Position numbers and translations under genes: made by a program. 64,000 nt of DNA from Gracilimonas mengyeensis (GTDB taxonomy: Bacteria > Bacteroidota > Rhodothermia > Balneolales > Balneolaceae). The stretch is taken from NCBI RefSeq assembly GCF_900182705.1, contig NZ_FXTP01000001.1, forward strand, positions 372,001-436,000, read 5' to 3'. This document shows, piece by piece, positions 1-64,000 of this stretch. Each line of letters begins with the position of its first letter. The first letter of the stretch is position 1. A model generated the notes under the pieces. The model saw only the letters and a program-made list of their open reading frames with translations, was not told the DNA's origin and did no database searches.

Positions 1-169
1 GTTCTGAAATTAAAAAAATCAGAAAAATGAGCTTTAACGTCCGTAAAAAGCGTTTTTCTTGGCATTTTGGATAATCCCTCAAAAAAGCTAAAACCATAAA
101 AGCGCTTCATTAAATCTTCACGGACAGCGAGTATCATTAAACAACTTCTAAAAACTAACGGAGGTTCTT

Positions 170-847
170 ATGCGAGGTCCGGTTAAAATTGTTAAACGAA
201 ACAAGGATCTGAAACAAGGCTACTTATTACGACTTGAACTAGGATTCATCTTATCACTGCTTATCTTCATAGCAGGCACTAAAATCACTATTCAATCTTC
301 CGAAAAAGGAGACGATCTTATAGTTGACAAACAGGAAGAAGTGTATGTGGAAGAAATTGTACAAACCAAGCAGGAGTTACAAGCACCGCCACCACCACGG
401 CCGGTTGTTCCTGTAGAGGTACCCAATGACGAAATCATTGAGGATGAAATTATTGATCTTGACTCTGAGCTCAATATGAATGAAATAGCTATAGATGTTC
501 CTCCGCCACCACCATCTAATGATGAGGAAGAAGAGGAAAGCGAAATATTTGTAGTGGTTGAACAGATGCCTGAATTAATTGGCGGGCTTCCTTCTATTCA
601 AAAGTATATTGAGTATCCTGAAATGGCCCGAAAAGCCGGTATTGAAGGACGAGTTGTCGTTCAGTTCGTTATCGATACAGATGGAAATGTTCAAGATCCC
701 GTGGTTATCCGCGGAATTGGCGGTGGATGTGATGAAGAAGCACTGAAAGCCGTTAAGAAAGCAAAATTTGTTCCCGGAAGACAACGGGGCAAACCTGTAA
801 TGGTTCGTTACAGTTTACCAATCTCATTTTCACTGCAAAACAGCTGA
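170..847 (+). CDS. TonB-family energy transducer
   Basis: 225 aa. One N-terminal membrane anchor (about residues 24-41) is followed by a proline-rich and acidic periplasmic linker (residues about 70-125, with PPPP runs) and a C-terminal TonB domain (about 135-223) containing GRVVVQFVID and a YPEMARKAG segment. By family it would carry proton-motive energy from ExbB/ExbD to outer-membrane receptors; no exbB, exbD or receptor gene is nearby, so its partner is unknown. An AGGAGG-like site (cggagg) sits 5 bases before the ATG. The linker motif VPNDEIIE recurs in the second TonB protein at 44012-44692. Confidence 0.9.
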   Translation: MRGPVKIVKRNKDLKQGYLLRLELGFILSLLIFIAGTKITIQSSEKGDDLIVDKQEEVYVEEIVQTKQELQAPPPPRPVVPVEVPNDEIIEDEIIDLDSELNMNEIAIDVPPPPPSNDEEEEESEIFVVVEQMPELIGGLPSIQKYIEYPEMARKAGIEGRVVVQFVIDTDGNVQDPVVIRGIGGGCDEEALKAVKKAKFVPGRQRGKPVMVRYSLPISFSLQNS

Positions 848-874
848 ACGTGAAGGTTTATTTTTAGCATAATG

Positions 875-908
875 AAAAGTCCCGGTAGCAATATCGGGAC
901 TTTTTTTA
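875..908 (+). terminator. Rho-independent terminator after the TonB gene
   Basis: A perfect 10-bp stem (AAAAGTCCCG / CGGGACTTTT) with a 10-base loop runs into a T tract. It lies between two convergent genes. The A-rich 5' side could also make it work for the minus-strand response regulator. Confidence 0.8.
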
Positions 909-975
909 TTTACGAAATTTTTGAGGTCCATATTTCGCTTCTAAGGCGCTAAAAAGATCAAATGGTCGAGAAGTA

Positions 976-1341
976 TCAGGAGGGATCGTCTATTTTTTGA
1001 ATTGACGTTTTAAGTTCCTCAAAACTAATTGGCTTAATAAGGTAATCGGAATAGTTAGTAGCGTTGGCCCGTTCACGATTGGTAGCATCAGAATTTCCGG
1101 TAATGTAGATTACAGTAGTATCGATTGATTTACTACGGATATTTTCTACCACGGTGATGCCGTCGATATCATCTTCAAGCATAATGTCCATCAAAACCAG
1201 GTCTGGTTCCAGTTCAACAATTTTCTCAATGGCTTCAGCACCTTTGGTCACAATCATTAAAACTTCCAAACCAAGCCTTTCGATCATCTTGGATAATAAA
1301 AGAGACAACACCTTGTCGTCTTCAACAATAAGAACTCGCAT
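976..1341 (-). CDS. Receiver-only response regulator
   Basis: 121 aa, a single CheY-like receiver with no output domain. The phosphorylation pocket is complete: D8/D9 (VEDD), phospho-acceptor D52 (LMDIML), T81 (ITG) and K103 followed by P104 (IKP). Such proteins act by protein-protein contact or in a phosphorelay. No histidine kinase is adjacent, so partner and output are unknown. The gene is monocistronic, convergent with the TonB gene and separated from the peroxiredoxin operon by a terminator. Confidence 0.9.
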   Translation of the reverse strand: MRVLIVEDDKVLSLLLSKMIERLGLEVLMIVTKGAEAIEKIVELEPDLVLMDIMLEDDIDGITVVENIRSKSIDTTVIYITGNSDATNRERANATNYSDYLIKPISFEELKTSIQKIDDPS

Positions 1342-1472
1342 AGATTATATATAGATATTTTATTCGGCCCGTAAACTATTTAATTCTTGGATAAAGAGAT
1401 AGGGCTTTGTTTGATTTATTATAATAACACACAAAATGTCCTATAATTTATATTATGTAAAATATAATTAAT

Positions 1473-1500
1473 CTTAAAGAGGCTGATTAGCTCAGCCTCC
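1473..1500 (-). terminator. Terminator of the nuoI-to-peroxiredoxin operon
   Basis: An 8-bp stem GAGGCTGA / TCAGCCTC (1479-1486 and 1492-1499) with a 5-base loop, 8 bases beyond the peroxiredoxin stop codon on the minus strand. It is followed by a short TTTAA stretch, so the U tract is weak. Confidence 0.65.
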
Positions 1501-1506
1501 TTCTCA

Positions 1507-1965
1507 TTAGTCGAATTCCGCAAGAACTTCCTGTATTCTATTAAAGTCTGGTTGGTTGCCTGCATCTTCCAGTATTTCAGAGTGAACGATGTCTCCTTCT
1601 TTATTTATCACAAAAGCTGCGCGTTTGGATACTCCTTTCATTCCAAAAAAATCTTCATTGAGAACATCATAAGCTTTACTTGCTTCTTTGTTAAAATCAC
1701 TAAGTAAGGTAAAGTTCAAATTGTTTGACTCTTTGAATGCCCTCAGTGCAAAAAAACTATCTACACTGATGCCAATCACTTCTGCATCAAGTGCATTAAA
1801 CATTTTAAGATTATCTCGGGTTGAGCACATCTCTTTTGTACAAACACTACTAAATGCTAATGGGAAAAAAAGTAACACAACATTCTTTTCTCCTTTAAAA
1901 TCTGTTAGTGATACTTCATCACCGTTGGTATTCTGAAGGGTAAACTCTGGAGCTTTTATACTCAT
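1507..1965 (-). CDS. Peroxiredoxin (AhpC/TSA, AhpE/BCP-like)
   Basis: 152 aa thioredoxin-fold peroxidase that reduces hydroperoxides in the cytoplasm. The peroxidatic signature PxxxSxxC is present at residues 35-42 (peroxidatic C42). C47 five residues later is the arrangement seen in AhpE/BCP-type one- or atypical two-Cys enzymes. The conserved Arg lies in the KRAAFVI segment near residue 115. It is the last gene of a four-gene minus-strand operon, 21 bases after the preceding membrane protein. Family is certain; subclass is inferred from motif spacing. Confidence 0.92.
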   Translation of the reverse strand: MSIKAPEFTLQNTNGDEVSLTDFKGEKNVVLLFFPLAFSSVCTKEMCSTRDNLKMFNALDAEVIGISVDSFFALRAFKESNNLNFTLLSDFNKEASKAYDVLNEDFFGMKGVSKRAAFVINKEGDIVHSEILEDAGNQPDFNRIQEVLAEFD

Positions 1966-1986
1966 GATGGCTGGGCTTATTTTGGG

Positions 1987-2589
1987 TTATGAATCTACTT
2001 GTTCCCTGAGAAACCTGAGCGCTGTTATTAAAATTCCAGCCGACATTAAAATTTCGGAGATCCAAATGTAGTCGTAATCCGGATTGCGGTTAAAAAACAA
2101 CCAATAACTCAAATAAGCTGCTGTTACAAGGCTTATACCTAATATGTAGTACCTGCGTTGGCTTTTCCTGGCATTATTGATTGTAAAGATCAAAACGGTA
2201 ACAGCTAAGGCTCCTCCCTGGTAAACTGCATTTAATAAGTCCTTGATTATAAATGAGTTTATAATCAGTGGAAAAAAGATAAAACTTATAAAGGGTAAAG
2301 CAGTTAAGTGTTTAGGAAAACGGGCAAAAACAGGCTTCGATTCTCTGATAAGCACCAACAGCCCGCTTATATATATAGTAATAGAAATGAGTTTGGCCCA
2401 TTCCTGAAGTTGGAAGGCAGTTTCTATTTGAAATAAGCCCGCTGAGTAAGGCACTAGTAAAAATAATGCTGCCGCACTAAAATAAGCTTTGAGTAAGGTG
2501 AATTTACGGATGAGAGACTTGATAAACAACAGTAAAACGGCGCCTACCGTTATTGTAACCAACAAGTCAATCCACATTACCGAATCCAT
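1987..2589 (-). CDS. Multi-pass membrane protein of unknown function
   Basis: 200 aa, very hydrophobic, with about seven predicted membrane segments (roughly residues 10-25, 34-53, 65-84, 93-114, 125-140, 147-166, 178-195). I recognise no family motif. Its ATG overlaps the TAA of the upstream DinB-like gene by one base (TAATG), indicating translational coupling. A second ATG four codons in (M5) is an alternative start. It sits between the DinB-like gene and the peroxiredoxin gene. Confidence 0.75.
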   Translation of the reverse strand: MDSVMWIDLLVTITVGAVLLLFIKSLIRKFTLLKAYFSAAALFLLVPYSAGLFQIETAFQLQEWAKLISITIYISGLLVLIRESKPVFARFPKHLTALPFISFIFFPLIINSFIIKDLLNAVYQGGALAVTVLIFTINNARKSQRRYYILGISLVTAAYLSYWLFFNRNPDYDYIWISEILMSAGILITALRFLREQVDS

Positions 2590-3119
2590 TACTGATCCGG
2601 ATTTCGGCTTTGCATCTCGCGCTGTACTTGCTTGCTATTCTGATAAGCCATCACCAAATCCGCAATTTCTTTCAGAGTGCTGCGCTCTTTGCGAACCATT
2701 TGGTTTACAAATTCATATAAGGTAAGAGTTTCTTTTCCCCGGCTAATTTCCCTTTCCCAATCTATTAACTGGATGTTTTTGATAAGATTTAAAAGTGCTA
2801 CCCGATGCTTTGAAATTTTGTACAGCAGCTTTTGGATATCCTTAAGCAAATCCTCATCCACTTCAAAAGTATCTTCAGGTCGGCTGTAGGCATTTAGGTT
2901 TATCGGTCGTACGCTTTTAAAAGCATCCTCAATTACTCGCCGGTAATAATTTTGCTGTGCATGATCCAAATAGAGTAATATCTCTGAAATGGACCTCCCT
3001 CCTTCGGGAGATTCATCATAAGGTACCGACTCGATGACGTACTTAAGCGCTTCAGCTTCGTGTTCGAGATACGCGACGTCATCAATTAATGAATCAATCT
3101 GGCTTTGTTTTATATCCAT
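2589..3119 (-). CDS. DinB-like helical bundle protein
   Basis: 176 aa, almost entirely helical by composition. It has an N-terminal segment with a SISEILLYLDHAQQNYY stretch, and later helices (VRKERSTLKEIADL), matching the DinB/YfiT four-helix layout. Some family members are metal-dependent thiol S-transferases, but I see only part of a His triad, so no activity is assigned. The gene begins 15 bases after nuoI stops and is coupled (TAATG) to the next membrane-protein gene. Confidence 0.6.
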   Translation of the reverse strand: MDIKQSQIDSLIDDVAYLEHEAEALKYVIESVPYDESPEGGRSISEILLYLDHAQQNYYRRVIEDAFKSVRPINLNAYSRPEDTFEVDEDLLKDIQKLLYKISKHRVALLNLIKNIQLIDWEREISRGKETLTLYEFVNQMVRKERSTLKEIADLVMAYQNSKQVQREMQSRNPDQ

Positions 3120-3134
3120 TATCGCTTTAGTCCC

Positions 3135-3821
3135 TTACGACCAGCTTGAAGATGCAGGGGTTGCGTCGTTTTTCTCTTGTCGCTCTATCATATCTACCAG
3201 AGAAAGGCCTGTATTCCATTCACGATCCCGATCACGAACTGAGTGGATGTTATTCTCTTCCTGGAAATCCCAGAATGAACCAAACTGTCGGTTACGATAC
3301 TTTTTAAGATACTCCAGACGCTCTGATACATCTTCTTTAGGCACGAGAAGTCTTTCCTTGTCGTAAACGGCATCTTCTCTTGATTCAAAAACAATGTCGT
3401 AATCCTTACTCATCACAATAGCTTCTTCGGGGCATACTTCCTCGCAATATCCGCAGTAGATACAGCGCAACATGTTAATTTCAAAGAAATCGGGAAATCG
3501 TTCTTTCTCATCATCGGTTTCTTTGGCCTGCATGCTAATAGCCAGCGGCGGACATGCACGTGCACACAAACCACAAGCTACACACCGTTCTTTGCCATGG
3601 TCTTCAACCAAAACAGGACGTCCACGAAAAATTGCAGGGGGATCCCATTTTTCTTCCGGGTATTTCATGGTAAAGGTAGGCTGGAACATTTGTTTAAAAG
3701 AATACCACATCCCCTTTAAAATTTCGGGCAGGTACAAGTTTTCCAGGAAACCCAGTTTTCGTTCTTTTTCGTAATTATCGCTTACTGCGTTTACTGTCGG
3801 TTGTTCGAGATTCTTAGCCAT
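3135..3821 (-). CDS. nuoI: NADH-quinone oxidoreductase subunit I (NuoI-like)
   Basis: 228 aa. Two 4Fe-4S binding motifs, C80xxC83xxC86xxxC90-P and C120xxC123xxC126xxxC130-P, match the N6a/N6b clusters of complex I subunit I (TYKY). The N-terminal [16 protein letters not shown] segment is the usual membrane-associated helix. The C-terminal extension of about 60 residues is acidic and Arg-rich and ends in a low-complexity tail. In most genomes nuoI lies between nuoH and nuoJ. Here it stands alone upstream of a DinB-like, a membrane and a peroxiredoxin gene, with no other nuo gene in the window. Confidence 0.88.
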
Positions 3822-3912
3822 TCAGTTGAAAACGTTTGCGTGTGCGTATTTGAAATTCAAAAATAAACCTTTGTGCACTTAGCATCAAAGTTATTTACGA
3901 GCTTTTCCGATT

Positions 3913-5223
3913 TTATTTTTGCCTAAATACCATTGTAAGTGGAACACCCAAAAATCCAAAACGTTCTCGGATTTTGTGTTCGATAAATTTTCTGTAATTC
4001 GGGGGCAACTCGTGCGGGCTATTCATAAAAAACTTGAATACCGGCGGGTTGCTCTTTACCTGTGTTGCATAAGTTATACGTAGCTGCTGCCCTCTTTTCA
4101 TCGGCAGCGGCTTTTCTTTTAGCATATTTTCGAGAAAATCGTTGAAATCAGAAGTAGAAATATTCTTTTTTCGTTCCTGCATCACCGTTTCGGCCATCTC
4201 AATCACTTTGTGTACCCGCTGCTTATTGAGAGCAGATATGGTAATAATAGGAACATAGTAAAGCTGAGGAACCGTAGAATAGATGTAATCTTCAAATTCT
4301 CGCACGGTGTTGGTGTCTTTCTCAGGAACCAAATCCCACTTGTTGAGCGCAATCACCAATCCTTTATTAAATTTCTCAGCTTCGCGGATTACCCGTTTAT
4401 CCTGTTCTTCAAAACCACGCATGGAATCAATGATTAAAACAGCCACATCGCATTCCCGAATGGCCTTATCGGTACGTATGGTGCTGTAAAACTCAATGTT
4501 TTCTTTCACCTTGGCTCGTTTTCTGAGCCCGGCAGTGTCTACCAGCACATACTCTTTGTCCTTATAGGTGAGGTTACTGTTGATAGAATCGCGTGTAGTA
4601 CCGGGAATATCCGTTACAATGGCCCGCTCATCATTTAACAGAGCATTTAACAAACTGCTTTTACCTACATTTGGCCGGCCTACAAAGGCAAGCTTAGGCG
4701 TTTCTGAAGGCGGTTCCGGCTCAGATTCAGGTGGCAACATCTCCACTACTTTATCCAATAAATCGCCCGTACCGGTTCCATTAATAGAAGAAACCGGGAA
4801 TAAATGCTCAAATCCAAGTTCGTAAAACTCGGTAGCATTAAAGCGGCGTTCTTCATTATCCGCCTTATTGGGTACCACAATAACCGGCTTTTCTTGCTGG
4901 CGAAGCAGTTCCGCAACAGATTTATCCAATGTGTTTATACCATCTTTAGTATCAACTACAAACAAAATAAGATCCGATTCCTCCAGGGCAATGTGTACCT
5001 GTTCGCGTATACCTTGAATCATCACGTTCATCTCATTGGGCAAGTACCCACCGGTGTCAATAACCGTAAAATCACGGCCGTTCCAGAAGGTTTCGCCATA
5101 ATGGCGGTCACGGGTTACACCGTACTCATCGTGCACAATGGCTTTACGTCTGCCGATAAGGCGATTAAAAAAAGTGGATTTACCAACGTTGGGGCGTCCT
5201 ACTATGGAAACTACTGGGAGCAT
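3913..5223 (-). CDS. der: Ribosome-associated GTPase Der (EngA)
   Basis: 436 aa with the tandem GTPase architecture unique to Der. P-loops GRPNVGKS lie at about residues 9-16 and 182-189, G3 motifs DTGG (56-59) and DTAG (229-232), G4 motifs NKAD (about 119) and NKWD (about 293). A C-terminal KH-like domain covers about residues 350-436. It acts in 50S ribosomal subunit maturation. Length is typical (E. coli about 490). It is transcribed alone or as the head of the nuoI operon, with a 91-base gap to nuoI. Confidence 0.97.
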
Positions 5224-5292
5224 TTTATGTGTTAGATTCTTAGATTAAATCAAGCAGGAAAGGTACGCATAATTCAGCACTTATATAATATC

Positions 5293-5538
5293 ATGCTTCA
5301 AAGCTTTTTTGAAAATTTCGGTTTCTTTGGTGCACTGGCTTTAGCCTTTGTGCTTTTTATCTTCTTGATCCTTTGGATTGCCGGCATAGCCGGTATTGCC
5401 CTCCCTTATGATGGCGGCCAGAAAAAAGGAAATGACTGGCAGGTTCTTATAGCCGTGGTTTTCCCTCCCTATCCGGTTATTTGGTTGATTTACGACATGT
5501 ATCAACAATATAGAAGCATGGACGGCAAACAACCATAA
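5293..5538 (+). CDS. Small two-helix membrane protein
   Basis: 81 aa with two hydrophobic segments (about residues 9-37 and 47-67) separated by a short polar loop (PYDGGQKKGND). This gives a small hairpin-type inner-membrane protein. No family is recognised. Its TAA overlaps by one base (TAATG) the ATG of a 32-codon ORF, which itself overlaps the MFS transporter start. The three are therefore probably translated as a coupled unit. Confidence 0.65.
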   Translation: MLQSFFENFGFFGALALAFVLFIFLILWIAGIAGIALPYDGGQKKGNDWQVLIAVVFPPYPVIWLIYDMYQQYRSMDGKQP

Positions 5539-5636
5539 TGGCTGATACCCTCCACAAGTACATCCCACTGCAATACAATTATTTACTGCTTTTTAACATG
5601 ATGCGCTATATCTTGGCTCGAAACATCGCGGAATGA
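5538..5636 (+). CDS. 32-codon ORF coupled to the MFS transporter
   Basis: A 32-residue ORF starting MADTLHKYIP and ending ILARNIAE, with a hydrophobic middle (LLLF). Its ATG overlaps the upstream TAA (TAATG) and its TGA overlaps the MFS start (ATGA), so both junctions are typical coupling overlaps. It is either a genuine small membrane-associated peptide or a coupling/leader ORF that lets ribosomes reach the MFS start. Nothing in the sequence shows that the peptide itself is functional. Confidence 0.5.
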   Translation: MADTLHKYIPLQYNYLLLFNMMRYILARNIAE

Positions 5637-6859
5637 CTAAGAAACAAGACGGCAATCCCTATATCATCATTTTTGCCTTATGGCTGCTACTTTTTGCAGC
5701 GAGCAGCCAGGTGATGATTATTTCTCCCATCCTTCCACGAATTGCCGAACAATTAAGCACTTCTATTGAAGTTTTAGGCAATCTTGTAACCGTATACGCC
5801 GTGATGGTTGGTTTTTTTGCTATTATTATGGGGCCACTTTCCGATAAAATCGGCCGCCGAATGATTTTACTGATCGGCACAGGAAGCATTTCCTTTTTTC
5901 TTTTTCTGCATGGTTTTGTCGATACCTTTTGGGAATTGCTGGCTGTTCGTGCCCTCGCTGGTATGGCCGGAGGCGTTTTAAGTGGCGCAGCAGTTGCTTA
6001 TGTGGGAGACTATTTTCCCTACGAAAAAAGAGGATGGGCCAACGGCTGGATTATGAGCGGCATGGCTATGGGACAAATACTGGGTATTCCCATAGGCACA
6101 TTAATGGCTGATTTGTATGGATTCAGAATTCCTTTTCTGATATTTGCCGGTATCATGTTGCTTACTTTTTTGTTGATACTGGCAAAAGTCCCCCAGCCCA
6201 ATGTAGAGCTATCTGCCGATCGCGTAACGTTTAAGGGATCATTAAATAAATACCTTAAATTATTGAAGCGCAGTGAAGTACGTGCAGTTGCCTTTGCTTA
6301 TGTTGTAATGTTTTTGAGTATCTCCGTGTTTGTAGTATACCTGCCCACCTGGCTGGAAGACTCTTTTAATGTGAGCGGAAAAGCGATTGCTTCTTTGTTT
6401 TTTGTTGGTGGCATTGCCAACGTAATTACAGGTCCGTTGGCCGGTAAATTATCGGATCATATCGGCCGCAAAAAAATTATTATCGTATCCTGTCTCGGTC
6501 TTTCCGTAGTGATGGCCATCACTACTTTGGTAATTACCGAATTTTGGATCTCCTATATCGTATTCTTCTTTACCATGGTACTCATAGCCATGCGGATTAG
6601 CCCGTTTCAGGCTCTATCTACACAGCTAATTAAGTCGGATAACCGGGGTTCATTAATGAGTTTGCTGGTGGCTATTGGCCAAGTTGGTTACGGCATTGGA
6701 GGCTCAATTGCCGGTCCATTTTATGTAGAAAGCGGATATATGAGCAATACCTTGATTGGAACTTTAATGATTCTGATAATGGCCTATATTGTTTGGCGGC
6801 ATGTGCCTGAGCCTGAATTGAATACAGAATCTGGCACAAAGTTCGCTGATGAAGAGTAA
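5633..6859 (+). CDS. Major facilitator superfamily transporter
   Basis: 408 aa with about 12 membrane helices in two halves. MFS motif A is clear in both halves: GPLSDKIGRR at 67-76 and AGKLSDHIGRKK near 270. Overall it resembles drug:H+ antiporter (DHA1) exporters, but the substrate cannot be told from sequence. It is the last gene of the coupled group with the 81-aa membrane protein and the 32-codon ORF (ATGA overlap). The last 20 residues are acidic and cytoplasmic. Confidence 0.92.
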   Translation: MTKKQDGNPYIIIFALWLLLFAASSQVMIISPILPRIAEQLSTSIEVLGNLVTVYAVMVGFFAIIMGPLSDKIGRRMILLIGTGSISFFLFLHGFVDTFWELLAVRALAGMAGGVLSGAAVAYVGDYFPYEKRGWANGWIMSGMAMGQILGIPIGTLMADLYGFRIPFLIFAGIMLLTFLLILAKVPQPNVELSADRVTFKGSLNKYLKLLKRSEVRAVAFAYVVMFLSISVFVVYLPTWLEDSFNVSGKAIASLFFVGGIANVITGPLAGKLSDHIGRKKIIIVSCLGLSVVMAITTLVITEFWISYIVFFFTMVLIAMRISPFQALSTQLIKSDNRGSLMSLLVAIGQVGYGIGGSIAGPFYVESGYMSNTLIGTLMILIMAYIVWRHVPEPELNTESGTKFADEE

Positions 6860-6994
6860 ATTTTGAGGCTTCCTTTTTTTAAGATTAAATAATTTTAATA
6901 TTAAGGTGTTTGTCAAACCTCTGGATTATCAAATTTTTGTATTCCTGATTTTTGTAACATTTGCAGGGTTAAATCCTCTTAAAACAAAAAAATT

Positions 6995-8452
6995 ATGAAA
7001 AGAATAGCGTTACTGTTTTTTGTATCAGTTCTTGGCATGTCGTTTTTAGCTTGCCAGCAAGAAGAGAAAGATGTACTGGTTGAGGGTACCGTATCTGAGT
7101 TACAGTCCGGAGATCCCATTCAAAATGCTACTGTTCAAGTTTCTTCCCCGGAAGAATTCACCGATATTTTCTCCAGGACGGATTCTTTGGGACAATACGA
7201 GCTTACCGGTATCGACGTATCTGAAGTAACGGATCTGCAAATTACGGCCTCCTCTTCTGATTATGTAGAAAGAACACGCTCTTTGAAAGTAGCGCCTGAA
7301 GATGTTGTTACAGACTTCGATTTTGAACTTACCGAAGAAAACACTGGAACCCCTGGTGGCGATGGCGATGATGATGACGATGATTCTGTTACCGGAGAAT
7401 CACAGGGAGCTGCCCGTCTTGAACTTATTAATGTCTCTGAGGAATCCATCAACGTACGTGGAACCGGTGGAGTTGAAAACTCAACCTTTACTTTTGCTGT
7501 GTTGGATTCAGCCGGTCGCCCCATTAATCTTGATAATTCAGTTGAAGTGCAGTTCAACATGATTAAAAGTCCGGGCGGCGGAGAAACTATTTTACCCGCA
7601 ACAGTTGAAACCAATGCTCAAGGCCGTGTAGTGGGTAACCTGGCCAGTGGAGACTCTTCCGGAGTGGTAAGACTCGAAGCACTCATTGAACGACCTGAAG
7701 TTGGGTTGATCATACGCTCCACTCCTATTTTGATTGCCATTCAAAGTGGCTTTCCAGCCCCCGACCGTTTTTTCATTGCTCCTGAAAATTATAATGTTGA
7801 AGGATTTGGTATAGTGCCTGGTGAGGGATCCACTACCTATGATTACGCAGTGACTGCAAGTGTGGGCGACAAACACGGAAATCCTGTAAAAGAGGGTACC
7901 GCTGTAGACTTCAGAACCGAAAGTGCCGGTATTATTGAAGGATCTGCTCTGACAGATGAAAATGGCCGGGCTACGGTATTGCTCCGTCCGGATGGAAGTA
8001 CACCTACCTCCTCTCCCAGAGGTATTGGCTTCTTCAAAGTATTTGCCAAAACCGTAGATGAAAACAACGATTATGTCCGCCAGGAACTTGAAATGCTCTT
8101 TACTACCCGAAATGCTAGCATTAGTGTAAGCCCTCAAACCGTAGAGATTCCAGCGAATGGTTCTCAAAGATTTAGTTTTACTGTGACGGACCTCAATGGG
8201 AACCCTATGGCAGCTGGAACCGAAATTAGTGTAGATATTCCTGAAGGACTGGAAGCATCCGGAGATGTTGGATTTACTCTGAGTGATCACTTGACCCCGG
8301 GCCCCGGAAGTACAGAATTTGGATTCACCGTCTCAGATACGGATGACGAGGACAGCGAAGTTGTTGGAACAACCATCACCATTCGTGTAGTTTCTGCATC
8401 TTCGGGTTCGGAAACAACCCGCACAATCCAAGGTACAAGAGCAAAACAATAG
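6995..8452 (+). CDS. Lipoprotein with regulatory-like and Ig-like domains
   Basis: 485 aa. A signal peptide with lipobox FLAC (lipidated C20) directs it to the cell envelope. Residues about 27-105 form a carboxypeptidase-regulatory-like beta sandwich (VEGTVSELQSGDPIQNATV). A Gly/Asp linker with a run of Asp (about 120-130) follows, then three bacterial Ig-like segments (about 138-250, 255-370, 372-480), each with the VTDxNGNPM or DKHGNPVKEGT style of Big domains. No catalytic site is visible, so an adhesive or structural surface role is inferred. It is flanked by its own terminator and a 135-base upstream gap. Confidence 0.82.
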   Translation: MKRIALLFFVSVLGMSFLACQQEEKDVLVEGTVSELQSGDPIQNATVQVSSPEEFTDIFSRTDSLGQYELTGIDVSEVTDLQITASSSDYVERTRSLKVAPEDVVTDFDFELTEENTGTPGGDGDDDDDDSVTGESQGAARLELINVSEESINVRGTGGVENSTFTFAVLDSAGRPINLDNSVEVQFNMIKSPGGGETILPATVETNAQGRVVGNLASGDSSGVVRLEALIERPEVGLIIRSTPILIAIQSGFPAPDRFFIAPENYNVEGFGIVPGEGSTTYDYAVTASVGDKHGNPVKEGTAVDFRTESAGIIEGSALTDENGRATVLLRPDGSTPTSSPRGIGFFKVFAKTVDENNDYVRQELEMLFTTRNASISVSPQTVEIPANGSQRFSFTVTDLNGNPMAAGTEISVDIPEGLEASGDVGFTLSDHLTPGPGSTEFGFTVSDTDDEDSEVVGTTITIRVVSASSGSETTRTIQGTRAKQ

Positions 8453-8466
8453 AGCTTATATATTCC

Positions 8467-8504
8467 AAAAAGTGCTCAATTTTTTCGGATTTAGCACTTT
8501 TTTG
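8467..8504 (+). terminator. Terminator after the Ig-like lipoprotein
   Basis: Perfect 10-bp stem AAAAAGTGCT (8467-8476) / AGCACTTTTT (8493-8502) with a 16-base loop, ending in a T tract. It lies 15 bases after the stop codon. Confidence 0.85.
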
Positions 8505-8528
8505 GAATGCTTGTAAATCCTACCTTTG
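8501..8528 (+). promoter_or_regulatory. Candidate Bacteroidota-type promoter
   Basis: An exact TAnnTTTG -7 element (TACCTTTG, 8521-8528) preceded by TTTG (8501-8504) with a 16-base spacer, 29 bases before the ATG of the AAA+-like gene. The TTTG lies in the tail of the preceding terminator. Motif match only; the spacer is at the short end. Confidence 0.4.
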
Positions 8529-8556
8529 AAGCCAACCTAAAACCCGGCAAAAATTC

Positions 8557-9123
8557 ATGATGAATAAGGAAAACATCTTTGCATACAACACCAAAGAATA
8601 CAAAGACTTCTTAAAGGAATTCAGAGCACTGGACGGTGCTAAGCACATGTTGATTGTCTTTGCCGGGGAATTTGATACGAACCGCAAAGCGGCGCTTGAT
8701 GAGTTGAAACGGGAAGTGTATGATGATGCCTCTGAAATTGATCTGTCCGAGGATATTATCACCCCATTTGAAGAAGAGAGCTATCGCAATATTGACGAAT
8801 GCGTTGAATCACTCAAAACGGATGCTTCTTTGGTTATCTTCAGAAATGCAGAGCAGTTGAATGGCGCTTACACCGGCTTCACTTCTTCTGTAGTTAAATA
8901 TGCTACTCCCCAGGAGAAGTATTTCCTCAAAAAAATAAAGGAACTTAAGGTACCTGTTGTACTGGAATTTAAAGATAAGGAACAACTGGACCCCACAGTT
9001 ACAAGAACGGCCGATGCAGTTGTCAAGTTTCCAGCCCCAACCTCTTTCATTGAAAAGCTGGCCTGGAAGGTTAAGAATGTTCATGTTCACGGTTCTCATT
9101 TCTTAAGTCCGCGTCCTGAATAG
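8557..9123 (+). CDS. Degenerate stand-alone AAA+ ATPase-like domain
   Basis: 188 aa. The order of segments follows a classic AAA+ domain but the catalytic residues are gone. The Walker A position reads G37-EFDT-NRK (expected GxxxxGKT). The next strand and sensor-like region VYDDASEIDLSEDI matches the usual xYxIDLS strand. The Walker B position reads LVIFRNAEQL (92-101; expected hhhhDEADAL). The arginine-finger/end region LDPTVTRTADAVVKFPAP (about 142-162) matches the usual LDpAflRRfdxvveFpxP. It should neither bind nor hydrolyse ATP by this mechanism. It is monocistronic with its own terminator. The homology is my reading, not a search result. Confidence 0.65.
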   Translation: MMNKENIFAYNTKEYKDFLKEFRALDGAKHMLIVFAGEFDTNRKAALDELKREVYDDASEIDLSEDIITPFEEESYRNIDECVESLKTDASLVIFRNAEQLNGAYTGFTSSVVKYATPQEKYFLKKIKELKVPVVLEFKDKEQLDPTVTRTADAVVKFPAPTSFIEKLAWKVKNVHVHGSHFLSPRPE

Positions 9124-9217
9124 AATACTCTTGTTCTGCAGTTTGAACCTTTCTGAGTGATTACATCCCGTACAAATGAACTCTCTTATCCTCACCAAGA
9201 GATAACTTTGTACTTCT

Positions 9218-9246
9218 AAGACACCTATACCTTAGGTGTTCTTATT
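9218..9246 (+). terminator. Likely terminator after the AAA+-like gene
   Basis: Inverted repeat AAGACACCTA (9218-9227) / TAGGTGTTCTT (9233-9243) with a 5-base loop and one bulged base, followed by a weak T-rich stretch. Confidence 0.5.
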
Positions 9247-9308
9247 CTGAAACAATTTCCTAATATCTACGATTAAGGTCAGCAGACTGATGACTGCTGA
9301 TAAAATAA

Positions 9309-10721
9309 ATGAATACAGATCAAATGCCCGAAGAAAACCGATCTCTTTGGGTTGACATAAAGGCCTCCCTGGCCGGTACCGAACTCGACTTTACCACAGG
9401 CAGCATTGGCAGGGCCATCCTGGTTCTTTCTATTCCCATGGTTTTGGAGATGATGATGGAATCGGTGTTTGCTGTGGTGGATATCTTCTTCGTATCCAAA
9501 TTGGGTGCCGATGCAGTTGCCGCAGTTGGGATTACCGAATCAGTGTTAACCCTTGTTTATGCGGTAGCAATTGGGTTCAGTATGGCCACTACTGCGATCA
9601 TTGCGCGCCGTATTGGAGAAAAGAAGCCTGATGAAGCCGCTGCAGCTTCCTTCCAAGCCATATTTGTCGCCTTCCTTGTCTCTGTTCCCGTTTCACTGGC
9701 CGGAATCTTCTATTCAGGTGAGATACTAACACTCATGGGGGCGGGGTCCAACATCGTGGAAAACCTGAATGCCTATACGGCCATTATGCTGGGTACAAAC
9801 CTGGTGATTATGTTTTTGTTTGTGATTAATGCCGTATTTCGTGGGGCCGGTGATGCTGCCATTTCCATGCGCGTTCTTATACTTTCCAATAGCATTAACA
9901 TTGTGTTAGATCCTCTGCTCATTTTCGGATATGGTCCGTTTCCAGAGCTCGGCATTGCCGGTGCAGCCGTCGCAACTACTATAGGACGTGGCATTGGTGT
10001 TGCATATCAATTCTATCGACTTTTTGATGGCCGGGCTCGCATCCGGCTTACCAGAAAGCACTTGGTCCTTAAAACCAAAGTGCTTAAGCGACTGATTCGA
10101 ATTTCGCTGGGAGGTATCGGTCAATTTCTAATTGCTACTTCCAGCTGGATTGGCCTGGTTCGCATCATAGCTGAATTTGGGAGTGTGGCACTGGCGGGTT
10201 ACACCATTGCCATCCGTATTGTCTTTTTCTCCATTCTGCCATCCTGGGGAATGAGCAATGCTGCAGCTACCCTTGTAGGCCAAAACTTGGGGGCAGGTAA
10301 ACCCGACCGGGCTGAAAAATCTACCTGGATAACCGCATTTGTGAATATGATTTTTCTTGGAATGGTTGGTATTTGTTTTTTGATATATGCGGAAGACCTG
10401 GTTCGAATATTTACAGATGAGGAAGCTGTAATAGCCATCGGGGCTCAATGTTTGCGTATCATGAGCTATGGCTATCTCTTTTATGCGTTTGGGATGGTCA
10501 TCATCCAGGCTTTTAACGGAGCCGGTGATACCCGTACCCCTACCCTTATTAACCTTCTTTGCTTTTGGATGATCGAAATTCCATTGGCATATATGCTGGC
10601 CATTAACCTGGGCTGGGCTGAACCCGGCGTGTTCTATGCCATTGTTATTGCAGAATCGCTTTTGGGCATAATCGGCCTTATCTTGTTCAAACGCGGAAAT
10701 TGGAAATCAACCCAAATTTAA
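9309..10721 (+). CDS. MATE family efflux transporter
   Basis: 470 aa with about 12 membrane helices in two related halves. The family patterns are present: PMVLEMMMESVFAVVDIFFV near residue 38, GAGDAAISM in helix 5, and FNGAGDTRTPTLINLLCFW in the second half. MATE proteins export cationic drugs or metabolites in exchange for Na+ or H+. The coupling ion and substrate are not evident. The N terminus has a 30-residue soluble extension. A small SUI1-domain gene follows 4 bases after the stop. Confidence 0.93.
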   Translation: MNTDQMPEENRSLWVDIKASLAGTELDFTTGSIGRAILVLSIPMVLEMMMESVFAVVDIFFVSKLGADAVAAVGITESVLTLVYAVAIGFSMATTAIIARRIGEKKPDEAAAASFQAIFVAFLVSVPVSLAGIFYSGEILTLMGAGSNIVENLNAYTAIMLGTNLVIMFLFVINAVFRGAGDAAISMRVLILSNSINIVLDPLLIFGYGPFPELGIAGAAVATTIGRGIGVAYQFYRLFDGRARIRLTRKHLVLKTKVLKRLIRISLGGIGQFLIATSSWIGLVRIIAEFGSVALAGYTIAIRIVFFSILPSWGMSNAAATLVGQNLGAGKPDRAEKSTWITAFVNMIFLGMVGICFLIYAEDLVRIFTDEEAVIAIGAQCLRIMSYGYLFYAFGMVIIQAFNGAGDTRTPTLINLLCFWMIEIPLAYMLAINLGWAEPGVFYAIVIAESLLGIIGLILFKRGNWKSTQI

Positions 10722-10725
10722 TTTT

Positions 10726-10950
10726 ATGAAAGTTACTGTAACCATGGAAACAGCCGGACGACGCGGGAAGCAAGTATCCGTAATCCGGGGAATCACCCAT
10801 AACCCTCAAGTAATTGAAAAGCTGGAAAAAAAGCTTAAAACCCAACTTGGCACCGGCGGTACAGTAAAAGGAAAGACTATCGAAATCCAGGGCGACCATG
10901 TTGACCGCATCAAAAAAATCCTCGAAAAAGAGGGATATGAGGTGAAGTAG
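10726..10950 (+). CDS. SUI1/YciH-type translation factor domain protein
   Basis: 74 aa, only the SUI1 core. It has RRGKQVSVIRGI, then LEKKLKTQLGTGGTVKG, and the closing IEIQGDHVDRIKKILEKEGY, which are the eIF1/SUI1 signature segments. Bacterial YciH proteins are usually 100-115 aa with an N-terminal extension that is absent here. A role in start-site discrimination or stress inhibition of initiation is inferred from the family. It lies 4 bases downstream of the MATE gene and is probably co-transcribed. Confidence 0.85.
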   Translation: MKVTVTMETAGRRGKQVSVIRGITHNPQVIEKLEKKLKTQLGTGGTVKGKTIEIQGDHVDRIKKILEKEGYEVK

Positions 10951-11327
10951 GTGTTAGAAACATAGAGAAAAACACTCTATAAATTAGCACTAACACCTCT
11001 CACAATAAGTACAGGAACAACTGTACTTATTGATCTCTCCTCAAGGAGAGACTTTTCAATACCTTCATACCCATTTTAATTGGAATTTAGACAGGATACA
11101 TTTGTTCGCCCACTAAAGAATCCTCCCTTGAGGGAGGTGCAGGGTTTTGGCTTGCCAAAACACGTGGAGGGTGTTTGTAACCAAGGCCTTTCAAGGAATC
11201 TTACCCTCAACTTCTACTCTCATAACACTGTGGGCTTTCACATTAAATGAATAAGTGCAAAAAATGCTTCAAACCTTGCTTAGGAAATGAAGTTTCTTGC
11301 ACCTTGAACCTAAAACCTTGTAACTAA
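10951..11327. other. Gene-free interval with several inverted repeats
   Basis: No convincing coding frame. It holds a distant inverted pair GGTGTTAG/CTAACACC (10950-10957, 10990-10997), a perfect 11-bp hairpin at 11004-11031, TCTCTCC-TCAA-GGAGAGA followed by CTTTTC (11034-11056, possible plus-strand terminator), and a CCTCCCTTGAGGGAGG palindrome near 11103-11118 next to a GGTTTTGGCTTGCCAAAACAC hairpin. These resemble scattered intergenic repeats rather than a gene. Confidence 0.6.
11004..11031. repeat. Perfect 11-bp inverted repeat
   Basis: AATAAGTACAG and CTGTACTTATT separated by 6 bases. The stem is perfect, but there is no T tract on either strand, so it does not look like a terminator. 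Confidence 0.7.
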
Positions 11328-11819
11328 CTACAATTTAACCTTACTCTCCTGCCGGGGATCCAAATCATACAAGGAAGAAGCGGTGGCTTGGATGGTTTTG
11401 TACCATTCGTTGCCGTACTTGTCGTTGATGGTATAGAAATCGGCAAAATCAGGTTTGCGGATGTTCATCTTCCATTCCTGATTCTTTGTCTTAAAGGTAG
11501 GATCCACATGCAGCAGCTCGTGATACAGCATCATCTCTTTGGTATCATTATCGAGCATATCCCAAAGCTCTCCGGAAATCTCAATTAGATAATCGTTTCC
11601 GGAATAATGCTTCACTTCGCGACTGGCTTTCATACATTTTGCAGCACGCTGTTTGGATAAATTCGGATAAACCAGAAAATAGCCAATCTCAGCAGGACCA
11701 AATTCCAGCTTATGCTCTTCAATTACTTTTTTGGCGATGGCCTCCACTTCGGGAGATTCCATCAATTGTTTGGTAGAATGGATAGTCGCTTCTGCTTTTA
11801 AAAAATCGTTATCTGGCAT
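11328..11819 (-). CDS. Putative phage-type zinc metallopeptidase
   Basis: 163 aa with an HExxH zinc motif, H100-E-L-L-H104 followed by D106 (YHELLHVD). The preceding region, with a conserved-looking YFLVYPNLSKQRAAKCMKAS segment, matches small metallopeptidases usually annotated as putative phage metallopeptidase. No phage genes are nearby, so it is probably a resident chromosomal version. The substrate is unknown. It is single, with its own upstream region, and a minus-strand terminator separates it from the DUF4920 gene. Confidence 0.75.
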   Translation of the reverse strand: MPDNDFLKAEATIHSTKQLMESPEVEAIAKKVIEEHKLEFGPAEIGYFLVYPNLSKQRAAKCMKASREVKHYSGNDYLIEISGELWDMLDNDTKEMMLYHELLHVDPTFKTKNQEWKMNIRKPDFADFYTINDKYGNEWYKTIQATASSLYDLDPRQESKVKL

Positions 11820-11860
11820 ATATAGAGGTATATATTTACTGAATTAAAATTAGCTGAAAA

Positions 11861-11893
11861 GAAAAAAAGTGATACGTGCTTAGTATATCACTC
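11861..11893 (-). terminator. Terminator after the DUF4920 gene (minus strand)
   Basis: Stem AGTGATA (11868-11874) / TATCACT (11886-11892) with a T tract on the minus strand (A run at 11862-11868), 36 bases beyond the DUF4920 stop codon. Confidence 0.75.
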
Positions 11894-11928
11894 TTTGTTT
11901 TGAATGTGTTTGATACAACAATAAAAGT

Positions 11929-12420
11929 CTATTTTTTGGGCACTAATACGGATGTAGCCACAATTGCATACTCTTTTTGTGGCCCCGTTATGGTATCAGG
12001 GTCTTCACCGGCATCTTCGGCATAATGCTTAGCTTTTTCTTCAGATAGCTCATTTACCGAAAAGGTACCAACAAGGGTAACTTTCTTTCCCTGAGAATCC
12101 GTTGGGACAAAAAATCCATAATCTTTAAAAGTCACCCGGGCTGTTTGATCTCCGTCCTGGGCTATAAAGAAACAGCCTTTTTTCTGGCAAACTTCAGCTA
12201 CCTCGGTTTTCACGGTCACTTCTTTGTCTGCCCAAACTTTCTGATCCGCTATTAACGCAGAAAGTGTTACCGGAGCTTCCCAATCTGCTACTTCCGAGCC
12301 GAATACTTCATAACTTTCAGTTACCGTTACGGGCTCTGAAAGCCGGACTACTTCGCCTTGTTGGGCGAAGGCTACAGTAGAAAAAAGTACTGCCATTGCA
12401 GCGATTAATAGTGATCTCAT
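11929..12420 (-). CDS. DUF4920 secreted protein
   Basis: 163 aa from the chosen ATG at 12420. An in-frame TTG 15 bases upstream (12435) would add five residues but spoils the compact signal peptide MRSLLIAAMAVLFSTVAFA. The mature part has VWADKEVTVKTEVAEVCQKKGCFFI, the usual DUF4920 feature with a paired Cys (CQKKGC), and a C-terminal DPDTITGPQKEYAIVATSV stretch. It is predicted periplasmic with an OB-like fold. Function is unknown for the family. It follows nei on the same strand with a 100-base gap and ends at a terminator. Confidence 0.8.
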   Translation of the reverse strand: MRSLLIAAMAVLFSTVAFAQQGEVVRLSEPVTVTESYEVFGSEVADWEAPVTLSALIADQKVWADKEVTVKTEVAEVCQKKGCFFIAQDGDQTARVTFKDYGFFVPTDSQGKKVTLVGTFSVNELSEEKAKHYAEDAGEDPDTITGPQKEYAIVATSVLVPKK

Positions 12421-12523
12421 AGGAATTATTTTCAATTTTTATGGTTGGCAAAACATAGCATTTTTCTAAACCATTTTACATCCCTATTCATAAATGAATC
12501 CGGCAACTCCGAACCTTATTTGT

Positions 12524-13357
12524 TTAGTCTTTATCATTTGCGCTTTGTTCGTTCTCACAGTAGTAGATTTTTCTACCGCCGGTTTTCTTTACTTTGATGT
12601 CCCGGCCACATTTATAACAGGGTTTTCCTTCCCGGCCGTACACATAAAACCGGTATTCTTTTCTCGTGGCTCCCTCCCTCTTCAGGGCTTCAATCAAGTC
12701 ATCAGAAGTAACAAGGCCTTTGGTCTCGTATGATCTCCTGGGTAGTTCCAGTGAGTATTTAGCCAGTTTTTTGATTTGTTCTTCCCTACAGTCAACCGGC
12801 CGATAATCCGGATGAATCCCTGCGCAGAACATAATCTCACTGCGCAGATAATTACCCAATCCGCTTAAAAAGCCTTGATCCAAAAGCAAAGTCGCCAGCT
12901 TGCGGTTTTTGAAGTCATCACTTTGATACTGCTGTAACACTTGCTCATAGGTAGTGTCAGGATGAACCACATCCGGACCCAGTTTTTGAATATAGGAGTG
13001 CTGCTCCACCTCATCATCTTTCAGAATTTCAATCTCAGAAGCAGAATAGAGAAATGCAGCTTCCTCCCCGGTATGGATAGCCAGGCGCAAGCTTCGATTA
13101 TTATCCGGCTCTTCCCCATCTTCACTTACAATCCATTTGCCATACAACTGATTATGGGAATAGATATTCAAATCACCCTCAAAAGAGGTGAGAATGGCCT
13201 TTCCCCGGGGCGTTACCGATTCTACCTTAAGCCCTTTTAGCTTTTCTTCATATGGTTTCAATTCCTCAAAAGCGAAAAAAACCGACTCAGCTTTCTTTCC
13301 TGTAATTGCGTCTTTAATGGTATCGGCTGCTCGCCAAATCTCTGGTCCTTCTGGCAT
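12524..13357 (-). CDS. nei: Endonuclease VIII-like DNA glycosylase (Nei)
   Basis: 277 aa. The start is fixed by the catalytic N terminus MPEGPEIWRAAD, because the second residue (Pro2) is the Schiff-base nucleophile and E3 is catalytic; a longer frame from 13402 would bury it. An H2TH region lies around 165-215, with the conserved LATLLLDQGFLSGLGNYLRSEI. The zinc finger has C247, C250 and C267 plus the catalytic Arg262 (GRKIYYC), but the fourth ligand position is Glu270 rather than Cys. It excises oxidised pyrimidines by family. It may be co-transcribed with the DUF4920 gene. Confidence 0.9.
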   Translation of the reverse strand: MPEGPEIWRAADTIKDAITGKKAESVFFAFEELKPYEEKLKGLKVESVTPRGKAILTSFEGDLNIYSHNQLYGKWIVSEDGEEPDNNRSLRLAIHTGEEAAFLYSASEIEILKDDEVEQHSYIQKLGPDVVHPDTTYEQVLQQYQSDDFKNRKLATLLLDQGFLSGLGNYLRSEIMFCAGIHPDYRPVDCREEQIKKLAKYSLELPRRSYETKGLVTSDDLIEALKREGATRKEYRFYVYGREGKPCYKCGRDIKVKKTGGRKIYYCENEQSANDKD

Positions 13358-13414
13358 ATCAATATTTGGTTTAGGGTTAGGAAGTCCATACAATCCTTGC
13401 AAAAATTCCGTTCA

Positions 13415-13828
13415 ATGAAAAAGCTTTTTATTTACTTAATCGGGCTGATCGGTTTCTTGTTTTTTGAAGGATTTGCCCGGCTTATAATTCTATTTTACCA
13501 TCGCACTGATTTCCATTTTTATGGTGTTTCCCACTTACCGGCTAATATCTGGATTGTAGTCATCCTTTTGTCGGTATTGGTGAGTACGTGGCTGGTAAGC
13601 ATGTTGGTGTTAACTATCCTGAATCAAAACCCCGGCAAACATGCGATATCATTCGCCGGAGTTTTAGTGCTCTGGAGGCTTTTTGAGATGACCAATTCCT
13701 GGGGGCAGGAACCACTTTGGTATTTTTTAAGCGCTATTGGCTTGCATCTCTTGGGAGTATTCCTGGCATGGATGCTTTACACCCGCCAGGATCAAATTGC
13801 CACTCAGGTTGACCGCAATACAGAATAA
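13415..13828 (+). CDS. Small four-helix membrane protein
   Basis: 137 aa from the ATG at 13415; an in-frame TTG at 13397 is less likely. Four hydrophobic segments lie at roughly residues 3-26, 43-68, 76-92 and 104-125. No family is recognised. It is divergent from nei (57-base gap) and convergent with asnS, whose stop codon is one base away. Confidence 0.7.
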   Translation: MKKLFIYLIGLIGFLFFEGFARLIILFYHRTDFHFYGVSHLPANIWIVVILLSVLVSTWLVSMLVLTILNQNPGKHAISFAGVLVLWRLFEMTNSWGQEPLWYFLSAIGLHLLGVFLAWMLYTRQDQIATQVDRNTE

Positions 13829-13829
13829 A

Positions 13830-15323
13830 TCAGGGATGTAAACGTCCCATCATGCGTGGGAATGGTACCGTCTCACGAACATGAGAAAGTCCGCATAACC
13901 AGGAAACCGTTCGCTCAAGTCCAAGTCCGTATCCGGAGTGAGGAACGCTGCCGAAGCGACGTAAATCCAGGTACCACTCAAATACTTCCTGATCCAGCTC
14001 TTCTTCTTCGATGCGTTCTTTCAGGGTCTCCAAATCATCCTCACGCTGACTTCCGCCAACGATTTCCCCGTAACCTTCCGGAGCAAGGATGTCCATACCC
14101 AGGGCGAGTTTATCCGTTTCATCCCGCTTCATGTAAAAGGCTTTAATTTCTGCAGGCCAGTGAGTTACAATCAATGGCACATCGAACTGTTTCATGAGTA
14201 CCGTTTCATCACTTCCGCCAAAATCATTGCCCCATTCAAAGTTTCTAGCTGATTCCTTCCAGGTGGGAATGTTTCTCAGGTCTTCTTCAATCTGATCCAC
14301 CCGGGCAGAAATATCTTTGATACGCTGATCAATTTGAGCCTTACGCCATTTCTTGGCAGAGCCACGTTCTTTCTTAATTTTCTCTTCTTCCTTCTCCAGA
14401 TCCATTTTTTCCTGCCGACGGCTTTCTGCCATGTCATCCAGCATTTGCGCCGTTTCGTCGCTTTTAAGGATATCGACCGCTTCGGTATATGTCATCCGCT
14501 CGAAAGAATCACTTACTACTTTTTCCAGAACGGAGGCATCTCTTTCCAGAATCTCCAGCTCTTTTTGACGATTCTCGAGCACGGCTTTCACAATGGCTTT
14601 GATCATATCTTCAGCAAGGTCCATGTTCATTTCCAGATCGTAATAAGCCATCTCCGGCTCAATCATCCAGAATTCTGTAAGATGACGGCGTGTCTTGGAT
14701 TTCTCCGCACGGAAGGTAGGCCCGAACGTGTAAATCAATCCATGTGCCATCGCCATGGCTTCACCGTACAACTGACCGGTTTGAGCCAGATAGGCTTTAT
14801 CTTCAAAATAATCGGTTTCAAAAAGTGTGGTACTCCCCTCAGCGGCATTGCCGGTAAAAATGGGAGAATCCATCTGTACAAAATCACGCCCCTGGAAGAA
14901 ATTATGAATGGCATAAATAATTTCATTCCGAACCCGCATGGCCGCCCACTGGCGTTGACTTCGAAGCCACAGGTGGCGGTTATTCATCAAAAACTCTACC
15001 CCATGCTCTTTTGGGGTGATGGGATAGTTCTCCGCAATCTGCACTACTTTCACATCCGAAACGTGAATCTCGTACCCGCCGATACTGCGCTCGTCTTCTT
15101 TAACCTTTCCGGTAACCTCCAGCGAGCTTTCCTGTTTTAACGAGGTAGCTCCCTCCCATGCTTCTTCCGAGACATCATCCTTGGCTACCACACATTGCGT
15201 GAGGCCGGTTCCGTCTCTCATCTCCACAAAAACCAGGCTGCCGCTACTGCGATAATTATACACCCAGCCTTTCAGGGTTATTTCTTGGTCAACATGGTCT
15301 TTAAGATGTTTGATGTAAGTCAT
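13830..15323 (-). CDS. asnS: Asparaginyl-tRNA synthetase
   Basis: 497 aa class IIb synthetase. An N-terminal OB-fold anticodon-binding domain (about 1-100) is followed by the catalytic core. Motif 2 FRAEKSKTRRHLTEFWMIE is at 205-222, and motif 3 GYGLGLERTVSWLCG is near the C terminus. The RHLTEFWM and VRETVPFPR patterns fit AsnRS rather than AspRS. It is longer than E. coli AsnRS (466). A charged, probably coiled-coil insertion at about 290-355 (LEKEEEKIKKER and neighbours) accounts for much of the difference. It charges tRNA-Asn in the cytoplasm. Confidence 0.96.
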   Translation of the reverse strand: MTYIKHLKDHVDQEITLKGWVYNYRSSGSLVFVEMRDGTGLTQCVVAKDDVSEEAWEGATSLKQESSLEVTGKVKEDERSIGGYEIHVSDVKVVQIAENYPITPKEHGVEFLMNNRHLWLRSQRQWAAMRVRNEIIYAIHNFFQGRDFVQMDSPIFTGNAAEGSTTLFETDYFEDKAYLAQTGQLYGEAMAMAHGLIYTFGPTFRAEKSKTRRHLTEFWMIEPEMAYYDLEMNMDLAEDMIKAIVKAVLENRQKELEILERDASVLEKVVSDSFERMTYTEAVDILKSDETAQMLDDMAESRRQEKMDLEKEEEKIKKERGSAKKWRKAQIDQRIKDISARVDQIEEDLRNIPTWKESARNFEWGNDFGGSDETVLMKQFDVPLIVTHWPAEIKAFYMKRDETDKLALGMDILAPEGYGEIVGGSQREDDLETLKERIEEEELDQEVFEWYLDLRRFGSVPHSGYGLGLERTVSWLCGLSHVRETVPFPRMMGRLHP

Positions 15324-15360
15324 TGGAAATTTTGAAATGTTAAATTCTGAATATTAAAAA

Positions 15361-15424
15361 AGGTGTTAGGTATTAGGTTCAAGGTTCAAGTATCTCTTGA
15401 ACCTCGCGCCTTGTCGCTTGAACC
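15361..15424. repeat. AGGTTCAAG/GTGTTAGGT-type intergenic repeat
   Basis: The 15324-15423 gap contains GGTGTTAGGTATTAGGTTCAAG followed by CTTGAACCT-type repeats. The same words in reverse complement occur beside the heptamer array at 24576-24646, so this is a short member of that repeat type. Confidence 0.5.
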
Positions 15425-16674
15425 TATTCCTCTGGTAATAAGATGGCTTCCATAAAGTCTTCGTCGTTGAAGAACTCTTTGGCGAAATTCTGAATGTCTT
15501 CAGCGGAAACAGAGTCGATGTTCTCTACCAACTCATCCAAAGTTACGAAACGTCCGAAATATAATTCACTTTTGGCCAGGCGCATCATGCGGTTGCTGGT
15601 GCTTTCCTGAGAAAGCAACAACTTCCCTTTGAGCTGCGCTTTGGCCTCGTCCAGTTCTTTTTTAGGAACCGGCTCTTCCTGCATTTGCTTAAGTTCTTTT
15701 TTGATGAGTTCACGCACGTGATCCACATATTCTTTGTCGGTGCCCACATACACACCCCACATGCCGGTATCGGTGTAGGATTGATTGAAAGTCTGAATGG
15801 AATAGCAGTAGCCGTATTTTTCGCGCACGTTTTGGTGCAGGCGAGAGCTCATCCCTCCTCCCAATACGGTGTTGGCAAGTAACAGGCGATACTTATCATC
15901 ATGATCAAAATTGAGTCCACGACGGCCATAAATATAATGCGTTTGCTCAATAGCCTTGGTAAGCTTCAGATCTTCCTTCTTGAATGCTGGAAGTGGCTGT
16001 TCGTCTTCTTTGGGATTTTTAGCCTCCAGCTTTTCAAAATAGTCTTTTACCTCTTTAACCACATTCTCGTGATCCACATTACCGGCCACGGATATAAGCA
16101 GGTTTCCGGGATAGTAGCGGTCACTCATATAGTCATAAAGATCTTGGCGACTGAAGTCGGAAACGGTATCCTCATAACCAAGCACAGGGCGACCTAATTC
16201 GTGTCCGTCGAAAATCTTGCTGTTAAACTCTTCAAAGAGGTAATCATCCGGGGAGTCGCGGTACATTTTCATTTCCTCGATCACCACTTTCTTTTCCTTT
16301 TGTACTTCTTCTTCGGGAAAAGATGGATTTAACACCATATCAGAGAGCACATCAAGCGCACGGTGCAGCTGTGTATTCACGCAACGGGCGTAGTAGCAGG
16401 TGTATTCGGAAGAAGTGAATGCGTTCAGGTAGCCTCCAACCGATTCCATACTCAGCGCAATATCATAGGAAGAACGCTTATCGGTTCCCTTAAACAGCAT
16501 GTGTTCCAGGAAGTGTGTGATACCAGCCTGTTTGGCCCTCTCATGTCGTCCTCCGGTTTTCACCCAGATGCCAACCGACACGCTTTTCACGCTGTCGATA
16601 TGTTCCGTTACAATCCGGATACCGTTGGGAAGTGTGCTCTTGTTTACAAAGTCAATTTCTTTAAAATCTTGCAT
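15424..16674 (-). CDS. M16 family zinc peptidase (processing-peptidase-like)
   Basis: 416 aa. The inverted zinc motif HFLEH is at H54-F-L-E57-H58 (followed by MLFKGT), and the third ligand falls in the VVIEEMKMYRDSPDD segment near 130-140. Two M16 domains are present, and the second has the RRGLNF...SRLHQNVREKYGYCYSI pattern. The length and the GGYLNAFTSSEYTCYYAR segment match bacterial homologues of mitochondrial processing peptidase beta. It is probably cytoplasmic, as there is no signal peptide. It stands alone, 100 bases upstream of asnS. Confidence 0.93.
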   Translation of the reverse strand: MQDFKEIDFVNKSTLPNGIRIVTEHIDSVKSVSVGIWVKTGGRHERAKQAGITHFLEHMLFKGTDKRSSYDIALSMESVGGYLNAFTSSEYTCYYARCVNTQLHRALDVLSDMVLNPSFPEEEVQKEKKVVIEEMKMYRDSPDDYLFEEFNSKIFDGHELGRPVLGYEDTVSDFSRQDLYDYMSDRYYPGNLLISVAGNVDHENVVKEVKDYFEKLEAKNPKEDEQPLPAFKKEDLKLTKAIEQTHYIYGRRGLNFDHDDKYRLLLANTVLGGGMSSRLHQNVREKYGYCYSIQTFNQSYTDTGMWGVYVGTDKEYVDHVRELIKKELKQMQEEPVPKKELDEAKAQLKGKLLLSQESTSNRMMRLAKSELYFGRFVTLDELVENIDSVSAEDIQNFAKEFFNDEDFMEAILLPEE

Positions 16675-16811
16675 ATAAAATTAGTTTGAATAACGCCTCT
16701 CAAATTAGCGGCTAAATATACAAAGTGTGAATGGGAGAAACAGCTTTGGTATGAAAATGTTTTGTATCGAAATGCGAAGACATTTTGCTTCTCCAGCTAT
16801 CGATGCTTTCC

Positions 16812-16863
16812 CAACATCTCACATCCCTCCCGGCTAAAGCCGTACTTCCTTCAAAGGGAGAAT
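16812..16863. repeat. Hairpin repeat family 2, copy A
   Basis: Begins CAACATCTCACATCCCTC, contains a CGGCTAAAGCCG hairpin and ends in the palindrome-rich TTCAAAGGGAGAAT. Flanks match the inverted copy at 17265-17329. Confidence 0.75.
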
Positions 16864-16945
16864 CATTGGATAATACATTTCAAATAGTGCTCACTCAGTT
16901 ACTGAAATTGCTACTTTATTGAAAGAGAGATTCACTCTTTGTTTT

Positions 16946-16994
16946 CAATCCTGTACATCCTGAAGAATCCAGGTAATCTTGGTTCAAAAAGGAT
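16946..16994. repeat. AATCCTG periodic repeat
   Basis: ATCCTG/AATCC words recur at about 10-base spacing and end in CTTGGTTCAAAA. A related segment is at 42815-42855, ending in CCTGGTTCAAAA. Confidence 0.5.
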
Positions 16995-17131
16995 TGTTAT
17001 CGTCAATATATGGCTTGTGCTGGTTCCCAATATCCTTGTTAAGAACGCATTGCCTGACCTTCCGGTTCGCGAGTTACGGTCGAAATGAGAAAGTTGTACC
17101 GATGATGAAATTAAAAAATCAGGCCTACACG

Positions 17132-17194
17132 ACATTTCACATCTCTCTGCAAATGAGCAAAGCTCATTTTCGGTCCCTCTTCCAAGAGGGATTT
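17132..17194. repeat. Hairpin repeat family 2, copy C (diverged)
   Basis: ACATTTCACATCTCTCTGC followed by an AATGAGCAAAGCTCATT hairpin and CCCTCTTCCAAGAGGG. Same layout and orientation as copy A, with different hairpin sequences. Confidence 0.65.
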
Positions 17195-17264
17195 TCTTTT
17201 TTCTCCAACCTCATCAAGTTTTAACTTCCTAAGTTGCCACTAAAGAAAATGTATAAATTAGATA

Positions 17265-17329
17265 ATTCTCCCTTTGAAGGGAGACCGGTTGAGAGCTTTA
17301 GCTCGAAAGCAGAGGGATGTGAGATGTTG
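17265..17329. repeat. Hairpin repeat family 2, copy B (inverted)
   Basis: Reverse complement of the copy A layout. It has ATTCTCCCTTTGAAGGGA at one end, a GAGAGCTTTAGCTC hairpin in the middle and GAGGGATGTGAGATGTTG at the other end. The end blocks match copy A almost exactly; the middle hairpin is longer. Confidence 0.75.
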
Positions 17330-17339
17330 CCATGGCCTC

Positions 17340-18053
17340 TTACATCGGTGAAACAGGCCCGCCCTGAGGTGCAAGTGTAATTTCTTCAGCAACGGTTCGT
17401 GGACTCATTTTGGATAACGAAATAATAAGCCGACCTACATCTTCAGGATCGATGAGCTTATCCGGATCAATATCCACCTCATGCCAGGAAGTGGAATAGG
17501 TTTGTCCGAGATTGATAGCTGTAACGGCCACATCAGAATCTCTGAATTCTTTACGCAGCGAGCGCGTATATCCCAGCAAAGCGTGCTTTGACATAGCGTA
17601 AGCCCCGCTGCCACTTAAGCCCTGTAATCCCCCCATTGAACTAATATTTACAATGAGCGAACGTTCCAGCTTTTGTAATTCCGGCAGTACTTTTTGGGTG
17701 ATATTGAAGGCCCCAAAAGCGTTCAGCTTATACTGCCCGTTGAATTCTTCAACGGTAGTCTCCTTTAGTTCCTTAAACAGAAAAGAGCCGGCATTATTGA
17801 TCAAAATACCGGGATTGTACTGTCCAAAATCAATCTCATCAAAAGCATTTTCATTGGTGAGATCAGCAGATATTGTATCTACTTTTGAAGCCCCTTCTTC
17901 CAATAATTTCTCCCGGGCTTCTTTTAATTCTTCTTCATCCCGGGCCAGGATTACGATTGGACGATCGGTATTACGTGCAAACACCGAGGCCATTGAAAAA
18001 CCAATTCCTTTACTGCCGCCGGTTATAATCACTGATGAGTCTTCGAAAGCCAT
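17340..18053 (-). CDS. Short-chain dehydrogenase/reductase
   Basis: 237 aa Rossmann enzyme. The cofactor motif TGGSKGIG lies near residues 11-18, NNAG is in the central region, the catalytic Ser is in NISSMGG and the catalytic pair is in YAMSK. The catalytic set is complete, unlike the SDR at 39401. The family includes sepiapterin- and 3-oxoacyl-ACP-reductase-like enzymes; the substrate cannot be assigned. It is monocistronic. Its 3' end abuts repeat copy B. Confidence 0.9.
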   Translation of the reverse strand: MAFEDSSVIITGGSKGIGFSMASVFARNTDRPIVILARDEEELKEAREKLLEEGASKVDTISADLTNENAFDEIDFGQYNPGILINNAGSFLFKELKETTVEEFNGQYKLNAFGAFNITQKVLPELQKLERSLIVNISSMGGLQGLSGSGAYAMSKHALLGYTRSLRKEFRDSDVAVTAINLGQTYSTSWHEVDIDPDKLIDPEDVGRLIISLSKMSPRTVAEEITLAPQGGPVSPM

Positions 18054-18134
18054 AATTCTTTGATTTGAAAGTTAATTTTATCCTGTTTGCCCCAAAAACT
18101 GATCTTAGTCCAGATCAGTTCAATCCAATCTAAC

Positions 18135-18785
18135 TTAAGGCACCTTCAAAAACTTGTGCGTCTGCAGACTTATGCCCCATTCCGGATTTTCTTTCACATA
18201 ATCCACAATCAATTCGATGGATTTGGGGGTATCCCACTCCGGCTGTAACAGCAAGCGGGTGCCGTCGGGACATTTAGCGGCATTGTCCTCCGCCCACTTC
18301 AAATCTTTATTGGTAAGCACCACTACTTTCAGCTCATCCACATAGGCAAAAACCTCTTCAGTAGGCTTTTTGAAACGCTTTGGGGATAGTGTAATCCAAT
18401 CAAGCTGACCAGATAATGGCGACGAACCACTGGTTTCAATATGCACTTGCAGTCCTTCTGATTTCAATCCTAAGGTCAGCGGTAATAAATCGTGGAGCAA
18501 TGGTTCGCCGCCGGTAATTACCACAAAAGGAGCGCCGCTTTCTTTGGCAAGCTGTACCAGATCTTTGACTTTCATTTTGGGATGGCCTTCTTCCTCCCAG
18601 CTTTCCTTCACATCACACCACCAGCAGTTTACATCACAGCCGGCCGTACGAATAAAGTACGAAGCGCGACCAGTGTGTGCCCCCTCTCCCTGGATGGTAT
18701 AGAAATGCTCAACGATGGGATATTCGGTCTCCATCGCCTGGTCCAGGTCCGTTAATAAATCGGCTTGTTCGTCGGTTTTAAACAT
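18135..18785 (-). CDS. queE: 7-carboxy-7-deazaguanine synthase (QueE)
   Basis: 216 aa radical-SAM enzyme making CDG from carboxytetrahydropterin in queuosine/7-deazaguanine synthesis. The QueE-type cluster motif CxxxCxxC is at C50, C54, C57 (GCDVNCWWCD). FYTIQGEGAHTGR at about 28-40 and VVITGGEPLL near residue 92 are family hallmarks. Its ATG lies within the end of queD (ATGTTTAA, 8-base overlap), so the two are coupled and act in consecutive steps. Confidence 0.95.
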   Translation of the reverse strand: MFKTDEQADLLTDLDQAMETEYPIVEHFYTIQGEGAHTGRASYFIRTAGCDVNCWWCDVKESWEEEGHPKMKVKDLVQLAKESGAPFVVITGGEPLLHDLLPLTLGLKSEGLQVHIETSGSSPLSGQLDWITLSPKRFKKPTEEVFAYVDELKVVVLTNKDLKWAEDNAAKCPDGTRLLLQPEWDTPKSIELIVDYVKENPEWGISLQTHKFLKVP

Positions 18786-19167
18786 CCTGATCGGTGTATT
18801 CTACCCAACTGTTGTCGGTTTCCCAAACGGTCACCGTAAGATCGATGCCTTCGGGAATGCGGTTTTTAGTTTCTTTGTGAATATATTCGGCGATGCGTTC
18901 GGCCGTGGTATTATCCGGCATCAGTTCATTTAACACGCCGTGGTCAAATCCGCCTTTTTTGGAATCTTTGGCGGCCCACTTCAACTCTTTGAAATCACAA
19001 ACCATATCATCACTCTTTAAATATTTAGAGGGATTTAGTTTGTGTGATTTCGCCGTCATTTTCACTTTATAGCTGTGGCCGTGCATGCGTCCGCATTTGC
19101 CGTCGTAGCCGTCAATGAAGTGTGCGGCATCAAATTTAAATTCAGTATGTAAAGTCCAGGTTGGCAT
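18778..19167 (-). CDS. queD: 6-carboxy-5,6,7,8-tetrahydropterin synthase (QueD)
   Basis: 129 aa. Zinc ligands H16 (FDAAH), H29 and H31 (HGH) and catalytic C25 (CGRMHGH) are present. FDHGVLNEL and TVWETDN complete the pattern. It converts dihydroneopterin triphosphate to the queuosine precursor; QueE, encoded next with an overlap, uses the product. No queC or queF is in the window. I see no preQ1-riboswitch-like element in the short upstream region. Confidence 0.95.
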   Translation of the reverse strand: MPTWTLHTEFKFDAAHFIDGYDGKCGRMHGHSYKVKMTAKSHKLNPSKYLKSDDMVCDFKELKWAAKDSKKGGFDHGVLNELMPDNTTAERIAEYIHKETKNRIPEGIDLTVTVWETDNSWVEYTDQDV

Positions 19168-19213
19168 TCGTAATAGTTGGTTTCGATGTCCTCTCGGGTG
19201 ATAACATCATTCA

Positions 19214-19242
19214 ATAAAAAAAGCCACGTCGGTGGCGTGGCT
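19214..19242 (-). terminator. Terminator of the thioredoxin-fold gene pair (minus strand)
   Basis: Stem AGCCACG (19222-19228) / CGTGGCT (19236-19242) followed on the minus strand by a run of seven T. It is 29 bases beyond the redoxin stop codon. Confidence 0.85.
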
Positions 19243-19271
19243 CAAAATTACGGGTTTTTAAATACAATTAC

Positions 19272-19886
19272 TCAATTTCGCTTAATCGTGCATCCCAGTG
19301 ATTTGGTTTCTTTCTTAGAAATTTGCTCACCGGCTATCAATGCGTTAAGTGCATCTATAGCATACCGTTCCTGCACGGCCTGTGCATCATTGGCGTTGTC
19401 ATCAATGGCCCCGTGGTACACCAGATTGAGGTTGCTATCAAACAAAAACACCTCAGGTGTGCGCGTAGCGCCAAATGCATCAGCAATGATGTGATCTTTA
19501 TCTAAAGCATAATAGAAATTGTAATCCTGTTTTTGAGCCCTTTTGTCCATGTCTTCCAAAGATTCCCCCCGGTCACGGATACGTTCGTTTGGGTTCAATG
19601 CAATCATGCCTACGTTATTAGCTGTAGCAATGCGGTGTAGTACCGGGTAGCGGTCTTCCCACTTGGCCACCCAGGGACAGGTATTGCAGGAAAAAATCAC
19701 CAATAATCCATTACTGCCGGCAACTCCTTGCAACGTTAAACTGCGTCCTGAGATATCCTCAACACTACGGTTTATCTCAGGAGCTTTAGCTCCAATGCTT
19801 AAGGCCTTTTGAGCCTGTAGTGGCATCGCCGAAAAAATCATTAATGCCAATAGCGGTAATACCGTTTTTTTAAAGATCCTCATCAT
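19272..19886 (-). CDS. Exported redoxin with CxxC motif
   Basis: 204 aa. Signal peptide (about 1-25, ending LQAQ), then a thioredoxin-like AhpC/TSA-type domain. The active site is C67-N-T-C70-PW, and the cis-Pro loop is ATRTPEVFLFD near residue 140. This CNTCPW subgroup is common in Bacteroidota and is usually annotated as a thioredoxin-family or redoxin-domain protein of unknown partner. Its ATG directly follows the stop of the TlpA-like gene, so the two probably work together on envelope thiols. Confidence 0.85.
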   Translation of the reverse strand: MMRIFKKTVLPLLALMIFSAMPLQAQKALSIGAKAPEINRSVEDISGRSLTLQGVAGSNGLLVIFSCNTCPWVAKWEDRYPVLHRIATANNVGMIALNPNERIRDRGESLEDMDKRAQKQDYNFYYALDKDHIIADAFGATRTPEVFLFDSNLNLVYHGAIDDNANDAQAVQERYAIDALNALIAGEQISKKETKSLGCTIKRN

Positions 19887-20372
19887 TTATTCCTCGTTTA
19901 TAACCTTCAATAATTCAGATTCAAAAGTTTCCAGGTCCTCTTTTCCTTCCCAGGAAGCAGAAACCTCGCCTGCCCTATTATACACAATGGTGAAGGGAAG
20001 TGCACCTGTCCATTTATCCGAGATGGTGGTAATGAACTCATGATCTTTCCCCACTTTAAAGTAAGTTTCGAAATCCACCCCTTGTTCTTTCAAAAAAGCC
20101 TCGGCATCATCGCGTGCTTCTTCGAAATCACCGGACACAAAGATCAGTTCAAACTCACCTTCGTATTTTTCTTTTAGCGATAAGATATACGGAAACTCCT
20201 CGATACAGGGCGCGCACCAGGTAGCCCAGAAGTTTACCAAAACGGGTTTCTCCCCTTCGTATTGTTCCACTTTTTGCAAGATTTCATCGGCGGTCGCATC
20301 CACCAAAATTTGATCAGATGGAACCGTTAAGACAGATAAAAGCAGGCTAAGTAATAAGGCAAGTGATTTCAT
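19887..20372 (-). CDS. TlpA-like periplasmic thioredoxin
   Basis: 161 aa. Short signal peptide (about 1-18), then a thioredoxin fold with WATWC53-AP-C56 and cis-Pro segment TGALPFTIVY. TlpA/ResA-type proteins reduce periplasmic disulfides, for example in cytochrome c maturation. The target is unknown here. It is the first gene of the two-gene unit with the exported redoxin. Confidence 0.9.
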   Translation of the reverse strand: MKSLALLLSLLLSVLTVPSDQILVDATADEILQKVEQYEGEKPVLVNFWATWCAPCIEEFPYILSLKEKYEGEFELIFVSGDFEEARDDAEAFLKEQGVDFETYFKVGKDHEFITTISDKWTGALPFTIVYNRAGEVSASWEGKEDLETFESELLKVINEE

Positions 20373-20820
20373 AGGTATTTGATGTTTGAATACATTATAA
20401 CAACTAACATCGTGATTATCATGCCGGATATCTTCTCGTTCTTAACTGTGATAGCTGTGATTTTTGGGATGTACTATGATAATTAAATTCAGTATACATC
20501 TCAGTGCAACAAACACATCATAAATATCACAGTTAAATAATTTGCCCAACCTCCGAAAGACAATTTATCCCTGTTATTATACGGGCGGAGGTTTTGTGAA
20601 GACTTTGGTGCATTTCTCCCCGGACTTCGCCTCCTGCCGGTGGCTTATCCGGGGCTACCTACCGGTTGATCCTACGGATCAAGTAAACGTTCCGTAGGAA
20701 CGATTGATGGGTAGGAAAACCGCCGCTAAGGTAGAGAAAATTTTCGCCCGGATAGTTGGAAAGCATTTGTGGTTTACCGAAAATTGGGCTGAGGATAATT
20801 TATTAAGTTATTAAATAATA
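20373..20820. other. Gene-free interval of 448 bases with a hairpin repeat
   Basis: No supported gene. It contains hairpins TTGATCC-TAC-GGATCAA (20666-20682) and CGTTCC-GTA-GGAACG (20688-20702), and the family 3 repeat at 20688-20788. Confidence 0.65.
20688..20788. repeat. Hairpin repeat family 3, copy 1
   Basis: Starts with palindrome CGTTCCGTAGGAACG, then TGATGGGTAG, a CCGCC block, AGAAAATTTTCGCCC, GATAGTTG and ends CGAAAATTGG. The same order of blocks is found at 43047-43161. Confidence 0.65.
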
Positions 20821-21168
20821 TCATCCCTCTAGCTCCACTGGATCCCAAAAATGCTTTTCCATATTCACCTGGTATTCATCAACAAACTCAACCTCTTCCT
20901 GCTGCAGGCGTTCGCGCATAGTATCACCTTCAAAATGAGCACGTCCCGTTAGCTGCCCCAACCGGTTTAACACCCGGTGTGCGGGCAATTCATAGCCCAA
21001 ATTATAACTGCGGTAGTTGTTCATCGCATACCCAACCATTCGAGCACCGGACGCCACACCCAGATACTGGGCAATTGCGCCATATGAGGTAACCCTGCCG
21101 GTTGGAATCTGGGCCACCACTTCAAACACCCGCTCGTAAAAATCATTGGGTTTTGCAGAAGAACTCAT
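20821..21168 (-). CDS. Alkyltransferase-like protein (MGMT family, Cys replaced)
   Basis: 115 aa. It has the MGMT DNA-binding fold with VAQIPTGRVTSYGAIA and the arginine finger R43 (GARMVG). The active site, normally PCHRV, reads P62-A63-H-R-V, so alkyl transfer to Cys is impossible. This is the pattern of ATL proteins, which bind O6-alkylguanine and flag it for nucleotide excision repair. The start ATG overlaps the stop of the DUF2520 gene (ATGA). Confidence 0.88.
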   Translation of the reverse strand: MSSSAKPNDFYERVFEVVAQIPTGRVTSYGAIAQYLGVASGARMVGYAMNNYRSYNLGYELPAHRVLNRLGQLTGRAHFEGDTMRERLQQEEVEFVDEYQVNMEKHFWDPVELEG

Positions 21169-22019
21169 GATAGCATCTCCTCTATTTTATCGTATTCGGG
21201 AGTTTCGCCATTCGCCCGGCGGGAGATATTGAGCGCCTCTGCACCCAGCATCTTATACAAATCCCGTACTTCCGGGGAAGACTTTAACAGATCAAGATGT
21301 TCTTTGATCGTTTCTACATCGCCCCGGACCACCGGACCGGTTAATGCCTTTTCTGTTCCCAGCTCATTGATGTTATCCAGGGTGTTTCTCATTAAAGGCG
21401 TCAGAGCTTTTAGCAGCACCTCTTCTGACACTTCTTTCGAGGAGATTTGTGAAGCCAAGCCGGCAAGCACTACCAGATAATTGGAGGCTACCACGGCCGA
21501 TATATGCAAAAGAGGTTTTGTGTCGGGAGAAACGGTAAATGATTGGGCTCCAATATCATTACAAATTAAGCTAAGATCATCTTCAAGCTCTTCATCACCT
21601 TCAATGTCAAACCAGGTTCCACTAAAATCTTTCGTTTCTGGGGTGATGGATTTGATAGGATGAAAAGAAGCGATGGCCGCTCCCTTTTCCTTCAAAGGCT
21701 TCAGAATGTTGGACGTATGCGTTCCCGAGCAATGGACCACTTGCAGTTCCTCTAAGGACTTATATTCCTTTTTTAAATGCTCTACCACTCCTTCAATGGC
21801 ATCATCTGTGACCGAAATAATGAGCAGGTTTCCTGTTTGGTCATCCCGTGTAGGGAGTCCTGTGTAAAAAGTCGTTTCTGGAAACTGACGGCTTAAGTCT
21901 TCATCTATCTCCGAGCGGTTAAATACGGACGTTACCTCATATCCATGCTCACTGAGCACGCGTAAAAAAGCCGTACCTACTCGTCCCAATCCAATGATAC
22001 TAACTGTTGTGTTTTTCAT
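21165..22019 (-). CDS. Rossmann-like/DUF2520 protein
   Basis: 284 aa. N-terminal NAD(P)-binding fold (GLGRVG, residues 10-15), then a conserved ASFHPIKSI segment (about 115-123) and a helical C-terminal DUF2520 domain, as in proteins annotated F420-/pyrroline-5-carboxylate-reductase-like. The biochemical role is unassigned. It is coupled by a 4-base overlap to the downstream alkyltransferase-like gene. Confidence 0.88.
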   Translation of the reverse strand: MKNTTVSIIGLGRVGTAFLRVLSEHGYEVTSVFNRSEIDEDLSRQFPETTFYTGLPTRDDQTGNLLIISVTDDAIEGVVEHLKKEYKSLEELQVVHCSGTHTSNILKPLKEKGAAIASFHPIKSITPETKDFSGTWFDIEGDEELEDDLSLICNDIGAQSFTVSPDTKPLLHISAVVASNYLVVLAGLASQISSKEVSEEVLLKALTPLMRNTLDNINELGTEKALTGPVVRGDVETIKEHLDLLKSSPEVRDLYKMLGAEALNISRRANGETPEYDKIEEMLS

Positions 22020-22401
22020 GTCCCCAAAATACCATTCTGCAACGAGATTTTTAGGGATTAGATTTATTAAGGAAATCCATCATTTCGCTCGGTTTTAAAG
22101 GTACAATTGTAAGAATTGAAGAGAGCGGGGTGATGGATGGTTGAATGCTAGTAACTGTCCCCTGGCTATCGCTCAAACGTTCCCGAGGATTCGGGGCAGG
22201 ATTGGAGGTGCGGAAAGGCAAGCCAGCCGTCAGATTGTGGATGGGGTGATTCTCAGGGTTCTCGGTCGGACGGCTCAAAGCCCGTCTGACCGATGGGTGA
22301 ATGCGAGCTTTGAAGCCTTAGCCAACGGGGACCCTACTCTGTCCCGGCTTTACCCCGATTATCGGGGCTTCGGCACATCTATACCAAACCCTAAACCTTG
22401 G
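22020..22401. other. Gene-free GC-rich interval of 382 bases
   Basis: No convincing gene. It holds a hairpin GGTCGGACGG / CCGTCTGACC (about 22264-22291) and CCCCGATTATCGGGG. Short words recall the sequence near 42885-42990, so it may be a decayed repeat. Confidence 0.5.
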
Positions 22402-23622
22402 CTACGCCGCTTCTTTCTTCAAAGACAAATACCGAAAACACTGCACAATGGCCCCTATCACTATAAGTGCCGCCAAAAAGAAGGGCGCTCCGGGAAAATA
22501 AAATGGTGCGGCATCGGTGGTGAAATAGCCGAAGAGGTTGGTCATCATGGGTGGACCAAAAATCGCTGAAAAGCTAATCAGGCTGGTTAAAGCTCCCTGC
22601 AGTTCGCCCTGGGTGTTGGAAGGTACTTCGTTCGAGACAATACCCTGTACGGCCGGGGTCGCCAAGCCTCCAATACAAAATGGCAAAATCACGGCAAACA
22701 TCATCCACCCTTCCGATGCAAAGGCAAATCCGAGGAATCCAAGCACATACATCATCAACCCAACATACACCGTGCGGTTGTTGCCAATTTTGGGGATGAC
22801 AACCCGGGTAAAGCCGCCCTGTACCGCCACTACCGATGCACCAACCACCGCCAGGGAAAGTCCGACTGTAAGCTCTGACCAGCCAAATTTTTCCATGGTA
22901 AAGTAGGTCCAGGTACTTTGGGTAGCATGATTGGCAATCTGCACCATAAAGAACACGACCGCGAGTCCCCATATTTTGGGATATTTGCGTAAGTGCTTGA
23001 AAGCTCCAAAGGGATTGGCTCGCTTCCAGTCAAAAAGTCTTCGATCTTCTTTAGGAAGGGATTCAGGCAGGATGAAAAAACCGTACAACAAGTTCAGCAA
23101 AGTAATTCCTGCAGAGACAAAGAAAGGAACCCGAGGCCCGTATTCCCCCAACACGCCACCTAAAGCGGGGCCTATAATAAATCCTAATCCAAAAGCAGCA
23201 CCAATCAATCCAAAATCCTGCGAACGCCGTTCGGGCGGACTTATATCTGCGATGTACGCGCTGGCTGTGGTGAAGCTGGCCCCGGTGATACCGGTGAGAA
23301 AACGAGCTATGAACAGCCAAAGTATCGTAGGCGCAAGTCCCAGTAAAATGTAGTTCAAACCAAAGCCTAACAGTGATGATAGTAATACTGGCCGGCGTCC
23401 GTATTTATCACTAAGGCCGCCAATTACCGGTGCAAACACAAATTGAGTGGCAGCATATACGAAGGTAATCCATCCGGCATAGAGAGAGGCTTCGCTGAGT
23501 CCGCCACCGGTTAGGTCCATGATCAGGGCGGGCATCACCGGAATGATGATTCCAAGGCCTATTACATCCACCAAAACCGTAATAAATATAAATATTAGAG
23601 AGGCGCTTCTCTTTTGAATCAT
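22402..23622 (-). CDS. Tet/TCR-type MFS transporter
   Basis: 406 aa from ATG 23622; a GTG two codons upstream is also possible. About 12 helices. MFS motif A GGLSDKYGRRPVLL lies near residues 66-79, and the helix 4-5 motif C region GLGFIIGPALGGVLGEYGPR is the antiporter signature. The layout is that of TetA-like drug:H+ antiporters, but the substrate is not determinable and resistance cannot be inferred. It is monocistronic. Confidence 0.92.
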   Translation of the reverse strand: MIQKRSASLIFIFITVLVDVIGLGIIIPVMPALIMDLTGGGLSEASLYAGWITFVYAATQFVFAPVIGGLSDKYGRRPVLLSSLLGFGLNYILLGLAPTILWLFIARFLTGITGASFTTASAYIADISPPERRSQDFGLIGAAFGLGFIIGPALGGVLGEYGPRVPFFVSAGITLLNLLYGFFILPESLPKEDRRLFDWKRANPFGAFKHLRKYPKIWGLAVVFFMVQIANHATQSTWTYFTMEKFGWSELTVGLSLAVVGASVVAVQGGFTRVVIPKIGNNRTVYVGLMMYVLGFLGFAFASEGWMMFAVILPFCIGGLATPAVQGIVSNEVPSNTQGELQGALTSLISFSAIFGPPMMTNLFGYFTTDAAPFYFPGAPFFLAALIVIGAIVQCFRYLSLKKEAA

Positions 23623-23769
23623 GACCACATCTAAAGCCGGTCATAGCTCCGGCTGATAATAAAATTATTGAAGTGAGAAGGTAAGAAATCGCAAGCTGCT
23701 ATAAATGAATTTCTCCGAAATCGCCTTATTTTATCCTTTCAAAAATTAATCTGATACAGAATTAACGCC

Positions 23770-24300
23770 TTGAAACTGACTACCAAACAGATACTGGAAG
23801 AAAATTTAGCCCGTGAAGCTCCCAAAGCATTACAATCGCTTAAAATACTGGTGCATAACATCCGGAGTTTGCATAATGTAGGAGCCATTTTCCGCAGTGC
23901 GGATGCCTTTGGCATTTCGGAAGTGATTTTGTCCGGGCACTCTCCCACTCCACCCCGACCCGAAATCAATAAAACAGCGATTGGTGCCGAAGAGTTTATG
24001 GATTGGCGGTACGAGGAATCGGGTTTAAATGCCATTCTTGGGCTAAAAGAAGAAGGCTACCACATCATAGGCTTGGAGCAAACCGAAGAAAGTATCCCTC
24101 TGCCTGAACTTGAAATACCATCCACCAAAAAAACCTGTATTGTATTGGGAAGTGAAGTTTCTGGCATTGATGATGAGCTGTTAGCTGAGATTGACATCTT
24201 TACCGCCATCCCTCAATTCGGCTATAAGCATTCCCTGAATGTATCAGTAGCCGCGGGCGTGATGTTGTATGCGGTGTTGGTGAAAAGCTGGAAGGGTTGA
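23770..24300 (+). CDS. TrmH/SpoU-family RNA 2'-O-methyltransferase
   Basis: 176 aa SPOUT enzyme. Motif 1 N36-VGAIFR42, motif 2 IVLGSEVSGI (about 124-133) and motif 3 HSLNVSVAAGVMLY (154-167) are intact. It transfers methyl from SAM to a ribose 2'-OH of tRNA or rRNA; the target site is not evident. An in-frame stop at 23752 leaves TTG at 23770 as the only reasonable start. It lacks the N-terminal L30e-like extension of longer members. Confidence 0.92.
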   Translation: MKLTTKQILEENLAREAPKALQSLKILVHNIRSLHNVGAIFRSADAFGISEVILSGHSPTPPRPEINKTAIGAEEFMDWRYEESGLNAILGLKEEGYHIIGLEQTEESIPLPELEIPSTKKTCIVLGSEVSGIDDELLAEIDIFTAIPQFGYKHSLNVSVAAGVMLYAVLVKSWKG

Positions 24301-24443
24301 TGTAATTGAAGATTAAAGATTCAAGATTGAATGGAGCGGTGTAAGGATAACAAATGCGGCCAATTTGAACTTAGGAATTGAACGTAGATGGCGCTGATTT
24401 AGCGGATTTACATTGCAAGGTGATTTTTTGCATGTACTGAACA

Positions 24444-24494
24444 GGAAGCTGGAGCTTCCCGGAAGGCATTGCGAAGCCAGAGCTTCGCAACGAG
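24444..24494. repeat. Hairpin repeat family 1, inverted copy
   Basis: Perfect palindrome GGAAGCTGGAGCTTCC (24444-24459) and hairpin TTGCGAAGC-CAGA-GCTTCGCAA (24469-24490), ending CGAG. It is the reverse complement of the elements at 43209-43261 and 43481-43533. Paired positions differ from those copies by compensating changes (G-C versus A-T). Confidence 0.8.
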
Positions 24495-24594
24495 TCTAAA
24501 GTTCCCAATAGTAGGCTCACTTTAATGAAATCTCTAATCTTCAATTTGAAATCTGCAATTTCTAACACCTAAACCCTTGCCGCTTGCCACTTGA

Positions 24595-24646
24595 ACCTAA
24601 CACCTAACACCTAACACCTAACACCTAACACCTAATACCTAATACC
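24595..24646. repeat. Heptamer tandem array ACCTAAC
   Basis: Five exact ACCTAAC units, two ACCTAAT units and a partial one. The array sits 16 bases beyond the stop codon of the minus-strand MEMO-like gene. Confidence 0.9.
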
Positions 24647-24661
24647 TCAAAACTAAACCCT

Positions 24662-25414
24662 TTACACCGGTTCCGGTTGGGCAAATCTTGCATAACCGCA
24701 AATCTGGGTGGCAGATTCAACATGATCCAGCAGCTCTACCTCGTAATTCCAGGCTCGGGCTACCAGGATGCCGCTCATAAACGCCCTTGCGCCTTTCACG
24801 GTTTTCTCATTGCTGTTCAGGTAATGCAGCAGGCCGGCTTCATTTTCGTTGAGTACCAGTTTGCGGAGTTTTTCAAGCTCTTCCGGGTTAGAAGCGGGCA
24901 CATCACAACAAAAAACAATGAGTGCATTTTTATAGAGTAGTAATTCATCCAGCGTATGGGCCAGTTCCCGGATAATGGCCGGATCGTAATCACCAATCTG
25001 GAGGCTTACCACATCAAAATCATCAAAGATGGCTTGCAGTATGGGCAGGTGCTGATACAGACTCATTTGCTCGCTGTAGCCTTCATCGGCAATAAAGAAG
25101 TCATCCTCTTCATCACAGAACTCATTCCGTAAAAAGTCATTGACGGGGACTTCACCAAAACGGGTTTCAAAGGTTTTATTCGACGGCATGGCCAGTTTCT
25201 TTTCCAGCTTGCCCTGGTACGACTCAATGATAACCGCGGTGTTAAACTCCTCACCCAGTACGGTGTTATAAGTGGTGCAGAGTTCCTTAAAATTTTGCTG
25301 ATCTATTTTGTTGGGTACAAAGAGCATGCGCACTTGTCCCGCCTGCTGTTTGGGAGAACCGACGGATTCAACTTTTTGACGAAGTTCATCCCGGCTCATA
25401 GTATGTATACTCAT
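24662..25414 (-). CDS. MEMO1-like protein lacking metal-site residues
   Basis: 250 aa. Segment order follows MEMO/AmmeMemoRadiSam B proteins: RFGEVPVNDFL (85-95), the region normally HEHSLEVQLPFL reading YSEQMSLYQHLPIL (113-126), IGDYDP (140-145), the region normally SSDLSHY reading CCDVPAS (169-175), and a C-terminal GARAFMSGILVARAWN...DHVESA. The usual His ligands are missing, so metal or redox chemistry is unlikely. Assignment rests on this layout and is moderately sure. No AmmeMemoRadiSam partners are nearby. ATG at 25399 is an alternative start. Confidence 0.55.
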   Translation of the reverse strand: MSIHTMSRDELRQKVESVGSPKQQAGQVRMLFVPNKIDQQNFKELCTTYNTVLGEEFNTAVIIESYQGKLEKKLAMPSNKTFETRFGEVPVNDFLRNEFCDEEDDFFIADEGYSEQMSLYQHLPILQAIFDDFDVVSLQIGDYDPAIIRELAHTLDELLLYKNALIVFCCDVPASNPEELEKLRKLVLNENEAGLLHYLNSNEKTVKGARAFMSGILVARAWNYEVELLDHVESATQICGYARFAQPEPV

Positions 25415-25548
25415 AATAAAAGTTGTATTACTCTATCCGTTTACTCACTTATCGGCCGCTGCCGAAAAAAATAAACCCAAAGACAGTTTTTCCAATTAGA
25501 TGGAAAATCATCCTCGGGTTCTACAATCCATTTCTGATAATTTGCGCT

Positions 25549-26172
25549 TTAATAGGCTAAGGCTATTTGGTGTTTAGCTTGACTGAAACTACAAATTTCG
25601 AAGCTCTTATCATTATTAAAATCTACATAATATTGATCCTCATCTTTCCGAATGATGGTCAGATCACACAAGTTAGTACGCAGCCCGGTACCCATGCTTT
25701 TCACCACAGCCTCTTTCATTGTCCATAAAGCCACGGGAGATTCCTGCTTTAAACTATTCTGCTCTCGCTCATTCAACATACGAGCTAACACTGCCGGATT
25801 TATTTTTCTGTCTAAAGGTTCTACATCCAGCCCCACATCATATATTTGAGATAAGGCACAGTACACTTTCTCGATGGAATGAGAAAAGCTCACATAAAGC
25901 TTCTTTCCTCTAAAAAATGCCACTGGCTTGCCGCTTTCTTCTTTAGTAAGTGTTACCTGCTCTGTATGTATATCAAGCTGTCCTAACAGATATCGGAATA
26001 AATGACGGGCAGTGACAAATTCATTTTTGCGATTAGGATGCTTAAAACCATTAATGGCCTCCACTTCCTCTTCGGTGAGAATATCTAAAGACATATCGGA
26101 AGCAATATCGGCCGATCCAAGAATTACGCGATCCGGCCAAAGAGGTATTTTAGTAGTGTCAATTTTCTTCAT
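25549..26172 (-). CDS. Sfp-type 4'-phosphopantetheinyl transferase
   Basis: 207 aa from ATG 26172; a TTG two codons upstream is less likely. Both halves of the family are present: GLD116VE118 for Mg2+ binding and W150xxKEA155xxK158, and the PPTase CoA-binding region around 50-100. It transfers 4'-phosphopantetheine from CoA to carrier-protein serine. No carrier-protein, PKS or NRPS gene is nearby, so the acyl carrier protein of fatty-acid synthesis is a plausible substrate. Confidence 0.92.
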   Translation of the reverse strand: MKKIDTTKIPLWPDRVILGSADIASDMSLDILTEEEVEAINGFKHPNRKNEFVTARHLFRYLLGQLDIHTEQVTLTKEESGKPVAFFRGKKLYVSFSHSIEKVYCALSQIYDVGLDVEPLDRKINPAVLARMLNEREQNSLKQESPVALWTMKEAVVKSMGTGLRTNLCDLTIIRKDEDQYYVDFNNDKSFEICSFSQAKHQIALAY

Positions 26173-26629
26173 ACCCAAAAAGTACAGGAATATTGCCGTT
26201 GGCGCAAAGCTCCACTAAGCTCAAGCTCAGGATTCTCTTACTCAATCAGTACGCACCGTTTACAATATTTAAAGCAAATTTGTTAAAACTTAAGCTACTT
26301 CATTTTTTTAAACTTAGGAGGTCTGCTATTTTCTGAGGTAGTAATTAAAAACGAAGTTATTTTTTTATTTAAGAATTTGACTGCAATGTCGATTACCCGC
26401 TATAAATAAGTGAACGGTTTAACAAACGATTCTGTAATAGGTCTATATCAAATTGTTATTTGTATTAAACTTTACTGGCATCTTCACAGAAAATTCAATT
26501 TTGATTCCGTCCTTATTGCTTCAATATTAAACTTTCAATTTTCGTCGATTTAGATTTCGAGTGAATCGTAGAATTTGTATGTTTGAAGCCATTAAAAAAA
26601 ACTCCCTTAACCCCTAATTGCTCTAAATT
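26173..26629. other. AT-rich 457-base interval upstream of the Mrp operon
   Basis: No supported coding frame. It is the space between two divergently oriented units (the phosphopantetheinyl transferase and the Mrp operon) and is much longer than neighbouring gaps. A TAnnTTTG match at 26578-26585 is the only promoter-like element I can point to. Confidence 0.55.
26578..26585 (+). promoter_or_regulatory. Candidate -7 element for the Mrp operon
   Basis: TATGTTTG is an exact TAnnTTTG match 44 bases before the mrpE start. The expected upstream TTTG is only approximated (TTTC about 20 bases earlier), so this is tentative. Confidence 0.3.
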
Positions 26630-27190
26630 TTGAAGTCATTCTCTGCTCAAAGCGTGGTTGTCTCTTTTCTTGTGCTGATGGGATTCTGGTATCTCATGAG
26701 CGGTTACTTTGATGTGACTCACAGCCTCATGGGGATTTTAAGTGTCGGTATTGTGCTGGCCATTAACCATCGTATTAAAAAGCATTCCTATTTTGAAGGC
26801 GAAACCGATGTTGTTAAAGATCTTCGGTTCATATTTGTTCCCTATTATTTTGTTTGGCTGCTTGTTCAGATTGTAATCTCTGGCATCAACGTTGCAAAAA
26901 TACTGCTGAGCCCTTCATTACCAATCGAGCCTTCTGTCGTTAAGTTTAAGGTTAACTACCCTAATCCACATTGTAAAATGATTCTGGGTAACTCTATTAC
27001 TCTCACGCCTGGAACACTGACGGTAGACATTCAGGGAGACGAATTTATTGTACACGCTATCTCCCCTGCTTCTTTCGAAGGTCTTGTTAACGACGACATG
27101 CCTCAGAAGGTCCTGAAATTATTCACTAACGAAATGCATCCCGTGATTTCTGATTTTGAAGTCATCCACAGCAAGGAGGAACTCAGCTGA
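26630..27190 (+). CDS. mrpE: Mrp antiporter subunit E
   Basis: 186 aa. Two or three N-terminal membrane helices carry FWYLMSGYFDVTHSLMG, and the soluble C-terminal domain carries the conserved LGNSITLTPGTLTVDI (about 120-135). MrpE supports assembly of the Mrp Na+/H+ antiporter complex. A TTG at 26630 is chosen because it keeps the full first helix; the first ATG (26678) would truncate it. Its TGA overlaps the mrpF ATG by one base. Confidence 0.92.
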   Translation: MKSFSAQSVVVSFLVLMGFWYLMSGYFDVTHSLMGILSVGIVLAINHRIKKHSYFEGETDVVKDLRFIFVPYYFVWLLVQIVISGINVAKILLSPSLPIEPSVVKFKVNYPNPHCKMILGNSITLTPGTLTVDIQGDEFIVHAISPASFEGLVNDDMPQKVLKLFTNEMHPVISDFEVIHSKEELS

Positions 27191-27471
27191 TGGATTCCTT
27201 TTTTCTGTACAGCGCCGTTATTCTTACCGCCATTATTGCTGTGCCCGCTTACCGGGTACTCAAAGGTCCAACCGTTTTCGACCGCTTGGTGGGAACCAAC
27301 GCTATAGCCACAAAAACCATCGTGTTAATTTGCCTGATCGGTTACATTTTCGATCGCATAGGCATGTTTATTGATATCACGCTGGCATATGCCATTCTTG
27401 GCTTTGTAGGCTCACTCATTATCGCCAAGTATTTCTCATCCGATAAAATAAATGTCCGTTACGATGACTGA
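27190..27471 (+). CDS. mrpF: Mrp antiporter subunit F
   Basis: 93 aa, three membrane helices. Conserved RVLKGPTVFDRLVGTNAIATK in the first loop and helix 2, and DITLAYAILGFVGSLIIAKY in helix 3, are the MnhF/MbhB pattern. It is a small core subunit of the ion-translocating membrane arm. The start overlaps the mrpE stop and the end overlaps mrpG by 8 bases. Confidence 0.95.
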   Translation: MDSFFLYSAVILTAIIAVPAYRVLKGPTVFDRLVGTNAIATKTIVLICLIGYIFDRIGMFIDITLAYAILGFVGSLIIAKYFSSDKINVRYDD

Positions 27472-27793
27472 TATCACCTCTATTCTATCGATTATATGTA
27501 TTGTGGCGGGTATCTTCTTTTTACTAATTGGAAGTATTGGCATTATCCGTCTACCGGATTTCTATTCCCGCACGCACGCCACCAGTAAAAGTGATACGCT
27601 GGGTATGATGCTGGTCATCCTTGGGCTTATGATTTTTGAAGGCCTGACGATAAACACTGGGAAGTTATTTCTGATTTTATTGTTCATCCTGTTGGCTAAT
27701 CCCATTGGAGCCCACGCGCTTGCACGGGCGGCACTCAATGCAGGCCTTAAACCCCTGTTTCCCGATAACAAAAAAGACAAAACGGAAGGCTGA
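27464..27793 (+). CDS. mrpG: Mrp antiporter subunit G
   Basis: 109 aa, three helices. GSIGIIRLPDFYSRTHATSKSDTLG is the MnhG hallmark, and LFILLANPIGAHALARAA lies in the last helix. ATG 27464 gives the canonical ATGACTGA overlap with mrpF; an ATG four codons earlier (27452) is also in frame. Its TGA overlaps the next ATG by one base. Confidence 0.95.
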   Translation: MTDITSILSIICIVAGIFFLLIGSIGIIRLPDFYSRTHATSKSDTLGMMLVILGLMIFEGLTINTGKLFLILLFILLANPIGAHALARAALNAGLKPLFPDNKKDKTEG

Positions 27794-28038
27794 TGTACTG
27801 GGAACTCGAACTCATATTATTCATCTTTTTGCTGATCACGGCATACATCGCTTTAGAAGCAGAAGACCTTTTGATTTCTGCTGTAATGCTTACGGTATTT
27901 AGTTTTATCACCGCCCTGCTTTTTACCACTATGGGCGCGGTTGACGTAGGCTTTACCGAGGCCGTAGTTGGAGCCGGCGTAACCGGTATTCTATTAGTTG
28001 TAGCTATTTATCAAACCACTTACAAAACAGAAGATTGA
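27793..28038 (+). CDS. DUF4040/MbhD-like subunit (split MrpA C-terminal domain)
   Basis: 81 aa, three helices with EAEDLLISAVMLTVFSFI and VDVGFTEAVVGAGVTGILLVVAI. This is the MbhD domain that in standard Mrp systems forms part of the C-terminal end of MrpA. Here it is a separate polypeptide, as in membrane-bound hydrogenase and haloarchaeal-type loci. The glutamates of the second segment are those implicated in the lateral ion path. Overlaps neighbours on both sides. Confidence 0.88.
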   Translation: MYWELELILFIFLLITAYIALEAEDLLISAVMLTVFSFITALLFTTMGAVDVGFTEAVVGAGVTGILLVVAIYQTTYKTED

Positions 28039-28349
28039 AGTACCTAAAATTACTTTTGATCATAGCGTTTACCCTTGTGCTGCTTTTTGCTGCATCGGAT
28101 TTACCCTTTCGCGGTGATCCTGATAACCAGATGAACCAGGAAGTTAGCATGACTGGCACCGAAGTAGCCGGAAACTATTACATCCAGGAGGCTTACCACG
28201 ATGCCCACACTCCCAACATCGTTACCGTTATTTTGGGTGACTATCGTAGCGTGGATACCTTGGGTGAGCAGATTGTGATTTTTACGGCTGGCTTGATCAC
28301 CTTTTTATTACTCAGAAACCGAAAGGAAGGAGAAGAAGATGACGAATAA
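28035..28349 (+). CDS. MbhE-like subunit (split MrpA terminal domain)
   Basis: 104 aa, two helices bracketing a hydrophilic loop. The loop ends NIVTVILGDYRSVDTLGEQIVIFTAG, which is the MbhE/MrpA C-terminal signature (the DyRgfDTlGE motif). The start is TTG in a TTGA overlap with the MbhD-like gene; I see no better start. The C-terminal tail is acidic (EGEEDDE) and its coding sequence contains the mrpB start. Confidence 0.88.
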   Translation: MKYLKLLLIIAFTLVLLFAASDLPFRGDPDNQMNQEVSMTGTEVAGNYYIQEAYHDAHTPNIVTVILGDYRSVDTLGEQIVIFTAGLITFLLLRNRKEGEEDDE

Positions 28350-28779
28350 ATCTTCCAGCCCCATTGTATTATACGGCACGCGTTTCCTGAGTCCTTACAT
28401 CATGCTTTTTGGGTTTTATGTGATCTTTCACGGTCACTACTCTCCCGGCGGCGGTTTTCAGGGCGGAACTCTGTTGGCAGTTTCCCTGCTGTTGATTCGC
28501 ATCGCCAGCGGTACTGATTTAGCCCAGTTGCAATTTAAAGAATACCTGACCACTCCCCTCGCCGCTTTAGGCGTAGTTATTTACTTCGGTACCGGTTTAA
28601 CAGCTCTTATAATGGGTGGATATTTCCTTGACTACGAGGAACTACCTATACCGGGGCTTGAACCTGCCTACCTGCGCTATTGGGGCATTCTTATTATTGA
28701 ACTCGGAATTGGTTTGACGGTAATGACCGTACTCACATTGATTTACGATAACATGGTAAAAGGAGAAGACTATGCTTGA
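28339..28779 (+). CDS. mrpB: Mrp antiporter subunit B
   Basis: 146 aa, four helices. FHGHYSPGGGFQGGTLLAVSLLL is the invariant MnhB loop and helix, and ELGIGLTVMTVLTLIYD closes the protein. Overlaps the MbhE-like gene at its start and mrpC at its end (8 bases). Confidence 0.96.
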   Translation: MTNKSSSPIVLYGTRFLSPYIMLFGFYVIFHGHYSPGGGFQGGTLLAVSLLLIRIASGTDLAQLQFKEYLTTPLAALGVVIYFGTGLTALIMGGYFLDYEELPIPGLEPAYLRYWGILIIELGIGLTVMTVLTLIYDNMVKGEDYA

Positions 28780-29140
28780 TTTCTTTATGGGACATTATGC
28801 GTACTGGTTTACCATGATTTTGCTGGCCATTGGTTTATATGGCATGCTCATCAAAAAGAATTTGGTAAAAAAAACCATCGGACTTTCCATTTTTCAGGCA
28901 GGCGTAATCCTGTTTTTTGTATCCGTTGCCATGAAATGGGGAGCCACCGTACCGGTTAAAGCAGACGGATTACCCGTAAGCGAAGTATCCAATTACATGA
29001 ACGCCCTGCCCCACACCCTGATGCTTACGGCTATTGTTGTAGGGGTTGCCACTTTGGGCGTTGCTTACGCATTGATCATCAAGATTTACAACCGATACGG
29101 TACACTCGACGAAGAAGAACTTTTAGATAAGATTCAATGA
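28772..29140 (+). CDS. mrpC: Mrp antiporter subunit C (NuoK-like)
   Basis: 122 aa, three helices in the NuoK fold with the insertion typical of MrpC between helices 2 and 3. IGLYGMLIKKNLVKKTIGLSIFQ and NALPHTLMLTAIVVGVATLGVAYAL (the latter being the MrpC pattern PxALvLTaIVIg) are present. Its TGA overlaps the next ATG (ATGA). Confidence 0.95.
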   Translation: MLDFFMGHYAYWFTMILLAIGLYGMLIKKNLVKKTIGLSIFQAGVILFFVSVAMKWGATVPVKADGLPVSEVSNYMNALPHTLMLTAIVVGVATLGVAYALIIKIYNRYGTLDEEELLDKIQ

Positions 29141-30636
29141 CAGGATCTAATATACCGGCTTTAATACCCGCTACATACATCCTATTTGCCATCCTGATTC
29201 CCGTCATAGGGCTTTGGAGAAGCGAAATCACCCGTGCCCTGGCTCTGTTGGGCTCAGGAATCGCGACCTTCCTCTCTGCTTTAGGATTTATAAATTACAT
29301 CCAATCCGGAGAAGTAATCCGTTATTATTTTGGCGGATGGATGCCCCCAATCGGCATCGAGTTTGTATACGACGGTCTGGCTGCTTTCATCGTTTTGGTG
29401 ATCAATGCCATTGCCTTCCTCGTACTTATTCACTCCAAAGAAATCAGCAAGCTGGAATTTCCCGGCCGTAAGATGCCGTATTACACCATTTCTATGCTGA
29501 TGATGCTTGGATTCAATGGCATGGTACTTACGGGCGACCTTTTTAACCTCTACGTTTTTCTTGAGATATCGTCTCTCTCCAGCTATGCCCTCATTGCTAT
29601 CGGGTCAAAACGTGCACCCTACTCAGCTTTCCGTTATTTGATTATTGGAACCGTAGGAGGCTCATTGTACCTGCTGGGTGTTGGCTTTTTATATACGGTG
29701 ACGGGGACCCTCAATATTATTGACATGCACGCCATGCTTCCGCAGGTGATTGGTCACTCTGCTGTGGTAGGCGCCCTGATATTAATGGTGATTGGCGTAG
29801 GCGTAAAAGCGGCCTTATTCCCACTACACGGCTGGTTGCCCGATTCTTACACTTTTGCCTCTTCCACCTCATCGGCGTTGATTGCTCCGATAGGTACAAA
29901 GGTTGCCGCCTATATTTTGTTGCGCGTTATGTTATTCCTCTTTGGTGTAGAACTGATTGATGCCCAGCTGCCGGTAACTACCATTGTCGGCATTTTTGCC
30001 GGTGTTGGAATCCTTTATGGTTCTATCATGGCCATTGCCCAAAGCGAGCTCAAGAAAATGTTGGCTTACAGCTCGATATCGCAAATTGGATACATCATCA
30101 TGGGTATCAGCCTGGCCAATCCGTTTGGTTTTATCGGAGCGGTGTTACACGTACTCAATCACGCTTTAATGAAAGCCCTCCTCTTCCTTGTATCTGGAAG
30201 CCTGAGAACCAAAGAGGGACATTCGCTGATTACGAAATTTGATAACAGTTATCGCAAGAAATACCCCTGGACCATGGTCGCATTTACAACGGCTGCCATC
30301 TCTATGGTAGGCTTGCCGCCACTGGCCGGATTCTTTAGCAAGTGGTACCTGGCATTGGGAACCATCGAAAACAGCAACTGGATGTTGCTGGCGGTTATCC
30401 TGATCAGTTCGCTGCTGAATGCCGTCTATTTCTTCCGAATTCTTGAAAAAGTATATCTCAACAATCCCGATGCTGAAGAGGCCGACGACGCCGAAGCAGT
30501 ATCACCCCAAAATAATGAAGTGGGCTTCAGTATGATGTTCCCCATGGCGGTGATGGCTATCGGATTGTTGGTAGTAGGTATTTTCAACGCCTACATCGTA
30601 AATGTAATATTCACAATGTTTCCGGCAGGATTTTAA
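29137..30636 (+). CDS. mrpD: Mrp antiporter subunit D (MbhH/NuoN-like)
   Basis: 499 aa, about 14 helices. The ion-channel residues of NuoL/M/N-type proteins are present: Glu143 in helix 5 (FLEISSLSSYAL) and Lys224 in helix 7 (GVKAALFPLHGWLPDSY), plus LKKMLAYSSISQIGYIIMG and the later HVLNHALMKALLFLVSG. This position in the cluster corresponds to MbhH/MrpD. Overlaps mrpC by 4 bases; 20-base gap to the next. Confidence 0.93.
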   Translation: MTGSNIPALIPATYILFAILIPVIGLWRSEITRALALLGSGIATFLSALGFINYIQSGEVIRYYFGGWMPPIGIEFVYDGLAAFIVLVINAIAFLVLIHSKEISKLEFPGRKMPYYTISMLMMLGFNGMVLTGDLFNLYVFLEISSLSSYALIAIGSKRAPYSAFRYLIIGTVGGSLYLLGVGFLYTVTGTLNIIDMHAMLPQVIGHSAVVGALILMVIGVGVKAALFPLHGWLPDSYTFASSTSSALIAPIGTKVAAYILLRVMLFLFGVELIDAQLPVTTIVGIFAGVGILYGSIMAIAQSELKKMLAYSSISQIGYIIMGISLANPFGFIGAVLHVLNHALMKALLFLVSGSLRTKEGHSLITKFDNSYRKKYPWTMVAFTTAAISMVGLPPLAGFFSKWYLALGTIENSNWMLLAVILISSLLNAVYFFRILEKVYLNNPDAEEADDAEAVSPQNNEVGFSMMFPMAVMAIGLLVVGIFNAYIVNVIFTMFPAGF

Positions 30637-30656
30637 ACAGATAATTCACTCATCAC

Positions 30657-32141
30657 ATGGAGCTTACGTACATTCCTTTATTTGCTGTTCTTGTATCGCT
30701 GGCTGCGGTGCCGTTCATCTTGCTGAGTTCAAAAAAACCGAACCTCCGCGAGTTCTGGACCATCCTGGCTGGAGTGATCAAATTCTTGCTGGTACTCACT
30801 TTGTTACCCTCGGCCCTGCAGGGTAATGTCATCGAATTGCAACTGCTTGAAATTGCCCCGGATCTGCCATTGGTACTTCGGGCTGATACCTTTGGCGTCT
30901 TCTTTGCACTGATTGCCTCAAGCTTGTGGATCTTCACCTCTTTCTATAGCATTGGCTATATGCGCGGGCATCATGAGAAAAAGCAAACCCGCTACTTTGC
31001 CAGTTTTGCCGTCTGTTTGAGTTCCACCATCGGTATCGCCTTTTCCGGTAACCTGATTACCTTCATCATCTTTTATGAGATGTTGACGCTTGCTACCTAC
31101 CCGCTGGTAATTCACAGTGAAAACAAAAAAGCCATTGCAGCCGGTCGCAAGTATTTGACGTACACCCTGACCGCCGGTCTGCTCCTGATTGCTGCTGCTG
31201 GTATCACTTATTACCTCACCGGAACGCTTGAATTCCGTCCCGGTGGTATCTTCGGCGATGTAGAGCTGTCACAGCCGATGGCTATTACTATTTTCTTGTT
31301 ATTCTTAGGTGGTGTGGGCGTAAAAGCAGGCATCATGCCACTGCACAGCTGGCTGCCTTCAGCTATGGCCGCACCCACCCCGGTTAGTGCCTTGTTGCAC
31401 GCCGTAGCCGTAGTAAAATCCGGTGTATTTGGGGTGATAAGAGTGGTAGGCTTTATTCTTGGCCCTGACGTGATGGCTGAATTTGGGCTCAATGATATTT
31501 TGATGGTCATGGCCGGTATAACCATTATCGTGGCATCATTACTGGCTTTTGCCCAAGACAATCTAAAACGGCGACTCGCTTATTCTACCGTTGGACATCT
31601 CTCCTACATCGTACTGGGTGCCGCGTTGCTGACCGAAACCGGCCTGATTGGAAGTATCATGCATATTTCCACGCATGCTACCATGAAGATTACCCTGTTC
31701 TTCTGTGCGGGTGCTATCATGGTAAACTTGCACAAGTCGAACATCAGCAGTTTAAATGGAATTGCCAAAGTGATGCCCTGGACTATGGCGGCTTTCACCA
31801 TTGGTTCTATGGGACTGGCCGGATTGCCCCCTGTAAACGGATTTGTAAGTAAGTGGTTCCTGGCTACAGGCGCGCTGGAAGGCGGCATGTTCATCCCGGT
31901 AACCGTGTATGTAATTAGTGGATTATTGAACGTAGGTTACTTCTTCCCCATCATTCACCGCGCATATTTCAAGAAAGGCGGAGAAGAGCTGGAAGGACAT
32001 ACTGAGGCCTCACCCTTTATGGTGGTGCCACTGTTTACCACGGCGATACTGTCGATCCTGTTCGGCGTTTATCCCGATTTATTTTTCAATTTCTTTGATA
32101 TGGCTACCACTGTAGCATCAAGCATTTTTAACCCAATGTAA
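30657..32141 (+). CDS. Second MrpD/NuoM-like antiporter subunit
   Basis: 494 aa, about 14 helices. Glu141 (IIFYEMLTLATYPL), Lys223 (GVKAGIMPLHSWLPSAMAAPTPVSALLHAVAVVKSG) and LKRRLAYSTVGHLSYIVLG keep all the expected channel residues. It is not MrpA, since it lacks the C-terminal MbhD/MbhE extension encoded separately upstream. It probably supplies one of the antiporter modules that MrpA would otherwise provide. Confidence 0.9.
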   Translation: MELTYIPLFAVLVSLAAVPFILLSSKKPNLREFWTILAGVIKFLLVLTLLPSALQGNVIELQLLEIAPDLPLVLRADTFGVFFALIASSLWIFTSFYSIGYMRGHHEKKQTRYFASFAVCLSSTIGIAFSGNLITFIIFYEMLTLATYPLVIHSENKKAIAAGRKYLTYTLTAGLLLIAAAGITYYLTGTLEFRPGGIFGDVELSQPMAITIFLLFLGGVGVKAGIMPLHSWLPSAMAAPTPVSALLHAVAVVKSGVFGVIRVVGFILGPDVMAEFGLNDILMVMAGITIIVASLLAFAQDNLKRRLAYSTVGHLSYIVLGAALLTETGLIGSIMHISTHATMKITLFFCAGAIMVNLHKSNISSLNGIAKVMPWTMAAFTIGSMGLAGLPPVNGFVSKWFLATGALEGGMFIPVTVYVISGLLNVGYFFPIIHRAYFKKGGEELEGHTEASPFMVVPLFTTAILSILFGVYPDLFFNFFDMATTVASSIFNPM

Positions 32142-32143
32142 CT

Positions 32144-32359
32144 ATGAAAACCTGGCACTGGATAGCACTTGGCGTTGTATTCCTCATCAGTTTGGTTCTG
32201 GAATTCGGATTTATGGAAATCAAGAGTCCGCACTGGTGGAATCATATCCCGGCGTTTTACGCCATCTGGGGATTCATCGGCTGTGTGGCTATTATTTACA
32301 TTTCAAAATGGTTAGGAAAACTTTTCATCTTAAGCGACGAAGATTACTATGATCGTTGA
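32144..32359 (+). CDS. Small two-helix membrane protein within the Mrp operon
   Basis: 71 aa. Helices at about residues 5-25 and 35-55 flank MEIKSPHWWNHIPAFYAIWGFIG. It starts 2 bases after the second antiporter-like gene and its end overlaps the third by 11 bases, so it belongs to the operon. I recognise no standard Mrp subunit. A structural or assembly role in the complex is inferred from location only. Confidence 0.8.
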   Translation: MKTWHWIALGVVFLISLVLEFGFMEIKSPHWWNHIPAFYAIWGFIGCVAIIYISKWLGKLFILSDEDYYDR

Positions 32360-34076
32360 GCTGCTCACTGTACCCGCAATTATTCTGATTTTAGGAGCCC
32401 TGCTGCTCCCCCTTATACCTGAGCGTATTCGCAGCTCAGCTTTTCTACTATTTCCACTGGCAGCACTGGGCGTGCTATGGAGTTTGCCCGAAGGCAGTCT
32501 GCTGCAATTACCTTTTGCCAGTTATGAACTGCATCTGCTGCAGGTAGATCGCCTCAGCCGTATCTTCGGTACCATTTTCGTGATGATCACTTTTATTGGC
32601 GGTGTGTATGCGTTCCATATTAAGGATGTGGGCCAGCAAAGTGCCGCTATGGCTTATGCTGCCGGTGCATTGGGTGTTACTTTTGCCGGTGACTTCTTTA
32701 CCCTATTTTTCTTCTGGGAGATCATGGCTGCCACTTCCACCTATTTAATCTGGGCTCGCAAGACCGAAGCTTCCGACAAAGCTGGAATGCGCTATATCCT
32801 TGTTCACGCTTTTGGCGGCGGACTCTTACTCACCGGTATTTTGCTCCATCTTTCCAGTGGTGGTTCCTTCCTTATTGAAAATATTGAAGAGACCTATACT
32901 ATGGCCAGCATCTTTATGCTGACCGGTGTGGCCCTGAACTCTGCCATTCCACCACTACACGCATGGCTGGCTGACGCTTATCCCAAAGCAACTATTACGG
33001 GTGCCGTGTTTATGAGTGCTTTCACCACCAAATCCGCAGTATATGTTTTGATTCGATTGTTCCCCGGCTGGGATATCCTGGTATACTGGGGCGTGGCGAT
33101 GGCCCTTTACGGTGTAGTATATGCGGTATTGGTTAATGATATCCGTGAGATTCTGGCGTATCACATTGTAAGTCAGGTTGGTTACATGGTAGCCGGTGTT
33201 GGTATTGGTACCGAAATGGCCATCAACGGAACTACCGCTCATGCCTTCAGTCACATTTTGTACAAATCTTTGCTATTCATGGGAGCCGGAGCGGTTATCC
33301 ATGCTACAGGTAAAAGCAAGCTTACGGAGCTGGGAGGCTTTGCCAAGAAGATGCCAGTGATAGTCGGCTTGTATATGATTGGAGCTTTCTCCATTTCAGG
33401 ATTCCCGTTTTTCAACGGTTTTATTAGTAAGTCCATGGTGGTAAGTGCAGCGGGTTATGCCCACTTTGAAACCGTGATGCTGCTACTTATTCTGGCATCC
33501 ATCGGTACCTTTTTACACACCGGACTCAAGCTTCCTTACTTCACCTGGTTTGGAGAAAAGAAAAGTGAGTTTGATGTAGGCAAGGTACCCATCAACATGA
33601 AAATAGCGATGGGCTTTGGCGCTTTCTTCTGTACGCTCTTTGGTGTATATCCTGCCCTGCTCTACAATTATCTTCCATATGCGGTAGATTATCATCCATA
33701 CACCATCTACCACTTTGTAGAGATGATGCAAATCCTGGTGTTCACTTTTATCGGTTTCTGGCTGCTGCGCAAAAAGCTGGAAGGTACCCCAACCATTGCC
33801 ATCGATACCGACTGGTTTTACCGCAAGCCTGCAGCTGCCGTGCGTTACCTGTTGGTAGAAGTACCCAACAACCTATTTGGAGTAGCAGAAAAAGTGGCAC
33901 TAAGTGCTGCAGATAAACTCTCCGGACTTTCTAAAAATCCAATGCAGTATTTGCTTCCCTCCTTTGTTCACGAAGGACGAACCGTGAAATCCGACGGATT
34001 CAGTGCCCCGATGGGTGCGGCTTTGGCTTTTATCCTGTTTGGCTTCCTGGTAGCTAGTTTGGTTGTCCTTCTGTAA
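32349..34076 (+). CDS. Third MrpD/NuoL-like subunit with altered helix 7
   Basis: 575 aa, about 16 helices, with a C-terminal extension of roughly 80 residues ending in another helix. Helix 5 Glu124 (FFWEIMAATSTYL) is present, and Lys228 (TTKSAVYVLIR) in helix 8 is kept, as is the lateral helix region. The helix 7 lysine expected before PLH is Asn197 (ALNSAIPPLHAWLADAY), unlike the other two antiporter-like subunits of this operon. The stop is 12 bases from the operon terminator. Confidence 0.9.
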   Translation: MIVELLTVPAIILILGALLLPLIPERIRSSAFLLFPLAALGVLWSLPEGSLLQLPFASYELHLLQVDRLSRIFGTIFVMITFIGGVYAFHIKDVGQQSAAMAYAAGALGVTFAGDFFTLFFFWEIMAATSTYLIWARKTEASDKAGMRYILVHAFGGGLLLTGILLHLSSGGSFLIENIEETYTMASIFMLTGVALNSAIPPLHAWLADAYPKATITGAVFMSAFTTKSAVYVLIRLFPGWDILVYWGVAMALYGVVYAVLVNDIREILAYHIVSQVGYMVAGVGIGTEMAINGTTAHAFSHILYKSLLFMGAGAVIHATGKSKLTELGGFAKKMPVIVGLYMIGAFSISGFPFFNGFISKSMVVSAAGYAHFETVMLLLILASIGTFLHTGLKLPYFTWFGEKKSEFDVGKVPINMKIAMGFGAFFCTLFGVYPALLYNYLPYAVDYHPYTIYHFVEMMQILVFTFIGFWLLRKKLEGTPTIAIDTDWFYRKPAAAVRYLLVEVPNNLFGVAEKVALSAADKLSGLSKNPMQYLLPSFVHEGRTVKSDGFSAPMGAALAFILFGFLVASLVVLL

Positions 34077-34088
34077 GGAAACGATGTT

Positions 34089-34138
34089 AAGAGAAGAGGT
34101 AGCAAAAGAAATACTTGCTACCTCTTCTCTTTATTTTG
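34089..34138 (+). terminator. Strong terminator of the Mrp operon
   Basis: A perfect 17-bp stem: arms 34089-34105 and 34115-34131, 9-base loop, then TATTTT. It is the strongest hairpin in the window and lies 12 bases past the last Mrp stop codon. Confidence 0.92.
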
Positions 34139-34332
34139 CCCTCTTGTCTCTTGGGTACAACATTCTTGTCTATGTCTATATCCAATTTAAAATGAAGATT
34201 ACACCCCGCCTGCGTTATTGGCAATTTACTATTGATAGTTGACTTATACCTTCGGTTACTTATGAGGAAATTACCCTTTGATTCATTATAATCAATGCGG
34301 GAAAAAATCTACGGTATTACACAGGCTTTTAA

Positions 34333-35196
34333 ATGATAAAGAATATAGATCATTGCAAAAATTGCGGGAGCAAAAAGGTGATCAATTATTGCCCCAGGTG
34401 TGGATAAAAGGCGATCAGTAGAAGTCATTTCACTATCAAAGCTTTGGCCTTAGATTTTTTTCACCAGTTTTTTGGAGAGAATTCCCGATTAACCCGCACT
34501 TTCAAGGACTTCATCAATGCCGGGGTATATCCCAGGAACTGGCTTTCTTTAAAACATCAGCGCTATATCTCTCCTGTCAGGTTCTTTTTGATTATTAACC
34601 TGTTGTATTTTTTGTTGTTGCCACTGGGCGGTTTTGACGGTTTTACGACTCCTTTTTATTCGCAACTCAACGCTCAATACTACAGCGGTTCCATTGAAGA
34701 AATCGTCTTGAATCTTATTTCACAAAGTGGAATGAGTCAGGAGCAATTTATAGCCGCTTTCGACAGCCGGGTGACCGGCTTATCCAACTCATTGTTGATT
34801 TTAATGGCACCTATCGTGTCTTTTCTTCTGTTCGTCATCAACTTCAGGAAATCCCGAAAAGCCTATCACCATCTTGTAACTGGGCTTTCCTTTAGCAGTT
34901 ACATCATATTTTTGGCGCTTGTTGTTAATTTGATACTGGTTATAACCATCCAAATGGACCAATGGTTAAATACTTCCATAGCGCATTATATTGTAGATTC
35001 TACCATTTTTCCTGCCCAGATTATTATCACCACCCTCTATGGGTATTACTTCTTTAAACGGCTTTACAATGATGGCTTTTGGATTACCCTTTCCAAGGCA
35101 CTGTATGTCTCTTTTCTGATATTAATAACAGCCATATTAGCCTACCGCTTTTTGCTGCTTTGGATTACCCTGTACAGCGTAGTTTTGTTTCCCTGA
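34333..35196 (+). pseudogene. DUF3667 membrane protein split by an in-frame stop
   Basis: One continuous frame apart from TAA at 34405-34407. The first part encodes the family's zinc ribbon (CKNCG, then YCPRCG). The stop replaces the Gln that usually follows this CPxCG motif, where one base change (CAA to TAA) suffices. The frame continues KAISRSHF and into the DUF3667 body (RTFKDFINAGVYP near the start, then four membrane helices) to 35196. Without readthrough, a TTG at 34444 could give a 250-aa form lacking the ribbon. It could be a fresh pseudogene, readthrough or a sequence error. Confidence 0.75.
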
Positions 35197-35210
35197 GAGA
35201 ATTAAAGCAA

Positions 35211-35238
35211 GAACTCAGAACTCAGAACTCAGAACTCA
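35211..35238. repeat. Heptamer tandem array GAACTCA
   Basis: Four exact GAACTCA units just after the DUF3667 stop. AGAACTAAGAACTAAAACCTA at 35340-35358 is a looser extension. Confidence 0.9.
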
Positions 35239-35357
35239 GGCTCACCAATAAATGGATTTATCTCAAATCCAACTTTGTACTTGTTCCACATGCCCTGCAT
35301 GGAGAATAGCATCATTGATGAAATGAGTAGCCAATGCGCAGAACTAAGAACTAAAAC

Positions 35358-38297
35358 CTACTCCACAAACTCACTCACCGGCGGACCCAAATAGCTGGGC
35401 TTCACTCCACCGGCATCAATCACAAATTTCTGAAAAACTACGCCCGGATCCACCATCCAAACTTTCAGGGTATGTGTTCCAGGAGGTACCGATTGATGTT
35501 GGGATTTTTTGATTTTTATATGATCAGTCACCGAGTTATTCCACCAAGCCGGGTATTCCCAGTCGGCTACTTCTTCACCTTCATGCATGTTAATGATCTG
35601 AGGTTCTTCTTCGTTAATGGCGATTCCGTATTTCAACCCTTCGTTTTTCTTGTAATTCAGGGTCGGTGATAAATAAGTATCGACTTTGATTTCCGTAGAA
35701 TCAAATACAGTGAATTCATATTCCAAATAAGGAGCGTTTTCCCCCGGTATTTTTCTTTCGGCATTGGCGGGTTCAATAGTTACGGATGAGTTAGTTCTTC
35801 CCAAGTTAGGAACTGTAATCCACTCCACTCCATTCTTGCTTACGGCCTGCTGATAATCCGCCGCATTGATGGAAATCACCCCGTCATATTCCACAAAACC
35901 CTGCGGCTCTACATCCGGGTATTCAATCAGCACTTTTACCGTATGTTCTTTGATTGGACCGGAAATGACAATCTCTCCGCTGGTTTGCTCTTTGGGAGCC
36001 TTTTCCCAGTCAATGCTTACATAGACTTTTTCGTGATAGTCAATAGTTCCTTCTGTAGAGGATACTTCAATCCATTCTTGTTTTGAAGTGATGGAATAGC
36101 TTAGCGGCTCTTTGCCCCGGTTAAGAATATCGATATAATAATCTTGATCATTCACCGGGTTAAAGGCCGGCATTTCGAACTGAAACCACCAGTCTCCTTC
36201 CACGTCAATCCAGCCCCAGGGTGGCTGAGCTCCGTACTCGATCAGGAAACCCAACTCAGCTTCTTCCTGGGTTTGCACATAGGACACTGCCGGCATTTTA
36301 TTCACAGGTGGATGATTCCAGTAGGTGTAGCCGATATGCGTTTGCGACATCATATGGTTCCATTTGCCGTCTTCCAGTTCTTCATGATAATACTCGGCGA
36401 GCTGAGCATCTTTCTCAAAAAGCTCTATCACCTGATCGGCGTAATAATTGGCTGCAGCAGCTCCCCGTTCTGCATAGTATTTGTTCTTGCCGGCCGCTAC
36501 GTACATTTTATTGAGATTATAGGTCGACTCCACCGGAAACAAACCCAACTGATAAAAAGCAGATTGATGACTCTCGGGCAGTTTATCATAAATAGATTGT
36601 GCTTTTTCATACAGTTGCTTCCACTCTTCAAGCACCCGGTCTGCTTCCCGGTAATTTTCAATGGAGAAAGTTTCCGGGGTGATCATTTCATGGGTTCGGC
36701 GGGCGCTGTATTTGGAGTATAGTTTAACAACTTCTGCAATTTCTTCCGCATAGGTTGCTCCAAACTGCTTTTCTGCCCAATTCACGTAGTATTGGGGAAG
36801 ATCAGCAGCATCGATGGCTTCAGGATTCCAGGCGAGATCCAGGAAAAAGCTGATGGGAAATTCCATCGGTTTGATGTCCCCCACATTCACAATCCAAAGA
36901 TCGTCCACCTGCCATTGGTAAGTCAGGTTCATTTGCTCCCACACTTTTTCGATCTGCGTTACATTCTGCCAGCGGTAAGAAACCGGCCCACCTACATAAT
37001 CAAAATGATAATACATGCCGTAGCCCCCCTTGTAGTCCCAGTCTTCTTTTTTGGGAAGATAGCGGACATTGCCCCAGTTGTCATCGCTAAAAAGGATCAT
37101 AATGTCTTCATCCACACGCATGCCTTCGTCGTAATAATCCTGCACTTCTTTATACAGGGCCCAAACCTGTGGGGTCTCTACGGCCGGTTCGCCGGTTACC
37201 TCTTCAATAATTTCCCGCTGGTCGTCAATGATGGTTTGCAGCAAGTCAATGGCTGTTTCCTCAGACAAGGCTTCGTCACCATCGCCACGCATCCCTACGG
37301 TGACTACGCTCTCATACTCGCCCATGCGTTCGATGCCACCGCGCCAAAACTCCTGCAGCGTTTCTTTGTTGGTTTCGTAATTCCAGGCCCCTTCTCCATA
37401 GCGTGACCATTCGTCATGTGCCCTCATCATGGGCTCGTGGTGACTGGTAGACATCACCACTCCATACTCATCTGCCAGTTTCGGGTTCAAGGGATCATCA
37501 TCGTTGAAAGCCGTGGGAATCCACATGGCGGGCCACAGGTAATTGCCCCGGTTACGTAAAATCAGCTCAAATACTTTTTCATAAAATTGATGGTTGAATC
37601 CTCCGAACTTCTCTTTCGCCCAGTTGGTTAAGGCCGGTGCTTCATCATTGATAAAAATTCCGCGGTATTTCACTTTGGGCTCACCGGAATAGTAAAAACC
37701 CGGTTCCACAAAAAGTTGATCTTTCTTATTTACCGGCACATCCATCCAATAATACCAGGGCGAAACACCAATTTGCTCCGAAAGCTCGTAGATTCCATAA
37801 ATGGTTCCGCGCTTATCGCTACCGGCGATCACCAGTGCTTGCTCAACCCCATCCACAGGATTCTGAACTGCGGTAATGACAAAACTCTCCCACTTACCGG
37901 TTAGTTGGTCTGCATCCAGTTTTCCGTTGGAGATCAGCTCATCGAGTACGGCACTCTTCCCCACTGTACCAACAATAACGGCGTGCTTAACTTCAGGCTG
38001 ATTGCCGGACATTTCCGGTCTGAGATCTGTTACCCGTTCAATATCAGTTTGAAGATCTCCAATGGCCCGGATGACTCCTTTATAATCTTGCTCATCATAC
38101 CATAACACAGCAGCTCCTTCCTGAGAAACCAGCGGATAAGCATCTTCATTGGCGTTGGTTTCGGAAATAATAGAAGTGTTTAAACCCAGTTTTTGCTGGG
38201 CCAATACATCCACCTGCCCCATGATAAAAACCACCATTAAGCCTGCCATTATTAGCTGCCATAGTTTTGGTTTCTTGCTCGTTTTTAAGCTATTCAT
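35358..38297 (-). CDS. GH115 family glycoside hydrolase (alpha-glucuronidase)
   Basis: 979 aa from ATG 38297, which has GGAG 9 bases upstream; a TTG at 38309 is rejected. Signal peptide (about 10-34, ending LAQ) predicts export. N-terminal substrate-proximal domain; the catalytic core contains KYRGIFINDEAPAL near 215 and NYLWPAMW near 253, then MSTSHHEPMMRAHDEW, all typical of GH115. The C-terminal beta-rich domain (about 640-979) is the GH115 extension. The family removes 4-O-methyl-glucuronic acid from xylan. It is divergent from an AraC regulator that may control it. No SusC/SusD genes are nearby. Confidence 0.93.
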   Translation of the reverse strand: MNSLKTSKKPKLWQLIMAGLMVVFIMGQVDVLAQQKLGLNTSIISETNANEDAYPLVSQEGAAVLWYDEQDYKGVIRAIGDLQTDIERVTDLRPEMSGNQPEVKHAVIVGTVGKSAVLDELISNGKLDADQLTGKWESFVITAVQNPVDGVEQALVIAGSDKRGTIYGIYELSEQIGVSPWYYWMDVPVNKKDQLFVEPGFYYSGEPKVKYRGIFINDEAPALTNWAKEKFGGFNHQFYEKVFELILRNRGNYLWPAMWIPTAFNDDDPLNPKLADEYGVVMSTSHHEPMMRAHDEWSRYGEGAWNYETNKETLQEFWRGGIERMGEYESVVTVGMRGDGDEALSEETAIDLLQTIIDDQREIIEEVTGEPAVETPQVWALYKEVQDYYDEGMRVDEDIMILFSDDNWGNVRYLPKKEDWDYKGGYGMYYHFDYVGGPVSYRWQNVTQIEKVWEQMNLTYQWQVDDLWIVNVGDIKPMEFPISFFLDLAWNPEAIDAADLPQYYVNWAEKQFGATYAEEIAEVVKLYSKYSARRTHEMITPETFSIENYREADRVLEEWKQLYEKAQSIYDKLPESHQSAFYQLGLFPVESTYNLNKMYVAAGKNKYYAERGAAAANYYADQVIELFEKDAQLAEYYHEELEDGKWNHMMSQTHIGYTYWNHPPVNKMPAVSYVQTQEEAELGFLIEYGAQPPWGWIDVEGDWWFQFEMPAFNPVNDQDYYIDILNRGKEPLSYSITSKQEWIEVSSTEGTIDYHEKVYVSIDWEKAPKEQTSGEIVISGPIKEHTVKVLIEYPDVEPQGFVEYDGVISINAADYQQAVSKNGVEWITVPNLGRTNSSVTIEPANAERKIPGENAPYLEYEFTVFDSTEIKVDTYLSPTLNYKKNEGLKYGIAINEEEPQIINMHEGEEVADWEYPAWWNNSVTDHIKIKKSQHQSVPPGTHTLKVWMVDPGVVFQKFVIDAGGVKPSYLGPPVSEFVE

Positions 38298-38373
38298 TTC
38301 ACACTCCAACTATTGAGAATTCATTTTTTTTACAACACTAAAGAACTACATCATATCCTTACCAATAAACCAC

Positions 38374-38406
38374 TTGAGTATTAGCGATGTAAGTATAGTA
38401 AATTTG
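38374..38406 (+). promoter_or_regulatory. Candidate promoter of the AraC-type gene
   Basis: TTG (38374-38376), 22-base spacer, then TAAATTTG (38399-38406), an exact TAnnTTTG -7 match, 60 bases before the regulator's ATG. Motif-based. Confidence 0.4.
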
Positions 38407-38432
38407 AGAGGAGTTTGGTTAGTTTTAAGCTA

Positions 38433-38444
38433 GATTAATTAATC
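38433..38444. promoter_or_regulatory. Perfect 12-bp palindrome in the GH115/AraC divergent region
   Basis: GATTAATTAATC lies downstream of the candidate AraC promoter and 23 bases before the AraC ATG. It could be a regulator binding site, but AraC-family sites are usually direct repeats, so the link is weak. Confidence 0.3.
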
Positions 38445-38466
38445 CAGAAAGCGATCTTTTTTATTC

Positions 38467-39306
38467 ATGATCACCAATCATCAGAAAATAGAATTTGGCG
38501 AGGTCACGCTGATAGAAAAAGTTTCTATTAAGCCACCTTTTCGCTTGTCTTTTAATTTTCCGGATGAGGCTTGTTTCATTTACTTTGACAAGGGAAGCAC
38601 TCAAATTAAAGCCCCATACGAACAAAAAGAAGTGCACAGCAAAGAGGCTGTTCTGTTGCGGTGCGGTACTTACTTTTCAGAGTTGTTACCAGGGCTTAAT
38701 GAGGAAAGCTATACGATTCTTGTGTTCCATTTGCCCAAAAAGGTCATCCGGGAGATTTACCAGGAACACTTCCCGGTTTCAGCCCAGGCGGAGCAGGAGT
38801 CCTTTATTCGCAAAGTAGACCCCTCCAGTGTGCTGGAAGAATTCATCAATGGAATTCAATCGTATTTTCACAACCGGTCCATGCTAAGTGATGAGCTGCT
38901 GAAACTGAAAATACAGGAACTCATTTTGTTGCTCCAGAAAACGGGGAATACGACTTCACTTAGAAAATTATTCAATGAGACCTTTTCACCCGTGGAGGTA
39001 AACCTTAAGCAGGTGGTTCACAGTCATATATTTACCGATTGTACGGTGAGCGATCTCGCTGAATTATGCAATATGAGCCTGTCAACATTCAACCGGCAGT
39101 TTCGGAAGGTTTTTGATGACAGTCCTTCCAATTATCTGAAAAATAAACGACTGGATAAAGCCAAAGAGCTATTGCTTCACAGCAGCTTTTCCATCGGCGA
39201 AATAGCATTTAAGACCTGCTTCTACGATGCTGCCCATCTTTCTAATTCATTCAAAGATAAATTCGGATGCTCCCCTTCTGATTACCGAAAGAATTCCAAC
39301 GAATGA
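38467..39306 (+). CDS. AraC-family transcriptional regulator
   Basis: 279 aa. The N-terminal cupin-like sensing domain (about 1-150) is of the ExsA-like type. The C-terminal AraC HTH pair (about 180-277) has VSDLAELCNMSLSTFNRQF for the first helix-turn-helix and IGEIAFKTCFYDAAHLSNSFKDKFGCSPSDYR for the second, including the classic GxSPxxYR end. It is divergent from the GH115 gene and upstream of an SDR, so control of either or both is plausible but unproven. Confidence 0.93.
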   Translation: MITNHQKIEFGEVTLIEKVSIKPPFRLSFNFPDEACFIYFDKGSTQIKAPYEQKEVHSKEAVLLRCGTYFSELLPGLNEESYTILVFHLPKKVIREIYQEHFPVSAQAEQESFIRKVDPSSVLEEFINGIQSYFHNRSMLSDELLKLKIQELILLLQKTGNTTSLRKLFNETFSPVEVNLKQVVHSHIFTDCTVSDLAELCNMSLSTFNRQFRKVFDDSPSNYLKNKRLDKAKELLLHSSFSIGEIAFKTCFYDAAHLSNSFKDKFGCSPSDYRKNSNE

Positions 39307-39400
39307 TATTTACAATGATTTGACGGGCTGATACAAAGGATTGCCCCTAAAATGAGCGATGTTTGTTTAAAGCAATTTGAAGAAAATTAAAACAGACATC

Positions 39401-40192
39401 ATGGAAAAAACATACGGCCCCTGGGCACTTATAACCGGAGCTTCATCTGGAATTGGAAAAGAGTTTGCTTATCAACTGGCTTCTAAGGATATCAATTTGG
39501 TCCTTTCCTCCAGAAGAAAGCAGGTACTTGAAAAAATCGGTCGCGATGTACAGGAAAAATTTGGTATTCAATACCAGGCAATACGAGCTGATTTGTCAGA
39601 GGAAAATGCGGTGGATGAACTATTACAATCGGTTTCAGATTTGGACATTGGTCTGGTGGTATCCAATGCGGGCACGGGTAACCCGGGCGAATTCATTCAT
39701 AAAAAAATGGATGACCTTTTGAGCATGATTCATACCAGCGTGCTCACTCACCTGAAAATATCCCATCACTTTGCCAATAAGTTCGTGGAACGTGGTCGAG
39801 GCGGGTTGATATTAGTCTCTGCCATGGGTGCAAAAAACGGACTTCCCTTTATGGCCAATGATGCCGGAACCAGAGCCTATATTCGCAGTTTGGGACTGGG
39901 ACTTCACGAAGAATTAAGGAGATATAAGGTCAACGTAACCGTGCTGGAAACAACGCCAACCGATACCCCTATTGTGCCAGCCTTAGGCTTTGAAGCGGAT
40001 AAAATGCCTCTTAACCCTATCAATACCAAACAGTGTGTGAAAGAAACACTCAGCGCTTTTCAAAAGAACCAACCGCTGGTGTTGCCGGGACGTAAATTCA
40101 GAATATTATCAGCATTAACACCTTCATCATTAATGAGAAAAATGAATGGAAAGATGTTGGCAAAAGGTAATGGTATAAACGGGTACTATTAA
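39401..40192 (+). CDS. SDR-fold protein lacking catalytic Tyr and Lys
   Basis: 263 aa from ATG 39401; an in-frame TTG at 39377 would add eight residues. The Rossmann motif TGASSGIGKEFA and VSNAGTGN are normal. The catalytic region reads LVSAMGAKNGLPFMANDAGTRAYIRS. Against the usual YxxxK, the aligned positions are Asp and Arg (DAGTR). A conventional reductase activity is therefore unlikely. It lies about 95 bases after the AraC-type gene on the same strand, and its last 30 residues are basic. Confidence 0.85.
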   Translation: MEKTYGPWALITGASSGIGKEFAYQLASKDINLVLSSRRKQVLEKIGRDVQEKFGIQYQAIRADLSEENAVDELLQSVSDLDIGLVVSNAGTGNPGEFIHKKMDDLLSMIHTSVLTHLKISHHFANKFVERGRGGLILVSAMGAKNGLPFMANDAGTRAYIRSLGLGLHEELRRYKVNVTVLETTPTDTPIVPALGFEADKMPLNPINTKQCVKETLSAFQKNQPLVLPGRKFRILSALTPSSLMRKMNGKMLAKGNGINGYY

Positions 40193-40343
40193 TCAGGATG
40201 CAGATGCCAAAAACCACGGAATTTCGCTATCAATGAAAATTACGTCAGTCCGGGATAGAAATAGTCGTAGTGATACGTTTGTTGGCCTCAAAAACAATCA
40301 GCCCCCTTCCTTCGCAGGGATGGCGCAATAATAGTGAAGAGAA

Positions 40344-42614
40344 TCAGCTGCGAATCAAATACTGCAGCTTCACAAAAAATTCCCGGTGGGTTTGATGATA
40401 GCCGCGGAAGCCATCATTGATGGTGTTTGAAAACTCGCGCTGATAGCTGGTCATGCCGATATAGAATTTGGTGAAGGCATTGGCTTTGTAATAAAACAGA
40501 GGATACACCTGTACCTCACTGTTAAAGGAATTGTACTCGGTGATGAGCCGCGCAAAAATACGCTTGCTGAAATTGTAACGGGTATTTACACGGTAAATAT
40601 CACCTTTATAATAGGTTTCATTCCCTTTTTCTGCAGACAGTTTTGAGTAGTCATAATCAAACCCAAGCTGAAAACGTGGAGTGGGTTTTAAGGTGGCATT
40701 AGCAGAAATGTTGTAGCCAATTCCCAAGGTTGGATTACTACTGCTGCGGTTGATATTGCGGCCATATTCAAAACTGCCCCCAAAGGAAAAAGCATCCCAG
40801 GTATTAGAGCTAAAGCTGATGGTGCCACGATAAATATTCCGAAACATCTCTCCCCTGAAGCGCTCATCATTAACCGGTAGAAAGTTTAGGTTGATCTCAT
40901 TCTGTCCTGTGAGTTTATTATTGAGTCGGACAAACATGAAGCGCTCCATAAACTGCCCATCAAAATCATATCGCCAGTTGCCGCTTACCCTGAGTGAGCC
41001 CTGTGATAACAAGTCGCCATCCGGGTAATAGGACAATCCCTGGCTGGCTTCAAATACCCGGCGATTCGTTCGATTGATGAACCCGGTTTGCGTTTGCAAT
41101 GTGGGCGAATAGGCCGAATATCCCACCAAAAAATTGTAATACTTGGCCTCGCGGGCGAACTCGGTATTCACCAAGGTTCCGCCAAATTGCTGGCCATTGA
41201 AAGCTGCGTCATATTGGGTATCACCAAAACGCCGCGGATCGCTAAATACCCGCATATCATCCGGTTCCTTGGTGTTGGAGTATGCCAGCTGTCCCCTGAA
41301 ATAGTAATTCGAAGCAACCAAAACATCCCAATCCACACTCCCCACATAGTTATGCCCTTCTGATTGATTTCGGGTTGTAAGCAGTCCGCCTACGTGAGAT
41401 TCAGCTCTGATATTAAACTTTCCGCGTAGCACATTGTTGTAAGCCTCCATGCCGGTGCGTATAGAGCTGCTGCGATCGCGGCCCGGTATGATAAACGGCG
41501 CATTGCGATCATAGGCCGTTAAAAATGCGATGCTAAACCGATCGTTCTTTTGGGTGTACTTGGCTGCAGCCAGCGGATTATTGATGGTTCGCGAGTAATA
41601 CAAATCTTCCCGGGTGTTAAACAGATCAGATCCCCTCACAAAAAAGGGTCGTTTTTCGGAGAAATACAGGGCAAAGGTTTCATTTACGCTGATTTGTGCG
41701 GCATCGGTTTCAACCTGGCTGAAATCGGGATTGATGACGGCCTCCAGCGAACTGTTGGTGGTGGGATTATAGGAGATACTCCCTCCGACTTTGGCTTCTA
41801 CGGGATCGTTGTTAAAACCGGCATCCGGATCAGACAAATCATTCAGTGCTCCTCCCTGCGTAGCTGCCGCATAAGGAAGCAATTCTACTGTTTTCGCCCG
41901 CTCCATTCGCTGCATGTTGGCCAGGGTTCCGCTTTGGCATAGAAAGCAGGAATTGTCCATGCTCACGTCAGTCCAGGAAATTTGATACCGGTTATCCCGT
42001 GGATAATTGCGGATGAACTGAATGGCCCAGTCCTGTACCTCACTGTCGGGAAAATTGAAGCTTTTGAATGGAATCTTCATCACGGCGATGTAGCCCTCAC
42101 CGTTTATGGAAGCTTCTGAATACCAAAGCGCATCAAAGTTGAAATCCTCGGAGGTAGCCGTGCGGGTGGCGTCCATTTGTATGCCCAGCGGGTTCACCAC
42201 AAACTCATACGCTTGCTGGTTGTTGTTATAGGTGTCCAGAATGACGCCCACATAATCATCCCCATAATAACCATCCCTGTCCGTCACATTGGCCCTTATT
42301 TTGGAGGGATCAGGGTCATGACTCTCAAAACCGATGTAAAGATGATTTCGGCTGTATAATACTTTCACGTAGGTTTCAACCGGGGCGGCTTTCTCATCGT
42401 TGGGCTGACGCTGATGCTCAAGCGGTGTGGCTGCCGCCGCTTGCCAGAACGGATGACGCATGGTGCCGTCTATATCAAAATCGTTATCAATACTGAGGGG
42501 CTCGTATAGAAAAATATCTGCTCGCTGTGTGGGCTGGGCGAAGGCCTTACCAAATACCAATACCATGGGTACAATCAAGCTGAAACAAAGACTGTAAAGA
42601 GAAATCCGGCTCAT
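40344..42614 (-). CDS. DUF5916 outer-membrane protein with CBM9-like domain
   Basis: 756 aa. Signal peptide 1-26 (ending AFAQ). Residues about 42-225 form a carbohydrate-binding CBM9-like sandwich (DGTMRHPFWQAA, VKVLYSRNHLYIGFESHD). A long DUF5916 region with alternating aromatic strands follows to the C terminus (ending YLIRS), consistent with an outer-membrane beta-barrel. EKRPFFVRGSDLFNTREDLYYSRTI is the DUF5916 signature. Such proteins are common in Bacteroidota-group genomes; substrate is unknown. It is single, with no Sus-like genes around it. Confidence 0.88.
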   Translation of the reverse strand: MSRISLYSLCFSLIVPMVLVFGKAFAQPTQRADIFLYEPLSIDNDFDIDGTMRHPFWQAAAATPLEHQRQPNDEKAAPVETYVKVLYSRNHLYIGFESHDPDPSKIRANVTDRDGYYGDDYVGVILDTYNNNQQAYEFVVNPLGIQMDATRTATSEDFNFDALWYSEASINGEGYIAVMKIPFKSFNFPDSEVQDWAIQFIRNYPRDNRYQISWTDVSMDNSCFLCQSGTLANMQRMERAKTVELLPYAAATQGGALNDLSDPDAGFNNDPVEAKVGGSISYNPTTNSSLEAVINPDFSQVETDAAQISVNETFALYFSEKRPFFVRGSDLFNTREDLYYSRTINNPLAAAKYTQKNDRFSIAFLTAYDRNAPFIIPGRDRSSSIRTGMEAYNNVLRGKFNIRAESHVGGLLTTRNQSEGHNYVGSVDWDVLVASNYYFRGQLAYSNTKEPDDMRVFSDPRRFGDTQYDAAFNGQQFGGTLVNTEFAREAKYYNFLVGYSAYSPTLQTQTGFINRTNRRVFEASQGLSYYPDGDLLSQGSLRVSGNWRYDFDGQFMERFMFVRLNNKLTGQNEINLNFLPVNDERFRGEMFRNIYRGTISFSSNTWDAFSFGGSFEYGRNINRSSSNPTLGIGYNISANATLKPTPRFQLGFDYDYSKLSAEKGNETYYKGDIYRVNTRYNFSKRIFARLITEYNSFNSEVQVYPLFYYKANAFTKFYIGMTSYQREFSNTINDGFRGYHQTHREFFVKLQYLIRS

Positions 42615-42814
42615 AAAAACTAAAGTGACTCGCTGGGTTTAAGACTGGCAGAAAATAGCTGTTTGAGTCAGCGCCGTTTTATAAAAGTTGTATTTGTTGA
42701 GTCTGAATTGGAAATTTTGGATGTTGAATTTTGAATTGTTTTTGGGGTTGAGAGTCTCCCCTTTATTGTATCATAATGGCAGAACCAGGATTTGCAGGTG
42801 AATAGAAAATCCTG

Positions 42815-42855
42815 CTAATTCCTAAATCCTGAGCAATCCTGGTTCAAAAGAGAAA
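42815..42855. repeat. AATCCTG periodic repeat
   Basis: AATCCTG words at about 10-11-base spacing ending CCTGGTTCAAAA, like the segment at 16946-16994. Confidence 0.5.
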
Positions 42856-43046
42856 AGGAATCCCTAAACTGCCTGTCCCTTTCAATCGGTAGGACGGCTC
42901 TCTGCGGGATTAGATGTAAGCAAAGGTAAGTCAGCGTCAGACCGGGATACATTAAGCCCATCTCGAAACCCATCTGAGCGATAGCCGGGCTAATTGATGC
43001 TATGAAATCATTGTCTAACTCAAATCTTTCATGTATACGTTATCCG

Positions 43047-43161
43047 CGTTCCAGCGGAACGCCTGGTGGGCAGCATAATCTGGTGGGTAGCATAATAACG
43101 CCAGGCACAGAAAATTTTCGCCCTGATGGTTGATAGGTATGTGTGGGAAATCGAAAATTGG
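43047..43161. repeat. Hairpin repeat family 3, copy 2
   Basis: CGTTCCAGCGGAACG palindrome, TGGTGGG twice, AACGCCAGG, AGAAAATTTTCGCCC, GATGGTTG and CGAAAATTGG, in the same order as copy 1 (20688-20788) but with a short internal insertion. Confidence 0.65.
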
Positions 43162-43208
43162 TCTGTAATTATTCCATTGGAAGTTATCGGTTGTAAGCTC
43201 TATCGTTA

Positions 43209-43389
43209 TCCTCGTTACGAAGCTCTTGCTTCGTAATGCAGTCCCGGAAGCTCCAGCTTCCAGCCCACCGCAACTAAAATTTACTAAACCTTGAGTTAGG
43301 CTTGGTTGGATGTACTTCTCCAAGCTTAAATAATCATGTAGGGTAAACTTATATGCGATTAATCGATAGACCGATTTGCGATATGCGAA
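43209..43389. repeat. 180-base direct repeat, copy 1 (contains family 1 hairpins)
   Basis: Begins TCCTCGTTACGAAGC and ends GATATGCGAA. It holds TTACGAAGC-TCTT-GCTTCGTAA and GGAAGCTCCAGCTTCC hairpins, then a unique part with GCGATTAATCGATAGACCG. It matches copy 2 with few substitutions, offset 272 bases. Confidence 0.9.
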
Positions 43390-43441
43390 GCTTACCAGAG
43401 TGTAAGAGTAAGGATTAAAATAGAAAGAGAGGCTTCCCTAA

Positions 43442-43479
43442 AAGAAAAAACCACCAAACAAGGTATGTATGGTGGTTTG
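43442..43479 (-). terminator. Orphan terminator-like hairpin (minus strand)
   Basis: Arms AACCACC and GGTGGTT separate a 15-base loop, with a T-rich tract on the minus strand. No gene precedes it on that strand before the next terminator at 43799-43833, so it may belong to an unannotated small transcript or be a relic of the duplication. Confidence 0.6.
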
Positions 43480-43480
43480 T

Positions 43481-43660
43481 CCTCGTTACGAAGCTCTTGC
43501 TTCGTAATGCATTCCCGGAAGCTCCAGCTTCCAGCCCACCGCAACGAAAATTTACTAAACCTTGAGTTCGGCTTGGTTGGATGTACTTCTCCAAACTTAA
43601 AAATTGATGTAGGGTAAACTGATATGCGATTAATCGATAGACCGATTTGCGATATGCGAA
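43481..43660. repeat. 180-base direct repeat, copy 2 (contains family 1 hairpins)
   Basis: Near-identical to 43209-43389 in the same orientation. The differences are scattered single substitutions and a short divergent patch around position 43602. Confidence 0.9.
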
Positions 43661-43798
43661 CTTTTATCGGTTCCGTATTTTATGATTATTGTTGAAAAGG
43701 TGTAGAGATGCAGGTATTTCTCGCCGTTCCGATGCTTTCATGCATCAAATTGAAAGTGGGACAGGCTTCTCATCCGCTCCTTTTTAAATGTATGTGCA

Positions 43799-43833
43799 TA
43801 AAAAAACCACAGAACATTGCTGAGCTGTGGTTT
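43799..43833 (-). terminator. Terminator of tRNA-Ser (minus strand)
   Basis: AAACCACAG (43804-43812) / CTGTGGTTT (43825-43833) with a T tract on the minus strand, 10 bases beyond the tRNA 3' end. Confidence 0.85.
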
Positions 43834-43841
43834 GAATATTA

Positions 43842-43935
<94 letters not shown>

Positions 43936-44011
43936 GTTTGTGTAAAAGTGAAGCGATTATCGAATCGAAGGGCGGCTAAGATAGAAGTTATTATAACCTA
44001 TTTCAAAGTTT

Positions 44012-44692
44012 TTATAGCCCAATATTAAAACTATTTCTGACATAGGTTTTAACCGGCTCTCCATTATGCCGGGCCGGAGAAAAACGCCATTTGGAAGCGG
44101 CGGTCAATGTAGCCTCCATCAACCCATAGCCAATCTGGTTTACACGTTCAAAACTACCATTCTCATTCATTACCTCAATGCTTGAGATGGAGAGATCTTC
44201 TACCTTACCATCTTCACCAACTAAAAAGGTTACTTCTATGCGTGCCTTAACGTTAGCTCTTTTTGCCGCTTCCGGTACAGTGGGTTCTACAATACGAACT
44301 AAACCAGCCGGGCGGTCGGGACTGCCCACGATCTCCCCTTCTCCATCCACAGAAGAGGTACCGATTTCTCCCTGGGCATCTATATTGGTGAAGATCTCAT
44401 CCATATCTGGAAAATCAATTTCTTCCTCGATAATCTCATCATTGGGAACAGGCACCGGAACTACCGGTTTAGGTGGAGACGCCGGGGCTGAACTTTGCCG
44501 GGTAATGATCGCCTCATCAATTAAAATCTCTTCGTTGCTGAAGGTATCAAATTCAGGCGGGGCTTCGGGAGCCTGGGCAGGCCAAAATGCAATCACCCCA
44601 ATAACCATCAGTTCTGCACAAATCAGCGCCAGCATAAACCGGTGTTCATGCCGAAGGTCCTGATCATAAAAGGTCCAGAATGAGCGACTCAA
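44012..44692 (-). CDS. TonB-family protein
   Basis: 226 aa. One N-terminal membrane helix (about 19-38), a proline-rich linker (ASPPKPVVPVPVPNDEIIEEEI near 70-90) and a C-terminal TonB domain (about 130-226; PEAAKRANVKARIEVTFLV and KWRFSPARHNGEPV). The start is TTG in a TTGA overlap with the acyltransferase stop; the first ATG (M20) would fall inside the membrane helix. No ExbB/ExbD nearby. Its linker resembles that of the TonB protein at 170-847. Confidence 0.88.
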   Translation of the reverse strand: MSRSFWTFYDQDLRHEHRFMLALICAELMVIGVIAFWPAQAPEAPPEFDTFSNEEILIDEAIITRQSSAPASPPKPVVPVPVPNDEIIEEEIDFPDMDEIFTNIDAQGEIGTSSVDGEGEIVGSPDRPAGLVRIVEPTVPEAAKRANVKARIEVTFLVGEDGKVEDLSISSIEVMNENGSFERVNQIGYGLMEATLTAASKWRFSPARHNGEPVKTYVRNSFNIGL

Positions 44693-45414
44693 GTAGATTG
44701 AATTTCTTTTAACTGCTGACCGATCAACTCCCGGGTATGTTCTTTCAGCTCTGTGAGCCCGTCAAAATCTGTGGGATCAATAGCGTCCAGAATCCGGAGT
44801 TTAAAATCAACATTGGGGTTAACGAGTTTGGAACCGGGCGGCATGGCTTTATAACCGCCGTCAATAGCCATAGGCTGTATCTTAAATCCGTATTCCATGG
44901 CCAATAGAAACGGACCGTTCTTAAACGGACGAAGCTTGCCATCAATTGTGCGGGTCCCTTCAGGAAAAATCATGACGGGCACCAAATCTTTTAACGGCTG
45001 TACCAGGTTAGATAATTTCTTAAGAGCCGTTTTACTGGAGCGATTGATAGTTAGATGTCCGGTGAGCCAAACCAGCCAGCCCATCACCGGAATATACGCC
45101 AAGCTTCGCTTTGACACCCATTTCATCTTCCAGGGCAAATGGTAGATCAACACCATATCCATAAAGCTCTGATGGTTTGATACAAAAATGGTAGGTTCGG
45201 AGGGATCAAACTTTTCGGTTCCTTCAAACTCCATGGTCCACTTGGGACTCGCCATCATCATGCATCGGGCCATAATTGAGAGCGTGAAATTAGGCGCTTT
45301 ACGGTATTTATCGAAGGGAAAAGTAACCAGGAATACCAGCGATATAATGATAAAAAATACAAGAAAGAGAACGCAAAAGTACGTCCATAAAAAAATACTG
45401 AAGAGGGTTCGCAT
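44689..45414 (-). CDS. 1-acyl-sn-glycerol-3-phosphate acyltransferase-like (PlsC family)
   Basis: 241 aa. An N-terminal membrane helix region (about 5-35) is followed by the acyltransferase domain. Motif NHxxxxD is at H81-Q-S-F-M-D86, and motif III FPEGTR is at 150-155. It makes phosphatidic acid from lysophosphatidic acid by family; substrate preference is not readable. It ends in the start of the TonB gene (4-base overlap) and follows murQ after a 22-base gap. Confidence 0.93.
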   Translation of the reverse strand: MRTLFSIFLWTYFCVLFLVFFIIISLVFLVTFPFDKYRKAPNFTLSIMARCMMMASPKWTMEFEGTEKFDPSEPTIFVSNHQSFMDMVLIYHLPWKMKWVSKRSLAYIPVMGWLVWLTGHLTINRSSKTALKKLSNLVQPLKDLVPVMIFPEGTRTIDGKLRPFKNGPFLLAMEYGFKIQPMAIDGGYKAMPPGSKLVNPNVDFKLRILDAIDPTDFDGLTELKEHTRELIGQQLKEIQST

Positions 45415-45436
45415 AACAAGAAATAAAATCTAAAAC

Positions 45437-46375
45437 TTACTTAGAATCGATCTGTAGCAGGGCTTTTCGAACAAAACCGTTGTGTTCACTAAGAAGCTTT
45501 TTAGCATCAGAAGCGTTCAGGTTTTTTAGAGCCATAAGCAGGGCGGTTTTAACATGACCACCAGATGCCTCAAGCAACTGCCCGGCCCGCTCGTAATCGA
45601 CATCCGCAAAGATAGTAATAATACGCTTGGCTCTCTCAACTAGTTTTTTGTTGGTGAGCATCAAATCCACCATCACGTTTTCATAAATCTTGCCCTGACG
45701 CACAAAAGCTCCCGTAGTAATCATATTCAGCACCATTTTTTGGGCTGTGGCACTTTTCATGCGCGTGCTGCCCATAATCACTTCCGGCCCGACAGGTACA
45801 TCAATCAGGTAATCTACCTTAATATCAATTTGTTCGGCTGGAACTGTGGTTACAAAAACGGTTTTACAGCCACGTTTTTTAGCTTCATTCAGGGCGCCGT
45901 GCACGTAGGGTGTGCGTCCGCTGGCGGCCAGGCCACATACTACATCCGGTGGAGCCGTTTCAGCCTTATCTATTGCCTGTATGCCGTTTTCGGGATCATC
46001 CTCCGCTCCCTCCTGGGCCACAAACATAGCTTCTTTCCCGCCGGCGATAAATCCCTGTACCTGCTCAGGCGGTGAACCAAAAGTCGGGGGACATTCAGCA
46101 GCATCAAGAATTCCCAACCTTCCGCTGGTTCCTGCCCCGAAATACAACAAACGGCCTCCAAGTTGGAAGGCATCACTCACCAGCTCTATTACTTCTGCAA
46201 TCACATCCAGGCGCTGCTCTACGCTTTCAGCCACCTTTTGATCTTCCCGGTTGATTATCTCTGCTATCTCGAGCGGCGAAGCCAAATCAATCCCCATACT
46301 TTGAGGATTTCTTTTCTCCGTAATGAGTTTCTCCAGCTTGTGATACAGTTTTTTGTTTACCTCTTGATCTGACAA
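45437..46375 (-). CDS. murQ: N-acetylmuramic acid 6-phosphate etherase
   Basis: 312 aa SIS-fold enzyme that cleaves the lactyl ether of MurNAc-6-phosphate during cell-wall sugar recycling. GAGTSGRLGILDAAECPPTFG (about 78-97, including the catalytic Glu region) and VGPEVIMGSTRMKSATAQKMVLNMI are family signatures. The start is TTG, preceded by GAGGA at suitable spacing. No anmK or other recycling genes are adjacent. It follows the biotin carboxylase gene with a 9-base gap and lies in the same minus-strand run as the acyltransferase and TonB genes. Confidence 0.96.
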   Translation of the reverse strand: MSDQEVNKKLYHKLEKLITEKRNPQSMGIDLASPLEIAEIINREDQKVAESVEQRLDVIAEVIELVSDAFQLGGRLLYFGAGTSGRLGILDAAECPPTFGSPPEQVQGFIAGGKEAMFVAQEGAEDDPENGIQAIDKAETAPPDVVCGLAASGRTPYVHGALNEAKKRGCKTVFVTTVPAEQIDIKVDYLIDVPVGPEVIMGSTRMKSATAQKMVLNMITTGAFVRQGKIYENVMVDLMLTNKKLVERAKRIITIFADVDYERAGQLLEASGGHVKTALLMALKNLNASDAKKLLSEHNGFVRKALLQIDSK

Positions 46376-46384
46376 AATTATCCT

Positions 46385-47887
46385 CTATGCCCTTCTCTTT
46401 TTCCACCACTGACTGGCTTCGCGATGATCATCCACCAACGCCTTCTGCTTTGTACCTGAAGACTCTCCACTTTGCGCATTTTTTAGCAAGGCCGCTGCGA
46501 GTGCTACATCACTTTCATCTTGCTTAGGTTGCATTTTCTCCGGCGTGAAATGATCGGGGACAAAATGGGTATCGTATTCGGCATTTATGAATGCGGGATG
46601 ATTGAGGGTAAACTCACAAAATGGGATGGTGGTTTTGCATCCTGCAATTTCATATTCGTCCAATGCCCGGAGCATGCGTTTGCGGGCAATTTCCCGTGTG
46701 GGACCATGAACGCTCAACTTGGAAATCATGGGGTCGTAGTTGATGGTTATTTTTTGCCCCTCTTCCACCCCGGCATCAACCCGAACCCCGGAGCCTGTCG
46801 GAACGCGATGCTTCTTCAGCAATCCTGTGCTGGGCAGGAATTTGTCGGCAGGATCTTCCGCATAAATTCGGCATTCAATGGCGTGACCATCAATGGATAA
46901 ATCGTCTTGTTCAAAAGGCAGCTCTTTGCCTTCTGCTACTAAAATTTGCAGGGCCACTAAATCTACTCCACTGATCATTTCCGTCACGGGATGCTCCACC
47001 TGCAGACGCGTATTCATTTCCAGGAAGTAGAAATCAAGGTTTTTGTCCACCATAAACTCAATGGTTCCCGCACCGATATAATCACAAGCCCGTGCCGCTT
47101 TGATGGCTGCTTCCGCCATTTTGGAACGCAGCTCAGGAGTAAGAATAGCGCAAGGTGCTTCTTCAATCACTTTTTGATGGCGTCGCTGCACCGAACATTC
47201 CCGGTCAAAAACATGGAGAATCTTGCCATGGGTATCGGCAATAATCTGGAATTCAACGTGTCGCGGTTGCTCGAGATATTTCTCTATATAGATGCGATCA
47301 TCCCCAAAGGCATTGCGTGCTTCCGATTTTGCGGCTTTGATACTGGCCTCAAACTCTTCTTTCTTATGCACGATGCGCATCCCTTTTCCACCTCCACCCG
47401 CAGCAGCTTTCACCAAAATGGGATAGCCGATATCATCGGCCACACGGCGGGCTTCTTCAATATCCTTAAGCTCGCTTTTAAGTCCGGGGGGCGTGGGGAT
47501 ACCGGCTTGCGTAACCAACTCGCGGGCTTCGGTCTTGTCCCCCATCAAACTTATGGCTTTGGGTTTTGGCCCGATGAAGATGATGCCCTCTTTTTCACAA
47601 CGCTCTGAGAAGCTGGCGTTTTCACTCAAAAATCCATAGCCGGGATGGATGGCATCGGCCCCGGTCTGTTTGGCGGCATCGATGATTTTATCAATCACCA
47701 GGTAACTTTCCGATGAAGCCGCTTCCCCAATAAAAACGGATTCATCCGCATGAAGTACGTGTGGGGAATCTGCATCGGGACGAGAGTACACCGCTACGGA
47801 TTCAATGCCCAGTTCTTTACAGGTATGGATAACACGCAAGGCTATTTCGCCCCGGTTGGCCACAAGTATCTTCTTTATATCCGCCAT
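46385..47887 (-). CDS. accC: Biotin carboxylase subunit of an acyl-CoA carboxylase
   Basis: 500 aa. Biotin carboxylase N-domain (VANRGEIALRVIHTCKELG), ATP-grasp loop AAGGGGKGMRIV and the C-terminal domain with HPVTEMISGVDLVALQI. These are the standard BC order. The usual length is about 450; a 50-residue tail with AALLKNAQSG and WWKKRR follows. No biotin carrier (AccB) or carboxyltransferase genes are adjacent, so whether it serves acetyl-CoA, propionyl-CoA or another acyl-CoA is open. Symbol given by family only. Confidence 0.9.
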   Translation of the reverse strand: MADIKKILVANRGEIALRVIHTCKELGIESVAVYSRPDADSPHVLHADESVFIGEAASSESYLVIDKIIDAAKQTGADAIHPGYGFLSENASFSERCEKEGIIFIGPKPKAISLMGDKTEARELVTQAGIPTPPGLKSELKDIEEARRVADDIGYPILVKAAAGGGGKGMRIVHKKEEFEASIKAAKSEARNAFGDDRIYIEKYLEQPRHVEFQIIADTHGKILHVFDRECSVQRRHQKVIEEAPCAILTPELRSKMAEAAIKAARACDYIGAGTIEFMVDKNLDFYFLEMNTRLQVEHPVTEMISGVDLVALQILVAEGKELPFEQDDLSIDGHAIECRIYAEDPADKFLPSTGLLKKHRVPTGSGVRVDAGVEEGQKITINYDPMISKLSVHGPTREIARKRMLRALDEYEIAGCKTTIPFCEFTLNHPAFINAEYDTHFVPDHFTPEKMQPKQDESDVALAAALLKNAQSGESSGTKQKALVDDHREASQWWKKRRA

Positions 47888-48023
47888 AAAATCCCTATTT
47901 GATGATATGATATGTTCAGAAAAAAATGTACCAACCGGTATTTATGCAAGCGCTTTCAACAGGTGAGTACTTGCTCAATAATAGGGCTTTAACGATTGAT
48001 TCTCCAAGTAGTTTAACAGCTTT

Positions 48024-48998
48024 TTAGTTAGCTGTTTTCATATCAATTAAAACACGGGGAAGAATAGAAAGCTTTTCGGTGTAATTGAGGTAGGCTCGGT
48101 TGTTAAATACACTGTAGCCATTCTCTTCAATCTTGTCCAGAATGCGGCTGTAATTATACCTGGCAAGATAAACGGGTAACTGGCTGTCGTTTGATAATAA
48201 AGGAATACCCATGTCAGCGCGATCGTAATAGTCCCGGGCACGCTGTATCTGAAATTTCATCAACTTGATGAAGTTGTCGTTTTTCTTTCGGGCAAAAAGC
48301 TCGTTTTCGGTGATATTAAATCGCTCCAGATCCTCCTGAGGTAAATAAATTCGTCCTCGTTGTAAATCTTCGCCCACATCCCGCAAAATATTGGTCAATT
48401 GCATAGCGATACCCAAATCAACGGCGTAATCCAGTGCTTCTTTATCAACATAGCCAAAAACCTCGCTGGTCATCAGCCCAACCACAGAAGCAACTTTATA
48501 TGAATAGTCATAGACTTCCTCAAAAGTCTCGAACCTGTTTTTAAATAAATCCGTCTTCACCCCTTCCATCAATTCAAAGGGTAATTCCATAGAAATAGAG
48601 TATTTCTTCAGGGTATCAGCAAAGGCTTGCAGAATTGGATCATCAACTCTCCTGCCTTCATAGACATCAATCAATCTTTCCCCGAACTGAGCCAGCTTTT
48701 CATCAATTTCTTCTTCGGTGATGGCTCGGTTGTCTACAAGATCTTCCGCCTCGTCCACCAGATCATCGAGATATCGGCAGAGCCCGTATATAGCAAAAAT
48801 ACCGCGCTGCTTCTCATTCGGGAGAAAGCGGGTAGCCATATAAAAAGTTTTAGCGTGCTTTTTTGTGATGACCCGGCAATGGGTATAGGCCTCCTTCAAG
48901 CTGTCATCTTTCAAATCATCGATCACGGAACGATGAAAAGATGTACGCTCGTAGAGCGGTCTAAAAAGGTGATATGGAATTCGTAGAATATTTGTCAT
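48024..48998 (-). CDS. Phytoene/squalene synthase family protein
   Basis: 324 aa. Both aspartate-rich prenyl-diphosphate sites are present: D78-D79-xx-D82 (YLDDLVDEAED) and QLTNILRDVGEDLQRGRIYLP near 196-216, with YKVASVVGLM in between. It condenses two prenyl diphosphates head to head, giving phytoene or squalene. A phytoene-dehydrogenase-like oxidoreductase is encoded 12 kb away (60860). It is monocistronic and divergent from the LacI-type gene. Confidence 0.92.
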   Translation of the reverse strand: MTNILRIPYHLFRPLYERTSFHRSVIDDLKDDSLKEAYTHCRVITKKHAKTFYMATRFLPNEKQRGIFAIYGLCRYLDDLVDEAEDLVDNRAITEEEIDEKLAQFGERLIDVYEGRRVDDPILQAFADTLKKYSISMELPFELMEGVKTDLFKNRFETFEEVYDYSYKVASVVGLMTSEVFGYVDKEALDYAVDLGIAMQLTNILRDVGEDLQRGRIYLPQEDLERFNITENELFARKKNDNFIKLMKFQIQRARDYYDRADMGIPLLSNDSQLPVYLARYNYSRILDKIEENGYSVFNNRAYLNYTEKLSILPRVLIDMKTAN

Positions 48999-49197
48999 GG
49001 TAAACGCCTCTCACCTGCATAAGCCAAATGTTTAAGTAAAAAGTTCCCGCCACAAAGAGTTATTTCATTATTTTCACTATAACATTTTGAAAGGAAGATG
49101 TTTATACTTGGAGTATATCATAAATTAACATTGGATTGATATTTTCCTACAGAATATTAATTTCGGTTTTTGATTCACGCTAATTAATTGAGGCAAA

Positions 49198-50217
49198 ATG
49201 AGTAAGAGTAAAAAAGTAACCATCTACGAAGTAGCCAAACGGGCCGAGGTTGCAATTTCCACCGTAAGTCGAGTGCTCAATGGTTCCGAAAATGTGTCTA
49301 AAGCAACGAAAGAAAAAGTTGAAAAAGCGATACAAGAGCTCAATTTCCGGCCACAGGTTAGTGCCAGAAAGTTAGCGAGTAAAGAACCCCAAATGCTCGC
49401 CATTGCGGTTCCTTCTTTTACTACTCCTTATTTTAATGAGGTGTTGAAAGGGGTGAAAGACGAAATCAAAAAGATGGATCTCGATATTATCATGTATAAT
49501 ACCGGTTCTAAAGATCCTGAAGAAGGCGTTCAAAACTTCTTTGACCGGGGCACGGCCGATGCTGTTATTCTTCTCTCTATCAACTTAAGCCCTAAAGTAC
49601 ATGAGTTGATTCAAGCTACACAGACCCCTGCGGTATTGGTGAACTCTTCCCATCCCTCCTACAATTACTTTATGCTTAATGATTACCAGGGTGGATACCT
49701 TGCCGGTGAGCATTTGGTGAAACAAGGATTTCAGCGTCTTGGAATGATCACCAGTATCCTGGAAACCAGCACGTCTAAAGAACGCATTCGTGGTTTCAAA
49801 GACGCTCTCAAAAACTATAAGATGGAAATCGACAAGGAGCTCTTTATGAGCGGCGATACCACCAAGCATGGCGGATATACCGAAGAAGCCGGCTTTGAAG
49901 CTATCTATAAGTATGAGAAGCAGGGTAAATTCCCCGATGCCATTTTCTGCTCTAACGATACCATGGCCGTGGGTGCCCTCTATGCCCTATCCAAATTAGG
50001 CATGGATGTACCGGAAGACATAGCCGTTATGGGATACGACAACATCAAACTGAGTAAATATTTGGAGCTGACCACCATTGATCAAAAGATGTACACTATT
50101 GGCGTTCAGGCTACCAAACGACTCGCAGAAATAATTACGAAACCAGACGATCAGCTGTATCAAACCACCATCAACCCGGTATTGGTACAACGCGGATCTA
50201 CTGAAAACAAGAAATAA
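49198..50217 (+). CDS. LacI-family transcriptional regulator
   Basis: 339 aa. HTH at about 8-27 (IYEVAKRAEVAISTVSRVLNGS, split here into the HTH and hinge start), then a periplasmic-binding-protein-like ligand domain with VMGYDNIKLSKYLELTTIDQ near 275-294. It is divergent from the phytoene/squalene synthase gene and 4 bases ahead of purC. Control of either neighbour is possible, but no operator is evident to me. Confidence 0.93.
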   Translation: MSKSKKVTIYEVAKRAEVAISTVSRVLNGSENVSKATKEKVEKAIQELNFRPQVSARKLASKEPQMLAIAVPSFTTPYFNEVLKGVKDEIKKMDLDIIMYNTGSKDPEEGVQNFFDRGTADAVILLSINLSPKVHELIQATQTPAVLVNSSHPSYNYFMLNDYQGGYLAGEHLVKQGFQRLGMITSILETSTSKERIRGFKDALKNYKMEIDKELFMSGDTTKHGGYTEEAGFEAIYKYEKQGKFPDAIFCSNDTMAVGALYALSKLGMDVPEDIAVMGYDNIKLSKYLELTTIDQKMYTIGVQATKRLAEIITKPDDQLYQTTINPVLVQRGSTENKK

Positions 50218-50221
50218 GCTC

Positions 50222-51184
50222 TTGGACACCGATATATCTACGCAGGAAGCCCTCTTTCATTGTATCACTGAAACACAGGTTGAAGGATTCCCCGACCCTT
50301 ATAAAGGCAAAGTACGGGAAGTATACACACTGGATGGTAATACTCTCGGTATTGTAGTCAGTGACCGGATTTCGGCTTTCGATTATATCATGCGGCAGGC
50401 CATTCCTTTTAAAGGACAGATTCTGAATCAGCTTGCGGCTTTTTCTTTTGAGAAAGTGAAGGATATCGTTGCTACTCATGTCATTGATGTACCCCATCCC
50501 AATGTCACCATCGCCAAGAAATGTGAGCCTGTACCTATTGAAGTGGTTGTTCGCGGATACCTGACGGGCCACGCCTGGCGTGAATACAAAGCTGGAAAAC
50601 GCAAACTTTGTGGGGTTGCTATGCCCAACGGCCTGAAAGAGCATGATCGTTTCCCTTCTCCCATTCTCACTCCGGCTACCAAAGCTGAAGAAGGCCATGA
50701 TGAAGATATCTCGGAAGAAGAAATTTTGTCCCGTGGAATTGTGTCTGCAGGCCTTTGGAATGAAATCAAAGAAACAGCCTTCGCCCTATTTGAACGGGGA
50801 ACGCAGGTAGCTGCTGAACAGGATTTAATCCTTGTGGATACCAAGTATGAATTTGGCACCTTTAACGGTGAGCTGACCTTAATTGATGAAGTCCATACCA
50901 CGGATTCTTCCCGATATTTCTATAAGGATGGCTACGAAGAGCGTCAGGCTAAAGGAGAGCCTCAAAAACAGTTATCCAAGGAATTTCTGCGTGAATGGCT
51001 GATGGAGCATGACTTTCAAGGAAAAGAAAACCAAACCCTGCCCGATTTACCGGATGATTTTCGCATGGAGGTTTTTGAACGCTATGCAGAATTGTTTGAA
51101 ATGCTAACTGGCAAAGCCTTTGAACCGTACCTGGAAAAGGATATCAATATAAAACTTAAAGATATTTTTGAAGCTGCTGTGTAA
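50222..51184 (+). CDS. purC: Phosphoribosylaminoimidazole-succinocarboxamide synthase
   Basis: 320 aa. SAICAR synthase of the larger (yeast/Bacteroidota) type with YKGKVREVY, VSDRISAFDYI near 50, PVPIEVVVRGYLTGHAWREY, and the C-terminal ILVDTKYEFG and DEVHTTDSSRY motifs. It joins aspartate to CAIR in purine synthesis. TTG at 50222 is the only plausible start; no ATG lies nearby in frame. It follows lacI by 4 bases, and the cupin gene starts 37 bases after it ends. Confidence 0.96.
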   Translation: MDTDISTQEALFHCITETQVEGFPDPYKGKVREVYTLDGNTLGIVVSDRISAFDYIMRQAIPFKGQILNQLAAFSFEKVKDIVATHVIDVPHPNVTIAKKCEPVPIEVVVRGYLTGHAWREYKAGKRKLCGVAMPNGLKEHDRFPSPILTPATKAEEGHDEDISEEEILSRGIVSAGLWNEIKETAFALFERGTQVAAEQDLILVDTKYEFGTFNGELTLIDEVHTTDSSRYFYKDGYEERQAKGEPQKQLSKEFLREWLMEHDFQGKENQTLPDLPDDFRMEVFERYAELFEMLTGKAFEPYLEKDINIKLKDIFEAAV

Positions 51185-51221
51185 TCAACAGCCCTTCCTA
51201 TCACAAAGAACATCTCAGTTC

Positions 51222-51590
51222 ATGACCGATAAAGCCAACCTGCTCGCTAAGTTCGAACAAATTCAGGAATATTGGACTCCTAAAATTATTGCCGAAACCA
51301 ACGGTCAGCTGGTAAAACTCGCCAAGCTCAGAGGTGAATTTATCTGGCATAATCATGAAAATGAGGACGAACTATTTTATGTAGTAAAAGGCGAGCTTCT
51401 TTTGCGCTTCAAAGACCGGGAAATCCAACTTACTGAAGGTGATTTATATGTGGTTCCTGCCGGTGAAGATCATCTCCCCATAGCACCTGAAGAATGTTGG
51501 GTGATGCTGGTTGAGCCTGCTGCCACCAAACACACCGGTGATGTTAGCGACGAACGCACGGTTGATGTTGATGATCAAGAGTGGATTTAA
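51222..51590 (+). CDS. Small cupin-domain protein
   Basis: 122 aa from ATG 51222; a TTG inside purC would give an unlikely extension. A single cupin barrel has metal-site residues H43, H45 and E50 (WHNHENEDELFYVVKGE), G-containing turn GELLLRF and H in GEDHLP. Proteins of this shape are often mannose-6-phosphate isomerase-like or of unknown function. The C-terminal tail TGDVSDERTVDVDDQEWI is acidic. Confidence 0.88.
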   Translation: MTDKANLLAKFEQIQEYWTPKIIAETNGQLVKLAKLRGEFIWHNHENEDELFYVVKGELLLRFKDREIQLTEGDLYVVPAGEDHLPIAPEECWVMLVEPAATKHTGDVSDERTVDVDDQEWI

Positions 51591-51724
51591 GACGGGCTGC
51601 TTCCCTTCCCTGATCTTATTTCTATGAAACTACTTACTTCTTTATAGAGGCTTCATTTTTGGATGTTATAGTAAATATGCTACGCGCATTATTATTGTAA
51701 CAATCATAAAATACGCCCAGCCGG

Positions 51725-52183
51725 ATGTCACTTGCTTCTACTCTATCTCCTGCCAATGAATTACAAGAAGAACTCTCAAGGCTGAAAAAAGAATATCACC
51801 GGAACTGCATGTTCGCGAAATATCCGCCGGTGAAAACTCTCGACTTTTCCTTCAACGATGATGGGGCGTTGACAGGGAAGGCAACCTTTGGCAAAGAGCA
51901 TCAAAGTTATGACCATAGGGTACATGGCGGGCTCATTGCTGCCATAGTGGATGCCGGGATGACCCAATGCCTTATGGGACATTCTATTATTGCTTATACC
52001 GTAGATTTGGCTGTTCGCTATTATGAACCGGTAGTACTCCACCGGGAAACACAATTTGAGATAAAATTAACGGACTGCAAGAGAGACCGTATTTTTTGGT
52101 TGGATTGTATCATCACACAAGATGGAATAACGAAAGCCAAAGCTACCTCACGTTTTTTTGGTCAGCCTGAGGAATTCATTTGA
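51725..52183 (+). CDS. PaaI-family hotdog thioesterase
   Basis: 152 aa. The hotdog core contains the PaaI hallmark HGGLIAAIVDAGMTQ (about 79-93), normally carrying the catalytic Asp/Asn on the following helix. It hydrolyses acyl-CoA by family; substrate is unknown. It is monocistronic, 134 bases after the cupin gene, convergent with the NSS transporter. Confidence 0.85.
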   Translation: MSLASTLSPANELQEELSRLKKEYHRNCMFAKYPPVKTLDFSFNDDGALTGKATFGKEHQSYDHRVHGGLIAAIVDAGMTQCLMGHSIIAYTVDLAVRYYEPVVLHRETQFEIKLTDCKRDRIFWLDCIITQDGITKAKATSRFFGQPEEFI

Positions 52184-52321
52184 TCACAGATTCAAGGATT
52201 ACACTAATTTTTTTGCTTCAAAGAAATCTAAGCTCAACAATTTTAAAATCCTTAAACAAATTTAAGTTAATACTCCTAAGCGACTGTAAGTCAGTTGATT
52301 AAGATAATACTTAATTAGCTA

Positions 52322-53806
52322 CTATTTCTTCTCACCCATCAATCGTTTGCGGAAAAACCAGACGAGGAACAGAGCCAGTCCCCACTGAACTATTACAGTC
52401 ATAACTGAAAATGGACTCAAGGGGTTGTACCAGGTATCAGGTGCGTAGCTGGTTGCCGACAGATACATCCACCAGCCCAAGAGTGTCACCACTTCCACTG
52501 GTACTACGTATTTAATGATGATCTCCCACCATTTACCCAGCGTAGCAGATCTTTCCTCGGTATTGATAAGTTCACTGCGGAATTTTCCGATTCCGTATTT
52601 TATCACCGCATAGGAAATAAGTGCACCGGAAACCATCAACCCAACGCCCCAAACAAAATCCTGGTTGGCGAAGAAGGTGAGATTCAACGCAGATGGGATA
52701 CCAAAACCAAAACCGGCCCCGCAAATTACCATGGTGGCACGCTTACGGTTAGCGCCCATATCAACAAACACTTTCACGGCCAGCTCAATCATGGAAATAA
52801 GCGAGCTGAAAGCGGCAAAGGTGAGTCCCAGGAAGAACAAAATGGCAAAGATATTACCACCGCCCATAGTTGCGAACAACTGAGGCATCCAGATAAAGGT
52901 CAGACCTGTTGAAGCAGGACCAGAGGTCTGCATAACATTCAGGATTTCAGCATTACTCATATCGGCACTTAGCGTACCAAACACTGTTGAGAAAATAATA
53001 ACCGCCGCTAATAACGAGACCATATTATTACCAATACCCGTTTGAAAGGCACTGATGGTTATATCATCGGTTTTGCGCATATAGGCTGCATAGGTCAGGA
53101 TTAATCCCCAGGCGGCCCCGGTATCCCAGGCATTCTGGGTAAGTGCCTCCAGCCATATTTCAGGGTTTTTGAGGGTATCCCAATCTGGGGTAAACAGATA
53201 TTCGACACCAATGCCACTTCCCTCCAGCGAAAGGGCTTTAAATAACGAAATGATAAGCACAAGGAGCAACGAGGGAATCAAAACCTTGTTGACTCTTTCA
53301 ATGGAAGAAATGCCTTTAATAACAATAAATCCGCCCACGCCCATCACAATGGCATGTCCAATCAGAGGCCAGTTTGATCCCTGGAACCCTTCCCAAATGG
53401 CATTGGCCTGGCTTAAATCAGCTGGTAACGCTGTTCCTATGGATGTTATCAGGTAATACAAACACCAGCTTGCCACTACACTATAATAGAACATGATGGC
53501 CGTTGCTACAAAACCGACGAAGCCTCCCAGCCATCCACTTTTCTTTCCAATCAATGCTACAAAAGAACCCACGACGCCCTTTCGACCGTTTCGTCCCATC
53601 CCATATTCGGCAATAATCAGCGGGATGGACCAAAGCAGTAAAAAACAAAGCCAGGCCACCAAGAAAGCTCCGGCACCCTCATCTCCCCCATTTTGAGCGG
53701 CTATACGGGGAAATCTCCAGATATTTCCGGTTCCGATGGCTATCCCTAAAACACTTAATATAAGTCCGAGTTTTGAGGAAAATCTTTCTTTCGTAGAATC
53801 TGGCAT
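52322..53806 (-). CDS. Sodium-dependent transporter of the NSS/SNF family
   Basis: 494 aa, about 11-12 helices. The first-helix signature GIAIGTGNIWRFP at 21-33 is the NSS pattern for the Na+ and substrate site, and helix 6 and 8 segments (AWGLILTYAAYM, LTFAAFSSLISMIEL) follow. It takes up amino acids or related amines with Na+; substrate not identifiable. The gene stands alone and is convergent with the thioesterase gene. Confidence 0.95.
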   Translation of the reverse strand: MPDSTKERFSSKLGLILSVLGIAIGTGNIWRFPRIAAQNGGDEGAGAFLVAWLCFLLLWSIPLIIAEYGMGRNGRKGVVGSFVALIGKKSGWLGGFVGFVATAIMFYYSVVASWCLYYLITSIGTALPADLSQANAIWEGFQGSNWPLIGHAIVMGVGGFIVIKGISSIERVNKVLIPSLLLVLIISLFKALSLEGSGIGVEYLFTPDWDTLKNPEIWLEALTQNAWDTGAAWGLILTYAAYMRKTDDITISAFQTGIGNNMVSLLAAVIIFSTVFGTLSADMSNAEILNVMQTSGPASTGLTFIWMPQLFATMGGGNIFAILFFLGLTFAAFSSLISMIELAVKVFVDMGANRKRATMVICGAGFGFGIPSALNLTFFANQDFVWGVGLMVSGALISYAVIKYGIGKFRSELINTEERSATLGKWWEIIIKYVVPVEVVTLLGWWMYLSATSYAPDTWYNPLSPFSVMTVIVQWGLALFLVWFFRKRLMGEKK

Positions 53807-53889
53807 GCAAAAATTATTTAAAGTTTATAATAGCGTGCGGGCTTCTCCGTTTTCTTGCGGGAAGTTTCCCAATCTTATGTATCTTGCAT

Positions 53890-53920
53890 TTTGAATAAAA
53901 TCAGGCTGTGCTTATAATTG
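53890..53920 (+). promoter_or_regulatory. Weak candidate promoter of the DUF2723 gene
   Basis: TTTG (53890-53893), 19-base spacer, then TATAATTG (53913-53920), one mismatch from TAnnTTTG, 67 bases before the ATG. Confidence 0.3.
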
Positions 53921-53986
53921 CGAGCCTATCTTAAAAGGTATTAGACGAATATCCAAGAACTTTTTTGAGCCGTTAAACAATATTAC

Positions 53987-56968
53987 ATGTTATCAGACCA
54001 CAAAAAAACCAACCGGTACTTAGCACTATTTACGTTTTTTGTCTCATTAATAATCTATGCGCTTACGGTAGCCCCCACGGCCAGTTTTTGGGATGCCGGT
54101 GAGTTCATCGCCGTAGCCCATGGCTTGCAGGTGAATCACCCTCCTGGAGCCCCCTTCTACTCCCTGGTAGGACGTATTTTCTCGATGTTTATGCCCACCA
54201 GCTATGTGGCACTTAGCATCAACTTTATTAGTGTGTTAAGCTCGGCCCTAACCGTGATGTTTTTGTACCTGATTGTGGTGCGGCTGGTCCGCGAATGGAA
54301 AGGTCATCCTGATGAATTTCCTTTCGTTGAAAAGATTGGAGTATATGGTGGTGCCCTTGTCGGAGCTTTAACCTTTGCTGTCACCGATACCTTTTGGTTC
54401 AGTGCTGCTGAAGCTGAAGTTTATGCCATGTCTATGTTTTTCACTTCATTTGTGGTATGGCTGGCGCTGAAGTGGTCTGAAAATTACGATGAGCCGTACA
54501 GTGAACGCTGGCTGGTATTGATTGCCTACATGTTTGGATTGGCGATCGGTGTGCACTTGCTCAACGTGCTGGCACTTTTCTTTGTAGCCCTTATTATTTA
54601 TTTCAAATTCCGTGAGTTTGAATGGAAGTCCTTCCTGTTGATGGGAGTCGGGGCTGTAATTGCCTTTCTGACTATCTATCCGTTTACCATTCAGATACTG
54701 CCATCAATCGCCAACGGTGCAGATGAAGCAACCTATGGGCTTATCAATCCGCTGGTTTTCATATTTTTCTTTATGGCTGCTGTGGCTTATGCGGTTTATT
54801 ATACCCATAAAAAGAAAATGCGCCTGGCCAACATCATCGCTATTAGTTATGCCATGATTTTGATCGGTTTTTCTTCTTATTCGGTAATCATGATCCGCTC
54901 CATTGCCAATCCCCCCATTGATGAAAATGATCCAGAGACTGTTGAATCTTTCATTAGCTATCTAAAGCGCGAACAGTATGGTGCTACGCCTATCCTGAAA
55001 GGAAGCACCTACGACGACCAAACAGGTCGCATCAATCGTGACGAAGAAACCCTTTTTCCCCGGCGGTATTCACCGGATCCGCGTCATATGGATTATTATT
55101 CACGATATGAGTCTGACTGGCAGTTCTTCTGGGATTACCAAGTAAACCATATGTATGTACGCTACTTCAACTGGAACTTTATTGGACGGGAGGCTGATAT
55201 ACAGGATGCGGGTTGGCAATCCGGATTCACGGAAGAAGAGTACCCCAATAATTTTGCCAGTAACTATTATTTCTTTATCCCCTTCCTGCTTGGTTTATTT
55301 GGGATGATATTTCATTTCACCCAAGACTGGAAGCGGGCCTTTGCCATACTCACCTTATTCATCGTAACGGGGCTCGCTATTATCGTGTTCCTCAATCAAA
55401 CCCCCTATCAGCCGCGGGAGCGGGATTATGCCTATGTAGGCTCGTTCTTCGCGTTTTCTATTTGGATAGGCTTGGGCGTGACGGCTCTGGTGGAACTTTT
55501 CAACAGCTACGTGAAGGATAATAAAGCCGTTGGTATAGCCACTGTATTACTATGTCTGGTAGCCTCACCGGTTTGGATGGGTTATCAAAACTGGGACGAT
55601 CACGACCGAAGCAACCGGTACATCGCGCCTGATTATGCCCGTAACCTGCTGGAATCTACCGCTCCCAACTCCATCCTGTTTACTAATGGGGATAACGACA
55701 CCTTCCCGCTTTGGTATCTGCAGGAAGTGGAAGGCGTTCGTACCGATGTACGTATTGTCTGTCTCAGCCTCTTGAATACCGATTGGTACATCAAGCAGCT
55801 TCGCGACCAATGGTCTCACGAATCTGCGCCATTGCCAATTTCTCTGTCTGATGAGGAAATAGAGCGCGTAACCTCCGGTATTTCACAATGGCAGCCTAAG
55901 AATATTGAAATCCCTGTGGACAAAGATATGCTGAAAGAGGCTTTTTCTGCCGATCCGCAGTACAAAGAAGCTATAGGGGTAAAACCTGATACTAACCTTT
56001 CCATCCTGCAACACGGTATTGATTTTGAAATGCCGGTTGATTCACTGGATGAAATGGTAAGCTGGCGCCTTAATGGCCGCCAGTACGGGCAAGACCGTCA
56101 GGGCAATATGGTGTATTACCTGCAGACTCAGGATCACCTGATTCTGGATATACTGCGCACCAACGACTGGCTGCGACCCGTTTATTTTGCCAACACGGTT
56201 TCAACACAGAGTCAGCTTAACCTGCATGATTACTTCCGCACAGAAGGTAAAGCCTACCGTGTAGTGCCCAAAAACTTTGGCGGTGGCCGTGACGGTTACA
56301 TGGATCCCCAGATCTTTACCGACCGTCTGGAGAATTTCTACTTCCGTGAGTGGGGTGATCCCGATCTGTATCTGGATGAAAACATCCGTCGCATGCTCAG
56401 CAATTACCGTTTTAATTTCATGCAGCTAGCTTCGGTTTACAACGAGCAAGGGAAACCTGACAGCGCTGCTTACTGGTTGAAATGGGGCGAGGAACGGGTC
56501 CCCTTCCGTAAGGATGAAGAGAATCAATCCGTTCGTCTGCTGTATGCCGTGCGATATGCTCAAGTTGGTCTCGAGGAAGACGGAGCCCGCCTTGCAAACG
56601 ATGCAATTGACGAGCTTTATGAAGAGCTTGAGTCCAGATCTACTCGATTTAGTGAGCTTCAGGAAGAATACATGCAGCTTGGGCAGGAATTCCAAAATGC
56701 ACGAAATTCTGGTGATGTTCGCGCACAACGTAACATACGTACTGAGCTGAACACCCTATCCAGTCGTGCCCAAAATGCGGGTCGGAACGTAGCCAGTGCA
56801 CGTCAAAATCTGGTACTGGTACAATATGTATATTATCAGGCCGGTGAAACAGAAAAAGCCGATTCAATCGCCACCAGAGTAAATGAGATCGTTTCTGCTG
56901 AGTTTCCTCCGATGCCATCATCCAAAGAAGCCAGCGAACAGGAAATCATGAGATACGGCATTAATTAA
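53987..56968 (+). CDS. DUF2723 membrane protein (GT-C glycosyltransferase-like)
   Basis: 993 aa. About 12 membrane helices in residues 10-530. The catalytic-type loop FWDAGEFIAVAHGLQVNHPPG (D36, E39 and the HPPG turn at 51-54) is that of GT-C enzymes such as protein O-mannosyltransferases. Residues about 540-990 form a soluble domain with helical repeats near the end. A role in mannosylating proteins or lipids is by family inference only. It is monocistronic, followed by a small gene after 57 bases. Confidence 0.88.
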   Translation: MLSDHKKTNRYLALFTFFVSLIIYALTVAPTASFWDAGEFIAVAHGLQVNHPPGAPFYSLVGRIFSMFMPTSYVALSINFISVLSSALTVMFLYLIVVRLVREWKGHPDEFPFVEKIGVYGGALVGALTFAVTDTFWFSAAEAEVYAMSMFFTSFVVWLALKWSENYDEPYSERWLVLIAYMFGLAIGVHLLNVLALFFVALIIYFKFREFEWKSFLLMGVGAVIAFLTIYPFTIQILPSIANGADEATYGLINPLVFIFFFMAAVAYAVYYTHKKKMRLANIIAISYAMILIGFSSYSVIMIRSIANPPIDENDPETVESFISYLKREQYGATPILKGSTYDDQTGRINRDEETLFPRRYSPDPRHMDYYSRYESDWQFFWDYQVNHMYVRYFNWNFIGREADIQDAGWQSGFTEEEYPNNFASNYYFFIPFLLGLFGMIFHFTQDWKRAFAILTLFIVTGLAIIVFLNQTPYQPRERDYAYVGSFFAFSIWIGLGVTALVELFNSYVKDNKAVGIATVLLCLVASPVWMGYQNWDDHDRSNRYIAPDYARNLLESTAPNSILFTNGDNDTFPLWYLQEVEGVRTDVRIVCLSLLNTDWYIKQLRDQWSHESAPLPISLSDEEIERVTSGISQWQPKNIEIPVDKDMLKEAFSADPQYKEAIGVKPDTNLSILQHGIDFEMPVDSLDEMVSWRLNGRQYGQDRQGNMVYYLQTQDHLILDILRTNDWLRPVYFANTVSTQSQLNLHDYFRTEGKAYRVVPKNFGGGRDGYMDPQIFTDRLENFYFREWGDPDLYLDENIRRMLSNYRFNFMQLASVYNEQGKPDSAAYWLKWGEERVPFRKDEENQSVRLLYAVRYAQVGLEEDGARLANDAIDELYEELESRSTRFSELQEEYMQLGQEFQNARNSGDVRAQRNIRTELNTLSSRAQNAGRNVASARQNLVLVQYVYYQAGETEKADSIATRVNEIVSAEFPPMPSSKEASEQEIMRYGIN

Positions 56969-57025
56969 TATTCGTTTAAAATGAATGTTGCTTGCCGTAT
57001 ATTCATCCAACACTAATTACGCATT

Positions 57026-57472
57026 ATGATTCATCAGTTTACCAAAGAAAATATTGACGCCATAGGAAAGGTACTCGGAAGCACTCCAAAACCACTTGGA
57101 AACGATGTATTTCGTTTTGAAGTAAAAGGAGAAGAAGGCGCTCGGAAGCTGGCCCTTGAAATTCACCTGGGTCTTGAGGTAAATGACGAACAGATGAACA
57201 TGGTTTCGGTATATGCCTACAATACATTTTTACAACTGCACAACTGCACGGCTTTCATAGCCAGTGAAATGTTGCAGCAGGTTACATTTTTCGGCAAGTC
57301 CGGGGATAAAACTTCCGGTCTCATTGTTGAAAAGGCAGCTGGTTGCAGCCTCTACGCCAATGTAGATAATGCTATCATTTCCGGCGACTTCACCCAACTT
57401 CCCGAAGACCTGATGATGTGTGGTATTGCCCTGTCGCTTACCGAGTCCATGGACGACGATTTCTCATTCTAA
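57026..57472 (+). CDS. Conserved-looking protein of unknown function
   Basis: 148 aa, soluble, mixed alpha/beta by composition: an N-terminal KVLGSTPKPLGNDVFRFEVKGEEG part, then a Cys-containing NCTAFIASEM helix, and a C-terminal LPEDLMMCGIALSLTE helix with a short acidic tail. No family or motif is recognised and no signal peptide is seen. It precedes ybeY by 12 bases on the same strand, so co-transcription with ybeY and DUF445 is likely. Confidence 0.75.
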   Translation: MIHQFTKENIDAIGKVLGSTPKPLGNDVFRFEVKGEEGARKLALEIHLGLEVNDEQMNMVSVYAYNTFLQLHNCTAFIASEMLQQVTFFGKSGDKTSGLIVEKAAGCSLYANVDNAIISGDFTQLPEDLMMCGIALSLTESMDDDFSF

Positions 57473-57484
57473 CTTCTTGCGCAT

Positions 57485-57943
57485 TTGAGCACTCAAACTC
57501 CCGTCATTCAGCTTTTTAATGAGAGCAATGAGGAGATCCCTGTTACCCTGAAACAGGCACATGGTGTCCTCAATCAAATTGCTGACCACGAAGAAGTAGG
57601 TTTTGCCATGGTTGAGTTGGTGTATGTGGATGAAGAAGAAATTGTTCGCATCAACAAGGAGCACCTGGAGCGTGATTATGTCACTGATATCATCACTTTT
57701 CGGTATGATGAAGGAGAAGAGACCGGTGATGATACCGCCATTGAAGGTACGATGTTCTGCTGTGCCCCGCGCATCAAGGAGCAAGCGGGCGAATTTAACG
57801 AACCTTTGGAGCGAGAGTTTCTGCGCATCATCATCCACGGCCTTCTCCATCTTGCCGGTTATGATGATCAAAGCGAAAAAGAAAAAACCCATATGACCAC
57901 CTTAGAAAACAAGTACCTGGAGCTGGCCGGCAACAACAAATAA
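57485..57943 (+). CDS. ybeY: Endoribonuclease/rRNA maturation factor YbeY
   Basis: 152 aa. The YbeY metal motif is H118-GLL-H122-LAGYD-D128. The third His of H3xH5xH is replaced by Asp here (D128), as the segment reads GYDDQSEKEKTHM. The VTDIITF and GTMFCC segments fit the family. It acts in 16S rRNA 3' maturation and ribosome quality control. The start is TTG, 12 bases after the preceding gene; no ATG is in frame nearby. Confidence 0.93.
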   Translation: MSTQTPVIQLFNESNEEIPVTLKQAHGVLNQIADHEEVGFAMVELVYVDEEEIVRINKEHLERDYVTDIITFRYDEGEETGDDTAIEGTMFCCAPRIKEQAGEFNEPLEREFLRIIIHGLLHLAGYDDQSEKEKTHMTTLENKYLELAGNNK

Positions 57944-57979
57944 TAAAAAGCTGCGTAGACCATCGGCAAAAAAAGACGG

Positions 57980-59122
57980 ATGGATAAAGAAGACACTAAA
58001 CATATTATTAAAGAACGCAGCAAGGCTTACGCCACCCAACTCTGGGAACTTATCCGGGATCAGGTTAATAAACACCCCGCCGAAACATCTGCCAAAAACA
58101 GGCCTGTCCCCCCTCGAAAAACTGCTGAATATAAATGGCTGCTCAATCTTTTAGTTGCTGCTCCCTATGTACTGGTAGTAACCTTCACCCTTTCTTTCTT
58201 TTGGGATTTTGACGGGCTTTCAGCCACTTTTTTTGAATATAGTTTTAATTTTGAAGGACTCCTGAGGATTTTAAGCATTAGCGGCTTGATTGGATTTTTA
58301 ACCAACTGGCTGGCTATCACCATGCTGTTCCGCCCTACCCACCGGCGTCCACTTTTGGGGCAAGGATTGGTTCCCTCACAAAAAGACCGCATAGCATACC
58401 GCCTGGCGCTGGCTGTTTCCGAAGACCTCATCAACCCGGAAATCATCAAACAAAAAATACATGAATCCCAGGCTATAGCCCGGTACCGAAAAAAAGCCAC
58501 GGTGTATGTGAAGAACATCATTGATGACCCGGAATTCAGGGACGGACTTAAGAAATTGGTGGTAGGCTATGTGGACGAAATGATTGCCGATCCGGAAGTA
58601 AGGTCCTCCATTGCCAAGTCGTTGATTGAACAAATTGACGATGCCATTGAAGAAAACTCATTCGAGAAAGTAGCCCTAAGAGCATATAGCTTTCTAAAAG
58701 GCCGGGAAATGCAGGATTTGGTGGAAAATGCCCTTCAAAAACTCCCTACCGGTATCGAAAAAGGCCTCAACCGCATGGATCATTTTTTGGATGAGCTCCC
58801 TGAAAAGCTGGACGAGCATGGTTCGGTAATTGAAGACCTGGTAACATCATTACTCTATAAATTGATTAATCAACTGGATGTACAAGCGTTGGTTGAAGAC
58901 AATCTCCGGGCTTACGATGAACGTAAACTTGAACAACTCATTAAAAACGCCAGTAACGATCAGCTCAAATATATTCAGTACCTTGGGGCGGTACTTGGAA
59001 CCTTTGGCGGATTCATCATTTGGGAACCCATGGCCAGCATCATTGTTTTAAGCGTTATCATTGGCTCGGTAATTTTAGCCGATATGCTCATTTTCAGCCT
59101 TAAGAAAAAGAATCAGCCCTGA
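57980..59122 (+). CDS. DUF445 membrane protein
   Basis: 380 aa. Two helix pairs anchor the ends (about 53-78 with 92-115, and 345-375), with a long amphipathic, helix-rich middle. The GFLTNWLAITMLFRPTHRR segment is the DUF445 signature. Function is unknown. It follows ybeY by 36 bases in the same direction. Confidence 0.88.
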   Translation: MDKEDTKHIIKERSKAYATQLWELIRDQVNKHPAETSAKNRPVPPRKTAEYKWLLNLLVAAPYVLVVTFTLSFFWDFDGLSATFFEYSFNFEGLLRILSISGLIGFLTNWLAITMLFRPTHRRPLLGQGLVPSQKDRIAYRLALAVSEDLINPEIIKQKIHESQAIARYRKKATVYVKNIIDDPEFRDGLKKLVVGYVDEMIADPEVRSSIAKSLIEQIDDAIEENSFEKVALRAYSFLKGREMQDLVENALQKLPTGIEKGLNRMDHFLDELPEKLDEHGSVIEDLVTSLLYKLINQLDVQALVEDNLRAYDERKLEQLIKNASNDQLKYIQYLGAVLGTFGGFIIWEPMASIIVLSVIIGSVILADMLIFSLKKKNQP

Positions 59123-59193
59123 AAAAGAATTCGTTTTTTGATTTTATTTCACTCCACTTAATTGTCATACTTTAACTCTCATTTTTGCCATTC

Positions 59194-60852
59194 ATGAACA
59201 ACTTTTTAAAACTGGCATCCTTTTCTGCCTTGATGTTAATCTTGTCAAGCTGTGCCGGCTCCAAAACTATTACAGATACTGAAACCGAAACCAATAAAGG
59301 TGCTGAAAGCAATGCCGAAGCAGAAGCAGTCACTGCAACCGAAACCTGGCACCTCGCTCCTGCCAACGCCTCTCCATATTTAGGCACGGGGGTTGAAAAA
59401 GCTTATAACAAGATTCTTGCCGACAAATCACCCCAAAAGAAAGTGGTGGTTGCCATTATTGATTCGGGAACTGACATCCACCATGAGGATCTCCAGGGTA
59501 AAATCTGGGTGAATGACGACGAGATACCGGGAAACAATGTGGATGACGACAACAACGGCTATGTTGATGACATCTATGGCTGGAATTTTATTGGCGGGCC
59601 GGATAGCACGCACGTTAACAAGGATACCTATGAAGTGACTCGCCTCTATGCAAAACTCAGCGAACGTTTTGAAGGCGTTCCGGTTGATTCCGTTGCCCCC
59701 GAGAATCAAGAGGATTATGAGTACTATCTTCAGATTAAAGAAGACTTCAATAAGCGGGTGGACAAGAATAACATGGAAATGATGCAGATTTCCCAGTTCA
59801 GACAGGCCATCGCTTCTGCAAAGCAGACTTTAGGTGTTTCAAGCATTGATTCACTTTCTATGAAAGAGTTGCAAATGACAGAAAATGATTCCCCGCAAGA
59901 ACAACAGGCCAAACAGATTATCGGGGCCATTAAAAGTCAGGGTGCTTCGGAGAAAGATATTCAGGATGTGGAGGATTATTACGAACACGTATCCGGTCTG
60001 GCCGAATATGGACTGAACCCAGAGTTTGATCCAAGGCATATTGTGGGTGATGATTATGACGATTTAAGCGACCGCTATTATGGTAATAACGATGTGGTTG
60101 GTCCTACTGCCGACCACGGTACTCACGTAGCTGGAATTGTGGGCGCCATTCGAAATAACGATCTGGGTGCACAAGGTATAGCTGGCAATGTAGAATTGAT
60201 GATTCTGCGCACGGTACCTGATGGTGACGAACGCGATAAAGACGTGGCCAATGCCATCCGGTATGCAGCTGAAAATGGTGCCGATATTATGAACATGAGC
60301 TTTGGCAAAGGCTACTCTCCCCAAAAAGAATATGTAGATGCCGCCATGCAATATGCCGACAGTGTTGGCGTATTGATGGTCTCAGGATCGGGAAATGGCA
60401 GCGAAAATACCGACAGCACCGATACCTATCCCACCCGCTACTACGAAAATGGTGGCAAAGCCAATAACTACCTGAGTGTGGGGGCTTCATCCTGGCACTC
60501 CGACTCTACCCTGGCAGCGAATTTCAGTAATTACGGTAAAGAGAATGTAGATCTTTTTGCCCCAGGTGTGGATGTGTACTCTACCTTTCCCAACAACAGC
60601 TACGAGCCAAACAGCGGTACCAGTATGGCCTCTCCGGTAGTGGCGGGTGTTGCAGCCTTGATTATGTCGTACTACCCGGAATTGACTGCCACCCAGGTAA
60701 AAGAGATCATTCTTGAAACAGTGACGGAAGTAGATCAAGTAGTGTACAAACCCGGCAATGGAGAAGCGGTGCCTTTTTCTCAGCTTTCCTCCTCCGGGGG
60801 CATCATCAATGCTTATGATGCCATTCAGCGGGCCGAAGAACTAACCAACTAA
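59194..60852 (+). CDS. Lipidated S8 (subtilisin-like) serine peptidase
   Basis: 552 aa from ATG 59194; an in-frame TTG at 59185 is rejected. Lipobox LSSC at C20 predicts a surface or periplasmic lipoprotein. Catalytic residues: D90 (AIIDSGTDIHH), H308 (DHGTHVAGI) and S477 (GTSMAS). The D-to-H distance is over 200 residues because of a large insertion (about 130-300), unlike most subtilisins, where it is about 30-70. There is no recognisable C-terminal domain. Confidence 0.95.
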   Translation: MNNFLKLASFSALMLILSSCAGSKTITDTETETNKGAESNAEAEAVTATETWHLAPANASPYLGTGVEKAYNKILADKSPQKKVVVAIIDSGTDIHHEDLQGKIWVNDDEIPGNNVDDDNNGYVDDIYGWNFIGGPDSTHVNKDTYEVTRLYAKLSERFEGVPVDSVAPENQEDYEYYLQIKEDFNKRVDKNNMEMMQISQFRQAIASAKQTLGVSSIDSLSMKELQMTENDSPQEQQAKQIIGAIKSQGASEKDIQDVEDYYEHVSGLAEYGLNPEFDPRHIVGDDYDDLSDRYYGNNDVVGPTADHGTHVAGIVGAIRNNDLGAQGIAGNVELMILRTVPDGDERDKDVANAIRYAAENGADIMNMSFGKGYSPQKEYVDAAMQYADSVGVLMVSGSGNGSENTDSTDTYPTRYYENGGKANNYLSVGASSWHSDSTLAANFSNYGKENVDLFAPGVDVYSTFPNNSYEPNSGTSMASPVVAGVAALIMSYYPELTATQVKEIILETVTEVDQVVYKPGNGEAVPFSQLSSSGGIINAYDAIQRAEELTN

Positions 60853-60859
60853 AAATCAA

Positions 60860-62299
60860 TTGTCTGAAGCCTCAAGCACATATGATGCGGTAGTAGTAGG
60901 CTCTGGTCCCAACGGTCTATCAGCGGCCATTCGTTTAGCGCAGGAAGGATTACAAGTGCTGGTGCTTGAGGCCAAAGCTACACCCGGCGGTGGTACCCGA
61001 ACGCAGGAGCTTACCGAACCCGTTTTTTTGCATGATGTCTGTTCTGCCGTACACCCGACGGCTGCAGGTTCTCCTTTTTTGAGTACGCTTCCCCTCCAGC
61101 AACACGGACTGGAGTGGGTACATCCCACCTATCCTTTCGCTCATCCATTGGATGACGGTGATGCCGCTGTTGCCGAGCGCTCGGTAGAAGCAACGGCCAA
61201 ATCATTAGGTATAGACCGCAGTTCGTATCAGCAACTTTTCCAGCAGTTATCAGCCCACTGGACCAGTCTTTCTTCTGATGTGCTGGGACGGCTCCGAATC
61301 CCAAAGCATCCTTTAATAACTGCCCGATTCGGCTTTTACGGGATGTTTTCAGCTGATCAACTCAGTACTATGAAATTCAGCCAAGCCAAGACACGCGCCC
61401 TTTTTGCCGGATGTGCCGCTCACAGCATTCTACCGCTGGAAAAAGCCTTCTCGGCTTCGTTTGGATTGGTGTTGGCGGCCTCGGCCCATGCAGTAGGCTG
61501 GCCTTTTGCCAAGGGAGGATCGGCAAGTATCACCAAAGCGATGATTTCATACCTGGAATCGTTGGGAGGAACTGTAGAATGTAAGCAGGAAGTAAGAACA
61601 TTGAAGGATATCCCTTCATCCAGAGCTGTTTTATTTGATTTGACCCCGCGGCAGATTGCCCGAATTGCATCCAATAAGCTTCCTTCCGGTTATAAGGATA
61701 AACTGCAAGATTATACCTACGGCCCCGGGGTGTTTAAAATCGATTGGGCTTTATCCGAACCGGTTCCCTGGAAGAATAAAGCATGTCGGAAAGCCGGTAC
61801 CTTGCACCTAGGTGGTAGTTTTGAAGAAATAGCCTCTGGCGAAAAAGCTGCATGGGACGGCAAACATTCCGAAACCCCGTATGTGTTAGCCGCACAGCCC
61901 AGTGTGTTTGATGATGGCCGTGCGCCTGAAGGCAAACATACTTTTTGGGCGTACTGCCACGTACCTTCTGGTTCCACCAAAGACATGACGGACATCATTG
62001 AAAAACAGATTGAACGATTTGCTCCCGGTTTTCGTGATACCATCATTAGTAAGCACAGCATGAATACGAAGGCTTTTGAACAGTACAATCCGAATTACAT
62101 TGGCGGAGATATCAATGGAGGCGCACAATTTTTCAAACAATTATTTGGGCGGCCGGTTATGAAGTGGAATCCCTATAAAATTCCTGCAGAAGGTTTGTAT
62201 ATCTGTTCATCCTCAACCCCACCCGGTGGCGGCGTACACGGGATGTGTGGACTTCATGCAGCCGAAACAGTCCTTAAAAATGAATTTGGCAAAGCCTGA
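60860..62299 (+). CDS. Phytoene-dehydrogenase-like FAD oxidoreductase
   Basis: 479 aa. Rossmann dinucleotide motif GSGPNGLSAA (14-23) with E37 closing the ribose site. The APGGGTRTQELT type region, here TPGGGTRTQEL, and a C-terminal PPGGGVHGMCGLHAAE FAD-binding segment fit the CrtI/PYROXD2-like superfamily. Carotenoid desaturation is possible, given the phytoene/squalene synthase gene elsewhere in the window, but PYROXD2-like members have other roles. The start is TTG. It begins 8 bases after the subtilisin stop. Confidence 0.85.
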   Translation: MSEASSTYDAVVVGSGPNGLSAAIRLAQEGLQVLVLEAKATPGGGTRTQELTEPVFLHDVCSAVHPTAAGSPFLSTLPLQQHGLEWVHPTYPFAHPLDDGDAAVAERSVEATAKSLGIDRSSYQQLFQQLSAHWTSLSSDVLGRLRIPKHPLITARFGFYGMFSADQLSTMKFSQAKTRALFAGCAAHSILPLEKAFSASFGLVLAASAHAVGWPFAKGGSASITKAMISYLESLGGTVECKQEVRTLKDIPSSRAVLFDLTPRQIARIASNKLPSGYKDKLQDYTYGPGVFKIDWALSEPVPWKNKACRKAGTLHLGGSFEEIASGEKAAWDGKHSETPYVLAAQPSVFDDGRAPEGKHTFWAYCHVPSGSTKDMTDIIEKQIERFAPGFRDTIISKHSMNTKAFEQYNPNYIGGDINGGAQFFKQLFGRPVMKWNPYKIPAEGLYICSSSTPPGGGVHGMCGLHAAETVLKNEFGKA

Positions 62300-62331
62300 C
62301 ATTTTAACTCTTTAGACCCTTATCTTACCGT

Positions 62332-64000
62332 ATGCTTAAAGCTTTGCATACAACCATTCAAAACCTGAGATCGGACAACAACGGTATTCGCCAAAAATCC
62401 CCCAGATGGACTTTTTTCAGTCTGGGCATAGCCGTCCTGATTTCGATACCTATTTTCACCGTCATTTTTGCCATCTTCACTCCTTCGGGAGAAATATGGA
62501 GCCACCTGGCCGAGACAGTTCTGGATGATTATATCATTAACTCCCTCCTCCTCATTTCTGGTGTTTCTGTTGGGGTGATTGCCATTGGGGTTTCATCTGC
62601 CTGGCTGATCACTATGACTGAATTCCCCGGTCGACGCATGTTTGAATGGGCCTCCATCCTGCCTTTTGCGATTCCGGCCTACCTGATGGCCTACATCTAT
62701 ACTGATTTTCTGGATATTGCCGGTCCGCTGCAAACGACGATCCGTAATGTTTTTGGTTTAGGGATAGATGGCTATTGGTTTCCGAATATTCGCTCAGTTG
62801 AAGGTGCCATCATCATCATGTCGCTCTCTTTCTATCCGTATGTGTATATGCTGGCTCGTTCTTCTTTTTTGGAACAGTCTACCAGCCTTCTGGAAGCCAG
62901 CCGGATTATGGGGTATTCCACCTGGCAAAGCTTTTTGAAAGTAGCGCTGCCTGTTGCACGCCCCGGCATTGCCGCCGGACTTGCCCTGGCCCTGATGGAA
63001 ACCCTCAACGATTTTGGGACCGTTCAATATTTCGGTGTGCAAACGTTTACCACCGGTATTTACCGTACGTGGTTTGGCTTGGGAGAACGTCCAGCCGCCG
63101 CCCAGCTTGCTGCTTTTTTGCTGGCTTTTATTGTAGTGTTATTGATTTTAGAGCGATGGTCCCGAAGCCGCATCAGCAATGAGAAAGCCAACAGTACCCG
63201 GTTTAAACGCCTCAACCGTTTTAAGTTAAAAGGTTTTCGCTCCGGACTGGCCTTTGTAACCTGCTTCATTCCGGTATTATTTGGCTTCATTCTGCCGGTA
63301 ATTTTACTGCTGAATATGTTTTTCACTAATCTGGATACCCTGGATTTCCAGTTTATTGAATTGTCGCTGAATTCATTTACGGTATCAGCTGTCACGGGAC
63401 TTCTGGCGGTAGGCATTGCATTGGTGATGGCCTACTCGGCCCGACTCAATCCCTCCTCTTACGTCAAGTTTTTTAACCGTGTTAGTTCGCTAGGTTATGC
63501 CATTCCCGGTTCCGTAATTGCCGTTGGGGTGCTCATTCCCTTTGGCTTTTTTGATAACACACTGGATGCTTTCTTCAGAGAGCACCTTGGTTTTTCCAGC
63601 GGTTTGCTGCTTAGCGGAACCATCTTTGCCATGGTATTTGCCTATTTAGTACGCTTTCTCTCAGTTTCCTATGGAGGTGTGGAAGCCAGCATGGAAAAAA
63701 TCACCCCAAATATGGATGAAGCCGCAAGAGGATTGGGCTATTCCTTCAGCAAGGTGTTGCGCAAAATTCATATTCCCATGATGTCGGGCGGGCTACTAAC
63801 GGCAGGCTTGCTGGTTTTTGTAGATGTGATGAAAGAGTTGCCTGCTACCCTCATTGTACGGCCTTTTAATTTTGATACGCTGGCCGTACAGGTTTACAGG
63901 TATGCTTCAGATGAGCGGCTGGCGGAATCGGCCGGAGCCGCTTTGATGATTGTGTTGGTTGGCATCATCCCCGTAATCATTATAAGTCGCACGATAGCTA
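62332..64000 (+). CDS. ABC transporter permease (FbpB-type), truncated by window edge
   Basis: 556 codons are visible and the frame is open at the end. It is a fused two-domain permease with about 12 helices. Both EAA loops are present: EASRIMGYSTWQSFLKVALP in the first half and EAARGLGYSFSKVLRKIHIP in the second. This layout is typical of iron(III) and thiamine-type importers, so ferric-ion uptake is the leading guess. The ATG is 32 bases after the oxidoreductase stop. The ATPase and binding protein, if any, lie outside the window. Confidence 0.92.
   Translation, partial: MLKALHTTIQNLRSDNNGIRQKSPRWTFFSLGIAVLISIPIFTVIFAIFTPSGEIWSHLAETVLDDYIINSLLLISGVSVGVIAIGVSSAWLITMTEFPGRRMFEWASILPFAIPAYLMAYIYTDFLDIAGPLQTTIRNVFGLGIDGYWFPNIRSVEGAIIIMSLSFYPYVYMLARSSFLEQSTSLLEASRIMGYSTWQSFLKVALPVARPGIAAGLALALMETLNDFGTVQYFGVQTFTTGIYRTWFGLGERPAAAQLAAFLLAFIVVLLILERWSRSRISNEKANSTRFKRLNRFKLKGFRSGLAFVTCFIPVLFGFILPVILLLNMFFTNLDTLDFQFIELSLNSFTVSAVTGLLAVGIALVMAYSARLNPSSYVKFFNRVSSLGYAIPGSVIAVGVLIPFGFFDNTLDAFFREHLGFSSGLLLSGTIFAMVFAYLVRFLSVSYGGVEASMEKITPNMDEAARGLGYSFSKVLRKIHIPMMSGGLLTAGLLVFVDVMKELPATLIVRPFNFDTLAVQVYRYASDERLAESAGAALMIVLVGIIPVIIISRTIA

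What the first reader, a model, noticed from the sequence alone, without database searches (positions are those of the whole stretch)
34333..35196. Intact DUF3667 frame interrupted by a single in-frame TAA right after the zinc ribbon
The reading frame upstream (zinc ribbon, ending YCPRCG) and downstream (membrane body) is continuous except for one TAA at 34405-34407, exactly where the family motif CPxCGQ expects Gln (CAA, one base away). No other stop or frameshift interrupts the frame. This is a recent nonsense mutation, a readthrough-dependent protein, or a base-call error. A ribbon-less product from TTG 34444 could also be made.
Basis: partly seen in the sequence, partly recalled or inferred. 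Interest (0 to 1): 0.6.

Follow-up and report, generated by a model that had tools for sequence, protein, structure and literature searches.

The report
Membrane-protein gene with one stop codon
A gene for an uncharacterised bacterial membrane protein (family DUF3667) carries one premature stop codon just after its small zinc-binding head while the rest is undamaged, which is best read as a recent, ordinary loss-of-function mutation rather than a special decoding trick.

Summary
At window 34333-35196 a DUF3667-type frame runs from an ATG through a Cys4 zinc ribbon, meets one TAA at 34405-34407 exactly where relatives have Gln or Glu (CPxCG[Q/E]), then stays open for 262 codons to the TGA at 35194-35196. 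The genome belongs to Balneolaceae. The two nearest orthologues (about 40% identity, other genera) are intact; genus mates have no copy at this locus. The body evolved under purifying selection for most of its history and is not accelerated against its sisters, so the stop is young: more than a few percent of neutral divergence would probably have added lesions. I found no support for programmed readthrough: no suppressor tRNA, no structure at the stop, and no relative with a stop at that column. A phylum survey found two other copies with a single stop in or near the ribbon, but six with lesions further downstream, so clustering is not significant (P about 0.09). Most likely a recent single nonsense mutation, possibly an unfixed polymorphism; a ribbon-less internal-start product and a base-call error remain possible.

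The parts
34333..34404 (+). Start codon and Cys4 zinc ribbon (24 codons, MIKNIDHCKNCGSKKVINYCPRCG)
   Evidence: Translation; weak ribbon matches such as DZR E 0.0085; aligns with the ribbons of intact orthologues
34405..34407 (+). In-frame TAA stop at the column that is Gln/Glu in relatives
34408..35193 (+). Uninterrupted membrane body, 262 codons; four hydrophobic segments at 34564-34644, 34771-34854, 34867-34968, 35074-35145
   Evidence: AlphaFold model of this body, mean pLDDT 82.7, all helical
34444..35196 (+). Possible ribbon-less reading frame from TTG 34444 (250 aa); use of this start is not shown
35194..35196 (+). Normal TGA stop of the frame
34089..34131 (+). Strong hairpin followed by T-rich sequence between the antiporter genes and this gene; probable terminator, so this gene is probably transcribed separately
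   Evidence: Fold -28.7 kcal/mol, z -7.9; the simple terminator scan did not list it

Best explanation
It is a copy of a sporadically distributed DUF3667 zinc-ribbon membrane-protein gene that was functional until recently and then took one nonsense substitution at codon 25. Shown: intact frame apart from one stop, intact orthologues with a sense codon there, and past purifying selection on the body. Inferred: translation from ATG 34333 stops after 24 residues, releasing a short ribbon peptide and no full-length protein. The allele is effectively null, either newly fixed or a strain polymorphism. The gene looks dispensable, because genus mates lack it at this site.
For: Only one lesion in 287 codons. 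Intact orthologues in two other genera. Window terminal branch 0.83 against 1.33-1.36 for its sister path. A neutral rate on the window branch fits worse by about 7 log units than a constrained one, and giving the window its own rate does not improve the fit. The body departs from outgroup-invariant columns about as often as intact orthologues do (28, 25 and 27 of 49). P(no further stop) falls to 0.05 at 0.08-0.105 substitutions per site, or 0.02-0.05 if frameshifts are counted at assumed rates. No copy in the genus mates at the locus. Broken DUF3667 copies occur at about 2% in the phylum.
Against: Nothing here shows that the product is absent. Belinky et al. 2021 (PMC7918605) argue that many single in-frame stops in bacterial genes are not pseudogenes. 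A ribbon-less DUF3667-like protein exists in the same genome (C13:9272), so a body-only product could work.
Confidence: 0.74

Rival explanations
1. Ribbon-less product: the membrane body is translated from an internal start (TTG 34444 or a non-standard start) and works without the ribbon.
For: The body is intact and gives a confident all-helical model without the ribbon. Natural ribbon-less or ribbon-damaged relatives exist: L003 has no ribbon, L011 has lost a Cys of the first pair. Two other copies with one stop in or near the ribbon keep an intact body (G063, G302).
Against: No obvious ribosome-binding site before TTG 34444 (sequence; such sites are weak or absent in much of this phylum, so this counts little). 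Stops are not significantly clustered at the ribbon: 3 of 9 lesions, P 0.09. An intact body is equally expected of a young mutation.
Confidence: 0.11
2. Base-call or consensus error: the genome has a sense codon at 34405 and the gene is intact.
For: The only lesion is one base. The assembly is a 33-contig draft.
Against: A substitution error in a consensus is rarer than an indel error (general knowledge); the assembly is 97.5% complete with 0.12% contamination. No reads are held, so this is not tested.
Confidence: 0.1
3. Readthrough-dependent protein: ribosomes decode TAA at a useful level and make the full-length protein.
For: Body under past constraint. The literature proposes frequent readthrough in bacteria (PMC7918605).
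Against: No tRNA with an anticodon for TAA among the 40 tRNA genes found; one of them is a tRNA-like gene with an odd loop. Folding at the stop is no better than shuffles (z -0.7 and 0.4). TAA is an ordinary terminator in the window. No listed survey match was found with a stop at this column.
Confidence: 0.04
4. Old pseudogene that has been drifting for long.
For: An in-frame stop early in the gene.
Against: No second lesion in 287 codons and no rate increase.
Confidence: 0.01

Closest known systems
DUF3667 family (Pfam PF12412), zinc ribbon plus membrane body, common in Bacteroidota
   Same: Cys4 ribbon, conserved segment after it, all-helical membrane body; nearest orthologues L006 and L021 score 43 and 38 bits
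   Different: Stop after the ribbon; score just under the Pfam cut-off (23.0-25.6 against 27)
Single in-frame stop codons in bacterial genes (Belinky et al. 2021, PMC7918605)
   Same: One stop, downstream frame intact and recently constrained; [quoted passage not shown]
   Different: Here only one genome has the stop; the paper's case rests on stops shared by orthologues
G063 and G302 DUF3667 copies with one stop in or near the ribbon
   Same: Single nonsense codon, intact body
   Different: Different positions (nine codons after the ribbon; inside the ribbon); G302 lies in another family of the phylum, so the events are independent

Membership tests
DUF3667 (PF12412) | Score above Pfam gathering cut-off (27 bits) | tested here: not met
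   23.0 bits in hmmscan and 25.6 in the genome search; its orthologues score 43 and 38
DUF3667 (PF12412) | Homology to accepted members along the whole body | tested here: met
   43% and 39% identity over residues 4-261 of 262 to L006 and L021; 236 bits to the profile A3 of relatives; grouped with them at 100/100 support
DUF3667 (PF12412) | N-terminal Cys4 ribbon joined to the body in one open frame (usual architecture) | tested here: not met
   All four Cys present, but TAA separates ribbon and body; so it is filed as an interrupted homologue, not an intact member
Ordinary recent nonsense mutation | Single lesion, intact relatives, past purifying selection | tested here: met
Ordinary recent nonsense mutation | Absence of functional product | not testable with these tools
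   Needs expression data
Programmed stop-codon readthrough | Stop conserved in relatives at the same column | tested here: not met
   Gln/Glu in all 20 copies compared; no listed survey match was found with a stop at this column
Programmed stop-codon readthrough | Suppressor tRNA or stimulatory RNA structure | tested here: not met
   one tRNA-like gene with an odd anticodon loop is unexplained

The most novel reading that the evidence does not exclude
The stop is a tolerated or regulatory break between ribbon and membrane body: the ribbon is made as a separate 24-residue peptide and the body from its own start or by rare readthrough, and DUF3667 genes repeatedly lose the ribbon this way.
Probability: 0.04. 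Interest if true: 0.45.

Novelty: new member of a known kind. Interest (0 to 1): 0.12.

Why it matters
Little by itself. It is one more clean example of a young single-stop allele, useful as a reminder that an in-frame stop with an intact downstream frame is what a recent mutation looks like. It also gives a rough count of broken copies of this uncharacterised membrane family across Bacteroidota.

Tried and rejected
Suppressor tRNA: the 40 tRNA genes found in the genome were read; none has an anticodon for a stop codon. RNA structure at the stop: not better than shuffles. Clustering of stops at the ribbon: first looked striking (window, G063, G302), but the other 'stops inside' were stops just before the start ATG (G031, G426, G435, G408, G454, G441, G404), and six copies carry body lesions (G457, G406, G481, G524, G488, G557), leaving P about 0.09. 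G018 is split at contig ends and was not counted. First scan of genome contigs with the body alone found nothing; the scan with alignment A2 found 22 relatives, none closer than the Balneolaceae copies already in hand. NCBIfam gave no family, the PDB sequence search only weak ribbon matches, and Foldseek no match at E 0.001, so the function of the body stays unknown. DUF3667 is named in only two papers of the library, once each.

Full report
What is there. The frame 34333-35196 (+) starts at an ATG directly after a TAA, encodes a 24-residue Cys4 zinc ribbon ending CPRCG, is broken by one TAA at 34405-34407, and runs on for 262 codons to TGA at 35194-35196. The other five frames hold 8 to 30 stops, and a 262-codon open stretch of this composition has a chance probability near 1e-6. 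The codon usage of the body is only weakly like that of its neighbours (log ratio 0.015 per codon, against 0.01 to 0.22 for six neighbouring genes), but the real frame is the best of the six. The body has four hydrophobic segments, and AlphaFold gives an all-helical model with mean pLDDT 82.7. No solved structure resembles it at E 0.001.

Which family. The body scores 23.0-25.6 bits against PF12412 (cut-off 27). Its closest relatives, in two other Balneolaceae genera (L006 43%, L021 39% identity), score 43 and 38 bits, and the three form one group with 100/100 support. It is therefore a divergent, interrupted homologue of DUF3667 genes. All 20 intact copies compared at the ribbon have Gln or Glu where the window has TAA. 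Three other DUF3667-type genes occur in the genome; one of them, C13:9272, lacks a ribbon.

Context. The gene lies between a cluster of antiporter-type genes (Proton_antipo_M, 29137-34076) and a GH115 glycosidase on the other strand. A strong hairpin (z -7.9) between the antiporter genes and this gene makes a shared transcript unlikely. In seven genus mates compared at the DNA level, similarity ends at about the end of the antiporter gene or earlier and none reaches the DUF3667 gene; in the nearest, G003, other genes follow. In searches with the body, genus mates gave only distant matches of about 25-34% identity or none. The gene has 39.7% G+C against 44.5% for the window. It is thus an accessory gene, acquired or lost sporadically.

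How old is the stop. The window branch (0.83) is no longer than the path to its sisters (1.33-1.36). A codon model on three sequences gives a ratio of about 0.08 for the window branch and 0.09 for the others, with no gain from separating them (2 delta lnL 0.15); fixing the window branch at 1 costs about 7 log units. Synonymous change is saturated there, so these figures only say that most of the branch was under constraint. With a kappa of 1 to 4, the chance of no further stop falls to 0.05 at 0.08-0.105 substitutions per site, or at 0.02-0.05 if frameshifts are added at assumed rates. A recent event fits.

Is it programmed. Among the 40 tRNA genes found, none has an anticodon for a stop; one tRNA-like gene has an odd four-base anticodon reading. 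The region around the stop folds no better than shuffles. TAA is the normal terminator of several neighbours. No listed match in the family or phylum surveys was found to share the stop column.

Does the position matter. In three partly overlapping surveys (roughly 150, 155 and 120 listed matches; two of the lists were cut at the best matches) three copies have a single stop in or near the ribbon with an intact body: the window, G063 (TAA nine codons after the ribbon) and G302 (stop inside the ribbon). Fetching the other flagged or short copies showed that seven flags were stops just before the start codon and that six copies have frameshifts or stops in the body. Three of nine lesions in the first 36 of 290 codons gives P about 0.09. 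Detection of late body lesions is incomplete, which would weaken the clustering further. About 2% of copies are broken, an ordinary background.

Verdict. A recent nonsense mutation in a dispensable DUF3667-type gene (0.74). A ribbon-less product from an internal start (0.11), a base-call error (0.10), readthrough (0.04) and an old pseudogene (0.01) are the rivals. Single in-frame stops with a constrained downstream frame are a described class in bacteria, reported to be short-lived (Belinky et al. 2021, PMC7918605).

Noticed in passing
window 35211-35239: Tandem heptamer (GAACTCA)n just downstream of the gene; the same repeat occurs at nine places in this genome, up to about 13 copies, while the backwards control pattern has no match.
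   Followed up: partly
G000:C8:210841-210916 (L162 42-117): A tRNA-like gene with an odd anticodon loop (ARAGORN reads 'ggcg') about 40 bases before a normal tRNA-Pro; genus mates match only the normal tRNA, and a partial second copy (91%) lies at C8:211336-211402.
   Followed up: partly
L003 (G000:C13:9272-9397): DUF3667-like membrane protein in the same genome with no zinc ribbon (24.4 bits to PF12412 in hmmscan, 27.3 in the genome search).
   Followed up: no
L011 (G013:C8): DUF3667 copy whose ribbon has lost a Cys of the first pair (CPTR) but is otherwise open.
   Followed up: no
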